The notes beneath the pieces were generated by a model that was given only the letters and a program-made list of their open reading frames with translations, searched no databases and was not told the origin of the DNA. A stretch of DNA of 64,000 nucleotides from Vibrio penaeicida (GTDB lineage: Bacteria > Pseudomonadota > Gammaproteobacteria > Enterobacterales > Vibrionaceae): the NCBI RefSeq assembly GCF_019977755.1, contig NZ_AP025144.1, positions 3,100,001 through 3,164,000 on the forward strand. Reading direction: 5' to 3'. Shown here piece by piece: positions 1 through 64,000 of this stretch (position 1 is its first letter; each line of letters opens with the position of its first letter). Made by a program: the position numbers and the translations under genes.

Positions 1-682
1 ACAGCAAAAACAGGGATGGTAAATTAATTCCAATTTTAGGGGTGAACAATTTGTTCAGTCTTACACTTGGTTATGACTAGTAACCAAAGCTGGTTGGGTA
101 TGCGAAGTTACCAGTGTATATAGATGGTACATTCCAGAACATCGCAGACGGTAAACCTTTCATAGCTATCACCTTTAAATCAATTAAACACAATTTGATT
201 CTCAGTTCCTTGGAGGCGATAAACGGACTCATCCTTTGAGCATTTTCTCTTCATTGCTGAAGTTGGTTGCTAATATACCATCAGGAAAAATAATTACAAC
301 ATTTAAAATGATCTATATCACACAAACCCGCTTAAATTGCGCCAAATCAAAAAATTAATGTAATTTAATTACAAAAATATCAAATAATGACAATAGCCAA
401 ATGAAACATATTTAATAGTTGCTATCCATACTCTTTAAGGCTAGCAGAAGTATTACGATTCTGTTTTTTACACCGCCAACTATTTGTTACGCGATCGCTA
501 AAGATTGAATTGAGAATTGCTACGTAAATCTGAATTGGAAATGGTATTCTAGGCGCATCGTCACAGCGTTGTTCAGGATGAAGTACGGTCATTACCGCAA
601 CTGATGCGATATCTGGTTAGTTATCTTAAATCCTCAAGAAACATCATCCTGCCAGCCTAACAAAACAATAAAGGAGTTTTCC
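1..682. other. Intergenic region upstream of pepD
   Basis: No convincing gene is seen on either strand over these 682 bases, which are AT-rich. The first 27 bases could be read as the tail of an open frame ending in TAA (residues TAKTGMVN), possibly the end of a gene cut by the window edge, but this cannot be supported. A CRP-like half-palindrome (AATGA-N6-TCACA, about 307-322) is present with only one good half-site. The pepD ribosome-binding site AAGGAG lies at 671-676. Confidence 0.5.
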
Positions 683-2155
683 GTGTCTGAGTTCCATTCT
701 GAAATCAGCCAGTTGTCCCCAGCGAAGCTTTGGCAGTTCTTCGATAAAATTTGTTCTATTCCTCACCCTTCAAAGCATGAGGAAGAGCTTGCTCAATACA
801 TTATAAATTGGGCTACAGAGCAAGGCTTGGATGTACGCCGCGATCCTACTGGTAACGTGTTTATCAAAAAGCCAGCCACACCAGGAATGGAAAATAAGAA
901 AGGCGTAGTGCTTCAAGCGCACATCGATATGGTTCCTCAAAAAAATGAAGACACGGACCATGACTTCACAAAAGATCCTATCCAACCTTACATTGATGGT
1001 GAATGGGTTACTGCAAAGGGCACGACTCTAGGTTCAGATAACGGTATTGGTATGGCTTCTTGCTTAGCTGTACTTGCTTCTGACGACATTAAACATGGTC
1101 CAGTTCAAGTTTTACTGACGGTTGATGAAGAAGCAGGCATGACTGGCGCATTCGGTTTGGAGGCTGGATGGCTGGAAGGGGACATTCTTCTCAATACAGA
1201 TTCTGAGCAGGAAGGTGAAGTATACATGGGTTGTGCTGGCGGTATTGATGGTGCAATGACATTTGATATCCAACGCGAAGAAGTACCAGAAGGTTACGTG
1301 ACTCGCGTGCTCACTCTAAAAGGCTTAAAAGGTGGGCATTCCGGTTGTGATATTCACACGGGTCGTGGTAACGCGAACAAATTATTTGCTCGCTTCCTTG
1401 CCGTTCATGCTCAAGAACTTGATCTTCGACTTATTGATTTCCGTGGTGGTAGCCTTCGTAACGCCATTCCAAGAGAAGCGTTTGCTACCGTTGCCGTCCC
1501 TGCTGAAAACCAAGACAAACTAGCAGAACTTTTCAATACTTACACAAACCTGCTCTCTGCTGAATTAGGCAAAATTGAAACAAGCATCGTCTCTTTCAAT
1601 GAAGAAGCAGAGAATACAGGAAAAGTGTTTGTTCAGGCAGATCAATTCCGTTTTGTTTCCGCTTTAAACGCCGCGCCAAACGGTGTTATTCGTATGAGTG
1701 ATGAAATCGAGGGTGTGGTAGAAACGTCTTTGAATGTTGGTGTCATCACAACAGAAGATGACAAGGTCACTGTACTGTGTTTGATTCGCTCTTTGATTGA
1801 CTCGGGTCGAGAGCAAGTTGAAAGCACGCTTCGCTCTATTGCAGAGTTGGCTGGGGCAGAATTATCTTTCTCTGGCGCTTACCCTGGTTGGAAGCCAGAC
1901 GCAGATTCAGAAATCATGGCTATCTTCCGTGAAATGTATGAAGGCATCTACGGACATAAACCTAATATCATGGTGATTCACGCTGGATTAGAATGTGGGT
2001 TGTTCAAAGAACCTTACCCTGAAATGGATATGGTTTCTTTCGGACCAACAATCAAATTCCCTCACTCTCCAGATGAGAAGGTGAAAATTGATACCGTTGC
2101 TTTGTACTGGGAACAAATGGTTGCACTACTGGAAGCCATTCCAGAAAAGAAATAA
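683..2155 (+). CDS. pepD: Aminoacyl-histidine dipeptidase (peptidase D, carnosinase-like)
   Basis: Cytosolic zinc dipeptidase of the M20C family that hydrolyses Xaa-His dipeptides and other unblocked dipeptides. The 490 residues match the usual length. Visible metal and catalytic motifs include LQAHIDMVPQ (near residue 77), TTLGSDNGIGMA (near 115) and TVDEEAGMTGA (near 148), and the conserved C-terminal HAGLECGLF (near 435). The lid/dimerisation region with GGHSGCDIHTGRGNA sits in the middle. The start is GTG at 683, preceded by a clear AAGGAG six bases upstream. A strong hairpin terminator follows directly, so it is probably a single-gene unit. Confidence 0.96.
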   Translation: MSEFHSEISQLSPAKLWQFFDKICSIPHPSKHEEELAQYIINWATEQGLDVRRDPTGNVFIKKPATPGMENKKGVVLQAHIDMVPQKNEDTDHDFTKDPIQPYIDGEWVTAKGTTLGSDNGIGMASCLAVLASDDIKHGPVQVLLTVDEEAGMTGAFGLEAGWLEGDILLNTDSEQEGEVYMGCAGGIDGAMTFDIQREEVPEGYVTRVLTLKGLKGGHSGCDIHTGRGNANKLFARFLAVHAQELDLRLIDFRGGSLRNAIPREAFATVAVPAENQDKLAELFNTYTNLLSAELGKIETSIVSFNEEAENTGKVFVQADQFRFVSALNAAPNGVIRMSDEIEGVVETSLNVGVITTEDDKVTVLCLIRSLIDSGREQVESTLRSIAELAGAELSFSGAYPGWKPDADSEIMAIFREMYEGIYGHKPNIMVIHAGLECGLFKEPYPEMDMVSFGPTIKFPHSPDEKVKIDTVALYWEQMVALLEAIPEKK

Positions 2156-2170
2156 TCTCTAGAAAAAGTA

Positions 2171-2198
2171 AAGGCTGGCGATGAGCCAGCCTTTTTTA
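2171..2198 (+). terminator. Rho-independent terminator of pepD, likely bidirectional
   Basis: AAGGCTGGC, a short loop and GCCAGCCTT form a strong stem followed by TTTTTT on the plus strand. The minus strand reads into TTTACTTTTTC, so the hairpin can also end the convergent DUF3622 gene. Confidence 0.85.
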
Positions 2199-2217
2199 TT
2201 CATAATCGAAAAGTAAA

Positions 2218-2535
2218 TTACTCTTCGTCAGCGATACTTTTCTTTTCTTCCGCTGCTTTTTTCGCTTTTTCTGCGGCCACTTTTTCAGCCAAAGCCAATG
2301 CAGCAGCTTCGCGCTCGCTTCGCTTTTCAGCTTTACGATCATTGCGCTTAGCTTGATTTTCTACAAACTCAGCCAGCGTTTTTTCTGCCCACTCGTTTGC
2401 TAAAACTTCAGACTCAAAACCAGTTTCGCGTTTCGATACAACAGTACGACGCGATGTAACTTGGCGAGTGATTTCTGCTGTCCAGCCATTGCGCTTCTCA
2501 GACACACGGATAGCAAATTTTCTGTTTTTCGACAT
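2218..2535 (-). CDS. DUF3622 family small basic protein
   Basis: A 105-residue soluble protein of unknown function. The first part is a compact segment (MSKNRKFAIRVSEKRNGWTA, then ITRQVTSRRTVVSKRETGF). The second half is highly charged and alanine-rich (AEKAKKAAEEKK), likely a long helix or coiled coil. I recognise the N-terminal pattern as DUF3622, common in Vibrio. The frame can be extended 13 codons upstream, but the start at 2535 is preferred because AGGAA lies about eight bases before it. It converges on pepD and shares its terminator. No function is claimed. Confidence 0.8.
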   Translation of the reverse strand: MSKNRKFAIRVSEKRNGWTAEITRQVTSRRTVVSKRETGFESEVLANEWAEKTLAEFVENQAKRNDRKAEKRSEREAAALALAEKVAAEKAKKAAEEKKSIADEE

Positions 2536-2643
2536 TTCTATATTCCTAAGGGATTTGTAAAGGGATATAGCCATCCCTTGGCAAGCGCGGTATTAGAGCA
2601 CAAAGTCACACAAATTGCTCTAGTTTTTCAGCATCAACACTTC

Positions 2644-2677
2644 GAAAAAACCGCCAGAGCTTTCACTCTGGCGGTTT
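2644..2677 (-). terminator. Terminator of purL
   Basis: AAACCGCCAGAG with its complement CTCTGGCGGTTT around a six-base loop, followed on the minus strand by TTTTTTCG. It lies about 40 bp past the purL stop codon. Confidence 0.85.
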
Positions 2678-2713
2678 CGGTAAACTGAGAATCAGTTGCT
2701 AGCGAAAACTCAA

Positions 2714-5700
2714 TTAACCGACATTCTTACGTGCATTTTGGAACATACGCATCCAAGCACCATTCTCACCCCAACCCTCTGGAGACCAAGAGTTTGCTAC
2801 CGTGCGGAATACACGCTCTGGGTGAGGCATCATGATCGTTACACGACCGTCCGATGTTGTTAGACCCGTAATCGCGTTTGGCGAACCATTCGGGTTGTTA
2901 GGGTATTGCTGCGTTTGGTTTCCGTTATTATCAACGTAACGCAACGCGACCGTACCTGAATTTTCAATGGCATTTAGGTGTTCACCGCCACGAACTTCAA
3001 CACGACCTTCGCCATGAGAAACCGCGATTGGCATACGAGAGCCTTCCATACCATCGAAGAACACAGAATCGGATTTCTGCACTTCAACTAGGCTAAAGCG
3101 CGCTTCAAAACGCTCAGATTCGTTACGAACAAAGCGAGGCCATAAGTCCGCACCTGGAATCAGTTCCTTCAAGTTTGAAAGCATCTGACAACCGTTACAA
3201 ACACCTAAAGAGAACGTATCTTCGCGCTTAAAGAAGCTTTCGAATTGGCTGCGAGCCTCTTCATTGAACAAGATTGATTTAGCCCAGCCTTCACCAGCAC
3301 CCAATACGTCACCGTAAGAGAAACCGCCACAAGCGACTAAACCGTTGTACTCTTCCAGTACGGCTTGCCCTGTTAAGATATCACTCATGTGGATATCGGT
3401 GGCTTCAAAACCAGCACGATCGAACGCGGCAGCCATTTCAACGTGAGAGTTCACGCCCTGCTCACGTAGAATTGCCATTTTAGGTTTAGCGCCTGTCGCA
3501 ATGTATGGCGCAGCAATGTCTTCATTCACATCGTAGCTTAATTTGACGTTCAGGCCTGGGTCTGAATTGTCTTTCTTCGCTTCGAATTCTTGGTCGGCAC
3601 ACGCTGGGTTATCACGTAAACCTTGCATCTTGTGCGTTGTCTCTGCCCAGATAGTACGCAGTTCTGTACGTGAACGCTCAAGCACAATCGCATCGCCAGA
3701 AGTGATAACGAAGTTGTCTGAATCTTCAACGCTACCGATAACGTGAGAGCATGTTTCCAAGCCATTTGCAGCCAGAGTAGAAAGTACCGCATCCAAATCG
3801 TCGTTCTTAACCTGAACCACAGCACCCAATTCTTCGTTGAATAACGTCGCGAGCGCGTCTTCACCCAGCTCTGCGATATTCGAGCGAACACCACAGTGAC
3901 CTGCGAATGCCATTTCCGCTAGGGTTACAAACAAACCACCATCGCCTTTATCGTGGTAAGCCAACAGTTTGTCTTCACGAACCAATGTTTGCATGGCATC
4001 GAAGAAGCCTTTTAGCTGCTCTGCGTTATCTACATCAGCTGGCTTGTCGCCTAACTGCTTGTATACCTGCGCTAGCGCTGTCGCACCTAAGCGGTTCTTG
4101 CCGTTACCTAGGTCTACCAATACCAGTGAAGACTCACCTTTGTCAGTCAGTAACTGAGGGGTTACGGTTTTGCGAACGTCTTCCACACGACCAAATGCCG
4201 TGATAACCAATGACAATGGAGAAGTAACTTCTTTGTCTTCACCATTTTCGTTCCACTTGGTTTTCATAGACATGGAGTCTTTACCAACAGGAATGGTTAG
4301 ACCCAGTGCCGGACAAAGCTCCTCGCCCACCGCCTTAACGGCTTCGTACAAACCTGCATCTTCACCTGGGTGACCCGCTGGAGACATCCAGTTTGCCGAT
4401 AGCTTAATGTGTTTAATGTCGCCGATATCTGTCGCAGCGATGTTCGTCAAAGACTCACCTACTGCTAAGCGAGCCGATGCACCGAAGTCTAGCAATGCAA
4501 CTGGTGTACGCTCACCCATCGACATCGCTTCGCCGTGGTAAGAATCGTAACTCGCCGCCGTTACCGCACAGTTCGCTACAGGAACCTGCCAAGGTCCTAC
4601 CATTTGATCACGCGCAACCAAACCAGTTACTGAGCGGTCACCAATGGTAATAAGGAATGTTTTCTCTGCAACGGTTGGTAAACGAAGAACGCGATCCGCC
4701 GCTTCATTTAGCTCGATACCTTCACGGCTAATCGCGGAACTTTCCACTTTCAGCGTTTTGGCATCACGATGCATCTTTGGTGTTTTGCCAAGCAGAATAT
4801 CCATTGGCATATCGATTGGCGTGTTATCGAAGTGCGAATCTTCCAGTGTTAAATGGCGCTCTTCTGTTGCCACACCTACGACAGCGTATGGTGCACGTTC
4901 ACGCTTACAAATTGCTTCGAATGTTGCCATGTTTTCTGGCGCAACGGCCATAACATAACGCTCTTGAGATTCGTTACACCAAATCTCAAGTGGGCTCATG
5001 CTCAACTCATCATTTGGTACGTCGCGTAACTGGAATTTACCACCACGCTCACCATCATCACAAAGTTCAGGAAGCGCGTTTGAAATACCACCAGCACCAA
5101 CATCGTGGATGAATGCGATTGGGTTGTCGTCGCCTAGCTGCCAACAACGGTCGATCACTTCCTGACAACGACGTTCCATTTCAGGGTTTTCACGCTGAAC
5201 AGAAGCAAAATCAAGATCTTCAGCCGATTGACCAGAAGCCATTGAAGAAGCGGCACCACCACCAAGACCGATGTTCATAGCTGGACCGCCAAGTACAATC
5301 AGGCTAGCACCAACAGGAATTTCTTTTTTCTGAACATGCTCGTCACGAATGTTCCCCATACCACCAGCAATCATGATTGGCTTATGGTAACCACGAACTT
5401 CTTCACCCGCGTGAGACGTTACTTTTTCTTCGTAAGTACGGAAGTAACCCAACAGGTTTGGACGACCAAATTCGTTGTTAAACGCCGCGCCACCAAGCGG
5501 ACCTTCTAGCATAATATCTAGTGCGTTAACGATACGACCTGGTTTACCAAAATCAGTTTCCCAAGGTTGCTCGTAACCAGGGATGCGAAGGTTAGATGTT
5601 GTAAAACCAACCAAACCCGCTTTTGGCTTGCCACCGATACCGGTTGCGCCTTCGTCACGGATCTCACCACCAGAACCGGTAGAAGCACCAGGCCAAGGTG

Positions 5701-6607
5701 AAATTGCCGTTGGGTGGTTGTGCGTTTCAACCTTCATCAAGATGTGCGCATCTTCGTGATGGTAGTTGTACTGGCGAGATTCTGGATCAGGGAAGAAACG
5801 ACCCACTTTAGAACCCGTCATTACTGCTGCGTTATCTTTGTATGCAGACAAAACGTGGTCAGGCGTCGTTTCAAACGTGTTTTTGATCATTTTGAACAGA
5901 GACTTATCTTGGTCAACGCCATCGATAGTCCAGTCTGCATTAAAGATCTTGTGACGACAGTGCTCAGAGTTCGCTTGAGCAAACATCATCAGTTCGATGT
6001 CGTTCGGGTTACGACCAAGCTTGGTGAAGTTTTCTACCAAGTAGTCAATTTCGTCTTCAGCAAGTGCAAGACCCAGTGAAACGTTTGCCTCTTCTAGCGC
6101 AGCGCGACCGCCCGCTAAGATATCAACGTCGGCTACTGGTGCCGGCTCTGCCACTGTAAACAATGCAGATGCAGCATCCAGATCCGTGAACACTGATTCC
6201 ATCATACGATCGTGGATCAGTGCTTTAACGGCTTGAGTTTGATCTTCAGATAGAGTTTCTGATGATTCAATGTAGTAAGCCGTACCGCGCTCCAGACGTT
6301 TTACTTTGTCTAGACCACAGTTAACAGCGATGTCAGTGGATTTAGAAGACCACGGAGAAATAGTACCCGGACGTGGAGTCGCGAGAAGTAGAAGACCTTC
6401 AGGCTCGTGCTCTTCGATCGTTGGACCATAAGTCAGCAGTTTTTCTAGTTTGCCTAATTCAGACGCATCTAGATCTGCTGTTAGGTCAGCAAAGTGCATA
6501 AACTCAGCGTAAATACCTGTTACTGGCAGGCTTTGCTCACGACAAAGTTCAAGTAATTTGTTAACACGAAACTCAGAAAGAGCTGGGGAGCCACGCAAAA
6601 TTCTCAT
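2714..6607 (-). CDS. purL: Phosphoribosylformylglycinamidine synthase (FGAR amidotransferase, large form)
   Basis: Catalyses step four of de novo purine synthesis: FGAR + glutamine + ATP to FGAM. The 1297 residues match the single-chain gammaproteobacterial enzyme. Visible in order are the N-terminal PurS-like and linker domains, the synthetase halves ([27 protein letters not shown] split over about 295-320; [12 protein letters not shown]), and a C-terminal glutaminase with nucleophile motif [10 protein letters not shown] and the His-Glu dyad region [10 protein letters not shown]. Upstream lies a PurR-type operator at 6750-6765, consistent with repression by purine-loaded PurR. It is monocistronic and divergent from mltF, as in other Vibrio. 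Confidence 0.98.
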
Positions 6608-6970
6608 GTGCTTAGGTCTCTTATGCAGTTAGTTAAGATGATATTGCAATAAATTCAAAGGGTTATTGAACACCCTGAAACCTATACCAATTTCACCTCG
6701 CATTTGCGGGCGTATTATAGAGGAAAAATTCTGTGACGTAACCACAAATAGCAACCGTTTGCGCCTTTTTTTAATACTTCAATTAATTGCGTCGCTATTA
6801 AAGGAAGTCACGTGCTAGAAATCGAGTGTCTTGAGGTCAATTAAAGACAAGACCTGTTGCATTTCTCCGTTTACCATCTCGCGCTTTTTTATTCTTTTTT
6901 TTATTGCTGCTTTGCCCTAGTGACCTGCTTTGATATAAAGAGAGCTGAATTTCAGTGTGAGTAAACTGTT
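6608..6970. other. Divergent promoter region purL / mltF
   Basis: A 363-bp spacer between the divergent purL and mltF starts. Besides the PurR operator it is AT-rich (runs of T near 6766-6772 and 6886-6902). No small open frame or other RNA signature is obvious. Confidence 0.5.
6750..6765 (-). promoter_or_regulatory. PurR operator upstream of purL
   Basis: The 16-bp sequence read on the minus strand, GGCGCAAACGGTTGCT, is close to the PurR consensus ACGCAAACGTTTGCGT with the central CG in place. It lies 143 bp upstream of the purL start. The call rests on match to a known consensus. Confidence 0.8.
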
Positions 6971-8527
6971 TTGAGTATTATTTCCCCACTAGTCTGGCTA
7001 AGAAGGTTCGCTTTTATCTCTATGATAAGCGTCGTGTTATCTGGCTGTCAGATAGAATCCAACCCAAAAAGTGAACTCGTAAAGATTAAAGAAAGAGGCA
7101 CGCTAAGAGTCGGAACACTGAATAATCAGCTTTCTTACTATATTGGCCCGGATGGCCCTACTGGCTTAGATTTTGAGCTCGCCAAGCAATTTGCTGACGA
7201 GCTTGGAGTCAATTTGGAAATGAAACCAGCCTACCGTTTATCGGAATTGTTCCCAGCGCTTGATCGTGGCGAAATTGATATGATTGCGGCTGGGTTAAGT
7301 CAGACCCCTGATCGCCTTAAGCATTTTCGCGCCGGACCAGCTTACTATTATGTATCTCAGCAGGTGGTGTATAAAAAAGGATCATGGCGACCAAGAAACG
7401 TTGATCAGCTGGTTAAAAAGCAAATCCCTATCATCGTTGTAAAAGATTCACACTTTGAACGCACACTAAAAACACTCCAACAAGAAAAACCTGGACTCGT
7501 TTATCGCGATGAAAAGGACGCCGACGTCAACGATCTATTACAGAAAGTATCTAGGGGCGAATTGGCACTCACCATGGCTGATTCGGTTGAGCTTTCTTTA
7601 TCTCAGCGTTTGTACCCTTCATTGGCATTGGCATTTGAGCTAACAGAAGACCAGCCGATCTCTTGGTATATGCGGCGCAGCGACGATGAAAGCCTCTACG
7701 CACTGCTCATCGAATTCTTTGGGCTTCTTAAACAATCTGGCGATTTGGCTCGATTGGAAGAAAAATACTTCGGTCACGTGGAAAGCTTCGATTACGTGGA
7801 TACAAGAGCATTTATTCGCGCATTAGACAGCAAGCTGCCTAAATGGGAAGCGCTATTCAAGAAGCACTCTAACGAATTCGACTGGCGCTTAATTGCAGCG
7901 CTGGGCTATCAAGAATCACATTGGAATCCACTCGCCAAATCGCCAACTGGGGTAAGAGGCATGATGATGCTTACCTTGCCAACCGCAAAAAGCGTTGGCG
8001 TAAAGAATCGTCTCGATCCTGAACAATCCGTACGTGGTGGTGTGGAATACTTGAGGCGCATCGTCGACCGCGTCCCTGATTCTATTTCCGAACACGAAAA
8101 AATTTGGTTTGCTCTCGCCTCTTATAATGTGGGTTACGGTCACATGATGGACGCAAGAAGGCTCACCAAACGTCAAGGTGGCGATCCAGACTCTTGGGCA
8201 GATGTAAAAGACAGATTGCCACTACTGCGGAAAAAAGAGTTTTATAGCAAAACTCGCTATGGCTACGCTCGCGGAGATGAAGCGAGGAACTACGTTGAGA
8301 ATATTCGCCGTTACTACCAATCGATCATTGGTCATATTGATAAGCAGCGTATCGCAAACGAAGAAATCAACATTGACGATCTTCAGGTTATTGATGTTCC
8401 ACTGTCTGCCGCTCTGCCTACGACTTCGGGAGCTGAGGCAACATCAAGTAAAGACACTAATAAGCAACAAGATAAACCTGCTCAAGGCGAGAAAGACAGC
8501 GAAAAGCCCAAAGAAGACAAGAATTAA
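6971..8527 (+). CDS. mltF: Membrane-bound lytic murein transglycosylase F
   Basis: Cleaves peptidoglycan glycan strands to 1,6-anhydromuropeptides at the outer membrane/periplasm. The 518 residues show an N-terminal signal (hydrophobic segment ending VVLSGC, a lipobox-like site near residue 26), a solute-binding-protein-like regulatory domain (about 45-270, starting RGTLRVGTLNN) and a C-terminal SLT domain (about 290-430) with catalytic Glu in LGYQESHWNP and the ASYNVGYGH motif. The tail after about residue 470 is low-complexity and Lys/Glu-rich. The start is TTG at 6971; an ATG 17 codons in would leave only eight residues before the lipobox, so TTG is preferred. Confidence 0.93.
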   Translation: MSIISPLVWLRRFAFISMISVVLSGCQIESNPKSELVKIKERGTLRVGTLNNQLSYYIGPDGPTGLDFELAKQFADELGVNLEMKPAYRLSELFPALDRGEIDMIAAGLSQTPDRLKHFRAGPAYYYVSQQVVYKKGSWRPRNVDQLVKKQIPIIVVKDSHFERTLKTLQQEKPGLVYRDEKDADVNDLLQKVSRGELALTMADSVELSLSQRLYPSLALAFELTEDQPISWYMRRSDDESLYALLIEFFGLLKQSGDLARLEEKYFGHVESFDYVDTRAFIRALDSKLPKWEALFKKHSNEFDWRLIAALGYQESHWNPLAKSPTGVRGMMMLTLPTAKSVGVKNRLDPEQSVRGGVEYLRRIVDRVPDSISEHEKIWFALASYNVGYGHMMDARRLTKRQGGDPDSWADVKDRLPLLRKKEFYSKTRYGYARGDEARNYVENIRRYYQSIIGHIDKQRIANEEINIDDLQVIDVPLSAALPTTSGAEATSSKDTNKQQDKPAQGEKDSEKPKEDKN

Positions 8528-8560
8528 TATCTTTAAAGTAATTCGATTTATGGGATACCC

Positions 8561-8591
8561 AGTGGGGCTCAATTAACGGTTGAGCCCCACT
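8561..8591 (+). terminator. Probable mltF terminator hairpin
   Basis: AGTGGGGCTCAA and TTGAGCCCCACT form a 12-bp perfect stem 34 bp after the mltF stop. The following tract CTATTTC is poor in T, so termination strength is uncertain. Confidence 0.65.
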
Positions 8592-8826
8592 CTATTTCAA
8601 ACCTTCTCACTCAATTCAAAAGCTCTTTATGATGAAAATGCATTCCTAAGAGCAATGTGTTTTTTCTAAACAATTAGGATGCTAAGCCCTTTTTTCACTT
8701 GGCTTTCTGGTTAATTGTCACACTACTTGAAAAACCTACCAAACGCCCTTACATTAAACAGTGATGACAATCTTTGCTGTCACGTCATCAACTCGTAACA
8801 ATCGAAGCTTATAACTTGTTTTTGAA

Positions 8827-8898
8827 GTACAAAGAAACTCTAGTTTTACTGTACAAAGAAACCTTAGTTTCGCTGTAAAAGAAAACTCACTGTTCACC
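8827..8898 (+). repeat. Three tandem 24-bp units in the mltF-tadA spacer
   Basis: Units start at 8827, 8851 and 8875, each beginning GTACAAAGAAAC or a variant (third copy GTAAAAGAAAAC). Each of the first two holds a small internal inverted pair (AAACT/AGTTT). The 24-bp period is eight codons and one frame stays open through 8938 (VQRNxSFxV repeats), but it has no in-frame ATG, GTG or TTG after the preceding stop, so no gene is called. The surrounding 8592-9034 spacer otherwise shows no gene. Confidence 0.6.
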
Positions 8899-9034
8899 AA
8901 AGATGTCGCTTTTAACAAAAATAATAGAAGCATGACTAGTTAAAAGAAAAACTAGTACCGGTGAAGGGAGTGTTGGGCGGTGCCAGAAAAAAATAACAGC
9001 ACCGTTATTGTTAGCTTGGTAGAGGAGAGAAGAT

Positions 9035-9172
9035 ATGTTCTCCAAAAGAAAGTCGTCTAAGCGACTGCTACAAAAGGCTGTTTCGTCCAATCGTCGTAAG
9101 CGTATGCTTGCCAATAACAAGAAAAAAGTTATTTGGCGTAGTAAAGCTTTTGCTCTTTGCTTAGAGCCTTGA
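9035..9172 (+). CDS. Hypothetical very basic 45-residue protein
   Basis: ATG at 9035 is preceded by GGAGAGA at a good distance and opens a 45-codon frame ending TGA at 9172. The product is strongly basic, rich in Lys, Arg and Ser at the start (MFSKRKSSKRLLQKAV), with NRRKRM and NNKKK clusters, and has no signal peptide or membrane segment. Such composition suggests RNA, DNA or ribosome binding, but I recognise no family. It is convergent to tadA, and a hairpin at 9199-9224 follows the stop. It is called on start signal and composition only. Confidence 0.45.
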   Translation: MFSKRKSSKRLLQKAVSSNRRKRMLANNKKKVIWRSKAFALCLEP

Positions 9173-9198
9173 TACGGAAGAAACAGTTGTTTCTAAAC

Positions 9199-9224
9199 GG
9201 CAAACATCAATTCTGATGTTTGCC
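9199..9224. terminator. Shared hairpin between the small basic gene and tadA
   Basis: GGCAAACATCA and TGATGTTTGCC flank a four-base loop. It includes the tadA stop codon. T-tracts are weak on both strands (GTTTAGAAAC on the minus side), so a terminator role is plausible but not strong. Confidence 0.5.
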
Positions 9225-9716
9225 ATCAGACTTCCCTTCTTTTAACGCTTTTTTTTCTTTCCGTCGACGTTTAAAAAAGCTTTGTAATTGCTCTCTGCAC
9301 TCTTGCTCAAGTAACCCTGATTCTATTGTCGCGTAGTGATACGACGCTTGGCTTTCAAACAGATTCAATACTGTACCTGCCGCCCCTGCTTTTAAATCTG
9401 GCGCACCATAAACCACTCTCTTTACTCGGCTATGAAGCAGCGCACCTGCGCACATGGGGCATGGCTCTAACGTGACGTATAGGGTGGTATCAAGCAATCG
9501 GTAGTTTTCCAGCTCACTGCCCGCTTTGCGCAACGCTTGCACTTCAGCGTGTGCCGTTGCGTCATGTTGCCCTATTGACCGGTTCCAGCCTTCGGCAATC
9601 ACATAACCATCCTTTACCAATACTGCACCGACAGGCACTTCACCTTCTAATTCAGCTTGATGAGCAAGCTCGATAGCTCGTCGCATGAAATGTTCATCTT
9701 GTTCACTAAATGACAC
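9207..9716 (-). CDS. tadA: tRNA-specific adenosine deaminase
   Basis: Deaminates the wobble adenosine-34 of tRNA-Arg(ACG) to inosine; essential in most bacteria. The 169 residues contain the zinc deaminase motifs HAEVQAL (catalytic Glu, about residue 57) and PCPMCAGAL (about 87-95). The C-terminal tail is Lys/Arg-rich (FKRRRKEKKALK). The position next to mltF is the usual gammaproteobacterial arrangement. Confidence 0.96.
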   Translation of the reverse strand: MSFSEQDEHFMRRAIELAHQAELEGEVPVGAVLVKDGYVIAEGWNRSIGQHDATAHAEVQALRKAGSELENYRLLDTTLYVTLEPCPMCAGALLHSRVKRVVYGAPDLKAGAAGTVLNLFESQASYHYATIESGLLEQECREQLQSFFKRRRKEKKALKEGKSDGKHQN

Positions 9717-9805
9717 GTTTTCTCTCTAGGCTCGTTTAAATTGCAATGATTCTTCGAATGGAATGCGCGGATTATATACTCAAGCTTGGATGTTCGCATG
9801 CGAGT

Positions 9806-10681
9806 TTAATAAATAGACATACGGTCAGCTAGAAAATCAATCAGTAATCGAACTTTAGAGGATAAATACCGATTGTTAGGATACAGCGCCCATATGCCTT
9901 CTTTGGTATCACGAAAATCGGTAAGTAATTCGACCAATTCTCCGGTTGCCATATAGGGGTGAACGTAATAATCAGGCAATTGAACGATGCCAATACCTTT
10001 GAGCGCGGAATCAATCAATACGCGCCCGCTGTCGCATTTCATCCGCCCTTCGACGGAAAGCTGCCTTTTATGACCATTTTCAATGAATCTCCAATAGGGA
10101 TGATTTCCTATCAAACATTGATGCTGGGAGAGCTCCAATAAAGATCGAGGTTCGCCAAATTGTTCTAAGTAGGCTGGGCTCGCACATACATGCATTTGAC
10201 GAGCACCTAACCGCTTGGCAATGTAGGTGGAATCACCTAAGTGCCCGAGGCGAATAGCCAAATCAAAGCCATGCTCTAGCATGTCCAGCTTCTGGTTAGA
10301 AAGGTGGAAGTCTAATTCGACTTCAGGGTACTCGACTAAAAATTCATTCAGCAAAGGGGCAAGCATTTGTTCCCCGTATGTTACCGGTGCCGTTAGCTTG
10401 ATCTTCCCCTTAAGAGTCGTTTGAAGCTCTGTTACCGCCTCTTCGGCAAACTCAAGGCCATCCACTAAATGCCGACAATGCTGATAATACACTTTGCCAG
10501 CATCAGTCAACGTCACCCTACGTGTGGTTCTTAGGAACAGTTTTACCGACAAACGTTGTTCTAAACGTGCAATTTTTCGGCTCACTTGTGCGACTGAGGT
10601 TGATAATTTTTGAGCTGAAAGTGTAAAACTCTCTTGTTCCGCCACAGCGACAAACTCTGTGACCCCTTCCCATTGGTCCAT
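9806..10681 (-). CDS. LysR-family transcriptional regulator, divergent from frmA
   Basis: The 291 residues have a winged helix-turn-helix at about 5-62 (SFTLSAQKLSTSVAQVSRKI, then LSVKLFLRTTRRVTLTDAG), followed by a periplasmic-binding-like effector domain (about 90-290). Homologues commonly sit divergent to class III alcohol dehydrogenase genes, so it is likely to control frmA-fghA, perhaps in response to formaldehyde or S-hydroxymethylglutathione; this is inference from position. A perfect-arm palindrome in the shared promoter is a candidate operator. Confidence 0.9.
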   Translation of the reverse strand: MDQWEGVTEFVAVAEQESFTLSAQKLSTSVAQVSRKIARLEQRLSVKLFLRTTRRVTLTDAGKVYYQHCRHLVDGLEFAEEAVTELQTTLKGKIKLTAPVTYGEQMLAPLLNEFLVEYPEVELDFHLSNQKLDMLEHGFDLAIRLGHLGDSTYIAKRLGARQMHVCASPAYLEQFGEPRSLLELSQHQCLIGNHPYWRFIENGHKRQLSVEGRMKCDSGRVLIDSALKGIGIVQLPDYYVHPYMATGELVELLTDFRDTKEGIWALYPNNRYLSSKVRLLIDFLADRMSIY

Positions 10682-10707
10682 TTTTTGTGCCTCAATACAA
10701 ATCTTAT

Positions 10708-10725
10708 TATTACAAATATGTAATA
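10708..10725. promoter_or_regulatory. Candidate LysR operator in the regulator-frmA spacer
   Basis: TATTAC-N6-GTAATA is a perfect inverted repeat and contains the T-N11-A arrangement of LysR boxes. It lies 27 bp upstream of the regulator start and about 155 bp from frmA. Assignment is by position and symmetry only. Confidence 0.5.
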
Positions 10726-10863
10726 GTAAATTTCATTTTACCCAGATTATCAATTCAAATAAATTAATTAAAATCTCCCCCATACCTCGCCAACTCACTC
10801 TATACGATAGGATGTTCTCTTAGTTGGGATATTCTCGAGTCAACCTGTTGGCGACCATCGTGA

Positions 10864-12012
<1,149 letters not shown>

Positions 12013-12032
12013 GGTCTGTCGACCTTCAACTT

Positions 12033-12057
12033 AACAGAGCGGTTTTCCGCTCTGTTT
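12033..12057 (+). terminator. Hairpin between frmA and fghA
   Basis: AACAGAGCGG-TTTT-CCGCTCTGTT is a perfect 10-bp stem followed by TCC. Its position between two genes of one pathway suggests attenuation or mRNA stabilisation rather than full termination. Confidence 0.6.
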
Positions 12058-12078
12058 CCTATTGGGAAGCTCCTATAC

Positions 12079-12915
12079 ATGGCTATTACTGAAATCAGTG
12101 CCGCAAAAGTCCATGGCGGCTGGCACAAACAATTTACTCATCAGTCCAACACTGTGCAGTGTGAAATGCGATTCGCCATTTTTTTACCCTCACAAGCCGA
12201 ATCTGAGCCAGTACCTGTACTCTACTGGTTATCTGGGCTGACATGCACTGACGAAAATTTCATGCAAAAAGCCGCGGCATTTCGTAAAGCTGCCGAACTT
12301 GGTGTTGCTATTGTCGCACCAGATACCAGCCCGAGAGGCGAAAGCGTACCTGACGACTCAGAAGGGGCATACGATTTTGGCTTAGGCGCAGGCTTTTACC
12401 TTAATGCGACACAAGAACCGTGGAGCACTCACTACCACATGTACGATTATGTGGTGAAAGAACTTCCAGCGCTTATTGAAGCCAATTTCCCAGTCAACAC
12501 CAAAAAGTCCATTTCAGGTCACAGCATGGGTGGACACGGTGCACTCAGTATTGGCTTAAAGCACCCAGACCTATACCGTTCTGTTTCTGCATTCAGCCCA
12601 ATTACCAACCCCATGAATTGTCCTTGGGGTATTAAAGCATTCAGCCTGTATTTAGGAGAAGATAAAGCCAACTGGTCGCGCTACGACAGCTGTGAATTAC
12701 TTAAATCGGCAGATAGCGTGCCACCAATATTGGTTGATCAAGGGAGCGCTGATTCTTTCCTTGAAGAACAGCTAAAACCAGACATGTTTCAAAGCATCGC
12801 TAAACAGCACGACAATATTGTCTTTAGAATGCAAGACGGCTACGACCACAGTTATTTCTTCATACAAAGTTTCATCGAGGATCACTTAGCGTTTCATGCA
12901 CGCTACCTCAAATAA
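12079..12915 (+). CDS. fghA: S-formylglutathione hydrolase
   Basis: Hydrolyses S-formylglutathione to formate and glutathione. The 278 residues form an alpha/beta hydrolase of the esterase D family: nucleophile in GHSMGGHGA (about 149), acid in LVDQGSADSF (about 225), His in GYDHSYFF (about 258). It follows frmA by 66 bp with only a hairpin between. A terminator follows at 12936-12961. Confidence 0.96.
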   Translation: MAITEISAAKVHGGWHKQFTHQSNTVQCEMRFAIFLPSQAESEPVPVLYWLSGLTCTDENFMQKAAAFRKAAELGVAIVAPDTSPRGESVPDDSEGAYDFGLGAGFYLNATQEPWSTHYHMYDYVVKELPALIEANFPVNTKKSISGHSMGGHGALSIGLKHPDLYRSVSAFSPITNPMNCPWGIKAFSLYLGEDKANWSRYDSCELLKSADSVPPILVDQGSADSFLEEQLKPDMFQSIAKQHDNIVFRMQDGYDHSYFFIQSFIEDHLAFHARYLK

Positions 12916-12935
12916 ATAGTGTTCATCAAAAACAA

Positions 12936-12961
12936 GAAACCCAGCATAATTGCTGGGTTTC
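12936..12961. terminator. Bidirectional terminator between fghA and the AbgT gene
   Basis: GAAACCCAGCA and TGCTGGGTTTC with a T-rich tail (TTTTGTTT) on the plus strand and a GTTTTT tail on the minus strand. It serves both convergent genes. Confidence 0.85.
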
Positions 12962-13007
12962 TTTTGTTTAAAGCGTTGTACCAAATTACAAAGTGTCGCT
13001 TCTAAAT

Positions 13008-14567
13008 TTACATCGTATAGGTGTAAGGCGCTTGAATACCTAGAGGTATTCCTAATGCCCAATACGCCAGTAAGAAGATTGTCCAACCGATTAACATCGC
13101 AATGGAGAACGGCATCATGAGAGAAGCCAAAGTACCAATGCCCGTAGATTTCACGTAGCGCTGGCAGTACACAACCACAAGAGGGAAGAACACCATAAGC
13201 GGTGAAATGATGTTAGAAACAGAATCACCGACACGATACGCCGCCTGAGATAGCTCAGGAGAAATTCCGACCGCCATTAGCATCGGTACTAGAATTGGAC
13301 CAATTAACGCCCATTTCGCAGATGCCGACCCAACCAGCAAGTTTACAAATGCCGTAAGGAGAATCATACCTACGATGGTAGCTTGCCCTGGTAACTCAAG
13401 AGCTTTAAGCCCTTCTGCACCATAAAGTGCAAGCATAGTACCAATGTTTGATTGACCAAACGCCGACAGGAATTGCGCACAAAAGAATGACATGACAATG
13501 TAAGCACCCATCGTCGCCATAGTATCGGACATGGCTTTAATCACGTCGTTACTGCTTTTGAACGTGCCAGCCACACGGCCATAAACAATGCCGGGTATAA
13601 TAAATAGGATGAAAATCAGCGGTACGATTGATTTCATTACTGGTGCGGAGAACGCTGTTAACTCTCCATCAGGTGAGCGCAGTGCTGAGTCTTCTGGAAT
13701 AAGTGCGACAACCAGTAAAGCAATACCTGCCAACATCGCCCAGCCTGCATAACGAAACGCTTTGGATTCAATAGCAGAAAACGATCCCAAATCGGGGGCT
13801 TCTTCCGCATCTTCATCAACAGGAGTATTGGCTAGACGAGGTTCAATGATTTTCTCGGTCACATACCAGCCAATCGCAACAATGATGACAGAGGAGATCC
13901 CTGTAAAGAAGATATTCGCCAGCGGGTTCACAACATAACTTTCATCCAATACCTGTGCTGCCGTTTGGGTGAAGCCAGCCAATAGAGGATCGATGCCAGA
14001 TGGAATAAAGTTAGCCGAGAAGCCACCAGAAACGCCCGCAAATGCCGCCGCAATTCCGGCAAGAGGGTGACGACCAGCAGCATGGAAGATAATGCCTCCC
14101 AACGGAATCACGAGTACGTAACCCGCATCGGCTGCAGTATGTGACACTATCGCCACCAAAATAAGCATTGGCGTTAAAAGTTTCGCCGGCGTGAAGTTCA
14201 GCATTTTCTTCAAGCCAGTAGTAATGAAGCCAGAAGAGTCAGCGACACCTACCCCTAGCATTGCTACTAACACAATCCCCAAAGGTGCAAAGCTAGTAAA
14301 AGTTGTCACCATATTTGCAAGGAAACTTGCGAGCGCTTCACCGGTAAGTAGGTTGTTTATTTCCAGCGCTTCACCAGTACGCGGGTTCATCAGATCAAAG
14401 GAAACATTAGAAAGTAATGCTGATGATACCCAAACAATTACTAGCGCCCAAAAAAACAAGATTGCTGGATCAGGGATCTTGTTACCAGCGCGTTCGATAA
14501 AATTTAAAAATCGGTCCATTCCCGACGGTTGGGATGGTGGAGCCTGCTTAACAGCTTGGTTACTCAT
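13008..14567 (-). CDS. AbgT-family transporter (p-aminobenzoyl-glutamate type)
   Basis: A 519-residue inner-membrane protein with roughly a dozen hydrophobic segments, clearly AbgT family (for example PDPAILFFWALVIVWVSS near the start and ISPLMVFFPLVVVYCQRY near the end). Members import p-aminobenzoyl-glutamate or export sulfonamides; which applies here cannot be read. The frame has an ATG four codons earlier at 14579, but that ATG overlaps the GGAG that best serves as ribosome-binding site for 14567. It stands alone between terminators. Confidence 0.88.
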   Translation of the reverse strand: MSNQAVKQAPPSQPSGMDRFLNFIERAGNKIPDPAILFFWALVIVWVSSALLSNVSFDLMNPRTGEALEINNLLTGEALASFLANMVTTFTSFAPLGIVLVAMLGVGVADSSGFITTGLKKMLNFTPAKLLTPMLILVAIVSHTAADAGYVLVIPLGGIIFHAAGRHPLAGIAAAFAGVSGGFSANFIPSGIDPLLAGFTQTAAQVLDESYVVNPLANIFFTGISSVIIVAIGWYVTEKIIEPRLANTPVDEDAEEAPDLGSFSAIESKAFRYAGWAMLAGIALLVVALIPEDSALRSPDGELTAFSAPVMKSIVPLIFILFIIPGIVYGRVAGTFKSSNDVIKAMSDTMATMGAYIVMSFFCAQFLSAFGQSNIGTMLALYGAEGLKALELPGQATIVGMILLTAFVNLLVGSASAKWALIGPILVPMLMAVGISPELSQAAYRVGDSVSNIISPLMVFFPLVVVYCQRYVKSTGIGTLASLMMPFSIAMLIGWTIFLLAYWALGIPLGIQAPYTYTM

Positions 14568-14771
14568 AGGTAACTCCATATGTCAGATGTTGTTTTCAAC
14601 GAGCTATTCATTTAGTTATATATCACTCATTTCTCGACTAACTATTCTATTAGAACACCAATACAAAAGCACAAAAAACCAGACCATTTCATAATCTCAG
14701 ACAATTATTTTTAATTTATTTACAAATAAACAACAAACCATAATCAATCTTGCAACTAGCACAAAATAAAA

Positions 14772-14803
14772 GCGCTACAGGAAAGTTAACTCTCCTGTAG
14801 CGC
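14772..14803 (-). terminator. Terminator of the minor-pilin operon
   Basis: GCGCTACAGGA and TCCTGTAGCGC around a ten-base loop. On the minus strand it runs into TTTTATTTTG, 60 bp past the pilV-like stop codon. Confidence 0.8.
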
Positions 14804-14862
14804 CGTTATATTTAAGAGTGGATTATTTATATGATGAATTTTTGTACTGTGTTCTATACGCT

Positions 14863-15273
14863 CTAATCAAACTCGTTGTAGCTGGACACCATCGTTTTGA
14901 TCGACACTTTTTGATTCGCATTGAGCCGATTTTTCCACTCACCTTCTACTGTGATAATTTTCACCGCAGACGAAATGGAACCAGTAGGCTGTGATACCGC
15001 CCATGTCAGTGTGTAGCCACCGCTTTTTACTTCCGTACCCGACTGGATACTATCAAAAGTTATGGTGCCATTAGCGCCGCTCACCGATCGCTGGCGAAAA
15101 TACTCCAACTTTGACTCAGCTAAATACAACGCTTCTAAGCTGCGTATCGCATGTTCAGATTTGTGCTCCATAAAAGTTTGTAACTTCACAAGCCCAAGTA
15201 CACCAACACCAAATATTAGAAAAGCGATCATCACTTCAATCAAGCTAAAACCCTGGTGTTTTTTAGAAATCAT
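14863..15273 (-). CDS. pilV: Minor pilin, PilV-like
   Basis: Type IV pilin-like protein, 136 residues from the chosen start. The prepilin cleavage motif GFSLIEVMIAFLIFG follows a short basic leader (MISKKHQ), giving processing by PilD between Gly and Phe and an N-terminal hydrophobic helix. The start at 15273 (internal to a longer frame) puts the leader at seven residues and overlaps the upstream gene by 11 bp. It is the last gene of a four-gene minor-pilin operon whose products prime or cap type IVa pilus assembly. Confidence 0.85.
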   Translation of the reverse strand: MISKKHQGFSLIEVMIAFLIFGVGVLGLVKLQTFMEHKSEHAIRSLEALYLAESKLEYFRQRSVSGANGTITFDSIQSGTEVKSGGYTLTWAVSQPTGSISSAVKIITVEGEWKNRLNANQKVSIKTMVSSYNEFD

Positions 15274-16516
15274 TCCAAGATCCTTTTGCCCATTTTGGTG
15301 GAGAGTTTTTGCTTCGAGAATAATCAATAACGTCTTTATTAAAGCTTAGGCTGACGGCATTGTTAAAAATTGCTGAGTGACCACTAGAATCTAAATACTG
15401 CCCCCCCGAAAAAGTAAACGAGCCACTTTGGTAATAGGATGCATTTGCTCGAACTGCCGAAGGTATATCTGAAGCGCCAACTGGGTTGAGAAATGGATTG
15501 GCGCCAGGTAGAGAGCTCCAATCGCTTAAATCAGGGGAATAACTTGAGTTTATATGGAAAAGTACCCCTTTAAATTCTCCAGAAGTAGTATCCGATATCA
15601 AAGAAATAGGTCCATTATTGACCACTAACGTTACCCCATTAGGTGTCGCTGCTGACTTGGCTACCAAACTGGGGTATTCATCTTTTGATATTTCACACCC
15701 TCCTTCAATCCATATAAATTCATTCCCTGCATGGATAGCATTTTTTATTTTGGTGCCACAATTGCTAAGAATCTTAGTTCCTGAAGTGATTGTTGAGCCC
15801 GTTAAAATATGGAAGTTTCCGTTATCTCTTACTTTTTCCGCTTCGTTTACAGGAGTACCGTAAAAATTCTCAAAAGGTGCGACTGACGAGTCTTTGACAA
15901 AATCACCTGTTGATAAACTCGTCGTTCCATCACCATTAGTCGTCGTCTTATTCGCCACTTTGCAGTCTTTACCTTGCCCGTCAAACCCAGCCCAAGGAGG
16001 ATCACCGTGAACGACGCCTTTATTCTGTATTGTCCCAAGTACTTTGAAAGTACTTTTGTATCGAGCTGCTACACATTTCCAGCCATCACTCGTTAAAGTA
16101 CCTGGGTCGGGGGTATCAAAAGCATTGGCACCGCGAAGAAACAAGTCTGCACTCGACTGCAAAGCACCTGAGCCCAGCGAACCACCATATTGGATCTCTT
16201 TTTCAAGGATGGTGCTACCAACCTGTGCGGTAGCCATTTTTCCATTGGATGATGTCACCAAAGACATCGTCAATTCTGGTTGATTCGAGCATGCATTCAC
16301 GTTACCAGAAGACACTTTGTCTACGTGGGCTCGAGCATAAATACACTCTAGCCCCCCCTCTGCGGTCCAATGGTCTTGGCGACTTTTCACTTCGTTCTGC
16401 GCACGTTTAATTTGGAAGAAAACCTGTTTATATGACCCCATAACTAAAATCAGCGCAGCCAACAAGATGAAGCTTGTTATCGTCAGCGTAATATAGCCTT
16501 CAGAACGTCGGATCAT
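15263..16516 (-). CDS. PilX-like minor pilin component
   Basis: The 417 residues start with a basic leader and a hydrophobic helix (YITLTITSFILLAALILVMG) and then a long exported domain with several cysteines. It has no canonical GFTLIE site (EGYITLTITS instead), as in PilX-like proteins. The position between pilW- and pilV-like genes with ATGA overlap to pilW supports a PilX-like role. The C-terminal two thirds show no motif I can name; adhesive or tip functions are possible. Confidence 0.75.
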   Translation of the reverse strand: MIRRSEGYITLTITSFILLAALILVMGSYKQVFFQIKRAQNEVKSRQDHWTAEGGLECIYARAHVDKVSSGNVNACSNQPELTMSLVTSSNGKMATAQVGSTILEKEIQYGGSLGSGALQSSADLFLRGANAFDTPDPGTLTSDGWKCVAARYKSTFKVLGTIQNKGVVHGDPPWAGFDGQGKDCKVANKTTTNGDGTTSLSTGDFVKDSSVAPFENFYGTPVNEAEKVRDNGNFHILTGSTITSGTKILSNCGTKIKNAIHAGNEFIWIEGGCEISKDEYPSLVAKSAATPNGVTLVVNNGPISLISDTTSGEFKGVLFHINSSYSPDLSDWSSLPGANPFLNPVGASDIPSAVRANASYYQSGSFTFSGGQYLDSSGHSAIFNNAVSLSFNKDVIDYSRSKNSPPKWAKGSWNDF

Positions 16517-17103
16517 TTCCAGTTCCTTTGTTTAAACGATGTATTAAGCGTGACTGAGTCCGTCGAGCTCTTAAGGGATCCAGTCATTGAGAGTGTTATA
16601 AATGCTGAACTTACCGCTGAACCGAGTGGTGTCGATGTCACCGTAAAATCGGTAATTTTTACTTGGTTTTCATCCAGCATTTTGAAATACCGATTACAAG
16701 ATGCTTGAGTGCTAATCGCAGCAGATTGCTTTGTGCATATTTTAATGTTGTTATCTTCATGCTTGAAGAATATATGCTCGTACTTATCGTTTTTGTTCAA
16801 ATACACATATCCCAAGGAAGTGGGTGTGGTTACATATACATCCCCCGCCCCAGACACGATAGCCGCGGCATTTTCACTGCCATTGTATCCAGCCCTGAGA
16901 GCGTCTTCTTTTATGTACTTAAGGGTATCCGACATGCTTTGCAGAACCAGAAGGTCAAGAGAGCGTTGAGTTGCCGACTTTTGTGCCGTCAGATATACAG
17001 ACCCAATTGAAATGATCGCGAGCATACTTAGCCCTGAAGCAATCATTAACTCAACCAATGACGCACCTAACTGACGCGATGAGCTAACACTCTTTGAAGC
17101 CAT
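16513..17103 (-). CDS. pilW: Minor pilin, PilW-like
   Basis: The 196 residues contain the prepilin motif GASLVELMIASGLSM after a 13-residue basic leader, followed by a helix and a variable globular part. Start ATG at 17103 is preceded by GAGGG; the longer frame begins 13 codons upstream inside fimT. It overlaps fimT by 20 bp and the next gene by 4 bp, so translation is probably coupled. It is a minor pilin of the type IVa pilus. Confidence 0.83.
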   Translation of the reverse strand: MASKSVSSSRQLGASLVELMIASGLSMLAIISIGSVYLTAQKSATQRSLDLLVLQSMSDTLKYIKEDALRAGYNGSENAAAIVSGAGDVYVTTPTSLGYVYLNKNDKYEHIFFKHEDNNIKICTKQSAAISTQASCNRYFKMLDENQVKITDFTVTSTPLGSAVSSAFITLSMTGSLKSSTDSVTLNTSFKQRNWK

Positions 17104-17581
17104 GAGTATTCCCTCTACTGCCACACACTTTGACTCGACCATTGGTAAAGTGAGTAATCACCGAACCACTATCGGACATATTTTCTTTGTAACTGAATTG
17201 AAAAGTGCCACCTTGAATTCGACCGTTCACGCCTTCCACTTTAAACGGAGAGCCATGGTTACTGTTGAAGTGGATACTTTTGAAAGGTGAGCCAGATACA
17301 GTTTGAACTAAAGCGCCTGAAGCCGTATTCGATTCACGTAGCTCAACGGACCAGTCTCCATTTTTGGAAGCACCTGAAATAGTGACATGAACCCAAAGGT
17401 CTTTGTTTTTCATCACCGCTTCCGATCGCGCTTCAACCAAAAACGCCCGAAGCTCATTGGATAAACGAGTTATTCGGTTGTCATCGGTCACTGATTTATA
17501 GCTTGGAGCAAACGCACCAAGCAGAATGGACAGCAAAGCCAGAGTGATCAAAAGCTCAATGAGTGTAAAGCCGCGAGCCAT
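17084..17581 (-). CDS. fimT: Minor pilin, FimT/GspH family
   Basis: The 165 residues have a very short leader (MARG) and the motif FTLIELLITLALLSILLG, then a GspH-like domain (NELRAFLVEARSEAVMKNKDL). The C-terminus holds two cysteines (VKVCGSRGNTHGFKEC). It is the first gene of the operon. FimT homologues in other gammaproteobacteria are reported to bind DNA during natural transformation, and this gene position beside grpE matches the Vibrio minor-pilin cluster linked to the competence pilus. Confidence 0.87.
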   Translation of the reverse strand: MARGFTLIELLITLALLSILLGAFAPSYKSVTDDNRITRLSNELRAFLVEARSEAVMKNKDLWVHVTISGASKNGDWSVELRESNTASGALVQTVSGSPFKSIHFNSNHGSPFKVEGVNGRIQGGTFQFSYKENMSDSGSVITHFTNGRVKVCGSRGNTHGFKEC

Positions 17582-17683
17582 ATTCCAAATTCCTCTGAAA
17601 CTTCATTTATGCACCTAATTTCGCTTGCGGAGATGCTAGCACCAACGAAGAATAGCGCTGCGAAAATGAAGGAAGATATGGAA

Positions 17684-18094
17684 ATGATTCGAAAAAATAG
17701 ATGCAAGAAGCGCAACAGCTCTCCCAAAGGAATGACCTTGCTCGAAGTTCTGGTTGCGGTTTCTATCATTGCCATTTTCGCGGCGGTTGTTTACCCCTCC
17801 TTGAACGACTACGTATACAAAGGGCACCGTAAGCAAGCCATGGCGGATATGATCCGTATTCAACTAACAATGGAGCAGGCATATAACAATGGCTACTCAT
17901 GGAGCAACATCTTATCTGGCTCCACTTGCATCATATGTGATACCTCAGACGACAGGTACGCCTTTGCGGTAACATCCGCGGGTGGTTACACAATCACCGC
18001 CACCCCAAAATCAGATAAAGGTCAAAACAGTGATTCTTGCGGCACACTCACGGTCAAAGCCGATGGTACCAATACGCCTAAAATTTGTTGGTAG
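17684..18094 (+). CDS. PilE-like type IV pilin, divergent from the minor-pilin operon
   Basis: A pilin of 136 residues from the chosen start. The leader MIRKNRCKKRNSSPKG is followed by MTLLEVLVAVSIIAIFAAVVYP, so cleavage falls between Gly and Met. Two cysteine pairs lie in the globular part (CIICDTSD and DSCGTLT). Start chosen at 17684 because AAGGAAG (17669-17675) sits eight bases before it; several ATGs upstream keep the frame open. It is 100 bp from the divergent fimT start, so both probably share a promoter region. Confidence 0.83.
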   Translation: MIRKNRCKKRNSSPKGMTLLEVLVAVSIIAIFAAVVYPSLNDYVYKGHRKQAMADMIRIQLTMEQAYNNGYSWSNILSGSTCIICDTSDDRYAFAVTSAGGYTITATPKSDKGQNSDSCGTLTVKADGTNTPKICW

Positions 18095-18176
18095 TTAAAA
18101 CTCGCTGATAATTAAAACTCGCTGACAGTTAAATTCGCTGGAAGCTCAAGTTTGCTGACAATAAATTCTGACGGCA
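18095..18176 (+). repeat. Degenerate short tandem repeats after the PilE-like gene
   Basis: About five 16-17-bp units of the form TTAAAACTCGCTGACAG start right after the stop codon (18095, 18112, 18129, 18145, 18161), decaying to the right. This looks like repeated duplication of the gene end. No function is evident. Confidence 0.55.
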
Positions 18177-18198
18177 ATGAGCATTTTTTAAGAAATAA

Positions 18199-18225
18199 GA
18201 AGCCCGCCTAAAATAGGCGGGCTTC
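18199..18225. terminator. Bidirectional terminator between the PilE-like gene and grpE
   Basis: GAAGCCCGCCTA and TAGGCGGGCTTC around a three-base loop, with TTGT on the plus side and TTATTTCTT on the minus side. It lies 33 bp from the grpE stop. Confidence 0.85.
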
Positions 18226-18258
18226 TTGTATAAGGCTTCACGCTTTAGCAGCAGCGAA

Positions 18259-18858
18259 TTACTTCGCAACCATCACCATTGCAGGGCGAATAACTCGACC
18301 ATTCAATTCGTAACCTTTCTGCATCACTAACATCACCATGTTAGATTCGTGATCTGGGCTTTCCTGAATCGACATAGCTTGATGGAATTCAGGGTTGAAC
18401 GCCTCACCTTCAGGGTTGATCTCTTTAAGACCAAACTTAGACACAACATCAACAAACGTTTTATGTGTTAGCTCTACACCTTCAAGGAATGGCTTAATCA
18501 CTTCGTTTTCTGCATCTGCCGCTTGGATAGCGCGCTCCAAGTTATCGATAACTGGAAGCAGTTCTTCAGAAAATTTATTCAGCGCATACTTACGGGCTTT
18601 ATCGATTTCCTGTTCACTGCGACGACGCATGTTTTCAACGTCTGCCTTTGCACGAAGTACCGATTCTTGCTGCTCTTTCACTTTAGCTTCACTTGAAAGC
18701 AATGCTGCTTCAAGTTGAGCGATTTTTGCATCAGTTTCATCTTGAACCGATTCTTCGTTCCAATCGATATCGGCATCAGAGCCTACTGCATCTACTTCTT
18801 CTGCAGTTTCCTGTTGCTTTAGCTCTTCTTCATTAATCTTGTTTTCTTCGTTGCTCAT
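18259..18858 (-). CDS. grpE: Nucleotide exchange factor GrpE
   Basis: Cytosolic cochaperone that releases ADP from DnaK. The 199 residues have an acidic disordered N-terminus, a long coiled-coil helix (about 45-110) and the C-terminal beta-wing with signature [17 protein letters not shown] and the final [13 protein letters not shown]. It is transcribed away from nadK, with a sigma-32 promoter match overlapping the nadK leader. Confidence 0.97.
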
Positions 18859-18954
18859 GATATCTCCAGAATTCAGAATTCAACTACTTATGCGATAATA
18901 TGCTCAAAAAATTGAGATAAAAAACCTCGCATAGTTCTTCAACTTGCCTTTATT

Positions 18955-18980
18955 ATGGGGATGAAGATTTGCGTTTCAAG
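18955..18980 (-). promoter_or_regulatory. Sigma-32 heat-shock promoter of grpE
   Basis: On the minus strand, CTTGAA (18975-18980), a 14-bp spacer and CCCCAT (18955-18960) match the RpoH consensus exactly. It lies about 100 bp upstream of the grpE start, just outside the nadK coding start at 19011. Confidence 0.85.
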
Positions 18981-19010
18981 CACAATAACCTCAGACAACG
19001 GATTTTCTCT

Positions 19011-19895
19011 ATGCCAAAGCCTTTTGAAGTGATCGCAATTATAGGCAAACCCCGTGACAGTAAAGCCATTCAAACTCATAAAGAGTTGTACCACTGGCTC
19101 ATTAAAGAAGGCTACTCCGTCGTCATTGACGATCGATTACAAGAAATCCTAACAGACATAGACCGCTCTTGTTTCACCAGTCTAGTGAACATTGGAAAAC
19201 AAGCGGATCTTGCCATTGTTGTGGGTGGCGATGGCAATATGCTTGGTGCGGCCAGAGTGCTGTCTCGATTTGATATTTCGGTGATTGGTGTCAACCGCGG
19301 AAACCTTGGTTTTCTAACCGATCTCGACCCTGAAGACTTTGAAAAAGCGCTATCCAAAGTCCTGATTGGTGAATACTTAGAGGAAGACCGCTTTCTACTG
19401 GAAGCTGAAGTGCATAGGCACGGGCAAGTAAAAAGTCACAATGCGGCGCTTAATGAAGCGGTACTGCACCCTGGGCAAATCGCTCACATGATCGAGTTTG
19501 AAGTGTACATCGATGATCGATTTGCTTTCTCGCAACGCTCCGACGGATTGATAATTTCCACTCCGACTGGCTCTACTGCGTATTCACTTTCTGGCGGCGG
19601 CCCTATTTTATCGCCAAGCCTGAACGCTATTTCCCTTGTGCCAATGTTCCCTCACACACTCTCTAGCCGCCCGTTAGTTGTGGATGGCAACCGACGTATT
19701 AAGTTGCTTGTTTCCCCAGATAATCGTGGCACGCAGGAGATAAGCTGTGATGGGCAAATTTCATTACCCGTCTCCCCAGGGGATGAGATCCACATTTATC
19801 AAAGCCCAAATGTACTCAAACTCATTCACCCTGAAGACTACAGTTACTATCACGTGCTAAGGAATAAATTGGGTTGGTCTAGCAAGCTTTTCTGA
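19011..19895 (+). CDS. nadK: NAD kinase
   Basis: Phosphorylates NAD to NADP using ATP. The 294 residues from this start match the Vibrio enzyme. Motifs: [13 protein letters not shown] (catalytic GGDG, about 65), [10 protein letters not shown] (about 88) and the substrate-binding [15 protein letters not shown] (about 175). The frame can be extended 14 codons upstream to 18969, but that part overlaps the grpE promoter and [16 protein letters not shown] is the conserved beginning. Confidence 0.96.
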
Positions 19896-19952
19896 CCAAG
19901 ATTTCGCTCACAAAAAATCGACAAAACGAAAAAAATCACCTGTACAACTTTA

Positions 19953-19968
19953 CTGTATAAAGAAACAG
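19953..19968 (+). promoter_or_regulatory. LexA box 1 upstream of recN
   Basis: CTGTATAAAGAAACAG fits CTGT-N8-ACAG exactly. It lies 50 bp before the recN start. Confidence 0.88.
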
Positions 19969-19974
19969 TATATA

Positions 19975-19990
19975 CTGCATTTATATACAG
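19975..19990 (+). promoter_or_regulatory. LexA box 2 upstream of recN
   Basis: CTGCATTTATATACAG fits CTGT-N8-ACAG with one mismatch, 22 bp after box 1. Paired boxes are typical of recN, a tightly repressed SOS gene. Confidence 0.78.
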
Positions 19991-20017
19991 TATTATTCAG
20001 TTATACAGGTAAATAAA

Positions 20018-21682
20018 ATGCTGGCTCATCTAAGTGTTAATAATTTTGCAATTGTGAAGTCTTTACAGCTAGAACTTGCCAAAGGCATGACAACCATTAC
20101 CGGCGAGACAGGCGCAGGTAAATCCATCGCTATTGATGCTCTAGGCTTATGTTTAGGCGATCGCGCCGAAGCAAGCTCTGTTCGTCAAGGTGAAGAAAAA
20201 ACCGACATCTCAGCCTCGTTCTTACTGGACAACAATATCAATGCAACGCGTTGGCTAGAAGATAACGATCTGATGGATGGCTGTGAATGCATCCTAAGAC
20301 GAGTTATCACTAAAGAAGGTCGTTCAAGAGCCTTTATTAACGGCAGCCCAGTACCTGCTTCACAGCTTAAGGTTCTCGGGCAGCTCCTCATTAATATTCA
20401 CGGACAGCACGCCCACCATCAACTGATGAAGAGTGACTACCAACTTTCTATGCTGGATCAGTACGCTGGTCACGTGAACTTACTTAACAAGACCAAAAAC
20501 TACTACCAAACTTGGCGTCAGTCAGATAACCACCTAAAGCAACTTACGCAAAACAGCCAAGAAAACCTCGCTCAAAAGCAGCTTCTTGAATACCAAATCA
20601 AAGAACTCAACGATCTCGCCATTGGCGAGGAAGAATTTTCGGAGCTAGAACAAGAACATAAACGCTTGGCTAACAGCGGTGAATTAGCATCCACTTGCCA
20701 ACAAGCAATAGAGTTGATTTATGAAGGTGAGGACGTTAATGCTCTAGGTATTCTTCAAACAGCCAATCACTCGTTGATTCAGCTTGCTGAGTTAGACTCA
20801 AAGCTTTCAGGCTTACCCGATATGATTTCTGAAGCCATTATTCAATTGGAAGAGGCAAACAGTGAGTTACGTCATTACCTAGATGGTATCGATGTCGATC
20901 CTGCTCGCATGGTTTATGTTGAAGAACGTTTCTCTAAAATGATGTCTACCGCACGTAAGCATCATGTAATGCCAAATGAGCTGTATCAACACCACCAAGA
21001 ATTGCTCAAACAAGTTGAAGCCTTAGATTGTTCAGACGAAAAAATGGACGCGTTAGCAGCGGAAGTTGAAGAGAAACGTCTGAAGTTCTTAGCCACCGCT
21101 GAAAAGCTGAACAAATCTCGACAGCGCTATGCAAAAGAACTCAATAAACTTATTTCCCAAAGTATGCACGAACTCAGTATGGAAAAAGCCAAGTTCTGTA
21201 TTGATGTCGTACGTGATGAAAATAATGCGTCGCCACTTGGTATCGACCAAGCAACGTTCTTAGTGTCAACCAACCCAGGTCAACCGATGCAGCCAATAGC
21301 AAAAGTTGCCTCTGGTGGTGAACTTTCACGTATTTCCTTGGCTATTCAAGTCATCACCGCTCAAAAAGTGGATACTCCTAGCCTGATTTTCGATGAAGTC
21401 GATGTGGGCATCAGCGGTCCTACTGCAGCAGTAGTCGGCAAAATGCTTCGTAAACTTGGTGAATCCACGCAAGTTCTTTGTGTGACTCACCTTCCACAAG
21501 TCGCCGGATGTGGGCACCAACAGTTATTTGTCGCCAAAAACACCAAAGGCGGCAAAACAGAAACACAAATGAACTGCTTAGATCAAAACCAGCGAATTGC
21601 TGAATTAGCGCGTTTATTAGGTGGTAGCCAGATAACCGATAGTACGCTGGCAAATGCGAAAGAGCTTTTATTTGCGGCCTAA
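20018..21682 (+). CDS. recN: DNA repair protein RecN
   Basis: SMC-like ATPase for double-strand break repair. The 554 residues show Walker A GETGAGKS (about 29-36), long coiled-coil arms (about 150-360), the ABC signature region [12 protein letters not shown] (about 430) and Walker [13 protein letters not shown] (about 453). Control by LexA is indicated by two boxes upstream. A hairpin terminator follows at 21735-21759. Confidence 0.97.
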
Positions 21683-21734
21683 TAGAACCCTCAATTCCAC
21701 AACGAAGATCCAGTCACAAAATGTTATTCACCTC

Positions 21735-21759
21735 ACAGCGCAGCTCAGCCCTGCGCTGT
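21735..21759 (+). terminator. recN terminator
   Basis: ACAGCGCAG and CTGCGCTGT around a seven-base loop, followed by TTGTCTTTG. It lies 53 bp past the recN stop. Confidence 0.7.
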
Positions 21760-21942
21760 TTGTCTTTGTAACAATGCAACTTATCGCTATAACTATGGTC
21801 ATATGATTTCACCATCGCTATTTAATGGTGTTAGAAACTCGAGAATGCCAATGGATGGCATGAGAAACTTTTTACTTCTCGGCCCAGAGTGATTATCATC
21901 TCGCCCGAGAACTTGAACTTAGTAATAAAGAACAGAAAGCAT

Positions 21943-22302
21943 ATGCAATTTAAGAAGTGGATTGTTGCAGTACCATTAGCGCTCGTCATGTTAACGGGTT
22001 GCTCGGTTGCAGAAAAACTGGTTTATCGTATCGACATCAATCAGGGAAATTACATTGAGCAGAACTCGGTAGACCGATTAAAATTTGGTATGTCTAAAGA
22101 ACAGGTTCGCTTTGTTTTAGGTTCGCCGATGCTTGTCGAAAACGGCTACCCAAATACGTGGTATTACATTTATCACCACACAAAAGGGCATAGCGACTCC
22201 ATACAGAAAAATCTCTTTGTTCGTTTCGATGACAACGAAAGATTGGTCAAAGTGGAAGGTGATTTCCCAGCCAGTGAAAACTTTTTCGAAGGTGTTTACT
22301 AA
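21943..22302 (+). CDS. bamE: Outer membrane assembly lipoprotein BamE (SmpA)
   Basis: Small subunit of the BAM complex. The 119 residues have a signal peptide ending at lipobox LTGC (Cys near residue 20) and the BamE fold ([18 protein letters not shown], then NTWYYIYH). The frame extends 18 codons upstream, but the start at 21943 gives a normal lipoprotein signal [17 protein letters not shown]. Gene order recN-bamE is conserved. Confidence 0.95.
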
Positions 22303-22328
22303 CCCCATTTAAGTTCACCAGATACTGA

Positions 22329-22352
22329 AAAGGCTCGCCAATTGCGAGCCTT
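22329..22352. terminator. Bidirectional terminator between bamE and rnfH
   Basis: AAGGCTCGC and GCGAGCCTT around a short loop, with TTCTATTTTT on the plus side and TTTCAG on the minus side. Confidence 0.8.
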
Positions 22353-22415
22353 TTCTATTTTTGCGTTATATCTATTTTCGTTAACAAGCCAACCATACAC
22401 TTTTCAGCTTATGGC

Positions 22416-22736
22416 TTATTTGGACTTTTCAGCTTCTGCTTGTTTCTTCGCTTGCTCTGCCCTTTTCCGACGTATCTCTTTGGGATCGGCTAAAAGCGGT
22501 CGGTATATTTCGATGCGATCTCTGTCTAACACCGTAGAATTTAGCTTTATGTTGCGACTAAAAATGCCTACTTTGTTTTTTGCGAGATCGATTTCGGGGT
22601 AAATATCCAACACGCCAGATTGCTCAATGATTTCTTGAACCGTCATTTCCGCCTCTACGGCTAAGGTTATCACTCGCTGCTCTTGCGGCAACGCATAAAC
22701 CACTTCGACGTGAATCATGTTTGGTACTCTGCTCAT
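22416..22736 (-). CDS. rnfH: RnfH family protein (RatB, UPF0125)
   Basis: A 106-residue ubiquitin-like beta-grasp protein (HVEVVYALPQEQRVITLAV, then VGIFSRNIKLNSTVLDRDRIEIYRPLLADPKEIRRKRA). It is translated from a TAATG overlap with ratA, the standard pair. The function is uncertain; despite the name it is not shown to act with the Rnf complex here. The C-terminus is Lys/Glu/Ala-rich. Confidence 0.92.
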   Translation of the reverse strand: MSRVPNMIHVEVVYALPQEQRVITLAVEAEMTVQEIIEQSGVLDIYPEIDLAKNKVGIFSRNIKLNSTVLDRDRIEIYRPLLADPKEIRRKRAEQAKKQAEAEKSK

Positions 22737-23167
22737 TACACATATACCTGCTTTGCACGCTGTGTAAACGCGTTCACCATATTACTAGTCAGCTCATTGA
22801 AAATTTTACCAAATGCCATTTCAACCAGTTTGCTAGTGAATTCAAATTCTAGTTTCAACTCAACCTTGCATGCTGTTTCATCCAGCGGAGTAAATTCCCA
22901 ACCACCATGAAGCTGCTTAAATGGACCATCCACCAGCTGCATCAAAATTTTTCGTCCAGCTTCTAACTGATTCGATGTTGTAAACGTTTTACTGATGCCT
23001 GCTTTTGACACATCCACGGATGCCACCATGCTCGATTCAGAGTTTTCAATAATTCGAGAACCAGAGCAACCTGGCAAAAAGCTTGGGTAACTGGCTACAT
23101 CATTTACAAGGCTATACATCTGCTCAGCGCTAAATGGCACTAGGGCGCTGCGGGTTACTTGCGGCAT
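22736..23167 (-). CDS. ratA: RatA-type SRPBCC protein (ribosome association toxin / coenzyme Q-binding family)
   Basis: The 143 residues have a START/SRPBCC fold (RSALVPFSAEQMYSLVNDV near the start, FPLPGC-like FLPGCSGSRII near 35, and FNELTSNMVNAFTQRA at the end). E. coli RatA was described as blocking 70S formation; homologues are also related to COQ10 ubiquinone-binding proteins. It sits divergent from smpB, as in E. coli. Confidence 0.92.
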   Translation of the reverse strand: MPQVTRSALVPFSAEQMYSLVNDVASYPSFLPGCSGSRIIENSESSMVASVDVSKAGISKTFTTSNQLEAGRKILMQLVDGPFKQLHGGWEFTPLDETACKVELKLEFEFTSKLVEMAFGKIFNELTSNMVNAFTQRAKQVYV

Positions 23168-23421
23168 ATCGGATTCACTTAAACAAACATTGAAACGGGG
23201 AAAACGTTCTCTTATGTTACTTCACGTAATCCTCCTATGAAAGTTTTCTAGATCTAGCCCTAAAAAACTCGCTGGCTTCTCGGCGAATAAAAGACAAAAA
23301 CAAACGCGTTTGAATGCCTTATCCGTTTCATTTTCTTCACGAAGTATTCGTTTAAAAAGAAACACACAATGACGTATGCACCTAGCATCTTTAGGGAACT
23401 TGGGTATATAATGCCGTTCTT

Positions 23422-23907
23422 ATGGCAAAGAAAAATTCAAAACCAAAAGCAGGTAGCAATACCATTGCTCAAAACAAACGAGCTCGCCACGAATATTTCA
23501 TCGACGACGAAATCGAAGCTGGCCTAGAACTTCAGGGATGGGAAGTCAAATCTCTGCGTCAAGGCAAAGCCAATATCGCCGAAAGCTATGTATATATCCG
23601 CGATGGTGAGGCATTTATTAGTGGAGTGACAATCACCCCGCTACAACAAGCATGTACTCATACCGTTGCAAACCCTACCCGCGTGCGTAAACTGCTGATG
23701 TCACGTCGTGAAATCGACAACCTATTTGGCAGAGTAAACCGCGAAGGTATGACCTTGGTTGCCACCGCTATGTATTGGTCCCGCTCTTGGGTCAAAATGA
23801 AAGTGGGTGTCGCGAAGGGTAAAAAACTGCACGATAAACGTACTGATATGAAAGAAAAAGATTGGGCTCGCGATAAAGCTCGCGTTATGAAGAGCAATTT
23901 GCGCTAA
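23422..23907 (+). CDS. smpB: SsrA-binding protein SmpB
   Basis: tmRNA partner in trans-translation, which rescues stalled ribosomes. The 161 residues show the OB-fold core ([29 protein letters not shown]) and the conserved basic tail ([19 protein letters not shown]) that enters the decoding centre. The tmRNA gene follows 68 bp downstream on the same strand. Confidence 0.97.
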
Positions 23908-23975
23908 TCTTGACCACTTGAGTTGCGCAGTGCTAGACAGCCTAAGGTTTTCTGGTACTATGCAACCTACACTTT

Positions 23976-24342
23976 GGGGCTGATTCAGGATTCGACGGGA
24001 ATACTGCAGTCTGAGGTGCATGCCGTGGGGCGGTTGGCCACGTAAAAAGCCGCAAAAAAATAGTCGCAAACGACGAAAACTACGCACTAGCAGCTTAATA
24101 ACCTGCTCAGAGCCTCTTTGCCCTAGCTTCCGCTTGTAAGACGGGGAATTACAAAGAGTCAAACCCAAACTAGCTAGCGTGGCTTCTCCCGCCTGAGAGG
24201 AAAAGCGCGAATTCTAATTCAGGATAGTCATTTACTAGCGTGTCGGTTCGCAGGTGGATGGTGAATTTAAAGATCGACTAAGCATGTAGTACCAATGATG
24301 AATGATTTTCGGACGCGGGTTCAACTCCCGCCAGCTCCACCA
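23976..24342 (+). ncRNA. ssrA: Transfer-messenger RNA (tmRNA, SsrA)
   Basis: The 5' end GGGGCUGAUUC pairs with the 3' end GCCAGCUCCACCA to form the tRNA-like acceptor. The T-arm GCGGGTTCAACTCCCGC is intact. The tag reading frame at 24066-24095 encodes ANDENYALAA followed by TAA TAA. The gene is complete. Its 3' end is the integration target of the accessory segment that follows: the last 12 bases plus 13 bases beyond are repeated at 26415-26439. Confidence 0.97.
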
Positions 24343-24355
24343 AACGTTTGGAAAG
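24331..24355 (+). repeat. Direct repeat 1 (attachment-site copy at the ssrA 3' end)
   Basis: A 25-bp sequence starting CCAGCTCCACCAAACG and ending TTTGGAAAG, identical to 26415-26439. It starts inside the acceptor stem of tmRNA, a common integrase target. The two copies bound the hipBA segment. Confidence 0.88.
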
Positions 24356-24386
24356 CCCACTAGCTCATAGAGTTAGTGGGCTTTTT
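24352..24386 (+). terminator. tmRNA terminator
   Basis: AAAGCCCACTA and TAGTGGGCTTT with a T-run (TTTTTGTATTT). Because it lies inside the repeat-bounded segment, it was probably supplied by the inserted DNA. Confidence 0.8.
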
Positions 24387-24428
24387 GTATTTGGTCTCTC
24401 AAGTATTTGAATATTGGTATCAATAAGA

Positions 24429-24446
24429 TATCCCTACTAAAGGATA
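24429..24446 (+). promoter_or_regulatory. HipB operator O1
   Basis: TATCC-CTACTAAA-GGATA fits the E. coli HipB operator TATCC-N8-GGATA exactly. It is the first of four sites with a 28-bp period. Confidence 0.88.
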
Positions 24447-24456
24447 TTGTCATGCG

Positions 24457-24474
24457 TATCCTCTAATGGGGATA
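24457..24474 (+). promoter_or_regulatory. HipB operator O2
   Basis: TATCC-TCTAATGG-GGATA, an exact match starting 28 bp after O1. Confidence 0.88.
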
Positions 24475-24484
24475 AAATAGGCTT

Positions 24485-24502
24485 TATCCTCTTATAGGGA
24501 TA
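24485..24502 (+). promoter_or_regulatory. HipB operator O3
   Basis: TATCC-TCTTATAG-GGATA, an exact match starting 28 bp after O2. Confidence 0.88.
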
Positions 24503-24512
24503 CACTTTCTTC

Positions 24513-24530
24513 TATCCTTACTAAAGGATA
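24513..24530 (+). promoter_or_regulatory. HipB operator O4
   Basis: TATCC-TTACTAAA-GGATA, an exact match starting 28 bp after O3. The inserted MITE begins at 24533, two bases beyond it. Confidence 0.88.
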
Positions 24531-24532
24531 TT

Positions 24533-24800
24533 TAGGGTCTGTTGACCTTTCGCGGTTAAATTTTGTTCGAGTTCTATGTATTTTAATCGCGGCGCAAGGT
24601 CTTTAGCTTAGTTATTCTAAGCAAATACCTTGCAACAAAGAGTAAAGCACATAGAAACGAACCCTTCGGGCAGCATTTGTGGCTCCTTTCTACTGCGTTA
24701 CCGCCTATTGATGTAGAGCGACTACACCGAATAAGCGCTGCCTTGTATAAAGAACCCACAAATTGCTGCAAAAATCAGCTCGAAAGGTCAACAGACCCTA
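24533..24800 (+). mobile_element. MITE-like element with 20-bp perfect terminal inverted repeats
   Basis: The left end TAGGGTCTGTTGACCTTTCG (24533-24552) and its exact reverse complement (24781-24800) bound 268 bp with no coding capacity. The outermost TA on both sides may be a target duplication. The interior holds a hairpin near 24595-24635 (GCAAGGTCTTTAGCTTAG with CTAAGCAAATACCTTGC). A 53-bp relative with both ends lies at 30604-30656. It sits between the HipB operators and hipB, pushing hipB about 310 bp from the last operator. Confidence 0.82.
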
Positions 24801-24843
24801 GACTCCCTCAAAATTCATCGCTCACTTATGAGGGCTGGAACGA

Positions 24844-25092
24844 ATGATATATAGCCCAAAGCAATTGGCAGACTTGATGCTCTTAATACGTCAAAAGAAC
24901 GGATGGACTCAATCAGAGTTAGCAAAAAGAGTAGGTATAAAACAAGCGACGATCTCGAACTTCGAGAACAACCCAAACAAAACAACACTTTCAACTTTCT
25001 TTAAACTTGCTCAAGCAATGGATCTAACATTCAGTATCCAAGAAAAAACCCAGGTCACTTCGTTAGATGAAAATGATGATGAGAGTTGGTAA
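24844..25092 (+). CDS. hipB: HipB antitoxin and transcriptional repressor
   Basis: An 82-residue XRE-type DNA-binding protein, very close to E. coli HipB (KNGWTQSELAKRVGIKQATI, then SNFENNPNKTTLSTFFKLAQAMDL). The helix-turn-helix is at about 20-45. The C-terminal tail ends in Trp (DDESW), the residue that in E. coli HipB inserts into HipA. It appears intact. Its TAA stop shares one base with the hipA ATG (TAATG). Confidence 0.95.
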   Translation: MIYSPKQLADLMLLIRQKNGWTQSELAKRVGIKQATISNFENNPNKTTLSTFFKLAQAMDLTFSIQEKTQVTSLDENDDESW

Positions 25093-26392
25093 TGCAAGAA
25101 CTAATCACATACATGAATGGTGAGCTTGTAGGCACTTTAAAGAAGCATAAGAATGGCGCTCACACTTTTCAATATGACAAGAGCTGGGTTACCAATGTAA
25201 ATACTCGTCCGTTGTCGTTGTCTTTAAAGCTTCAATTACCCCTATCACTTCCGATGCCGTTATAAATTATTTTGACAACCTCTTACCAGACAGCCCCCAA
25301 ATCAGAGATAGGATCGTTGCAAGGTATAAAACTCCATCCAAACAACCTTTCGATCTCCTTAAAGAAGTGGGTAAAGACAGTGTTGGTACGATTGCTTTAC
25401 TTCCTCCCGAACGCCCTTATAAAAAAGCCCCTCCCAGATACGACATATTAGATGATAAGAAATTAGAGGCGGTTCTTTCTGCATACCAGTCTGATATCCC
25501 ACTAGGGATGCTCGAAGAGGAGGAAGACTTTAGAATCTCAGTGGCAGGTGCTCAAGAGAAAACGGCGCTCTTATTCGTTGATGAACAATGGTGCATCCCC
25601 AAAGGAAACACGCCCACCACTCACATTATCAAACTGCCAATAGGCGAAATACAACAAGCTAACGCGACATTGGATCTCAAAGACAGTGTAGAAAACGAGT
25701 ATCTTTGCATTGAGCTAGCGAGAGCGATGGAATTCGCCGTTCCCAACATCAATATAATCAAAACAAACAACCTTAAAGCTTTAGCGGTAGAACGCTTTGA
25801 TAGACGCTGGACAAAAGACGGAGCAGGCTTGCTACGCTTGCCTCAGGAAGATATTTGCCAAGTATTTGGTATGCCATCATCCATTAAATACGAATCTCAA
25901 GGTGGTCCAGGAATCGTGCAGATCATGGAGTTATTAATGGGTTCAAGTAACGCTCTAGAAGATCGCTATAACTTCATGAGGTTCCAAGTGTTTCAATGGC
26001 TCATTGGTGCGACAGACGGACACGCAAAGAACTTCTCTATCTATATTGATAAAGGAGGAAGCTACCGACTCACGCCATTCTACGATATTTTGTCCGCCTA
26101 CCCATTACTGGGAGGAAAAGGACTCAATATCAGAAAGTTAAAGCTGGCGATGGGGTTGAAAGCAACGCAGGGTAAGAAGTATGAAATCAATAAAATCCTG
26201 CCTCGTCATTTTTTGGATACGGCTAAAGCTGTAAACTTTAGTCAGGAAGATATGCAAAAAATAATGAGTGAATTGAAAGACAAACTGCCTAACGCGATTG
26301 TTCAAGTAAAAAAAGAGCTACCAGAAGATTTTCCAATGCATGTTTCAAGCGCAATTTTCGACAATGCGATGAAGATAGCCGCAAGGATTTAG
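25092..26392 (+). pseudogene. hipA: HipA serine/threonine kinase toxin, frameshifted
   Basis: Full-length HipA similarity is present but split by a one-base deletion near 25236-25237, after the codons for PLSLSLKLQ. The first frame ends at TAA 25263-25265 (57 codons); the correct continuation runs in the next frame from 25238 (TPITSDAVINYFDNLLPDSP) to TAG at 26390. Key HipA parts survive: phosphorylated-Ser region GMPSSIKYES, catalytic GATDGHAKNFS and metal-binding FYDILSAYP. E. coli HipA inhibits GltX by phosphorylation. The break should inactivate the toxin unless frameshifting or internal initiation (ATG 25367) occurs; sequencing error cannot be excluded. Confidence 0.9.
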
Positions 26393-26414
26393 TGATGCAT
26401 CAATAAGGATCCCA

Positions 26415-26439
26415 CCAGCTCCACCAAACGTTTGGAAAG
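26415..26439 (+). repeat. Direct repeat 2 (distal attachment-site copy)
   Basis: A 25-bp exact copy of 24331-24355, the ssrA 3' end. It is followed by a hairpin AAGGGTC...GACCCTT with inner CTC-GCAA-GAG and a TTTTGGTTTT tail (26434-26469), which looks like an original tmRNA terminator. Confidence 0.87.
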
Positions 26440-26469
26440 GGTCGCCTCGCAAGAGTTGACCCTTTTGGT
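26434..26469 (+). terminator. Displaced tmRNA-type terminator after repeat 2
   Basis: AAGGGTC and GACCCTT enclose an inner GCAA-capped stem, followed by TTTTGGTTTT. It has no gene directly upstream other than the broken hipA. Confidence 0.65.
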
Positions 26470-26541
26470 TTTATGGCTTCGGTATCGTGCTGTTGGTGCT
26501 AAAACCTTCGCTGATTGCGGCAATATTCGACGCTGAATATC

Positions 26542-26625
26542 TTATCTTTCTTTAAGTTTCTCGGCTTCGAAAGAGGTCGACTCTACTCGCGTCAATCTAT
26601 CTTCCAATAGTTCATAAATCGCCAT
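26542..26625 (-). pseudogene. Remnant of a gene following hsdR (nonsense-truncated)
   Basis: ATG at 26625 overlaps the hsdR stop (TAATG) and encodes 27 residues (AIYELLEDRLTRVESTSF, then EAEKLKER) before TAA. Reading through the stop gives DIQR. The pattern TSFEA-LKER-QD-QRLLR is what I remember from nuclease-like proteins encoded beside type I restriction loci, which would make TAA a mutated CAA. Later sequence has drifted out of frame. Family assignment is tentative. Confidence 0.4.
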
Positions 26626-27977
26626 TACTTCACCCCGCTCAACATATCAAAAATCACCCTCGCAAATTGCTTGGTTTTGTCTGGGTCAGACAGCAGTTGC
26701 ATCATTTGTTCCTGATGCGCCTCGTTGCTGTTCATAATTGCATCATCAATCGCACGTGGGAAGTCGCCCGACATGGCTTGTTCACGGGTATTGTTAGCAA
26801 TTTGGTTCATCACCGTTTCGTTCTCGGTCAGCTTGTCACGCACGGTGAAGGCATAGTTGATCATGTCTTTGTCGGTGAGATTATCGGTGACGAACACTTC
26901 GTTCAGTCGCTCGATGATGTGAGACAGGAATTCTTCTTTCTTATCCTTTGGCTTGGCGGTGCCAACATCGTTACTTGGCTGGAGTTTGTATTCAGGTGTG
27001 TTTTCCTTAAGCTGAATGTCCTGCTGGCGGATTTTTGATAAGCGATAGTGGCTCATGACCACGTTGCCCAGATCAAGCTCATCCTCTTCAATAACCTTCT
27101 CGCGCAGCATTGGGCGTAAGTGACGCGCAAACAGGCTCAGTTTCTCCAGCTCTATATCGTCGTAATCAATAATCTGCGACATAAACTCATAGAAGCGTAC
27201 AAAGCTGCCTAAGTCCTTCTTGAAGATCTCAAGACGGTCTTTCTCTTGCTTACACTCTTTAAAAGCGTTTTCCGCGTTGGCGATTAATACTGCATCGCCT
27301 GTTTTCTTGGTGCGTTCAAACACGTTCTTGGCGTGAAGGTACTCTTCTACCGCAGAGGTATAACGCTTACGCCAACGATCAATGGCTGGTTTGCAGATAT
27401 TGCTGATGGCTGCGTTTGATTTGTTCTTGGTGAAGAAGGCATCAACAAACTGTTCTACCTCCGACCAAAGGAAAATACCGCTGGAACGTAACTTCTCTGA
27501 GAGATCAAAAACCTTATCAGGGTCAGACACGTCCTCCAGCTCTGCCACTTGGTAATAAGGCTGGAAAGCATCAAGAATGTCCTGCGGGTCGTTGTAGAAG
27601 TCGAGCACAAAAGTGCCACATTCCGCTTTGCCCAAATAAGTACGATTGAGGCGTGAAAGCGTCTGTACGCACTCAACGCCCGCGAGCTTCTTATCCACAT
27701 ACATGGCGCAGAGTTTTGGTTGATCAAAGCCCGTTTGGAACTTGTTGGCCACCAGCATCACCTGATAGTCATCGCTATCAAATGCTTTGCGCATCTCTCG
27801 ACCTTTAAGATCTGGGTTCATGTTGTGCTCGGTGAACTTTTGATCCATAAACGCGGCGCTGTCAGGGTCGGCATCGTTAAACTCCACTTCGCCAGAGAAC
27901 GCGACCATCGCTCGAATACCAGCATAGCCGCTGTTATTTTTAGAAGAAGCAGAAACGTACTTATCAAATGCTAACTT
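26625..27977 (-). pseudogene. hsdR: Type I restriction enzyme HsdR, C-terminal fragment
   Basis: The 451 residues from KLAFDKYVSAS onward match the second helicase domain and C-terminal region of HsdR (ANKFQTGFDQPKLCAMYVDK, then VQTLSRLNRTY). The N-terminal nuclease and Walker A/DEAD-box domain are absent. The open frame continues upstream into the palindromic repeat (MLCAGTPC), which is not HsdR sequence. The restriction subunit is therefore non-functional. The end of the gene is intact (FDMLSGVK). Confidence 0.88.
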
Positions 27978-28069
27978 GCAAGGCGTGCCTGCGCATAGCA
28001 AAGGAGCATAGCTTGCCTATGTGACTGAGCGAGCACAGCCACAACGCAGTTATTGGTGAAAAAGACCAT
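27971..28069 (-). pseudogene. Residual 5' end of the deleted gene after hsdM (probably hsdS)
   Basis: ATG at 28069 overlaps the hsdM stop as TGATG, the usual coupling to the specificity gene. Only about seven codons (MVFFTNN) precede the palindromic repeat; the frame then runs through the repeat to TAG, 32 codons in all. No target-recognition domain remains, so methylation specificity cannot come from this locus. Confidence 0.5.
27976..28049. repeat. Imperfect palindromic repeat at the hsd deletion junction
   Basis: A 74-bp imperfect palindrome, starting TTGCAAGGCGTGCC and ending ACAACGCAG, with central hairpin CATAG-CTTGC-CTATG. The ends (CTGCGTT... and ...GCCTTGCA) resemble a dispersed palindromic repeat I remember from Vibrio and related genomes. 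It replaces all of hsdS and the first half of hsdR. Confidence 0.6.
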
Positions 28070-30480
28070 CAGGAGTGCACCTCTTGCAGTAGCTTCATAA
28101 TGTCGCCACTTACCGCATCCAAATCGGCATCAATTGCTTCCAGCGCACGCGGTGGTTGGTAAACATAGAAATGGCGGTTGAATGGAATTTCATACCCCAC
28201 CACGCCAATCTCATTGTCTTTGTCATCACGCTTATCCGCGTTGATCCACGCATCAGCAACGTGTGGCTGCACTTCACGCTTGAAGTAGCTTTCAATTAGG
28301 TTTGATGTTGTCACTGACGGGTCAAGTGGCACGTTCTCGTTATCACGCAGGTCGCCATCTTGTTGGAACTCAACAACCTTACCTTTGTAGCCAAAAGCAC
28401 CGTAAAGCGGTTGTGCGTCTTCTTTTAGCACTTTTTTGATCACAGGCTCGGCGTCTTGGTTCTTCCACGTTACCGCATCTATAAACTGTTTCTTCTGCTT
28501 GGCATCGAACTTGATGCTGGTGCTCTTGAGCGCACCTTTCAGTGTCAGTTCAAACTGATTGAAATCGTCGGATTGCTGGTGCTTTCCGCCAAGGTTAACG
28601 CCAACCGCAACTTGCAGGGCTTTCGCTGCATCCATCAAGGCTTTTTGGCTTAGCCACAGTTTGCTGTTCAGCACGTCTTTGATTTGCTTTTCTTTCAGCT
28701 CTGGGAAATCCGCTTTAATCAGCGCACGCACTTCGGCTTCTACTTCAATCAGTGTGCCATAACTGTTGTCATCCCATTCAGTGCCAAACTGCTCAAAGAC
28801 AGCCTGCATCACTGCGTTAAATGGTTTAGGTGCAAAGCGCAGTGATTCCACAGCAACATCTGTGATTTGCGCAGACAGACGCAGCGGGCGCTCGATGGTT
28901 AAGCGACGGTAGCCAAACTCGTGGGTGTCGAAAATTTTACTAGCGAAGGTTTTTGGTGTTTCCGCTTTCGGGTTCACGGCTTGACGACCACGGCTCGACT
29001 TTTGCTCGGTAGGTTTGTCTAGGGCACGAGCGTCAACCACTTCAAAGTCACCAAAGGTGCGAGTGATGGTTTTGATATCGTCATCACTCATCACGTTGCG
29101 CTTTGAACCGAGAGATTTACGCATTTTCCCGCATAGGTTGGAACCATCGATAAGCTGCACTTTGCCTTTGCGTTCTGGGTCTTTCTTGTTGGTCAGAACC
29201 CAAACATAGGTCGCAATGCCTGTGTTGTAGAACATGTCGGTTGGCAGCGCGACAATGGCTTCAAGCAGGTCAGCTTCTAAAATGTAGCGACGGATTTCGC
29301 TTTCACCGCTACCTGCGCCACCTGTGAACAGCGGCGAGCCGTTCAAGATGATGCCAATACGCCCACCATCGGTGACTGGGTTATCAACGCTCTTCTCTTT
29401 TAGCGGAGAGATGGGGCGCATTTTGTTGATAAGGTGCATCAAGAACAGTAGCGAGCCGTCAGAAACTCGCGGTAAGCCCGCACCAAAACGTCCATCAAAA
29501 CCGTCTTCAAACTCTTCCTTTATCTCTTTTTCGATCTTTTTCCAGTCGACGCCAAACGGCGGGTTAGACAGCATGTAGTCAAACTTGTCGGCTGGCAGTT
29601 GATCGTTAGATAAGGTGTTACCCAGTTTGATTCGGCTAACATCTTGCCCTTTGATCAGCATATCGGCCTTACAGATAGCGTAAGACTCTGGGTTTAGCTC
29701 CTGACCAAACGCACGCATCACCGCTTTAGGGTTGAGTTCGTGCACGTATTCCATGCCTGAAGAGAGGAAACCGCCAGTACCCGCGGTTGGGTCGTAGATG
29801 GTGCGAATTATGCCCTCTTTGGTGAGGGCTTCATCGTCTTCCATAAACACCAATGAGGTGGTCAGGCGCACGATGTCACGCGGGGTAAAGTGTTCACCTG
29901 CGGTTTCATTCGAACTTTCCGCAAAGCGGCGGATCAACTCTTCAAACACCAAGCCCATATCGTGGTTAGAAATGCTTTTGGGGCTAAGGTCGGTGGTGGC
30001 AAACTTCTTCACCACTTTGTAAAGCAGGTTGGCATCTTCCAGCAGACCAACAAACTCATCGAACTTGAAATGCTCGAAGATTTCACGCGCATCTTTGGAA
30101 AATGACTGTACATAATGGCGAAGATTGGCTTTTATATCGCTCTGCCCCATTTTGCCAAGGTTCATTGGCGAAGTATTGAAGAAAGAAAGGTTTTTGGAGC
30201 GATCTTTTTCATCATACGTTGCGCGTAACAACATCTTTTCACGTTGGTTTTCGTCAATAGGATCTTTGCCAGCGGAAACCATTGTTTTACTCAACGCATC
30301 AACCTTTGGTATTTCCGTAATTACCGATTCTTTACTTGGTTCAAGCACACACTCAAGACGACGAAGCAGGGTAAACGGTAGGATCACACGACCGTATTGA
30401 GATTGTTTGAAGTCACCGCGAAGCAAGTCAGCCACCGACCAGATAAAGGCAGCGGTTTGGGAGAAGTTGTTGTTGGTCAT
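28069..30480 (-). CDS. hsdM: Type I restriction-modification system methyltransferase subunit
   Basis: N6-adenine DNA methyltransferase of 803 residues, apparently complete. The N-terminal helical domain (about 1-150) is followed by motif [14 protein letters not shown] (about 230), catalytic SNPPFG (about 305) and a long C-terminal part (about 520-800) of the extended HsdM type. Without a specificity subunit it should not bind a defined site alone, unless an HsdS acts in trans. It reads straight into the deletion scar. Confidence 0.93.
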
Positions 30481-30603
30481 TAAAAAATGCCCTAAATAAA
30501 ATACATATTAAATTGAGGGCATTATATCTAAGACAGTTGTGGCTGTCTGGTATCTGTCACGCCATTTCTGTGCTTTTTCACACTAACGAAAAATACCCGT
30601 TGT

Positions 30604-30656
30604 CTAGGGGCTGTGACCTTTCGCAGTTAAATTCCATTTGAAAGGTCAGCAGGCTA
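30604..30656 (+). mobile_element. 53-bp remnant of the MITE, both ends retained
   Basis: Left end TAGGGGCTGTGACCTTTCG and right end AAAGGTCAGCAGGCTA match the ends of the 268-bp element with a few substitutions; CAGTTAAATT follows the left end as in the long copy (CGGTTAAATT). Nearly the entire interior is gone. Its right end supplies the TAG stop codon of the SWIM gene. Confidence 0.7.
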
Positions 30657-32339
30657 CAAATACGCACCATAATGTTGCTGGAATAGCTTGAGCATATTGC
30701 GCTTGCGTTTATAGGTATTGGCTAACGACGATACCTCAGCATAAAAAGACGACAATGTTTCTGGGTGCGGTTTAAGCAAGGATTCAACGTGATTGAGTAA
30801 CCGAATGGCGGCGGCGTACCCGTCGTTATTGGTCTGTTCAATCTGAACTACCACAGCACGCAAGTAGTAACTCAATGTTTGGGTTGGCATGTCTTCGACT
30901 ATGCTGTCGGCCAATTTTAATAACACGTCCGATGAAACTCGGCGCGTTGCCACCCAATCGCACGCTTTGTGCCATTCCTCTTGCTCCATATAAAATTCTA
31001 ATAAATCGTCGAGCCCTTTAAACACCACTCTTCCTCCTTGAGAGGCTGGGTAAGCGGCTTTTAAGGTTTGCTCTGCACGGGCGAGAAAGCCGGAATCTTC
31101 TATGGCGTAATTTTTTTTGAACAGAGCCAGTTGTTGGTAACGTGAGAACGCTGCACTTTGCTCGAACAGGCGGTTCCCTAACGCCCACGCGGAGGCGATT
31201 TCCCCTTGTTCGATATAGAGCTTGAATTGCATTTGATGACACGCTTCTTGCTCATAATTCGTGGCTATTTTCTTTGCTTTGGCTAACCAAAACTCCCCTT
31301 CTAAGGGTTCTTTATGGTCAATAAAGATATCCACTATTTCGAGGTAATCGCGGCATGTTCGTGCTATTTTTTGTTTTATTTCTACTACTTCTCGCCAGTC
31401 TGACGATTGTTCGATTAAGGGTTTGGCATAACGCCTAAGATTCCATGCCTCGTCATCTGTCTTTGATGCTTTCTCTATGGCTTCGCGGCATAACGCCAAA
31501 AAGTGAGTATTGTGCTGCCAAACTTCTTTGAAATGCTCTTCTATACTAGGGAACACATCAAATTCGTAACTCGTAAGGCGTTCAAACATCCATTGCGCTT
31601 TGACTTGTTCGCTCCAATTCAGTTCCGAGAATATACGGGGCATGTGTGAATTGATGAGCGCTTCGATTCCAAAGCGGTCGCCATTCGAATCGTCGATGTG
31701 TCCGAGCACGCTATTTAGCCGTTCCACGAGGTAAGAAATCAACTTCCATTGTTGCTCTGCCGTTAAGGCTTGCATAGATTCAACAATAATGGCCAGTTGA
31801 TCTTCAGCTGCCATGAAATAGTCACTGCTCGCCCGCCAATCCCATATTTGCTCGCGTGGCAAGGCTTGAGTGATCCGTTTTTTCAATTCGCTATAACTGG
31901 CTGGGTTCTGGCGGAGGGTGATTGTCGTTAGCAATGTTTGCCACTTCCCTTCGTCTTCTTCAAGGTAATCGAGCAATTGTTCTAATACCGCATCTTCTCC
32001 CAAGCTCTTGAGATACGCTTTTATTATGGTGCGTTCATTCTCGGCACTCTGTACATCTTCATAAGCTTGCAGGCTAATGGCGAGAGCAACCGCGTGTTTG
32101 CATAACCTTTGATATTGCGCCGCTGGGCAATCGCATTCTGCCCAAATCGAATCACTCACATCGAGGCTTACGTGATAATCGTACGTGCCTTTCACCATCG
32201 CACTTGCCTTATCGCCTGTCACCTTGATCTTGCGTACTGCTCCTTTTTTCGACAACGCTATGCCCTTTTGTAATGTGCTGGCTTCACACAGTGGAATCAG
32301 GTCGGACAGTTCAATTGAGTTGGCACTTTTTTTGTTCAT
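30654..32339 (-). CDS. SWIM zinc-finger domain protein
   Basis: A 561-residue protein with a SWIM motif ECDCPAAQYQRLCKHAVAL (CxC-x8-CxH, about 70-90) near the N-terminus; the remainder is helical and repeat-like. SWIM domains bind DNA or protein partners; the specific role is unknown. It lies just upstream of hsdM in the same direction, 174 bp apart. The final residues GAYL and stop run into the MITE remnant, so the native C-terminus may have been trimmed slightly. Confidence 0.82.
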   Translation of the reverse strand: MNKKSANSIELSDLIPLCEASTLQKGIALSKKGAVRKIKVTGDKASAMVKGTYDYHVSLDVSDSIWAECDCPAAQYQRLCKHAVALAISLQAYEDVQSAENERTIIKAYLKSLGEDAVLEQLLDYLEEDEGKWQTLLTTITLRQNPASYSELKKRITQALPREQIWDWRASSDYFMAAEDQLAIIVESMQALTAEQQWKLISYLVERLNSVLGHIDDSNGDRFGIEALINSHMPRIFSELNWSEQVKAQWMFERLTSYEFDVFPSIEEHFKEVWQHNTHFLALCREAIEKASKTDDEAWNLRRYAKPLIEQSSDWREVVEIKQKIARTCRDYLEIVDIFIDHKEPLEGEFWLAKAKKIATNYEQEACHQMQFKLYIEQGEIASAWALGNRLFEQSAAFSRYQQLALFKKNYAIEDSGFLARAEQTLKAAYPASQGGRVVFKGLDDLLEFYMEQEEWHKACDWVATRRVSSDVLLKLADSIVEDMPTQTLSYYLRAVVVQIEQTNNDGYAAAIRLLNHVESLLKPHPETLSSFYAEVSSLANTYKRKRNMLKLFQQHYGAYL

Positions 32340-32715
32340 GGGGTTTCGATACTCCAGCGGGAAACGAGTTGTTCTACATTAAGCGAGTTATAAAAAAGGA
32401 GCAAGGTAGTAGGGTGTTGAAAAGTTTTAAGCGTTTTGTGAGGTATAAAGCGGGATGCATATTCGAGCGAAATCACTGCAATCCTATATCGAAAAAGTGT
32501 AGCCCTCACAAAACCATTAAGCTTACTGGTACTCAAGGTTCTCCTGCAGCTGAAAGAGTACACATCGTTCTGCCTCTGTACTATATGGAATATTTACCTG
32601 AATATATGAGGGGTACTGAAGAATGAACTTACTGGTGATATTTTTTGACGAGTTATTAGGGTTACAAAAAATAGAGCCAACAAATGCTGGCTCTATAGCT
32701 ATTAGATTAAAAAAA
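32340..32715. other. Spacer between the SWIM gene and the large lipoprotein gene
   Basis: No gene is well supported. An inverted repeat TTTTGTGAGG (about 32435) / CCTCACAAAA (about 32506) spans about 85 bp, and open frames on both strands through it look like by-products. A terminator for the lipoprotein gene occupies 32671-32696. Confidence 0.45.
32671..32696 (-). terminator. Terminator of the Ig-repeat lipoprotein gene
   Basis: ATAGAGCCA with TGGCTCTAT around an eight-base loop, followed on the minus strand by TTTTTTG. It lies about 20 bp past the stop. Confidence 0.85.
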
Positions 32716-35700
32716 TTAAGAGCTACAAGTCAGCATAAACGTACCTATGCTGCTGTTATCGACTTCAACAGTGATTGGTGCAGTAAAGCCCGTTAAGTTA
32801 CATGTCACGTTTAACGCATAAGACCCATCACCATTATCCGTAGTTGCTGCTGAGGCGAATACAGAGCTGGCTGTCGCAATCGCAACCGTGTGCCCACCGT
32901 GCCCTACATCGCTGCCATCAGACTGCTTCAGCACAACTGATATTTGACCTGAACCACCATTAGGTATGGTGACATTAGAGGTCATTTCCACATTCCCTAC
33001 ATCGACTTGAGTAAAGGCAACGCTCACGGTATTCGTTAAGTTGTTACCCCCTACGTTTGCGGTAATGACGTAATCAGTCGCCGTTGAGCTGTTAATAGTC
33101 GCGGTGTAAGTACCGTCTCCATTATCCACTACACTTTCAGTGATTCCAGAAGGTGAGGACGAGAGTGCTAACGTACCACCACTTTGACCATAATTTGAAC
33201 CATCAGCCTTTTTCAACGTCACTGTTAACTGTAAAGCGTTGTTCACTTTGGTTGCAGAACTGTTTGCTGTAATCGTCGACTGAGCCAAATCGGGTCCTGC
33301 AGACGTAAAGGTCACAGACTGTGCAGCTGCTAAATCAATGCTATCCAGTTTTGGCGTGATTGTTACTGTACCTGCCGTTGTCGATGTAAATGCTTCAGTA
33401 TAAATCCCGCCACCTTGATGCGTTGCGCCAGAACCATTCGCGGTGCCTGTAGTCGTAAAGCTCACCGTTCCACTCGCTGGGACAAAAGCTTGTCCTGCGT
33501 AATCCTTTAGTGTAACGGTTGCAGTAACGGTACTTGTGCCATCTGCATCTACACTGTTAGTACTTAGTGCAAGGGTTGTTTGGCTCACATCTAACGCTGC
33601 TGTAAAGGTAACGGTTTGAGCAGAGCTAAGATCCGTGCTGTCCAATCTAGGTGTTATCGTGACCGAGCCAGCGCTCGTTGAAGTTAAAGTCACAACATAC
33701 ACACCATCTCCTTGAGCTGTTACTGCGGAAGACGTTACGCTTCCATCTGTTACCAAGCTCACCGTTCCGCTTGCTGGTTCAAAAGCTTGTCCTGCGTAAT
33801 CCTTTAGTGTAACGGTTGCAGTAACGGTGCTTGTGCCATCTGCATCTACAGTGTTAGTACTTAGTGCAAGGGTTGTTTGGCTAACATCTAACGCTGCTGT
33901 AAAGGTAACGGTTTGAGCAGAACTTAGGTCAGTGCTGTCCAATCGAGGTGTTATCGTGACCGAACCCGATGTTGTCGATGTAAATGCTTCAGTATAAACC
34001 CCGCCACCTTGATGCGTTGCGCCAGAACCATTCGCTGTGCCTGTAGTAGCAAAACTCACGGTTCCGCTTGCTGGTTCAAATGCCTGCCCTTCAAAATCTT
34101 TTAGAGTTACCGTGGCAGTCACTTCATCCGATCCATTCGCACTCACGCTGGTAGAGCTTAATGTATAAACCGTTTGGCTCACATCGAGAGCTTGTACGAA
34201 ATCAATCGAGGCAGTATCAGAAATTGCATTACCATCAATACTTCCAGATATCACCACATTGCTGGCAACCGATGAAGATACATCCGCTGTATACGTACCG
34301 TCACCATTGGATTGAGTATTTTCAATCGTCACTCCATTTGAAGGAGAAGCACTAAGAGTTAGAGTTCCGGTATTACTCCCTAGTGAATTCCCATATTGGT
34401 CTTTTTCTTGAACAGTAATCGTAACTTTTTCCGTGCCATTCGCGTTTGCCGATGTCGCAGAGCCCGACAACTCAGTCTGTGCATAATCTACGGGCTCGTC
34501 CGTTGTACAGAAGGAATCGGTGCTTCTAAGCTTCATATCCACTGTCGCCGTTTGCGAGCTACTACCGACAAACGGAGTAGATAAGCGACCGTAGTACCAT
34601 CGGTTATTTTCTCTTAAATAAGCTCTCGCATAGTAGTTTACCCCTTCAACAATCTTATCTAGCGTCGCATTACCATTGTCATTGGTGCTTCCTTGCATAT
34701 ACTGCGAATAGCTTTCATCATATGCCCAATAGCGGCTTAGAGGCGCGGGTTTCTGCTTGATAACCGTTTGATTGCTGTCCAAACAGACGAGTCGTGTATG
34801 CAAGGTTTGATTCACTGTCGGGCAAAGTGATAGGTCATTAATTTGAAGTGAGGTCAGTGAATCAGACGCTGTAAACTCTAATCTGCCTCGAGTATTATTG
34901 CCGTAGTAATACAACTTATATTGTGCGTTTTCAGTTAAATTCTGTAAATCTAACTCGCCATTCGTTACCTGTCCGCGCTGAATATATGAGTAGCCCTCAT
35001 ACAAATAATAACGCCCACTGTTTGCGCTTGCTGTCTTGGTTGTGTCCGTTGGGCAAACCAACTCCACACTTGGCTTAAGGTTTATTCTTGGAGGGTTCTT
35101 GATGTTTAAGTGCGCAGTGAATGACTTTGATGCATCGTTCGTTTTACCAAAACAGAAATCGTCGAGATTAACACCTTTTTCACCAGTTCCAACTGCGATA
35201 CTTTGCCCATCCACTTCTATGGATGCCAAAAGACTGTTTCCGATGCTGTCCAATAAATCGAAGGTACCAGCAAAGGCAGGGACTCTCTGAATGTTCAATT
35301 TGTCTAAATCATTCCCCCACCCTGACGGCTTGTAGGCCCAACCGCCATCCTTACGAGCATAAGACAAGCGCAACCTCTGATTGTTGGGTTGTCCGTCTTT
35401 GTCTAAAACATCTACATCGAGCTTACATCTGTTTGTTCCATACCAATCAAGGTTGTAATAAGACAAGTGCGTTATCTTTTTCACCACACTAAATGTATTG
35501 GCGTTTTCAGCTGTAATCAGCGCTTCACCTTCATAAGACCATTTAGCTGTATTTTCGTTGTAGCTCCATAATGGGATGGATCCATCTTCCAACTTTATAG
35601 GTTGAGATGTGTTCGGGTGAACCGTACTTTTCGGTACTTCAAAGTTTAGGTTTATCCCATCGCCACCAAACTGAGAAACTTGATTTCCTAAGCTGTCTTT

Positions 35701-36645
35701 GATTTCGATGGCGACAAACCCTGCACTGATAAAGCTGAATTCAGAATCGTTATTTAAATCTGACGGTGTCGCCCCTTCAAGGCCACTAACCTGGAGCCCA
35801 CCTGGGAACGCAAATAAAGGGTTGTTCGTGCTATTTGAAAGGTTTTTAGGATCAGCAGAAACCAAAACAGCAGATGCTTTTACCGCTCCAGTCGGTTCAA
35901 ATGGATTCCCGTTACTATCAAAAAACTCCGTATTCGCGGGGATATCAATTGAAATCTGTGCATTATCAAGAATTTGCCCAGCCAGACTGGAGGTTGGTTT
36001 TATAGGCGTATTGATCACAACTTGCTGAGTAACTACATTCCCACTGAGCCACACGGTTTCTTCAGCAAACGCACCAGCGAAGTCAGAAGAAGTCGATTTA
36101 GGAAGGACTTCTACTCGGTTTTGAAGAGAAGTATCTGAAGACAAAAGATCGTACGTTGCCGCATTGGAGAAAAAACCATCACCCGAAACGACAAGACTCA
36201 AAGTGGCAGATGAATTGTCTTCTTTCTTTAAATTATCGGACTTTAGTGTTAGGGGTAAAAAGCCTGAAGATGGAATTTTCATATCACCAGAAACATAACT
36301 ACCGCCATCCTTATAACCAGCCACAACTATCCCGTCAGAGTCGATGATAGAAATGTCTACATTGGTATCTTGCCCTTCCATTTGGAATTGTGCACTGACA
36401 TCTAGCCCACCTACAGAATCTTGGTTTGCACCATTGTTCACAACAAGATGGATGGGCAGCCCACTCGTTATTGGCAAGCTCGTTTGAATAGGGGTAGAAA
36501 CATTCGACTCACCACCGACTGTTGGACTTACATCATCATCGAAAATACACCCTGTTAGCAGTACCGTACTTCCCAAACACGCCATTGCCAATCGAGAGCG
36601 CTTAAACCTTCCAACTCTCTTCAATACATTTACTTTGCTATCCAT
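32716..36645 (-). CDS. Large lipoprotein with Big-1/invasin-type Ig-like repeats
   Basis: A 1309-residue exported lipoprotein: basic N-terminus, hydrophobic stretch and lipobox LLTGC (about residue 34). Residues 40-700 are beta-rich with no motif I recognise. From about 720 to the end come six Ig-like domains of about 95-100 residues (pattern DVSQTTLALSTNTVDADGTS, then VTATVTLKDYAGQ). Three middle domains are nearly identical at DNA level with a 297-bp period (for example 33484 and 33781). Likely a surface adhesin or matrix protein. The start at 36645 is preferred: GAGG lies eight bases before it and overlaps the earlier ATG at 36657. Confidence 0.8.
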   Translation of the reverse strand: MDSKVNVLKRVGRFKRSRLAMACLGSTVLLTGCIFDDDVSPTVGGESNVSTPIQTSLPITSGLPIHLVVNNGANQDSVGGLDVSAQFQMEGQDTNVDISIIDSDGIVVAGYKDGGSYVSGDMKIPSSGFLPLTLKSDNLKKEDNSSATLSLVVSGDGFFSNAATYDLLSSDTSLQNRVEVLPKSTSSDFAGAFAEETVWLSGNVVTQQVVINTPIKPTSSLAGQILDNAQISIDIPANTEFFDSNGNPFEPTGAVKASAVLVSADPKNLSNSTNNPLFAFPGGLQVSGLEGATPSDLNNDSEFSFISAGFVAIEIKDSLGNQVSQFGGDGINLNFEVPKSTVHPNTSQPIKLEDGSIPLWSYNENTAKWSYEGEALITAENANTFSVVKKITHLSYYNLDWYGTNRCKLDVDVLDKDGQPNNQRLRLSYARKDGGWAYKPSGWGNDLDKLNIQRVPAFAGTFDLLDSIGNSLLASIEVDGQSIAVGTGEKGVNLDDFCFGKTNDASKSFTAHLNIKNPPRINLKPSVELVCPTDTTKTASANSGRYYLYEGYSYIQRGQVTNGELDLQNLTENAQYKLYYYGNNTRGRLEFTASDSLTSLQINDLSLCPTVNQTLHTRLVCLDSNQTVIKQKPAPLSRYWAYDESYSQYMQGSTNDNGNATLDKIVEGVNYYARAYLRENNRWYYGRLSTPFVGSSSQTATVDMKLRSTDSFCTTDEPVDYAQTELSGSATSANANGTEKVTITVQEKDQYGNSLGSNTGTLTLSASPSNGVTIENTQSNGDGTYTADVSSSVASNVVISGSIDGNAISDTASIDFVQALDVSQTVYTLSSTSVSANGSDEVTATVTLKDFEGQAFEPASGTVSFATTGTANGSGATHQGGGVYTEAFTSTTSGSVTITPRLDSTDLSSAQTVTFTAALDVSQTTLALSTNTVDADGTSTVTATVTLKDYAGQAFEPASGTVSLVTDGSVTSSAVTAQGDGVYVVTLTSTSAGSVTITPRLDSTDLSSAQTVTFTAALDVSQTTLALSTNSVDADGTSTVTATVTLKDYAGQAFVPASGTVSFTTTGTANGSGATHQGGGIYTEAFTSTTAGTVTITPKLDSIDLAAAQSVTFTSAGPDLAQSTITANSSATKVNNALQLTVTLKKADGSNYGQSGGTLALSSSPSGITESVVDNGDGTYTATINSSTATDYVITANVGGNNLTNTVSVAFTQVDVGNVEMTSNVTIPNGGSGQISVVLKQSDGSDVGHGGHTVAIATASSVFASAATTDNGDGSYALNVTCNLTGFTAPITVEVDNSSIGTFMLTCSS
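33300..34195 (-). repeat. Three tandem 297-bp coding repeats
   Basis: Near-identical DNA blocks encode consecutive Ig-like domains of the lipoprotein. Landmarks starting AAAAGCTTGTCCTGCG recur at 33484 and 33781, and a diverged copy falls near 34078. Recent duplication or gene conversion is likely, and copy number may vary between strains. Confidence 0.8.
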
Positions 36646-36970
36646 AACCAACCTCATTTATTTTTGGACTATTCGCCATTTATTTATTAAAGGTTAGTTC
36701 AGCAATACCTAATAAAGCCGATAGGTTTGTATTTTTTTGATAATTATCAGCAATCTATGAAAAAAGAAATCTATAGAAATATCACTAACAAGTCATGAAC
36801 AGCTGGCTCTCTTTTATATCAAATTTAAACATTGATCGTTAACATGAACTATGCAGCTCTAAATTCGGCTAGAAACCCGAACAGGGAAAGTCTGACCAAT
36901 TTGAATGGTTTACCTATCCTGTGGCACCCGCTTAGAATGAGATTGGTCAACCCCGAAAGTGAATATATCT
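36646..36970. other. Divergent promoter region, lipoprotein / lipoate-ligase-like gene
   Basis: A 325-bp AT-rich spacer. Two copies of a GACCAAT/ATTGGTC-like motif are seen (about 36894 and 36943 region), arranged as an inverted pair that could be an operator, but no known regulator is matched. Confidence 0.35.
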
Positions 36971-37672
36971 ATGGTTTCCAAAAATAAACTGGTTCGTTTT
37001 AAGAGTATTGAAGTAGAAGATATTTTTGAAAAAGAGAGCGTGTTACTAAAACAAGTTCAATCTGGAGAGCTTTCTCAGGTATTGATGCTTTGGCAAGCCA
37101 AAACGGCCACATTGGTCTTGCCTTCTGGTAAGAAGTGGAAAGTAACTGAAGAGTTAACGTCGGGGTTGGATAACTTAGGGTGGCTTCTCATGTCACGAAA
37201 AACAGGTGGCGCTCCTGTTCCACAAGTTCCAGGAATTATTAACCTTTCTCACATCTATCATTGGGAAGAAGGCGTTCCCTACGACATTCAAAAGTCGTAT
37301 CAAGATTTGTGCTTTGTCCTCACCCAGTTTTTTAAAGCTCTGGGCGTTAGAACCGATATACACGCCACGCCCCACTCCTATTGTGATGGCGACTACAACC
37401 TAAACATTAATGGAAAAAAAGTCGTCGGCACTGCGCAGCGAGTATTGCTCAAAAAAGACGGCGGAAGAGTTGTACTCTCTCAGGCATGTATTCTCGTTGA
37501 TGCCATTATGGAAAGCATCGTCGCCCCCGTTAACCTTTGTAACACGCTGTGTGGGCACAGCAATCACATCGAAGCCAGTGTACACACATCACTGTTTGAG
37601 CATATAAAAGAGCGACCAAGCATAGACGCTCTCTACCAACAGTTAACGGAAGCTTTCTTAACTCACGCCTAA
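36971..37672 (+). CDS. Lipoate-protein ligase A-like protein
   Basis: The 233 residues belong to the biotin/lipoate ligase (BPL_LplA_LipB) fold. The conserved core is present: GDYNLNINGKKVVGTAQRVL, with the lysine in GKKVVGTAQ equivalent to the catalytic lysine of LplA. The N-terminal RxGGGxVxH motif of true LplA is not obvious (RKTGGAPVPQVPG instead). It may attach or transfer lipoate, octanoate or another acyl group to an unknown protein. Start could be GTG 36959 or ATG 36971; ATG is chosen. Confidence 0.75.
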   Translation: MVSKNKLVRFKSIEVEDIFEKESVLLKQVQSGELSQVLMLWQAKTATLVLPSGKKWKVTEELTSGLDNLGWLLMSRKTGGAPVPQVPGIINLSHIYHWEEGVPYDIQKSYQDLCFVLTQFFKALGVRTDIHATPHSYCDGDYNLNINGKKVVGTAQRVLLKKDGGRVVLSQACILVDAIMESIVAPVNLCNTLCGHSNHIEASVHTSLFEHIKERPSIDALYQQLTEAFLTHA

Positions 37673-37864
37673 AGCGCTTAGGTTTCATGTTTAACAAAAG
37701 TCTAAATTTGTAGAATAGCTCGATTTATTTATGGCTATGAATTTTCATATTGAAACAATATGATACGGTTAGTATCTAATCTTGGATTTGTGTAACACAC
37801 ATACATCTTCGGTGTTGCATACAACGTTTAGATGGTAATTCCATAATAAATAAGGAATATCTAC

Positions 37865-38266
37865 ATGGCTTGGACACTCAACGACTTAGTGCCGGTACTT
37901 TCTAACCACGAAGGCTGGACAGTCGAAAACAACACTTCCTCTCAATCTCTTCTTATTCGAAATGAAGATGGTGTAGAGGCTTACCTCGCTGTTGCTGGCG
38001 AACAAATCATTGCTGAAGTTCTGCTTTTTGCAAAATCGTCAGTGCGTGATGTAAACGCCTTGAATGATGAAATCTTAAGAACCCACAAAATGTTCCCGCT
38101 TTCTACTATCGGCATTAACAACATTGCCGGTGACGACTACTATGTGGCGTTCGGTTCTCTTTCTTCTCAATCAAAGGAAGAGAGCGTGCTGATTGAGATA
38201 GCGACACTGTACCGTAATGTGGAAGCGTTCATCGACTTGTATGAAGAATTCTTAGGAGAAGCATAA
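37865..38266 (+). CDS. yjfI: DUF2170 family protein (YjfI-like)
   Basis: A 133-residue soluble protein of unknown function (MAWTLNDLVPVLSNHEGW near the start). Homologues precede a PspA/IM30 gene in E. coli and other gammaproteobacteria. It has AAGGA before the start and shares TAATG with the next gene. First gene of a seven-gene operon to 42973. Confidence 0.85.
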   Translation: MAWTLNDLVPVLSNHEGWTVENNTSSQSLLIRNEDGVEAYLAVAGEQIIAEVLLFAKSSVRDVNALNDEILRTHKMFPLSTIGINNIAGDDYYVAFGSLSSQSKEESVLIEIATLYRNVEAFIDLYEEFLGEA

Positions 38267-38952
38267 TGGGTGTATGGAAAAAGCTATTTACTGCGATTAA
38301 AGGTGGCGTAAACGAAGCTGCTGAAGAGGTTGCAGATAGCCAAGCACTTCGTATCTTGGATCAAGAGATCCGTGAAGCGAAAGAAGAACTCAGAAAATCA
38401 GACGAAGCGTTGGTTTCTCTGGTCGCGAAAAGAAAACTTGCTGACAACAAAGTCGTAGGTTTAGACGGCAGCATTGCAGAATACGAAGAACACGCCCGTA
38501 ACGCCATGACAAAGGGTGAGCAAGAGTTAGCTCTTGAATGTGCAGGGCGAGTAGCAGAGCTGACCAATCAACGTACTACCGAGCAAAATTACGCAGAGCA
38601 GTTCAAAGCGTCTGAGCAAAAGTTACGCGAGAACATTGCCCAGGCGAAAGACAAATTGCGTCAGCTAGAGCAGCAAGTGGATGTGATAAAAGCCAATGAA
38701 GCAGTGCAAAAAGCACAAGCTTCAGTCTCATCGACCAACGTTGGTGCGAACAGTAAAATGACCACCGCCGTGGAATCTCTTGAGCGCATTAAAAATCGTC
38801 AAGCAGAGAAACAAGCTCAGTTAGAAGCAGCGGAAGAATTGCACGAAGCGCAATCGGGCAGCAGCTTAGATAAAAAACTGGCCAATGCAGGTATTACCGC
38901 GGGGGGTAAATCTTCCGCAGAAGACGAGCTTGCTCGTATCTTAGGCAAATAA
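38266..38952 (+). CDS. yjfJ: PspA/IM30 family membrane-stress protein (YjfJ-like)
   Basis: The 228 residues are almost wholly helical coiled coil (ALRILDQEIREAKEELRKSDEA, heptad-like through about 160), typical of PspA/IM30/ESCRT-III family proteins that polymerise on membranes. Translationally coupled to the DUF2170 gene. Its partner membrane proteins downstream (K+ channel, DUF350) suggest a membrane maintenance role, inferred from context. Confidence 0.9.
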   Translation: MGVWKKLFTAIKGGVNEAAEEVADSQALRILDQEIREAKEELRKSDEALVSLVAKRKLADNKVVGLDGSIAEYEEHARNAMTKGEQELALECAGRVAELTNQRTTEQNYAEQFKASEQKLRENIAQAKDKLRQLEQQVDVIKANEAVQKAQASVSSTNVGANSKMTTAVESLERIKNRQAEKQAQLEAAEELHEAQSGSSLDKKLANAGITAGGKSSAEDELARILGK

Positions 38953-38967
38953 AGGTACATTCCTCAC

Positions 38968-39993
38968 ATGACTGTGTGGTTTACATTAAAAAGGTGGGTA
39001 TACGCCCACCTGTTTTCTCTAAGAACCAAAAGCTTACTCGGTTTAGCCGCTGGCTATGTGGTCATTTCATGGGCGTTACTCGCGTTTGCGGGCGAATCTG
39101 ACCTTACATCGAGTGTCACCGACTTTTTGTACTACATTGTTGTGACCTCATCTACCGTTGGTTACGGTGATATGTCACCAACCACGCCAATAGGTCGTTG
39201 GATTGTGGCATTGTTTGTCATCCCGTTTGGATTGGGTTTATTTGCAATATCAGTGAGTCAAATTGGGGTTTTGGTCGTCACGATGTGGCGTGCAGGCGTA
39301 TTAGGAAAACGGAGAGTAAACGTGGAAAATCATATTCTGTTGCTGGGTTGGAATGAGCAACGGACGTTGCACTTAATTCGTATGTTACAACATGAAGAAA
39401 CGGGCAGAAGACGCATCGTACTTTGTGTAAAAGCCGACATAGAAAACCCGCTTCCATCTGAAATCGACTTCGTTAAAGTCAGTGCCTTCACAGACTGTAA
39501 CGATATGGTGAAAACCAACTTGCCTGCCGCGAGTTGTGTCATCATCGATAACCCAGAAGACGACGTCACCTTATCAGCAGCCCTCTACTGCGCAAATGAA
39601 AACCCGAAAGCGCACTTACTGGCTTATTTCAAAGACGAAGCATTAAGTCGATTGCTTAAGCAGCACTGCCCGAATGCCGAGTGCATTCCATCGGTAGCCA
39701 CCGAAATGCTGGCCAAAGCCGCTGTCGACCCTGGCTCGAGCGCCCTTCATCAAGAGCTGCTGAATTCAACACAAGGCATGACTCAATATTCAGTGGCATT
39801 TCCTGCCAATGCTTCTGAAACCCAAATCAGCGAGTTATTCGATTCCTTTAAAAAGGACTATCAAGCAACCCTGATTGGTATTGATAAAGGAACAGGTATT
39901 GAGCTGAACCCCAGCTTAGATTGTGTGGTATCCGCCGGTAACACGCTTTTCTATATTGCCGATGAGCGAATTGATAACTTCAGTTGGAAATAA
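38968..39993 (+). CDS. Two-TM potassium channel with RCK/TrkA-like cytoplasmic domain
   Basis: The 341 residues have a first membrane helix (about 24-45), a pore loop with selectivity filter TVGYGDMSP (about 62-70), a second helix (about 78-105) and a Rossmann-like RCK domain (NHILLLGWNEQRTLHLIRML, about 115 onward). The filter is that of a K+ channel. It lies inside the yjf operon between the PspA-like and DUF2491 genes; E. coli lacks it at this place. Confidence 0.9.
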   Translation: MTVWFTLKRWVYAHLFSLRTKSLLGLAAGYVVISWALLAFAGESDLTSSVTDFLYYIVVTSSTVGYGDMSPTTPIGRWIVALFVIPFGLGLFAISVSQIGVLVVTMWRAGVLGKRRVNVENHILLLGWNEQRTLHLIRMLQHEETGRRRIVLCVKADIENPLPSEIDFVKVSAFTDCNDMVKTNLPAASCVIIDNPEDDVTLSAALYCANENPKAHLLAYFKDEALSRLLKQHCPNAECIPSVATEMLAKAAVDPGSSALHQELLNSTQGMTQYSVAFPANASETQISELFDSFKKDYQATLIGIDKGTGIELNPSLDCVVSAGNTLFYIADERIDNFSWK

Positions 39994-39995
39994 CC

Positions 39996-40631
39996 ATGTT
40001 TGACTGGTTTAAGAAAAAAACAGAAAAAACCGAAGAAAAGCCCAATGCTCCCGAAGTTTTAGGGCTTAGACTTGGCGGTGCTTTCGAGTTGGACGACTTA
40101 AAGTTTCGCATGCTCGAACCTGAACTCACCATTGACGGCGCATCTCGTACCCAGCTGATTCAAGCCGTCGGGGAAGTGAAGCTCGATAGTCAAACAACAC
40201 TGCTTCGATACTACACCGACGACGATGGATACATACAAGTATTGCTGAATGGCGAAGGCGACATTGGAGTATTAGAAGTGAAGCTCTTTTACTTCTATGA
40301 GACCAAGTCTATCGACCTAGAAACCACTTGGAACCGCTGGATAGAGACAGATTTGGTGCAGCCATCTCAGCAACTTGACGATCATGAGTTCACCAAGGTA
40401 TGGGATAACGACCGCCCCGTCGCGATGACAGAAAAAACCTACCACAGCAACGGAAAGATATCGGAAACCGACCAATTCATTATGCTTTATGAACGCGACG
40501 CTACCCCCGATTTAGCTGAATCGCTTGTGATCTCATGCGAAGAAAGTTTCGAAAATGGTTCGGCTGAGCGCTGCGTTACCTATATTACAGGCGTCGACCT
40601 GTCACCCACTGACTTTACTGTCATTGGATAA
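39996..40631 (+). CDS. yjfK: DUF2491 family protein (YjfK-like)
   Basis: A 211-residue soluble protein beginning MFDWFKKKTEKTEE, a charged leader before a beta-rich domain (LGLRLGGAFELDDLKFRML). Function unknown. The start at 39996 follows GGAAATAACC from the end of the channel gene; an ATG four codons earlier overlaps that gene. Confidence 0.83.
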   Translation: MFDWFKKKTEKTEEKPNAPEVLGLRLGGAFELDDLKFRMLEPELTIDGASRTQLIQAVGEVKLDSQTTLLRYYTDDDGYIQVLLNGEGDIGVLEVKLFYFYETKSIDLETTWNRWIETDLVQPSQQLDDHEFTKVWDNDRPVAMTEKTYHSNGKISETDQFIMLYERDATPDLAESLVISCEESFENGSAERCVTYITGVDLSPTDFTVIG

Positions 40632-40654
40632 CACATTTACAAGGAATTTCATTC

Positions 40655-41068
40655 ATGGAATTAGTGGCTCAATCCCTAGCGGGTTTAGTGGATTTCGTAA
40701 CATACTTTGCGATTTGTATCGCCTTCTTGATCCTGTTTAAGCTGGTCTATATCCGCTTTACGCCTTATGACGAATGGAAACTGGTCAAAGAAAATAATAT
40801 CGCTGCCGCAGTAGCACTTTCGGGCTCGTTTGTGGGTTACAGCATTTCGATCGCGGGAGCAGCATCTAACTCAGTTAACTTAGTCGATTTTGTTATCTGG
40901 GGAGTAGTCGCATTTATCGCTCAGTTACTTGCTTTTATGCTCGTTCGATTCATGTTCTTGCCTAAAATTTCCCAGCGTATTGAAGACAACGAAATCTCTG
41001 CCGGTATTGTGTTGGCAAGTGTTTCAATCGCAGTAGGTATGCTTAACGCTGCGTGTATGACTTACTAA
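40655..41068 (+). CDS. yjfL: DUF350 family inner-membrane protein (YjfL-like)
   Basis: The 137 residues have four hydrophobic segments in two DUF350 repeats (NNIAAAVALSGSFVGYSISI and later NEISAGIVLASVSIAVGML, which resemble each other). AAGGA precedes the start. Function unknown, commonly linked with YjfC-type ATP-grasp genes. Confidence 0.88.
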   Translation: MELVAQSLAGLVDFVTYFAICIAFLILFKLVYIRFTPYDEWKLVKENNIAAAVALSGSFVGYSISIAGAASNSVNLVDFVIWGVVAFIAQLLAFMLVRFMFLPKISQRIEDNEISAGIVLASVSIAVGMLNAACMTY

Positions 41069-41078
41069 GGAGCACCGG

Positions 41079-41702
41079 ATGAAACGGAGTAGAAAAGTCA
41101 TATTGCCATCCATGAAAAAGGATTGGCGACAAGCTGATGTCAGACCTCTCGTAGCGTTCATGGGGTTAGCCACCGTTACAGGTTGTTCGGACGATTCAAC
41201 GGAAGCAGAAATCTTTAGAACCGTTGAAGAGTGTAGCGATGCCCACCCTGGGTATACCCAGCAATGCCAGACCGCGTACCAAGATGCGGCAGAGCTAGCG
41301 TTGTTATCTTCACCTAGATTTAACACTCAGGACGACTGTGAATTCGATTTTACACGCGGGTGTTTTCAGCCAGAATATCAAAATTGGTTCATCCCAGCTT
41401 TGAGTGGGTTTATGTTCGCTCGCCTTACCGACTCACACTACTATTCTCGCCCCATGTACATCTACCGCAGTGGCTGGTACAGCGACGATGGTATTTGGTA
41501 CGGTTCAAGTAGCAGTAGTTACAAAAAACACAAAAAAATCAAAGTCAAAACAAACGACTTCAAAAAGCCGCCAACCGTATCTAAAACGATGTCGCGGGGC
41601 GGTTTTGGTTCTACCGTAGAAGCCAAATCCAGCTGGAGCAAATCCTCTGGTTCTAAATCTTCTTCTCGCTCAAGTGGCAAGAAGTCAGGATGGGGCGGAT
41701 AA
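41079..41702 (+). CDS. yjfM: DUF1190 family lipoprotein (YjfM-like)
   Basis: The 207 residues include a signal region ending in lipobox TVTGC (about residue 36). Several cysteines follow (EECSDAHPG, TQQCQTAY, DDCEFDFTRGCF), and the C-terminal 50 residues are a Ser/Lys/Gly low-complexity tail (SSGSKSSSRSSGKKSG). AAGGAG before the start. In this operon the DUF1190 protein may be the substrate or partner of the ATP-grasp enzyme that follows; this is inference. Confidence 0.83.
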   Translation: MKRSRKVILPSMKKDWRQADVRPLVAFMGLATVTGCSDDSTEAEIFRTVEECSDAHPGYTQQCQTAYQDAAELALLSSPRFNTQDDCEFDFTRGCFQPEYQNWFIPALSGFMFARLTDSHYYSRPMYIYRSGWYSDDGIWYGSSSSSYKKHKKIKVKTNDFKKPPTVSKTMSRGGFGSTVEAKSSWSKSSGSKSSSRSSGKKSGWGG

Positions 41703-41809
41703 CTTCATACCATCCAAGTAGGGGGGCAAATCGTCCCCTACTTCTTTTCGCTTTTATTCATCATTAAGGTCGATAGACCTTCCATCAAAAATCTGGCGCG
41801 ATACCCCTG

Positions 41810-42973
41810 ATGCTAAGAATCGATACCAAAGAGCGCGCAAATTGGCGTGCACTTGCAAAAAAATACGGCTTTGGCTTTCACAGTATGTACGACGACCCGT
41901 ATTGGGATGAGCGAGCGTATTACCAATTTACGCTCGAGCAGATCGAACGAGACATCGAAGAGCCAACCGAAGAAATCCACCAAATGTGTTTGCAAGTCGT
42001 CGACAAAGTGGTGAACGACGAAGAACTGCTCGCGAAATTTCAGATCCCAAGCGAGATGTGGGACAACGTTCGAACGTCGTGGCGAGCCAATGAACCTTCC
42101 TTATATTCGAGGCTCGACTTTGCCTATTCAGGGAAGGGGCACGCAAAGCTTCTGGAAAACAACGCAGATACACCAACCAGCTTATACGAGACAGGGTTTT
42201 GGCAGTGGGTTTGGTTGGAAGAAAAAGTTAACGCAGGCGAATTGGACAGGCGCTCCGACCAATTTAATATTCTACAAGATTACCTGATAGACCGATTCCA
42301 TCAGCTCGCCAAATCTCAGCCCGGTCAAACGCTGCATTTCTCGTGCTGTAAAGACACAGAAGAGGACAGAGGAACGGTTCAATACTTAGAGGATTGCGCC
42401 AAAGAAGCAGGGCTCTCGACAGCGTTTGTGTTTATAGAAGACATTGGCTTGAACCAACACCACGAGTTCACGGATCTGAAAAACAGCCCGATCCGTTGGA
42501 TGTTCAAACTCTACCCATGGGAATTCATGTTCAATGAGGAGTATGCCCAACACCTTGCGGAAGCGAAAGTAAACTGGTTGGAACCTATGTGGAAATCTGT
42601 TTTGTCTAACAAAGCATTACTTCCCATGTTATGGAAAATGTTCCCAAACCACCCTAACCTGCTGCCCTCGTACTTCTCGGATGACCCTCAAGCAAATACT
42701 TTGAAAGACTACGTTGTAAAACCAATCTTCTCACGCGAAGGGGCGAATATCTCAATCTTCAAAGACGGAAAAGAAGTGGCGACAGCAGATGGACCGTATG
42801 GCGAAGAAGGGGCAATCATTCAGGCATACCATCCGCTCCCCGTATTCAATAACTGTCACACTCTTGTCGGCAGTTGGCTCGTCAACGACCGGGCAGCAGG
42901 CATGTCGATCCGAGAAGATGATTCACTCATCACCCAAGACTACGCTCGGTATGTTCCACATATCATTTTGTGA
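41810..42973 (+). CDS. yjfC: Glutathionylspermidine-synthase-like ATP-grasp enzyme (YjfC-like)
   Basis: The 387 residues match the C-terminal synthetase domain of glutathionylspermidine synthase (ERANWRALAKKYGFGFHSMY near the start, YSRLDFAYSG near 95, VKPIFSREGANISI near 303). This ATP-grasp family makes amide bonds between a carboxylate and an amine. The real substrate is unknown; the genomic setting with PspA, DUF350 and a lipoprotein points to a membrane or envelope target. No amidase domain is present, unlike E. coli Gsp. Confidence 0.88.
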   Translation: MLRIDTKERANWRALAKKYGFGFHSMYDDPYWDERAYYQFTLEQIERDIEEPTEEIHQMCLQVVDKVVNDEELLAKFQIPSEMWDNVRTSWRANEPSLYSRLDFAYSGKGHAKLLENNADTPTSLYETGFWQWVWLEEKVNAGELDRRSDQFNILQDYLIDRFHQLAKSQPGQTLHFSCCKDTEEDRGTVQYLEDCAKEAGLSTAFVFIEDIGLNQHHEFTDLKNSPIRWMFKLYPWEFMFNEEYAQHLAEAKVNWLEPMWKSVLSNKALLPMLWKMFPNHPNLLPSYFSDDPQANTLKDYVVKPIFSREGANISIFKDGKEVATADGPYGEEGAIIQAYHPLPVFNNCHTLVGSWLVNDRAAGMSIREDDSLITQDYARYVPHIIL

Positions 42974-42990
42974 TTAGAGAAGAAGAAAAA

Positions 42991-43007
42991 GCGCCTATTT
43001 TAGGCGC
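42991..43007 (-). terminator. Terminator of the Sel1/T6SS operon
   Basis: GCGCCTA and TAGGCGC around TTT; on the minus strand it is followed by TTTTTCTTCTT. It may also stop the yjf operon from the other side, though no T-run exists on the plus strand. Confidence 0.75.
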
Positions 43008-43013
43008 GTTCAA

Positions 43014-43991
43014 TTAGAACAACTCGATAGAGGTTTCATCTAGGAATAGGTTAATTTTAATATCTTTGACAAACTCTTCTACTTGGCGGTCTAATTCATT
43101 TTGTTCTTCTTGAGAAATGATTCTTCGAGTAACTCGCTTTCCCTTATCATCAAATACTGTCGCCCCATTAACTTTTACACTTTCGATTAGAAAAATCTCG
43201 TCACTCATTTTCCTTCCTCCCAGCTCACCCCAAAGTTTATTATAAAAATAAGTTTTCTCTAAGTCTTTATTATCACTATCATCTAGAAAATATTTATTTA
43301 AGAATGCTTCTGCTGCATTCGGATAACCAAGGCTCAGTGCTTTATATAGCCACTTTTCGGCTGAAATTGGATCGGTATCTTCAGTATAATAGTATAATGA
43401 AACCATTGCTGGTGCGTACCCTTTATTAGCCGCCAACTTGAGATAGCTAATTTTTTCATCATCCGAATCCCAGTACCGACTGTAATTAAAGTACCGGTAA
43501 CCACCATTTTTTGTCGCTTCTCGCGCTATTTCTTTATAAATTCCGCTACGGTAAAATGGAATGTATTCCCACCAATCTCTTCGACTTATATTAAGTGCGT
43601 ATAGTGCTTTTCCATTACCATTTTTGGCTTGATCTTCCCAAGCTTTAATTGCTTTTTCTTCCCATGTATCATCACACGCCCAACTTAAATACGAACAAGG
43701 TGAATGCATGTAGAGCTTATTTTCAAACAACATAGCCATTGCCCATGGGCTTCCCATTTCCGCTGCTTTTAAAAACGTATCACCTGCTTCAAAATGTTCG
43801 CCATTCTTGTATTGCACCACACCTAACCAATAGGTGGCGTAGGCGCTGCCTTTTCGGGATTCCTCTAAGAGTATTTCTTGTGCTTGGGTGTACTCTTTTT
43901 GATTAAAAAGTCGAATTCCTTGTTCTATTGAATCGGTTGCCCAAGAACACAGTGAAATGAATAGTAACAATATAGAAAACAATGATCTCAT
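43014..43991 (-). CDS. Exported Sel1-repeat protein, putative T6SS immunity protein 2
   Basis: The 325 residues start with a cleavable signal (MRSLFSILLLFISLCSWA) followed by helical Sel1-like repeats (YATYWLGVVQYKNGEHFEAG, AAEMGSPWAMAML, AANKGYAPAMVSLYYY, ALSLGYPNAAEAFL). It is the last gene after the T6SS cargo. Sel1 proteins often serve as immunity proteins; the signal peptide puts this one in the periplasm. The frame extends upstream to 44057, but that extension lacks a signal. Confidence 0.78.
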   Translation of the reverse strand: MRSLFSILLLFISLCSWATDSIEQGIRLFNQKEYTQAQEILLEESRKGSAYATYWLGVVQYKNGEHFEAGDTFLKAAEMGSPWAMAMLFENKLYMHSPCSYLSWACDDTWEEKAIKAWEDQAKNGNGKALYALNISRRDWWEYIPFYRSGIYKEIAREATKNGGYRYFNYSRYWDSDDEKISYLKLAANKGYAPAMVSLYYYTEDTDPISAEKWLYKALSLGYPNAAEAFLNKYFLDDSDNKDLEKTYFYNKLWGELGGRKMSDEIFLIESVKVNGATVFDDKGKRVTRRIISQEEQNELDRQVEEFVKDIKINLFLDETSIELF

Positions 43992-44025
43992 AATAAAAAT
44001 CAAGCGCCTAATTAGGGCGTTATTA

Positions 44026-45153
44026 CTAAAGATATTTTCTTGGTTCAATCTCATCAATATAAATCACAGGGGTGGATGTGCTTTTCATTTCTTCAAATAA
44101 ACTTTTGGCTTTATTAATCTCTTCTTCAGTGAATTTATCACCAGAATCAAGATATCTGTGTTCAAATTCCCAAGTTCTTACTTTACCGCCATACTCATTT
44201 TTATAGGTATTTGAAAGCATAGAAAAAGCCAAACTATAAATGAGTTTGTCTCTGTCATTTCTATAATTTTCGCCATAATAATCTAAGATAGCTAAGTCCT
44301 TATTCCCAACGAGTAACATATACTTTTCATAGATCTCTTTCTTATACTCATCAGAAAACTCTCGTTCACCATAGTGAAGCATTAAAATTGCACGAGGATA
44401 GTTATGATGTAAGATAAATCTAAGCAAATCATTCTCAATTTTTGTCCGTTCTATATCGCTTGCATCATAATAAGGAAAGGCCACTTCCATTAATGGTCTG
44501 AAATAATGATTTTTTGCACTTTCTATAACCACTTCAACGGCTTCGTTAAAGTCTTCCTTAGAGTTCCAACCTCGATATCGGCTCAATGCAAAACGCGCTT
44601 TGTAGTCTCCATTGGCTGCTCGTTCTTCTAGCAGTTTTTCAGCAAGATCGCCCCACTCTTTACTGCAATGCCTGCCCATAAAACGTTGGCACTCTTCATT
44701 GTCGCCGTCTAATTTTAGAGCTGCATAAGGGTTACCTAGTTTGGCTGCCTTTTTAAATAAGGTCGCCCCATAGGTTCCTGAAAAAGCACCGGTGGAATAA
44801 TTGATCTCTGCCAACCAAAACATGGCGGTGGTGTCACCAGCCATAACCAATGGCTCTAGAAGTTCTTGAGCTTCATCCCACCGCCCTTGCTGTACTGCCA
44901 GTAATGGCTCGTATAATTTGTCCCCTGGTCGGTAGGCACTAGAAATATATGGGTCTTTATTTGTAACTCCAACATATTCTCGACTATTTAGAAGCCTTGA
45001 GTAGACATGTGAGTTCTCTAACTGATTTATTTTAAATTCAGTTGGCAAATCCTTATAATATTTCCTACCATACATGAAAGCTAAAAATAGAAAAACAAAT
45101 ACAATAGTTGTAATGATTGTATTCATTACTATTTTTTTTATATTGTACTTCAC
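44026..45153 (-). CDS. Membrane-anchored Sel1-repeat protein, putative T6SS immunity protein 1
   Basis: The 375 residues have an N-terminal basic segment and one membrane helix (IITTIVFVFLFLAFMYG, about 12-28), then a mostly periplasmic Sel1-like helical repeat domain (QGRWDEAQELLEPLVMAG, AAKLGNPYAALKLDGDN). Start GTG at 45153 has a strong GGGAGGAAATC before it and overlaps the effector stop (GTGA). It is a paralogue of the next gene, both downstream of the large cargo protein. Confidence 0.8.
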   Translation of the reverse strand: MKYNIKKIVMNTIITTIVFVFLFLAFMYGRKYYKDLPTEFKINQLENSHVYSRLLNSREYVGVTNKDPYISSAYRPGDKLYEPLLAVQQGRWDEAQELLEPLVMAGDTTAMFWLAEINYSTGAFSGTYGATLFKKAAKLGNPYAALKLDGDNEECQRFMGRHCSKEWGDLAEKLLEERAANGDYKARFALSRYRGWNSKEDFNEAVEVVIESAKNHYFRPLMEVAFPYYDASDIERTKIENDLLRFILHHNYPRAILMLHYGEREFSDEYKKEIYEKYMLLVGNKDLAILDYYGENYRNDRDKLIYSLAFSMLSNTYKNEYGGKVRTWEFEHRYLDSGDKFTEEEINKAKSLFEEMKSTSTPVIYIDEIEPRKYL

Positions 45154-48100
45154 GTGATTTCCTCCCAAGATTTATCCTCTCTATATATACTTCGAAGTGT
45201 ATTACTCTTTTCTTTAACACTCTGCTTGCTATTTTCAGTTGATTTCTTTACAGCTCTGTAATGAATATTTCCATTTGCGTCTACGTATCTAAACAATGAA
45301 AATCCTGAGCCTATAACTTCCATCGCGTTAGCCATACTTTTTTTAATAAATTTAGCATCTTCCTCAGCTACAATTATTACATTTTCACCTTCATCATTGA
45401 GAATATTTTTTTCAACCTCTATTGAAGATATAAATCTATCAATTCTCTGCCAACTGTCGGCCAACTTTTTCCATTGAAGTAAAGGCGCTTCATTTTCTTC
45501 CAAATTGGAGTCCATCCTTATAAGCGCTTCTTCTAATTGCCGACATACTTTGTGGTTATTCTCTTTGTTTAGTACCGAAGGTTTAATCCAGTCAAATAAT
45601 TGAGCCAACGCTTTCGCCATATTGAGTTTTTCTAGAAATCTTTTCTTTTCCTCTTCAACTGATTCAAACCAACCCTTTTCTTTTGCGTTAATCAAGCAAG
45701 AAAACAGGTTACTTAGCGTCTCTGGTGGTAAGTTTTTCACCCAAGCCTGTGTACCTTTTTGAGACTTATCCAAAATATGGCGAGCGATGGTGGGCGCATA
45801 ATCTTCTTGTAGAATATCGAATTTGTAAGAGTTATAGGATGTGGCAGGAAGTAAAAGCACTTCACCTAATGTGAGCCCGAGGCAAACCGCTAGAGTTAGT
45901 TGTTGATTCAGCTCCTCAAATGCCTCATTTTTACCGTGTTCGTCCTTTTCACCAAAGAATCGAATGTATCGAAAGCCTGACTCTTTCAAAATACTCAGCA
46001 AATGCGCTATAAATCGGTCGGCATTAATGGCATTGAGTGCGAACGAGAACTTTCCTGAAACACCGGGACCACAAACCACTTTTGCCGCAGCAATGATGGT
46101 AAGTACGCCGTTATCCAGCACCAAACGAAATTCACCTGAGAAACCGATTCCGTAATTGCCCGCTAACTGTGTGCCTACACTGCCGAGCTTTAGTGTACTC
46201 CCTTTGTGTGCGACTCCTGAAATAGTCACTGTTGGTGGCCGCCAATAAACGTCGGCATTTATTTTCCCCCCAGCTTCAACACCTGCAAAAAGATCAACCT
46301 TGGCAGTAGCCTGTGCAACACCTTTTGGGATTTTCATATTGGTATCATGCACTCTTGCTGAGGCATGGGCATTTACTTGCTCGTTGTAGCTCGCGACATT
46401 AAACGCTTGTCCTCGAACGCCAATACTTCCTTGCTCCGTCGTTGAAGGACCATAGGATAGCTGAGCAGACAGATTACAACTTGCGCCTATTGTCCCATAC
46501 ACAGTGGCAGAAACCTTCATAAACAACTCGCCGCCATCGAAAATCCTTTCTTCTACAGCATCTTGTTTAGGCAATTTAGCGATGTATGGAATACTTAATC
46601 GAATACCTTCAACATCTTTGGCGGGCTGTTTAGCATCATTATTTAAAGGAAACCAAGTAGCAAAATGTAACTGACCGCTCAATAAATTGAGACGCATACC
46701 TATTGAGGCTCCACCAGTGAGGTCTCGGTTTACATCAACTCCTGTCACTTGCGTTGCAGGCAAGTTCAACGTAGCTTCAGTGCTCGAAGTGAATCGGAAA
46801 AACTGTGCTTGCGCATTGGCGATGTAGGCTGATTTCTCTTCATGCATACCGCCTTGCCAATGATAAGAATCCTGCCAGAACGCTTTTGACTCAAACTTGT
46901 CAATTTCTAATTTTAAGTTCAGTTTAGGTCCTGATAACGATGACAAAGCTCCATTTTTTATTGCCTTTAAGGCGTCTCCAAGTGTGAGCTCCGGCGCGAG
47001 TATAGGGTCTACAAGCCCGACCTTTTCTGTTACATCTTTTACGTGCCCTTTTGCTCTCGCTATTTCACTTTGCGAAGAAGGAATAAACCAGCTTGGTCCT
47101 CTTACCCAATATACGTTGCCGTCTGAAAGTAGAGAACATTCCACGACTTGTAAATCTGCTGCCCCAGAATCAGTCCGAAATAAACCTATACTCTTTCTAC
47201 TTGCGACAAATTTTGTTTCATCCCATAAAACCTGGAATGTTTTTGGTACGGTATCTCGGTTCATTCTATCCAAGTAATGATTACTTAGCTCACAGCCCTC
47301 CTTTCCTGCTCGCTCTTTCGCCATATTCTTCAAGTTTTCTAGGCGAGCTTTTGCAATTGCTTTCACCCAAACAAATTCACTGAATATATCTGGAATTGTG
47401 GAAGCAGTACTTCCCCCTTGATTAGCAAGAACCGATCTTAAATCACCAAGCCACTCAGCCAATGTTGCATCAATGGTTTCGATAACCGCTAATGTCGGAT
47501 AATAAGACCAGTTAACTTGTTTCGATTTCTCTTCAATTAGGTTCGAGCGTACTTGCGAGTCGACACCTCTTAGGCTTTGTAAGCCCAACTCCTGAGTTAG
47601 CGCCTCGCGAACATGTTGTTCATTTTCGATCTCAATCGGGACGGCTTTGTCTGAAAACCAAGCGTTTTCTCTATAATGTTTGTAGTAAGAAGAGTTGTTG
47701 AGGAAATTGGGTCCAAACTGAGTGCCACTCCCTCCAAACAGTTCATCTTTGGTAAGAATTTGCTCTTTGATAAGATAGCCATAAATATTGAGCTTATTCA
47801 GTGACTTAATAAATGAATGATACGCTCTTACTTTTTGAGGCATTCCACGAGTGATAGGTGTTTCACTAAAAATAAAATCGGCGGTTTCTTTCGCGTCTTC
47901 ATTCCAGAACTTTTTGTATTTTATCAATGCAGTAGCGTGAGAATTTAAAGACATATCTTGGTCTTTGTAAGGCCTTCCTCGAAACAGTTGTTTTACTCTG
48001 GCTGCGATGTCCTTTTGTCTTTCACTGGTAAAGTATTTTAGGTTTGTGTCGTAGACAAATGCAGTTCCATCATCACTTTTTTTGGTTTTGGCGCTTCTTT

Positions 48101-48914
48101 CAGCTAGGTATTCCAACCTATCTATTTCATCTTCTAAGTGATCAACCAATTTTGCTTGTACACGCCAACGAGCTTTTTCAATTAGGCTGATTTTTTTCTC
48201 GTCCTCAGCAATCCAGTCTAATATTTGACCCACTGGTGGCGAAATGTAAGGAAGTGCTTTAAGAAAATACTGCTTTACATTTTCCCACGTAATGCTTCTG
48301 TCTAAAAAGCTGTCGTAATCCAACCCTTCTTCTTCAGCAATATAAATAACATAACCCGCTTCACCATTTTTAGCGTACTCCGCCGCCCCTGAACGCAATG
48401 CAACCAGCTTTCGAAGTACATCTCTATATCTTTCTTTGTCGTTAGCGCTTTCCAAAAAAGCTTCATGAGGTGCGGTTTGAAATTTTGATAGAAGACCAAG
48501 CTCATTCATTTTTGAGAGTGTTGCTTTAGAGTCTTTAGATACCGATTTACTAAGCAGATCTTGTTCTTTTTTTATGGCATCTTGTGCTTTTTGGGTAATC
48601 GCATACCAATATGGGTTTCCGGTACTCGGGTGGGCAGGTACATAGAGGATATCAACAAAGTCTGCCGTTTTTTCAGAACATATTTCATTACCACATGCCC
48701 GTTCTTTTGGTTCATCTGGGAGGGGAGTACGTTTCTCCGCTTCACCAGCATTACCCGCTTCAACGGCTTCTTTTGTGAGTGAATAAAAATCTGAGTACTT
48801 GAGTTGGTTGCTGTTAAGTTCTTTTACAATATCGACACTTAAGCCAAACTTTCGAGAAATTAATGAAACTGGATCATTGTTTTCAATTACGCAAATGTCT
48901 TTTGTGATTTCCAT
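45150..48914 (-). CDS. Putative T6SS effector with N-terminal LysM-like domain
   Basis: A 1254-residue protein of unknown activity. Residues about 5-45 look like LysM (NDPVSLISRKFGLSVDIVKELN split). A long helical part (about 80-640) is followed by a beta-rich, glycine-rich region (about 700-970: GGASIGMRLNLLSGQLHF, FAGVEAGGKINADV) and a hydrophobic segment (about 1003-1025, LTLAVCLGLTLGEVLLLP), then a charged C-terminal tail. It directly abuts the DUF4123 gene (TAAATG) and follows PAAR, the standard cargo position. Exported Sel1 partners suggest a periplasmic or membrane target. The catalytic family is not recognised. Confidence 0.75.
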   Translation of the reverse strand: MEITKDICVIENNDPVSLISRKFGLSVDIVKELNSNQLKYSDFYSLTKEAVEAGNAGEAEKRTPLPDEPKERACGNEICSEKTADFVDILYVPAHPSTGNPYWYAITQKAQDAIKKEQDLLSKSVSKDSKATLSKMNELGLLSKFQTAPHEAFLESANDKERYRDVLRKLVALRSGAAEYAKNGEAGYVIYIAEEEGLDYDSFLDRSITWENVKQYFLKALPYISPPVGQILDWIAEDEKKISLIEKARWRVQAKLVDHLEDEIDRLEYLAERSAKTKKSDDGTAFVYDTNLKYFTSERQKDIAARVKQLFRGRPYKDQDMSLNSHATALIKYKKFWNEDAKETADFIFSETPITRGMPQKVRAYHSFIKSLNKLNIYGYLIKEQILTKDELFGGSGTQFGPNFLNNSSYYKHYRENAWFSDKAVPIEIENEQHVREALTQELGLQSLRGVDSQVRSNLIEEKSKQVNWSYYPTLAVIETIDATLAEWLGDLRSVLANQGGSTASTIPDIFSEFVWVKAIAKARLENLKNMAKERAGKEGCELSNHYLDRMNRDTVPKTFQVLWDETKFVASRKSIGLFRTDSGAADLQVVECSLLSDGNVYWVRGPSWFIPSSQSEIARAKGHVKDVTEKVGLVDPILAPELTLGDALKAIKNGALSSLSGPKLNLKLEIDKFESKAFWQDSYHWQGGMHEEKSAYIANAQAQFFRFTSSTEATLNLPATQVTGVDVNRDLTGGASIGMRLNLLSGQLHFATWFPLNNDAKQPAKDVEGIRLSIPYIAKLPKQDAVEERIFDGGELFMKVSATVYGTIGASCNLSAQLSYGPSTTEQGSIGVRGQAFNVASYNEQVNAHASARVHDTNMKIPKGVAQATAKVDLFAGVEAGGKINADVYWRPPTVTISGVAHKGSTLKLGSVGTQLAGNYGIGFSGEFRLVLDNGVLTIIAAAKVVCGPGVSGKFSFALNAINADRFIAHLLSILKESGFRYIRFFGEKDEHGKNEAFEELNQQLTLAVCLGLTLGEVLLLPATSYNSYKFDILQEDYAPTIARHILDKSQKGTQAWVKNLPPETLSNLFSCLINAKEKGWFESVEEEKKRFLEKLNMAKALAQLFDWIKPSVLNKENNHKVCRQLEEALIRMDSNLEENEAPLLQWKKLADSWQRIDRFISSIEVEKNILNDEGENVIIVAEEDAKFIKKSMANAMEVIGSGFSLFRYVDANGNIHYRAVKKSTENSKQSVKEKSNTLRSIYREDKSWEEIT

Positions 48915-49466
48915 TTATATCAATTCCAAAAAGTAGCTAGAATTTAAGTTCAATATTTCGTCATTTGAATTGGGCTCATCGACTTCTTTTCCCTGGTAAA
49001 CCTTAAGTTCTTTATCTTCGTTTACCCAACCTATGTATTGACAAGGTCCTAAAAGCGTATCGATATCACTTTGGGCCATTTTTCCAATTGAAGAATTCCA
49101 GAATTTACTTGAATAGAACCTAAGCAACGTTTTCTTGCTGTCGATATTCACAACCATTAATGACTGGAGGTGTTTAAAAATACGATATGGTTCAACTTCA
49201 ACATTTGCGGAAAACATGACGCTACTGGTGCGAAATGCAAAGTCGTTAAAAAGCTGCTCAGAAATTCCTTCTGCACCAAAGTATTGGAATATGACAGGGC
49301 TTTGTTCTCTGAATTCTTGAAGAGGACTTTCATCGTAGAGCTTAAAGGCTTCTGAAGTGGATTCATGGAGATAAATTTGTTCCTCAATATCAGGAACTCG
49401 AATAGCGTCGACAACTATCCAGTGATTAAGGGCATCATTTGCCATCAGTGCTTTGAGTTTATTCAC
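48915..49466 (-). CDS. DUF4123 (Tap/TEC-type) T6SS effector chaperone
   Basis: The 183 residues match the DUF4123 pattern (HWIVVDAIRVPDIEEQIY near the start, CQYIGWVNEDKELKVY near 150). Such chaperones load large effectors onto VgrG or PAAR. The start is GTG at 49466 with GGAGGAAG upstream. It lies between PAAR and the effector and abuts the latter with no spacer. Confidence 0.85.
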   Translation of the reverse strand: MNKLKALMANDALNHWIVVDAIRVPDIEEQIYLHESTSEAFKLYDESPLQEFREQSPVIFQYFGAEGISEQLFNDFAFRTSSVMFSANVEVEPYRIFKHLQSLMVVNIDSKKTLLRFYSSKFWNSSIGKMAQSDIDTLLGPCQYIGWVNEDKELKVYQGKEVDEPNSNDEILNLNSSYFLELI

Positions 49467-49480
49467 TTACTTCCTCCAAG

Positions 49481-49978
49481 CTAACAGCCATTACCACAAT
49501 ATGGGCAATGTCCACCGGAAGAACGGTTGCAGAAAACAGCGGTCAGTTGGTCAGCCACTGCAAGCTCAACAAGTGTTTGTACGCTTACCCATTCTCCAGC
49601 ACTAGGCAACTCTCGGTTATCGTCTTCAGGACTACGATTGGCTTTTGAGGCTCCAGAAGACCCACCGTTCCCCATTGGACCACTGGCTTTTTCCCCAATC
49701 AAAACCGTCGGGTTACCAGAAGCTACGGAGCCACCATGTGATGTGCCATCGCCCTGACGAGCTGCTGGTTTGCCATTGATAAATACGCCAGAAGAGCCTG
49801 CGGCTATGCTGTCGGGAGGACCAACGCAAACACACATATCTCCTTGTCTCGCTGCTGGCATACCACCAACAAATACGTTAGGTGATCCAGCGGCAACTGG
49901 TCCCCCTACATGTGGAACTTTCCCCGTTACAGCAGGGCAAGTATGAGCAGAGCCTATATGTGCAGCTGGTTTTCCCAT
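49481..49978 (-). CDS. PAAR-domain T6SS spike protein with C-terminal extension
   Basis: The 165 residues have an N-terminal PAAR domain (about 1-95; GKPAAHIGSAHTCPAV, GMPAARQGDMCVCVG, GKPAARQGDGTSHGG) that caps the VgrG spike. A Gly/Ser-rich linker (about 96-115) leads to a C-terminal segment ending CNRSSGGHCPYCGNGC, whose Cys/His pattern could bind zinc. First gene of the cargo operon; no VgrG, Hcp or sheath genes occur nearby. Confidence 0.93.
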   Translation of the reverse strand: MGKPAAHIGSAHTCPAVTGKVPHVGGPVAAGSPNVFVGGMPAARQGDMCVCVGPPDSIAAGSSGVFINGKPAARQGDGTSHGGSVASGNPTVLIGEKASGPMGNGGSSGASKANRSPEDDNRELPSAGEWVSVQTLVELAVADQLTAVFCNRSSGGHCPYCGNGC

Positions 49979-50327
49979 TATTTTTCCTTCGCGCAGCCTA
50001 CCGGAGAGCCATTAACTTTTTATTGTTAACAAACTCAATATGAAACTAACCACTTATTTAGCGCGCGAAAATAGCATAGAGGTTCAAATCTCTCAATTAG
50101 ATACACCGTTCCATATGGCAGTAGATTGATTTCTGCCGCATTTTTACACAGAAGGCTATAACTCTTTAATTCGAAAGATCTTATTGATAGATATATGATG
50201 AAAGAGGGTCTGAGTTTAGGGAAAAATTAGAACCCAAATAGCTCATATATTCTAATTTATTAACATTCGAGTACTCTAACGCTGGTTATAATACCTACCT
50301 ATCTCCTATGTCTTCGGTAACACTTAA
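49979..50327. other. Divergent promoter region of the T6SS cargo operon
   Basis: A 349-bp AT-rich spacer between the PAAR gene and the membrane protein gene. I see no recognisable operator, RNA or small frame. Confidence 0.4.
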
Positions 50328-51212
50328 ATGGAAAACTCTGCTGGCTCGGATCAAAAAAGCCCACTCCCTTTAGCTTCATCTTCTGCGCAACTTTCGTCTT
50401 CCAAAAAGATATGGATAACGCTATTGGTTGTTGCTATCACGGTACTTGGGTTTGTGCGTGTTACCGACGAGAAAGCTCATGAGATGGTAAATGAAAGCAT
50501 GCTGGTGGCAGGGGCCAGTTTTGCGACTGCCCGTACGTTAGATGCGGCAATTTCGCTTGTTAAAAGTGCAGAAGTGTCCGTTGGTGTGGCTTCCGTTACG
50601 TTGGGTCAAGTTCTGAACCCTGTGAGTGACTTAATCGACAAATTTGCTTGGGTGATGACACTCGCTGTCGGTTCTTTGGCTTTACAAAAAGTCTTGTTAA
50701 TCATGATGTCTTCCCAGCTTGCCAATGTACTTTTGGCATTTTGTGCTTTGGGGTTATTGTTGTCCATTTGGTCCCCCATTATGCAGGGCTACAAGAAGCA
50801 ATGGTTCTCGGTGTTTAAGTTTATGGTGTTGATCCGGTTTGCTGTGGTGATTTCCCTTGGTTTAAACATCATGGTAGATACGCTATTTTTGGATCAACAA
50901 ATCGAGTCCCGAGCCACTTATATCGAAGAAGTCACCGCACTTGTTCAACAAGCTTCTGATCCTTCTGCATTAGAAAAGCCAGCGGAGGATTCCAGCTTCC
51001 TCGGTTCAGTCAGACAAGAGTGGGAAAGCTTAACTGGTAAGCTACGCTCTCAAACCGAACGGCTCGACTTAATACAAAACAGTGTGGAAGATTCAATTAT
51101 TAGCTTAATGGAACTTATCGCTCTGTTCTTGTTAAAAACGGTTTTACTGCCGTTAGGGTTTTTAATCGTATTTAAAAACATCATTCTGAGCAAATCTATT
51201 AAGCTCCTCTAA
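50328..51212 (+). CDS. Hypothetical integral membrane protein
   Basis: The 294 residues have about five hydrophobic segments (about 29-46, 107-128, 132-152, 164-184 and 262-286) and a coiled-coil-like stretch (about 200-255, RQEWESLTGKLRSQTERLDL). I do not recognise the family. No clear ribosome-binding site precedes ATG 50328. It is separate from the following biosynthetic operon by 133 bp of AT-rich sequence and divergent from PAAR. Confidence 0.8.
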   Translation: MENSAGSDQKSPLPLASSSAQLSSSKKIWITLLVVAITVLGFVRVTDEKAHEMVNESMLVAGASFATARTLDAAISLVKSAEVSVGVASVTLGQVLNPVSDLIDKFAWVMTLAVGSLALQKVLLIMMSSQLANVLLAFCALGLLLSIWSPIMQGYKKQWFSVFKFMVLIRFAVVISLGLNIMVDTLFLDQQIESRATYIEEVTALVQQASDPSALEKPAEDSSFLGSVRQEWESLTGKLRSQTERLDLIQNSVEDSIISLMELIALFLLKTVLLPLGFLIVFKNIILSKSIKLL

Positions 51213-51345
51213 AATTTAGAATAAATAACAATAAGTTACTGATAGCCGTTATCTCTAATGATAATTTAAGTCTTTTAATTACTTTCATTTTGAACACTGT
51301 TTTATTAGTATTAAAAAATCAACAAATGGATAGTTGGACGACAAA

Positions 51346-52341
51346 ATGGCTTTTAGGATTCTCTCTAGTGATGTGTATCTCCCCCAATACCCTTGGAATG
51401 GAGATGATTTTGACCTTTACCTTGGATTAGAAAAAGGAACCTGTAGAAGTAAATACGCTGTCGGTAAACGTTACATAGCCTCAGGTGAAGAAAGCGCTCT
51501 TTTTATGGCAACGAAAGCCGTTAAAGGTTGCTTAGAAAAGGCAGACATTTCGCTTAACGATATTGACCTTCTTATTTATGCCAGCGGTACCCACCACCAA
51601 TCACTTCCTTACGATGCCGCAGCCGTACTGTCGCAATTACAAGCACCTCCTTCCCTAGCCAGTTTCGATGTAAACAGCACGTGTTTGTCGTTTTTATCTG
51701 CACTTGATCTGGCGAATTGCTTATTTAAAGCCAATCGCCACCAGCGGATTTTGATTGTTTCAAGTGAGCTAGGTTCTGGTATTACTTTGAATAAATTCAA
51801 AAAACCAAGGCCAGAGGTAGCGACTTTGTTTTCCGATGGCGCGGCGGCTTATTTGTTAGAAGCCAAGCCTGACGCCTATGGTTTTCACGGAGCGCTATTT
51901 GAAACTCATCATGAAGGTTATCAATGCTGTCAAATTAAAGGCGGCGGCAGTAACGTGAACCCGCATAAAACTCCTTACGAGGATTACCTAGCCGCTTGCC
52001 AGTTTGAAATGGATGGTAAATCTCTGTTTCGCCATATTGTGAATGTCATGCCTAAATTTCTACAACGCGGCTTGGCTCGGGCAGAGTTAACCAAAAACGA
52101 TATTGCCTTCTTCCTACCGCATCAAGCTAGCTACCATGGGATGGTAAAACTGCCCAAATTAACGGGATTCGACGCAGAGAAAATCGTTAATAATTTCCAT
52201 GAGCTAGGAAACCAAGTGGCCGCGTCACTTCCTATTAACCTCCACCTACTGCGAAACAAACACGCGGGCAGCGATAAGAAGGTGCTTATGGCTGGATCGG
52301 CGGCTGGTTTGTCTCTTGGAATGGGGGTCATCACACTATGA
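51346..52341 (+). CDS. KASIII-like (3-oxoacyl-ACP synthase III / OleA-type) condensing enzyme
   Basis: The 331 residues have the thiolase-fold catalytic triad of KASIII: Cys in DVNSTCLSFLSALD, His in LPHQASYHGM and Asn in LGNQVAASLP. The N-terminus (FRILSSDVYLPQYPWNGDDF) is unlike housekeeping FabH, so it is a specialised enzyme that condenses or transfers an acyl group. Start ATG 51346 is chosen over TTG 51334. First gene of a six-gene operon; its stop overlaps the next start (ATGA). Confidence 0.88.
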   Translation: MAFRILSSDVYLPQYPWNGDDFDLYLGLEKGTCRSKYAVGKRYIASGEESALFMATKAVKGCLEKADISLNDIDLLIYASGTHHQSLPYDAAAVLSQLQAPPSLASFDVNSTCLSFLSALDLANCLFKANRHQRILIVSSELGSGITLNKFKKPRPEVATLFSDGAAAYLLEAKPDAYGFHGALFETHHEGYQCCQIKGGGSNVNPHKTPYEDYLAACQFEMDGKSLFRHIVNVMPKFLQRGLARAELTKNDIAFFLPHQASYHGMVKLPKLTGFDAEKIVNNFHELGNQVAASLPINLHLLRNKHAGSDKKVLMAGSAAGLSLGMGVITL

Positions 52342-53348
52342 AGATTTTGGTCACGGGTGGGACGGGTATGCTTGGTAACGCCATTATCCGTTTGTACCAC
52401 AAAAAACACGCCCTACGATTTTTAGGAAGAAACCTGAAGATTGCCGCTTCACTCGAAGAAAACTACAACGCGTCGGCTTACCTCGGTGATTTGTCGGATA
52501 AAGAAATGTTGCGCCAAGCCTGTCATGGCGTCAATGCCATCATTCATTGTGCCGCGCTTTCAAGCCCATGGGGAAGCTATGATGATTTTTACCAAGCCAA
52601 CGTTTTGGGCACTCAAAACCTGCTCGATGCGGCTTTAAAAGAAGATGTCAAAACCTTCATTCATATTTCCACCACCAGCGTGTACTTTGATGAAAGCGAT
52701 CGCTGGGCAATAAAAGAATCAGACCCTGTCGCCAATCCGTTTTGCAACGACTACGCCAAAACAAAATATCAAGCCGAGCAATTAGTGCAATCAACGCCTA
52801 CCGACCTTAAAAGTATCATCTTAAGACCACGTGGTATTTTTGGCCCCAACGACCGAGCTATTGTGCCTAGAATCATGAAGGCAATTCGAGGAAATACGCT
52901 GCTCATGCCTTCTAGTCGGAACCCTATTCTGGATCTTACTTATGTGGATAACGTCGCTGATGCCGCCATTCTGGCTTGCGAGAATGCCAAGAATATTGAA
53001 TCAGGTTCCATTTTAAATATCAGTAACGACGAACCAAAACCCGTTTTGGATATTCTACATAGCCTATTTCAACAAAGCTCACATCACCAAGGAAGCAATA
53101 CCCGTGTCAACATAAAAGGTCTTCCGTATTCATGGCTTTTACCTATTTTGACCGCTAATGAGTGGATAAGAACAAAACTACCTAGTAGACCAGAGCCAAA
53201 AATAACGCGGTATTCTGCTGGGTTATTCCACTACCACCAAACCTTGGATATTAGCCGAGCGAAAGAATTGCTTGGCTATAAACCACACGTATCAATAGAA
53301 GAAGGGATTCAGCGTTATGTCATCTGGTCTAAAAATCAAACTGTTTGA
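52338..53348 (+). CDS. NAD-dependent epimerase/dehydratase (3-beta-HSD / OleD-like reductase)
   Basis: The 336 residues are an extended short-chain dehydrogenase: Rossmann TGGTGMLGNAII at the start, ISTTSVYFDESD, and the YxxxK pair in DYAKTKYQAEQLV (about 138-150). Following a KASIII-like gene, it likely reduces the beta-keto product. OleA-OleD pairs in olefin/beta-lactone pathways have the same logic, but OleB and OleC are absent. Confidence 0.87.
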   Translation: MKILVTGGTGMLGNAIIRLYHKKHALRFLGRNLKIAASLEENYNASAYLGDLSDKEMLRQACHGVNAIIHCAALSSPWGSYDDFYQANVLGTQNLLDAALKEDVKTFIHISTTSVYFDESDRWAIKESDPVANPFCNDYAKTKYQAEQLVQSTPTDLKSIILRPRGIFGPNDRAIVPRIMKAIRGNTLLMPSSRNPILDLTYVDNVADAAILACENAKNIESGSILNISNDEPKPVLDILHSLFQQSSHHQGSNTRVNIKGLPYSWLLPILTANEWIRTKLPSRPEPKITRYSAGLFHYHQTLDISRAKELLGYKPHVSIEEGIQRYVIWSKNQTV

Positions 53349-54180
53349 AGGTGGGCACTGCGTTCACCCAGGTTTTGTTGTTAAACCCGGTAGTGGCATA
53401 AAACCCCGAGCCTTTCCTGCTGCGGTTGCCGCTATCCATCACCCTACGCAGGGCTACATGCTCTTTGATACGGGTTACCACGAGGCGTTTTTTCAACGAA
53501 CTCGCCCATTCCCAGAACGTTTTTACGCGTGGACGACGCCTTGTCATTTTCATCAAGGTGACGGTATTTTGGAGCAACTGCACAAGGAAGGCATAAGTAA
53601 GACCGACATCAAGCATGTGGTGTTGTCGCATTTTCATGCCGACCACATTGCGGCAATTTGCGAGTTCGACGACGCCGAGATTCATTGCCACCCCGATGGT
53701 TTAAACGCACTGACTCAGTCAAGCCGAGTGGGCGGTGTCCGCAAAGGCTATTTAAAAAAGCTTCTTCCTGACTCGGTAAGAAGTAACATTCGTACTCATT
53801 CAAACATCACACAGCCAATAGGCGATGTATTACCTGAAGCAAACGACATTGATCTTCAATGCCAAGATTTATTTGGCGATGGGTTGCTGTTCTTAGTTTA
53901 TCTTCCAGGGCATGCTGCAGGGCAAGTAGGGTTATTAACAAAACTCAATAATAACTGGGTTTTCTTGTTGGCTGATGCTTGCTGGCTTATTGAAAGTTTG
54001 TCTGAGAACGTCAATCAACACTGGTTAGCCAATATGCTGTGTGATGATGTTGGCGCGTATAAACGAACGCTGAACGAGCTCCGTAAGTGTTACCATCAAC
54101 TAAATCACATAGTTGAATTTGTGCCTTCACATTGCTCCGACACCATTGACCGACTAAAAGAAAAAGGGTGGATGTCATGA
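53317..54180 (+). CDS. Metallo-beta-lactamase-fold hydrolase
   Basis: The 287 residues contain HFHADHIAAI (HxHxDH, about 106-111) and LPGHAAGQVGLL with the further metal His. The arrangement resembles lactonase/thioesterase-like MBL enzymes. It overlaps the preceding gene by 32 bp. It may release the product from a carrier or open a lactone; unproven. Confidence 0.88.
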   Translation: MSSGLKIKLFEGGHCVHPGFVVKPGSGIKPRAFPAAVAAIHHPTQGYMLFDTGYHEAFFQRTRPFPERFYAWTTPCHFHQGDGILEQLHKEGISKTDIKHVVLSHFHADHIAAICEFDDAEIHCHPDGLNALTQSSRVGGVRKGYLKKLLPDSVRSNIRTHSNITQPIGDVLPEANDIDLQCQDLFGDGLLFLVYLPGHAAGQVGLLTKLNNNWVFLLADACWLIESLSENVNQHWLANMLCDDVGAYKRTLNELRKCYHQLNHIVEFVPSHCSDTIDRLKEKGWMS

Positions 54181-55436
54181 TCACCTTATTGAATCATTTT
54201 ATCAAAGCGCGCTATTCACGCTTTCAATCTCGCGAGCAAGTGAATGCGTGGCAGCAGCAGCAAATTCAGACGCACTTAGACTGGGTATGTGAGCATTCCC
54301 CATTATACCGTGGGCTTAAAGGGCTCCCATTGGAAGCGTTTCCCATTATCAATAAATCCTTCATGATGGAGAATCTTTCACGAATCAATACACGAGGGTT
54401 GGATGGTGAGGAATTGATGGAGCGAGCGCTCACTTGCGAATCGACACGCCAATTTAGTGAATCTCGTGTTGGAGATGTAACGGTTGGTCTGTCTTCTGGC
54501 ACTTCAGGGCAGCGCGGGCTCTTTCTTGCCGACAGCAAAGAAAGACAAATGTGGGCGGGCAATATCCTTGGCAAGCTTTTACCCAATGTTTGGCAAAAAC
54601 ACCGAGTCGCCTTAGCGCTACGAGCAAATAGCCCACTTTATACCACCGTTAACCGGGGACCTATCCAGTTCTTTTTTGCAGACTTGATGAAGCCCACTCA
54701 CGAGTGGATGAAAGCATTGGATGATTTCCAGCCCACATTGCTCATTGGAAGCGCCCAAGCCTTGCAGCTTTGTGCCGAATTCAGCGGCAGTTTTGGATCC
54801 CCAGCCATCTCACCGCAACGCATTATTTCAGGCGCAGAGGTGTTAACCCCAGCTGATAAACATTTCATTCAAGAGAGATTCAAAGGTGAGCTTCATGAAG
54901 TGTATCAGTGCACAGAAGGGTTTCTGGCTTGCACCGATAACCATGGACAAATGCGCTGGAACCAAGACATTGTTCATATCGAAAAGCATTGGCTGAACCA
55001 AGAAAGAACCCACTATAGCCCTATTATTACCGACTTTAGGCGGCGAACTCAGCCTGTTATTCGCTACCAACTGGACGATATTATTGAAGCAAAAGATGAT
55101 GATGGCGTATTTGAGCCTATTGGATCAATAGCAGGGCGGTGCGGCGATAAGCTCCTACTTACTCGAAACCAATTTCCGGCACATGTTCTGCCAGATCTTA
55201 TCTATCGAGCCATCACGTTAGAGATCGCAGGCAGGGTCGATTACCGAATTGTTCAAACCGATCTCAACGAGTTAACAGTCGAAGCACTGCCTCAATGGCA
55301 TCACAAAATAAAAGCGGCATTAATGGGTCTATTTAATTCACTGCAGTTAGATGATGTAACCATTGAATTTGGTCACGCACCAGAGTGGACCCCTTCTAAC
55401 AAGCAAAGACGTGTGGTCAACCTCTATGCAAAATAA
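54177..55436 (+). CDS. Adenylate-forming enzyme (PaaK / F390-synthetase-related)
   Basis: The 419 residues have the nucleotide-binding GLSSGTSGQRGLFLADSKER (about 104-124), a motif RFKGELHEVYQCTEGFLA (about 235) and PVIRYQLDDI (about 290). This family activates carboxylic acids as acyl-AMP. Start ATG 54177 overlaps the previous stop (ATGA) and has AAAAAGGG upstream; a GTG at 54168 is an alternative. Confidence 0.86.
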   Translation: MITLLNHFIKARYSRFQSREQVNAWQQQQIQTHLDWVCEHSPLYRGLKGLPLEAFPIINKSFMMENLSRINTRGLDGEELMERALTCESTRQFSESRVGDVTVGLSSGTSGQRGLFLADSKERQMWAGNILGKLLPNVWQKHRVALALRANSPLYTTVNRGPIQFFFADLMKPTHEWMKALDDFQPTLLIGSAQALQLCAEFSGSFGSPAISPQRIISGAEVLTPADKHFIQERFKGELHEVYQCTEGFLACTDNHGQMRWNQDIVHIEKHWLNQERTHYSPIITDFRRRTQPVIRYQLDDIIEAKDDDGVFEPIGSIAGRCGDKLLLTRNQFPAHVLPDLIYRAITLEIAGRVDYRIVQTDLNELTVEALPQWHHKIKAALMGLFNSLQLDDVTIEFGHAPEWTPSNKQRRVVNLYAK

Positions 55437-56568
55437 TCCAATGCGCTTTCTTGTCACAGGGGCTCGTGCACCTGTCGCCTTTGAATGGGCTCAAACATTA
55501 CTAAAACAAGGACACCAAATTTACCTTTCGGATTGCACACGATTTCCGCTAGCTCGATACACCAAAGGCGTATCCGGTTACATTAGAACCCCCGCTCCAA
55601 AAACCGATTTTAGTGGGTATCGCGCGGCTATTTTGGAAGCCATTGACCACTTTGATATTCAAGTGGTGATCCCAACTTGTGAAGAAGTGTTTTACTTAGC
55701 CAAATTCATCAATGAGCGACCAAATGTGAATGGCTTTATGCCTCCGCCCGACTTGCTTTATGCACTGCACAACAAGAAAGACGTTTTTGGTTTGCTAGAA
55801 AACCTGCCTAGTGTAAAGCGCCCCACTACCCAATTGATCACCGACAAAAAGCAAATCGATATCGATTCTAATTCAATTCTTAAACCGATTTATTCGCGCT
55901 TTGGCACGGACATCATCCGTGACATTAGTATTGAAGCGATCTCTTCGATAGAGGTATCCAAGCAATATCCTTGGGTACAGCAGCAAAAACTGTCGGGAGC
56001 ACCTCTGTGTCTTTACGCGGTTTTTGATCATGGAAAACGTATCGAACATCAATGTTACTTACCCAAATATTGCTTAAATCATTCCGCCGCAACCTATTTC
56101 GAGCCCACGGAAGATGCCAGAATTTCTCGGTTTATTGAAGCGTTTGGTATTAAGCATAACTATCATGGACAAGTCTCATTTGATTTCATGGAACATAGCG
56201 GTGACGTCTATGTGATTGAATGCAATCCAAGAGCAACCAGCGGTTTACACCTTATTGGGGACCTTCTTTTGTGGAGCAAAGACGAATTCACCTCAAAGAA
56301 AACATCAGCGTTGAATTCCCCAAAAGTGAGTGCAAAACATTTAGGCGGGGTAATGTTGATTTGTGATGGATTGAAATCATTGTTCAACAAAAAAAGCTGG
56401 AGTGACTTTCTAAACACCCCCTCAGCCATTCCTGTTTCTCAAGTCCCCATCACTGTGTATGGTGCACCACTTGGGTTCATGGGGCTTCTCTACAACGCAA
56501 AAAAGCAGAATCTAAGCCTATCAGCAGCGACAACCTTCGACATAGAGTGGAATGGTGAATCTGAATGA
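55426..56568 (+). CDS. ATP-grasp ligase
   Basis: The 380 residues begin with a Rossmann-like preATP-grasp domain (MRFLVTGARAPVAFEWAQTL) and contain ATP-grasp motifs, including VIECNPRATSGLHL (metal/ATP-binding, about 261-274). Such enzymes form amide or thioester bonds through an acyl-phosphate. Start is ATG 55426 (overlapping the previous gene) or ATG 55441; the ribosome-binding site does not decide. Confidence 0.86.
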   Translation: MQNNPMRFLVTGARAPVAFEWAQTLLKQGHQIYLSDCTRFPLARYTKGVSGYIRTPAPKTDFSGYRAAILEAIDHFDIQVVIPTCEEVFYLAKFINERPNVNGFMPPPDLLYALHNKKDVFGLLENLPSVKRPTTQLITDKKQIDIDSNSILKPIYSRFGTDIIRDISIEAISSIEVSKQYPWVQQQKLSGAPLCLYAVFDHGKRIEHQCYLPKYCLNHSAATYFEPTEDARISRFIEAFGIKHNYHGQVSFDFMEHSGDVYVIECNPRATSGLHLIGDLLLWSKDEFTSKKTSALNSPKVSAKHLGGVMLICDGLKSLFNKKSWSDFLNTPSAIPVSQVPITVYGAPLGFMGLLYNAKKQNLSLSAATTFDIEWNGESE

Positions 56569-57638
56569 ATAGCTCAAATGACTGGTACAGAAAGTTTTCA
56601 AACCTGCTCCCCAATGAAGCGCCAATAGACAAGTGTTGGGCTGAGTTCGCATGTTTGGAAATAGACGGTATCATCATTCCAAGTACAGTTAGCCAACCTA
56701 TCGCGAATAACTGCTATGCCGTCTCCCCATTATCGCTCATTTCTGGTTATGCCGAAGACGAGCTTCCAAAGGTGCACAACGCTCTCGCTCGGATGCTATG
56801 TCGCTTTATGATTAAAGCCGTGGTTATACCCTTAAAGCTTGCCAAGTTAGATGAAGTTCAAACACTAAACAACCAATGCTTATCGACCAATATGTACAGT
56901 TCATCTTGGCATACCATATCGCTTCAAAAAATTCGCGATGCTGCATTAAAGCTTGCACCAAAACAAGCCCTATTACTGCGATCACTCAATCCCGTTCAGC
57001 ACCTCAGTATTATTGAGAATGCAAAAACCGACGGTTGGGTACCAATCGCCACTAGGCAAGTTTATCTGCACTGCGATTGGGCTAACTTCAAACTTACACC
57101 CGACGTAAAAAGAGACAAAAAGTTACTTATGGAGGAAGGTTGGAAATTTAGAGCACTTGAATCTAAGCAAGAATGTGAACGGGCTAAAACCCTTTATGAT
57201 GCCCTATATTTAGATAAGTACAGCGAGCACAATATCCAATTTACTGCCCAATACCTGTACCGGATGAGTCAAGAAGATCTCATTCAGCTACGCGGGCTTT
57301 TTTACCAAGGAAGAATGGTTGCAGCGCTTGGGATGGTTATTATAGATGGAGACATGACCTGCCCTATTTTTGGGTACGACACATCGCTTCCCTCTAAATT
57401 AGCCTTGTATCGCCGTATATCCATTTTCACCATAGAATACGCCAAGACACATGGCCTCAACTTCAATATGAGTTCTGGCGCTCCGCGCTTCAAAACGCAT
57501 AGAGGTGCAAAGCCAGAAATTGAATACAGCTACGTTTACACCAAGCATCTAACATGGTTTCAACGCGGTATTTGGCGGTTGCTGTCCGTTTTAACGCAAA
57601 CTTTCTACAAGCCTTTATTGCAAAAATATCGCTTGTAG
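56565..57638 (+). CDS. GNAT/FemAB-fold acyltransferase-like protein
   Basis: The 357 residues show a C-terminal acyltransferase-like region (YDALYLDKYSEHNIQFTAQY, then RGLFYQGRMVAALGMVII and NMSSGAPRFKTHRGAKPE). It is coupled to the ATP-grasp gene by ATGA. It could transfer an acyl or aminoacyl group in the last step. Similarity is at fold level only. Confidence 0.75.
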   Translation: MNSSNDWYRKFSNLLPNEAPIDKCWAEFACLEIDGIIIPSTVSQPIANNCYAVSPLSLISGYAEDELPKVHNALARMLCRFMIKAVVIPLKLAKLDEVQTLNNQCLSTNMYSSSWHTISLQKIRDAALKLAPKQALLLRSLNPVQHLSIIENAKTDGWVPIATRQVYLHCDWANFKLTPDVKRDKKLLMEEGWKFRALESKQECERAKTLYDALYLDKYSEHNIQFTAQYLYRMSQEDLIQLRGLFYQGRMVAALGMVIIDGDMTCPIFGYDTSLPSKLALYRRISIFTIEYAKTHGLNFNMSSGAPRFKTHRGAKPEIEYSYVYTKHLTWFQRGIWRLLSVLTQTFYKPLLQKYRL

Positions 57639-57784
57639 CTAGCGTAACCGGCATTAAAAAGACAACGCCATTTATCCAACTTGTGAGTCAACCCCCTATT
57701 CACTTTTAACCCTTCCGATTTATATTGGTGAATGCACTAAATTCGTCAGTTAACGTGCGCATTGATCTCTTTATAGGAGTCACC

Positions 57785-58594
57785 ATGTTCAAACCAGCTA
57801 CACCCATCGTGCTCACCATTGCCGGTTCAGACAGCAGTGGGGGTGCAGGGATTCAAGCCGACATCAAAACCATCTCGGTAACGGGAAGCTATGCGTGTTC
57901 AGTGGTCACTGCGCTGACGGCACAAAATACACATGGTGTGGCAAGTGTGCATTCTGTGCCTGCTGAATTTGTTGCGCAGCAGTTGGATGCCGTTTTTTCC
58001 GACCTAAACATCGTTGCGATAAAAGTGGGGATGCTCTGTAACGAAGACATCATTTATGCTGTTGCTGACCAACTTAGAGCGTACAACCCTAAATTTCTCG
58101 TCGTTGATCCTGTCATGGTCGCCACCAGTGGCGATACGTTATTGGAAAGCAAAGCGGTTGATGCACTTAAGAAAGAACTGTTCCCATTAGCCACCTTGAT
58201 TACCCCAAACCTTCCTGAAGCCATGGTCTTAACGAATACCAAACTCCCTTCAAATGAAGACGAAATGCTGACCTTAGCCGATGCTTTAAAACTATCTGGT
58301 GCGCGTAATGCGTTATTGAAAGGAGGTCACTTAAAAGAGGATGAAAGCAGCACAGATTTATTGATAACGCCCGAAAGAGTGTTTCGATACAGTGCTAAAC
58401 GCCATTCAACTAACAATACGCACGGTACTGGCTGCACATTATCATCGGCTATCGCATCTTATCTAGCACAAGGGCATGCCTTGGAAAGAGCCGTTAGTAT
58501 GGCAAAACATTACATTACAAAAGCCATCGCTCATTCCGATGAATTAGAAGTAGGCACAGGTTCGGGTCCCGTTCATCACTTCTATACCGATTAG
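57785..58594 (+). CDS. thiD: Hydroxymethylpyrimidine/phosphomethylpyrimidine kinase
   Basis: Phosphorylates HMP and HMP-P in thiamine synthesis or salvage. The 269 residues show the ribokinase-like motifs [16 protein letters not shown] (about 15-30) and [15 protein letters not shown] (about 213-227). ATG 57785 follows AGGAG at ideal distance; the longer frame from 57725 lacks it. Confidence 0.95.
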
Positions 58595-58678
58595 AAATAC
58601 CGATTAGAGTTCAAATCAACCTTCCCAGATTGAATCCGTATGAAAATAGCTTCAACAGAGCAATACGCATTAAACGAA

Positions 58679-58704
58679 AAAGCCCGCTAGGACAGCGGGC
58701 AATT
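58679..58704 (-). terminator. Terminator of the KdgM-family porin gene
   Basis: AGCCCGCT and AGCGGGC around a short loop; on the minus strand it runs into TTTTTCG. Confidence 0.8.
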
Positions 58705-58730
58705 TCGGACTTAGAAAAGGTTACGGATAA

Positions 58731-59378
58731 TTAGAAGCCGTAAGACGCACCAAATACGAATGCGTTGTTGGCGTTGTCGCCTTGATTGCGGAACTCAAAG
58801 TAAGGTTGTACACCTTTACGAGTCCATGTCGCACGAAGCTCGTGATCCATTGAGTTGTCTGCACCTTCTGCAGAGTTAACCACGTATACGTTGTTGTAAG
58901 ACAATGCAACATCTTCATTCAACGTGTAACCAATACGGTTGTCGAAACGTGTTTGATTGTCGCCATCTTTTACTGAGTGGTAACGAGTACGGTTGCTCAA
59001 AGAAAGACCGTTATCGAAGTTGTAGCCAATCTTGACGAGTGGGCGATACTGAACTGTTTCGCCATTGTTGAGCAAGTGATGGTAACCCGCTGCAACCCAA
59101 AGATTGTCGTTGATGCTAAACATCTGCTCTGCACCAAGTGTGATGTAAGGTGTTGGAGCAGCATCGCCAGTTAACTTACCTACTGGGATACCATCGTACT
59201 CAACCAAAAGGGTGGTACCAGAATCGAACGTGTGACCTGCTTCTAGAGTAGAAGTCGCTTTTGAACCATGGATATCATCGCTGTGGAATTGAGCGTTACC
59301 CGTTACGTAAGAAGAACCTGCGAAAGCGCTGGTAGACATGACCGCTGCTAGAGCCGAAAGAGTGAATACTTTTTTCAT
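58731..59378 (-). CDS. KdgM-family small outer-membrane porin
   Basis: The 215 residues have a signal peptide (MKKVFTLSALAAVMSTSAFA), alternating beta-strand pattern and a C-terminal aromatic (FGASYGF) typical of outer-membrane barrels. The pattern matches oligogalacturonate-specific porins (KdgM), 12-stranded channels for acidic oligosaccharides. The actual substrate is not known; no sugar catabolism genes are nearby. Confidence 0.85.
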   Translation of the reverse strand: MKKVFTLSALAAVMSTSAFAGSSYVTGNAQFHSDDIHGSKATSTLEAGHTFDSGTTLLVEYDGIPVGKLTGDAAPTPYITLGAEQMFSINDNLWVAAGYHHLLNNGETVQYRPLVKIGYNFDNGLSLSNRTRYHSVKDGDNQTRFDNRIGYTLNEDVALSYNNVYVVNSAEGADNSMDHELRATWTRKGVQPYFEFRNQGDNANNAFVFGASYGF

Positions 59379-59940
59379 TTTAATTACCTATCTTTGTTAA
59401 TCTGCACTGAATCCGTTTTGGTCGAAGAATACGCAATCCAGTTGAATTCTTTTTAGTGCCTCCCTGGCTCGATTCAAATCATTACAGATATTTTTCGGAG
59501 CGCAAAACAAAACCAATTAAATAGTGATCACCATCAAAATCAAAGATTATAAAAACCTAAAAAACATTATTATTCAGCATGTTAAACACTATAAATAAAA
59601 AGTTATTAAGTTCACTTATAACATGCATTTCGCGTCACATCACATTCCATACGGCATAGCAGCAACCAATACTGATCCTGGTCACATAAGCACAAGGAAC
59701 ACATCAACAGAATCAGGTATTTTTAGGTAATAAAAAAGATCTAGATCACATAATATCACTCACCAATGAAAGCGAAATTTAGAGTTACGCAGAGAAAGAG
59801 AATGGAAAACAACACAGGTAAATCGCTGTTTTCTTACATTTTGAAACTTGGTGTGAACAATAAAATTTAGGGTAAAACTTCATTGTCGCCTATCGCTCTC
59901 TAACTGGTGTAGATTCACTTGATTGACTCCGCTTAATTAA
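59379..59940. other. AT-rich spacer between the KdgM porin gene and the OMP remnant
   Basis: 562 bases with no gene. A CRP-like site (AAAGA-TCTAGA-TCACA, 59735-59750) is the only regulatory match noticed; it is 357 bp from the porin start. Part of the sequence probably derives from the lost 5' end and promoter of the following pseudogene. Confidence 0.5.
59735..59750. promoter_or_regulatory. CRP-like site
   Basis: Core GATCTAGATCACA matches the ideal CRP palindrome on one side and centre; the left outer half differs (AAA for TGT). Distance to genes on either side is large. Confidence 0.35.
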
Positions 59941-60270
59941 ATATTCGTCACTGGAATTCAAGCATCTTCAGAGATTAGCGTTTCAGCAATCAACTTCAAC
60001 CTTAAACCAAAATTATACTTAGGTAACCTTTATCTCGCAGCACCAGTGGGGGCAGCGTATGTAAGCGCAAATGGTAAGGTAGAAGTATCAACAAAAATTC
60101 TTGGCAAGACGTATAAAGTATCGCAAAAACCTTTTTCTGACGGCTTCGGTCTTACCTTGGGTGCTGAAATTGGTTACGACATCATGGAACAGTTTACGAT
60201 TAAAGCTGGGGCTAAAAAAGTTGTTGCTGAGTCCACTTCTCTATATGCGGGTATCGGCTACAAATTCTAA
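59941..60270 (+). pseudogene. 5'-truncated outer-membrane beta-barrel protein
   Basis: An open frame from just after TAA 59938 to TAA 60270 encodes the last strands of an OmpA/OmpW-like barrel (NFNLKPKLYLGNLYLAAPVG, then TLGAEIGYDIMEQFTIKAG), ending in GYKF with a C-terminal Phe. No signal peptide or proper start lies upstream, so the N-terminal half is lost. A hairpin terminator follows at 60316-60346. Confidence 0.65.
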
Positions 60271-60315
60271 ACAATCCCTAATTTAGTGACAGCGCTTCTG
60301 TCATTTCTCCCCCCA

Positions 60316-60346
60316 TTGGAATACGATATCCGGTGGGGTTTTACTA
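60316..60346 (+). terminator. Terminator after the OMP remnant
   Basis: CCCCATTGG and CCGGTGGGG (with two G-T pairs) followed by TTTTACT. Confidence 0.65.
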
Positions 60347-60459
60347 TGGGGCACAACAAAACTTCATAAGATACATACTCATAGTAAAGACGAGCATATA
60401 CCGAAACACGCCATCCCCCACTTTCTGTATAAATCGATAATCAACGTCAGGAACTTTCT

Positions 60460-61332
60460 ATGTCTTTGTCTTCTGCATTGCGTATTGCATTGGCTTTGCT
60501 TCTTGTTTTCCCGTTAACTTCAATAGCTCAAGAGCCGCTCTACTGGAAAGCACAAAAAGGTCAGCAAACTCTGTTAATACTGGGTTCTATCCATGTTGGC
60601 GACAAAAGCATGTATCCGCTGCCTAAGATGGTGAATCGCTTTTTAAGTGACAGCAAAGCTTTGATTGTTGAAATTGATTTAAGCCACCCTCCAGAATCAC
60701 TCAGTTTCCCGACGTCTGAACTTTCGACCAGCGACATTCTGAGTAAAGAACAATCGTCAAAACTCACTGCTATCGCCAAAGAACTTGGCTTACCCGATTC
60801 TCGATTGCAGAATTCCCCACCTTGGCTGGCCGCTTTAACCCTTCAAATGGCTAATTTCCAACGCTTAGGTTACGCCGCAAATGATGGGGTTGATCATGTT
60901 CTGACCAACCAAGCGTTAGAATACAATGTTCCTGTTAAAGCACTAGAAACGGCAAATCAGCAACTTGGATTTCTCAACGCACTCCCTCGTAACGGATCAC
61001 AGTTGCTCGTAGAAACATTACTGCATTGGGATAAGTATAACGACGAATTCCATTGTCAAATATCAGCTTGGAAGTCGGGGGATAAAAGTAAGCTCCTTCA
61101 ACTGCTTGAAGAAGGGGATTTTGAAGAAGATGCATTGGAAACCTTGCTGTATCAACGCAACCGAGACTGGGTTGAAAAGTTGAATACTCCAGAATGGCTG
61201 AAGGTGGCAGGTAACTATACAGTGGTGGTGGGTACATTACATTTACTTGGGAAGCACAACGTACTTGAGCTCCTTGAGCAGAAAGGGTGGAAAGTGCATC
61301 AGCTTTCCAACTCATCAAAAGTAGAGTGCTAG
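60460..61332 (+). CDS. TraB/GumN family protein
   Basis: The 290 residues have a signal peptide (MSLSSALRIALALLLVFPLTSIA) and TraB/GumN motifs LLILGSIHVGDKSMYPL (GxxH, about 41-46) and VVVGTLHLLGKHNV (second GxLH, about 258-265), which resemble Tiki-type metalloprotease-like sites. Probably periplasmic or outer-membrane associated. The precise role in bacteria is not established. Confidence 0.88.
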   Translation: MSLSSALRIALALLLVFPLTSIAQEPLYWKAQKGQQTLLILGSIHVGDKSMYPLPKMVNRFLSDSKALIVEIDLSHPPESLSFPTSELSTSDILSKEQSSKLTAIAKELGLPDSRLQNSPPWLAALTLQMANFQRLGYAANDGVDHVLTNQALEYNVPVKALETANQQLGFLNALPRNGSQLLVETLLHWDKYNDEFHCQISAWKSGDKSKLLQLLEEGDFEEDALETLLYQRNRDWVEKLNTPEWLKVAGNYTVVVGTLHLLGKHNVLELLEQKGWKVHQLSNSSKVEC

Positions 61333-61410
61333 CGGAGAAAAGTGACTGCTTCACCAGAGCTTCGCGGAAACTCTATAACAAACGTGTAAAAACGTGTAGC
61401 GCATAAATAA

Positions 61411-61437
61411 ACAAAGGAAGACATTGTCTTCCTTTGT
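61411..61437. terminator. Bidirectional terminator between the TraB/GumN gene and rluF
   Basis: ACAAAGGAAGAC-ATT-GTCTTCCTTTGT is a perfect 12-bp stem; the minus-strand tail is TTATTTAT. Confidence 0.8.
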
Positions 61438-61488
61438 TGTATAAGAATCGGAATCGGTTACCCTAACTCATTCTAAATTCAGGTTAAC

Positions 61489-62541
61489 TTAGCCCAGAGT
61501 TTTTCCACTCGGTTTTCTGACTTTAAATGGACGGCTTTTACCACCAGCGTTGGATTCTGGTCTTCGGTTCTTCTGACTATGATTGCCGCTATTGCTGCCG
61601 CCTTTATTATTCCCGCTCTTACTAACAGTACCGTTGTTATGCCTAGCGGTGCTTCCTTCTCCACCTTTACTTGGTCGGCGATTAAAGTCGGTACCTTTGC
61701 CTTTAAAGGTCTTGAACTTTTTAGGTTCTGCTTGTTCTTTTTGGCGGTGATCGAACAGCTTCGCATCCGTCGCTTTCTCTATCTTTTTACCGCTACTATC
61801 TGCGCGAGACGCTTCTTCTGTTCCAACCGATGATTCACACAATCGATGAATGTCTGCTACTTCTTCGTCGGTTAAGTAACGCCACTTACCATTAGGGATG
61901 CCATCAAGCGAAATGTTCATAATTCGAACACGGCGTAGTTTAAATACTTCAAAGCCCAACGCTTCACACATACGTCGAATTTGGCGGTTAAGCCCTTGAG
62001 TTAGAACAATTCTAAAGGAGAATTTTGTTTCCTTAGAGATTTTGCAAGGAAGCGTAACTGTATCTAAAATTTCAACACCACTACCCATTTTGTCGAGAAA
62101 CTCTTGAGTGATCGGTTTGTCCACTCGTACAACGTATTCTTTCTCGTGGGAATTTCCTGCACGTAAAATCTTATTAACAATATCGCCATCGTTGGTTAGG
62201 AAAATCAGTCCATCGGAAGGTTTGTCTAAACGACCAATTGGGAATATGCGTTTTCTATGACCAACAAAGTCAACAATGTTGCCTTCAACGTGACGTTCTG
62301 TTGTGCAGGTGATCCCCGTGGGTTTGTTAAGTGCAATGTAGATTGGCTTTTCTTTTTGCCTTAAAGGATTTCCGTCGATCAGCACGTCGTCTGTTGGCAA
62401 TACCTTCACACCCATTTCAGGCAGATCACCATTAATGGTCACTCTACCCTGCTCGATTAATTTGTCGGCTTCACGGCGCGAGCAATACCCAGTTTCACTA
62501 ATGAATTTGTTTAGCCTTTTGGCTTCAGATGTCTGAGACAT
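61489..62541 (-). CDS. rluF: 23S rRNA pseudouridine(2604) synthase RluF
   Basis: Converts U2604 (and U2605) of 23S rRNA to pseudouridine. The 350 residues have an N-terminal S4 domain ([20 protein letters not shown]), the catalytic motif [16 protein letters not shown] (catalytic Asp, about 100-115) and the RluF-type [17 protein letters not shown]. The C-terminal 110 residues are a basic, Gly/Asn/Lys-rich disordered tail longer than the E. coli tail, ending RKPSGKTLG. Confidence 0.95.
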
Positions 62542-62618
62542 ATTGATATTTTCTCTTTTGTTAACGTTTCACAACGGATGACAATCGGTGTGAACCAGCG
62601 GGATTTCCGCCTTAAAAA

Positions 62619-63200
62619 TTAGCTCATTCTTTTCTGATGACGCTCTCGATTTTCGAGCTTTTTTTCTGCACTTTTTTTCAACATGACATACACAGCACCT
62701 GTTCCGCCATGGAATCGTTGCGCACTATGAAAACACATCACTTCTTGGATTTGGGATAACCAACTCACCACATAACTTTTCATCAATGCCGGAGGGTTAG
62801 AACGCTCGCCTTTACCATGAACAATCACAAGTGTTCTAATATCCAATCGCTGACACTGTTTAAGAAACTTAACCACTTCATCTCGCGCATCTTTCAGCGA
62901 TTTCTTGTGCAAGTCTAGTCGCGCTTGAATCGGGTATTTCCCAAGCCTTAACTTTCGATAAACTCCATCCTGAACACCCGGTTTTTGGTATTCGACCATA
63001 TCATCTGGCTTTAGCATAGGCGCATGTTCTAAAGACAAATATTCGGGGTCATCTTCTGATAGAGACATCGCAGCTTCGCGCTTTGCAAGTTGCACATCGG
63101 TCACTTGGTGTTTTTTCTCGTGAATAGCCGTGTCGTTTTTGATAGGAGTGACATCACTCATCATTTGCTGAAAGAGATCCAGCTCATCATCTTGAGACAT
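62619..63200 (-). CDS. smrA: Smr-domain endonuclease SmrA
   Basis: The 193 residues have an acidic N-terminus and a C-terminal Smr domain (about 95-175) with LDLHKKSLKDARDEVVKFL and the LVIVHGKGERSNPPALMK signature. Stand-alone Smr proteins nick DNA or cleave RNA. Same direction as rluF, 77 bp upstream of it. Confidence 0.9.
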   Translation of the reverse strand: MSQDDELDLFQQMMSDVTPIKNDTAIHEKKHQVTDVQLAKREAAMSLSEDDPEYLSLEHAPMLKPDDMVEYQKPGVQDGVYRKLRLGKYPIQARLDLHKKSLKDARDEVVKFLKQCQRLDIRTLVIVHGKGERSNPPALMKSYVVSWLSQIQEVMCFHSAQRFHGGTGAVYVMLKKSAEKKLENRERHQKRMS

Positions 63201-63336
63201 AAGTTCATCTCGAATGCATCATCAACAGATGAACGGATTATATACCCAAGTGATGGGAATATGGAGTGTTAGAAAAAGAAAAACCGAAGAAAGCAGTCCA
63301 CTCCCTTCGGTGCAATTTAGTTAATTGCTAAGCGAT

Positions 63337-63477
63337 CTAGTGAGGAGATTTGTCATTCAATACTTTATAGACGAAGTAGGTGCCGAAAAACAGCATCAGT
63401 CCAATTGCGCCGAATATAACTATCATTGAAGACAGCCCTATAGCATTACCAAATAGGAGATCTAGCCAAAAGTCCAT
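63337..63477 (-). CDS. DUF3149 family 46-residue membrane protein
   Basis: ATG at 63477 is preceded by a perfect GGAGGAAAC. The frame encodes 46 residues (MDFWLDLLFGNAIGLSSMIV, then IFGAIGLMLFFGTYFVYKVL), with one or two membrane helices; the WLDLLFGNxIGL pattern is DUF3149. An FNR-like site 61 bp upstream suggests oxygen control. Function unknown. Confidence 0.85.
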   Translation of the reverse strand: MDFWLDLLFGNAIGLSSMIVIFGAIGLMLFFGTYFVYKVLNDKSPH

Positions 63478-63537
63478 GTTTCCTCCGTCAGTGCTGAAAG
63501 ACAAGGTTAACGTTAATACTCGATGGATTACTCAGTA

Positions 63538-63551
63538 CTGATCTAGATCAA
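63538..63551 (-). promoter_or_regulatory. FNR-like (or CRP-like) site upstream of the DUF3149 gene
   Basis: CTGAT-CTAG-ATCAA fits the FNR consensus TTGAT-N4-ATCAA with one mismatch. Its centre is about 68 bp upstream of the DUF3149 start codon. Confidence 0.55.
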
Positions 63552-63736
63552 CAGTAATACCGACGTGACGACTTTGTTTCTTTTGATGTGTTTTTAATCA
63601 CATTTAATTACTAATCGCTCACCATCTAACCACACCGTCAATAAGTTAAAAATTATTGATAAAAGTGCTTGCGTCTGTCGTCAGAAACCGTATTATACGC
63701 ATCCATCTTGAGGCAAAGCCTTGAGATATAAAGAAT

Positions 63737-63813
<77 letters not shown>

Positions 63814-63818
63814 CATTT

Positions 63819-63846
63819 TAAAACCTCGTCTTCGGACGAGGTTTTT
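63819..63846 (+). terminator. tRNA-Pro terminator
   Basis: AAAACCTCGTC-TTCG-GACGAGGTTTT with TTTTCG tail. Confidence 0.9.
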
Positions 63847-63885
63847 TCGTTTTAGCGACCTATATATCTGCGTCGCATGTGGATC

Positions 63886-64000
63886 GGGGTCTGGAAGCCC
63901 AGCCGCGTCGAATCCTCTTTCACCAAACACATTTTAAAGTGTCCTCTTCGGTCGTGGTTTATCTTTTTGGCGATCTATTTGTCTGCGTCAAACACCGTAA
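63886..64000 (+). repeat. Degenerate duplicate of the tRNA-Pro 3' part, terminator and flank
   Basis: A decayed copy of 63770-63890 with a 116-bp offset: GTCGAATCCTCTTTCACCA for the T-arm and acceptor, CACATTTTAAA at 63928 (63812 in the intact copy), a mutated terminator stem, and GCGATCTATTTGTCTGCGTC for GCGACCTATATATCTGCGTC. It cannot form a tRNA. Confidence 0.75.

Follow-up and report, generated by a model that had tools for sequence, protein, structure and literature searches.

The hipBA operon of Escherichia coli is controlled by operators for which PMC3376134 and PMC3920265 give the consensus TATCCN8GGATA. In strain K-12 four of these sites precede hipB, at -134/-106 and -67/-39 (steps of 28, 39 and 28 bp), and the sequence, read by eye, has a promoter-like pair (TTGACT, 16 bp, TAAAAC) around the third of them. 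Another described hipAB locus is that of Shewanella putrefaciens CN-32, carried on a composite genomic island that is integrated in a tRNA gene; for its promoter, PMC8978831 reports an about 2-fold repression by HipB in a reporter. Insertions of MITEs close to promoters have been described as well. At the mtrCDE operon of Neisseria, a Correia-type MITE lies just downstream of the promoter, and according to PMC10969869 the transcript carries the element and is cut by RNase III.

The locus presented here can be set beside all of these. It lies in a stretch of 64,000 nucleotides of Vibrio penaeicida DNA (the window), and its hipB is preceded by four sites that follow the E. coli consensus and are 28 bp apart, as within the K-12 pairs. 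The probable layout of the promoter is also that of K-12, in which -35 and -10 enclose an operator (by eye in K-12). Unlike in K-12, where 39 bp separate one pair from the other, the steps are of 28 bp throughout, an arrangement that many Vibrio relatives share, and while K-12 has a hipA annotated as whole and no MITE between operators and hipB, the window has a broken hipA and a MITE in that place. As in S. putrefaciens CN-32, the genes are found in a segment at an RNA gene (a tRNA gene there, ssrA here), but in the window this segment measures 2.1 kb between two ssrA-end repeats, no integrase was seen inside it and the toxin gene is broken. With the neisserial case it shares an insertion just after the (probable) promoter and an element that would be part of the transcript; mtrCDE is an unrelated operon, and RNase III cutting and IHF binding are established for the Correia element. 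Among the matches listed by literature searches on Vibrio MITEs, Vibrio hipBA and hipBA islands, ssrA or insertion sequences, the locus appeared in no title. We interpret it, with a probability of roughly 0.7, as a decaying hipBA relic at the 3' end of ssrA, with a MITE in the probable hipB leader and with operators and promoter kept together upstream of the insertion; that is, it is an ordinary relic, not a rewired switch. The features are, in order of position in the window:

23976..24342, plus strand: ssrA, tmRNA (ARAGORN; Rfam RF00023, 252 bits)
24326..24355, plus strand: att-like direct repeat of 30 bp, copy 1, at the ssrA 3' end (97% identical to 26410-26439)
24349..24387, plus strand: terminator-like hairpin after ssrA (pattern scan; 18 pairs, then a T-rich tail)
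24429..24446, no strand: HipB operator-like site 1 (exact TATCCN8GGATA)
24457..24474, no strand: HipB operator-like site 2 (exact TATCCN8GGATA)
24478..24506, plus strand: probable native promoter position, placed from relatives (-35 at 24478-24483, 17-bp spacer with site 3, -10 at 24501-24506)
24485..24502, no strand: HipB operator-like site 3 (exact), inside the promoter spacer by the geometry of relatives
24513..24530, no strand: HipB operator-like site 4 (exact), over the probable transcription start as placed from the -10 position
24533..24800, no strand: MITE with TA at each end, in the probable hipB leader (inverted ends, copies, empty site)
24844..25092, plus strand: hipB, intact, 82 aa (open reading frame; HTH_3, PF01381; solved HipB chains, best E 1.9e-27)
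25092..25265, plus strand: first open frame of hipA, N-terminal part (PF13657, E 6.3e-8)
25367..26392, plus strand: second open frame of hipA, C-terminal part, in another frame (PF07804, E 7.2e-54)
26410..26439, plus strand: repeat of 30 bp from the ssrA end, copy 2 (direct-repeat comparison)

The motif scan returned four exact copies of TATCC-N8-GGATA, starting at 24429, 24457, 24485 and 24513, always with a step of 28 bp. Base composition would predict about 0.07 exact sites per 64 kb, as against the four found within 102 bp and on one period. The complete genome (6.78 Mb) has nine exact sites, four of which belong to this array, and a single match to the reversed control pattern. Sites with up to two mismatches were no commoner than expected by chance (20 in the window versus a mean of 18.2 in 100 shuffles) and for this reason only exact, in-register sites have been used as evidence. 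A preliminary description of this DNA had pointed to the same four sites and period and had taken them for HipB operators. The scan bears out the first statement, while the identity of the operators is supported by the exact register of the sites and by the arrays found upstream of hipB in relatives. Judging from these sequence patterns, HipB probably binds all four.

For the comparison with relatives we used 71 loci coming from two hipB searches (29 and 42), from which 15 duplicates, whose final 120 upstream bp were also those of another locus, were removed, giving 56 distinct loci. This set includes three loci in which the match covers part of hipB only (L109, L111 and L107) and one with in-frame stops (L051); a match with 38% identity over 42 residues (L112) and the row of the window itself (L031) were left out of the counts, and 13 of the 43 hipB places of one of the searches fall outside the fetched set. 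When up to one mismatch was allowed and the 300 bp next to hipB were considered, at least two sites were counted in 54 of the 56 loci and none in L110; the remaining 55 are the site-bearing relatives referred to below. Neighbouring sites were spaced by exactly 28 bp in 119 of 139 cases over the 56 loci, and by 56 bp in another 6. The longest arrays that we noticed were those of L052 (seven sites with up to one mismatch, a 28-bp step occurring five times and a 41-bp step once) and L053 (five sites, all steps of 28). Operator-like sites precede hipB in Vibrio, Photobacterium, Shewanella, Psychromonas and several enterobacterial loci. One of the contigs (L099) is labelled Candidatus Nanosynbacter, and the region upstream of its hipB matches E. 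coli K-12 by eye; it is probably assembly contamination.

A scan of 223 genomes of the genus for pairs of sites with a 28-bp step, allowing up to one mismatch, found them in 37, and among the matches listed the reversed pattern, taken as control, scored 0. Seven of these 37 genomes lack a hipB match at E 1e-15, as could be expected if the pattern were a repeat unrelated to HipB. Such pairs without a hipB match at this threshold are found in G070, G083, G134, G213, G214 and G219, where they may correspond either to more distant HipB proteins or to further scars. The exact-site counts, the genome-wide scan, the expectation from base composition and this paired-site scan lead us to reject a chance array, and the taxonomic range over which exact, in-register sites stand before hipB makes an unrelated repeat extremely improbable too. 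Two genomes have a second operator-like pair away from hipB, at G122:C1:2778855-2778900 (about 3 kb from the hipB match) and at G181:C1:622758-622803 (about 1.1 kb from it), and HipB may control other genes there.

To place the promoter, the 200 bp adjoining hipB were scanned in the 55 relatives for the sigma-70-like pair with the highest score, using literature base frequencies. The -35 started exactly 7 bases before an operator in 31 of them and within 2 bases of that distance in 36. Of these 36 pairs, 34 spanned the second operator counted from the gene. The other 19 relatives, of which 13 have a HipB identity below 80%, have their best pair outside this 2-bp tolerance. When the HipB identity is above 80% the best pair spans an operator in 17 relatives out of 23 and does not in 6. 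The typical pair in these close relatives is TGGACT or TAGACT, 17 bp, TATACT, and the 17 operator-spanning pairs score from 8.4 to 11.1 (9.2 in 11 of them). Since the best promoter spans an operator in most relatives, the promoter of the window would also lie upstream of the insertion, inside the array as in the relatives and in K-12, and transcription would start at about site 4. The sequence at this position, TAGGCT/TACACT, scores 5.1 and is weak by consensus, below the operator-spanning pairs of the relatives; the top-scoring pair in the part of the window scored here is located at 24447/24471, overlapping site 2 (6.8).

The insertion between site 4 and hipB is an element of 268 bp that starts 2 bases past the end of site 4 (24530) and stops 43 bp before hipB (24844). 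Its inverted ends of 31 nt are 84% complementary and both are flanked by TA, which we have counted as target duplication, leaving 266 bp of net insertion. Scoring 40 of the 79 candidates in the same genome gave at least 24 full-length copies, which are 86-100% identical to the window copy, fall into two size classes (267-268 and 280-282 bp) and have TA at both ends in 23 of the 24 cases, the exception having TG at one end. The window copy has 19 differences from the family consensus and its nearest copy is 97% identical. Across the genus, 149 of the 227 genomes contain matches to the element. The longest open reading frame wholly inside it codes for 62 aa (frames of at least 50 aa were considered). 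Being short, with inverted ends, a target duplication, many copies and no transposase of its own, the element is a MITE. This agrees with the preliminary description, which had placed a MITE of this length between array and gene with gaps of 2 and 43 bases, as the coordinates confirm. From a search for the termini in the same genome, one wide pair of 4.7 kb (L159) was inspected; it encloses two long open reading frames, neither of them transposase-like by eye, and no parent transposase was evident there.

It had also been suggested that related strains be compared for a version of the locus without the element, and one exists. V. penaeicida TUMSAT-NU1 (L109) has a single TA at the insertion point, with 95.5% identity over the 736 bp up to this point and 93% over the 176 bp after it. 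Once the net 266 bp are subtracted, site 4 of the window falls at -65, in agreement with the position of the proximal site in 19 of the 55 relatives (-64 to -66). The insertion was not met in these 55, among which the proximal site never starts more than 110 bp from hipB. A gap of 215 bp inside the array of L056 gave no significant match to the window MITE.

What the insertion does to the control of hipB is a different matter. According to the preliminary description, it cut the array off from the gene and may have provided hipB with a new, unregulated promoter. The first part holds for distance only, as the operators and the promoter position stay together as one unit upstream. The second would mean that hipB is made constitutively from a promoter inside the MITE, and there are precedents in the sigma-70-like promoters that other MITEs carry (review PMC10969869). 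The native core is weak in the window, and by our own matrix a pair internal to the element (24556/24579) scores above it, 6.4 versus 5.1. However, the consensus scan found no promoter-like site on either strand of the element, 241 of the 300 base shuffles reached or exceeded the score of 6.4, which is the best for the element plus the following 43 bp, and the native promoter position lies upstream. The element thus shows no promoter beyond chance, and we consider quite unlikely that it drives hipB.

Since the element is located downstream of the promoter position and of the probable start, repression of initiation should be untouched. The predicted leader RNA (24513-24870) folds with -125.8 kcal/mol, versus a shuffle mean of -81.8 (z -9.76). 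With a hairpin this stable, the insertion would more probably act through the transcript than through a new promoter. The start of hipB remains outside the big predicted hairpin. A stronger version of the same effect would be that the insertion silences hipB, with the long hairpin attenuating transcription, being cut or blocking translation, and that the locus is dead. The stability of the predicted fold and the RNase III cutting of the neisserial MITE just past the mtrCDE promoter (PMC10969869) are in line with it; moreover, hipA is already broken, so the loss of hipB would cost nothing, and hipB has 2 window-specific non-synonymous changes in 79 codons, the joint highest of nine rows (range 0 to 2). 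On the other hand, the consensus scan gave no terminator-like site in the element, hipB is open over its full length and all four operators are exact. We regard effective silencing as possible, if on balance rather unlikely.

The protein encoded by hipB aligns to solved HipB chains over the helix-turn-helix and shares with the best of them, without any change, the stretch GIKQATISNFENNP, presumably the site of the recognition helix. Its C-terminal residue is the tryptophan described in PMC3376134 as universally conserved. As to hipA, most of the listed relatives are single proteins of about 433 residues, whereas the gene of the window has a frameshift near 25,240, and its N- and C-terminal parts are found in different frames, a point that had gone unmentioned in the earlier work. 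There is no intact HipA kinase gene downstream of hipB, and no other HipA_C gene was found in the genome; with hipA frameshifted, the toxin-antitoxin pair would no longer be functional. An identical truncated hipA frame of 341 aa is present in six contigs among the matches listed (the largest of 4,300,323 bp, as against 4,134,604 bp for the contig of the window), which makes an error in one assembly unlikely, and we disfavour sequencing error as the cause of the break. Programmed frameshifting was considered, given a slippery-looking heptamer before the break, and was rejected because residues shared with relatives beyond the heptamer are still in the first frame.

A way to assess the age of the break is to look at the changes accumulated by the second part of hipA. 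This part has no stop over 341 codons and, in 334 codons, 14 synonymous and 9 non-synonymous changes specific to the window, a higher non-synonymous share than in L071 (16 synonymous and 5 not) or L041 (12 and 2). In this comparison L036 had no match to the second part, and 19 codons of the first part were comparable. The relaxation would therefore be at most mild, and from this the break is probably recent.

The location of the module gives further hints of its history. The 20-base core of the 30-bp repeat occurs, at up to one mismatch, only in these two places of the genome. No integrase was seen within the 2.1-kb segment between the repeats, which by its sequence looks like a small cassette at an ssrA attachment site. 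At gathering thresholds, Rfam detected the tmRNA alone between 23800 and 25200, and the hairpin at 24349-24387 would shield the array from ssrA read-through. On the minus strand (26625-30480), 458 aa of a type I restriction R subunit are encoded, with one domain match (PF22679); this piece comes directly after hsdM, adjoins the second ssrA-end repeat and looks truncated. What is left at ssrA in V. penaeicida TUMSAT-NU1 (L109) is 43 hipB codons and, after them, 66 bp of hipA, the rest of hipA being absent. After ssrA, G117 (L154) has two operators 28 bp apart in a genome without hipB at E 1e-15, apparently an orphan operator scar. Remnants at the same ssrA site in these two near relatives, V. 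penaeicida TUMSAT-NU1 and G117, suggest that this group is losing the hipBA module. A close relationship of V. penaeicida with V. nigripulchritudo is stated in PMC5854779.

These observations can be put together as follows for the relic that we favour. Cooperative binding of HipB dimers to the four sites would block access to a promoter that has site 3 between its -35 and -10, as judged from relatives and E. coli. The MITE would have inserted at the TA between site 4 and the start of hipB, downstream of promoter and probable start, so that autoregulation of initiation would be retained, and the transcript would become about 266 nt longer and fold into a stable hairpin that may lower hipB translation or be cut by RNase III, the latter being plausible by analogy with the neisserial element. 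With its toxin gene frameshifted, the module would have ceased to work as a toxin-antitoxin pair and be decaying. The intact hipB and the four exact operators kept while hipA is dead could also indicate that HipB has outlived the toxin as a stand-alone autorepressor, with the MITE hairpin now setting its output post-transcriptionally, a doubtful proposition in our view. If it were true, HipB would act, through the conserved and mostly continuous 28-bp arrays (2-7 sites in relatives), as a graded multi-site repressor, in contrast to the two-pair repressor of E. coli.

For the family as a whole, the comparative set reveals a HipB operator step of 28 bp that is strikingly constant. For the relic itself, the lesson is that a striking promoter-proximal insertion can spare promoter control, here because operators and promoter would form one unit upstream of it. 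The MITE with a broken toxin gene, the large internal deletion and the two remaining operators, all of them at one site, make up a natural series at ssrA that is useful for following the decay of a toxin-antitoxin module.
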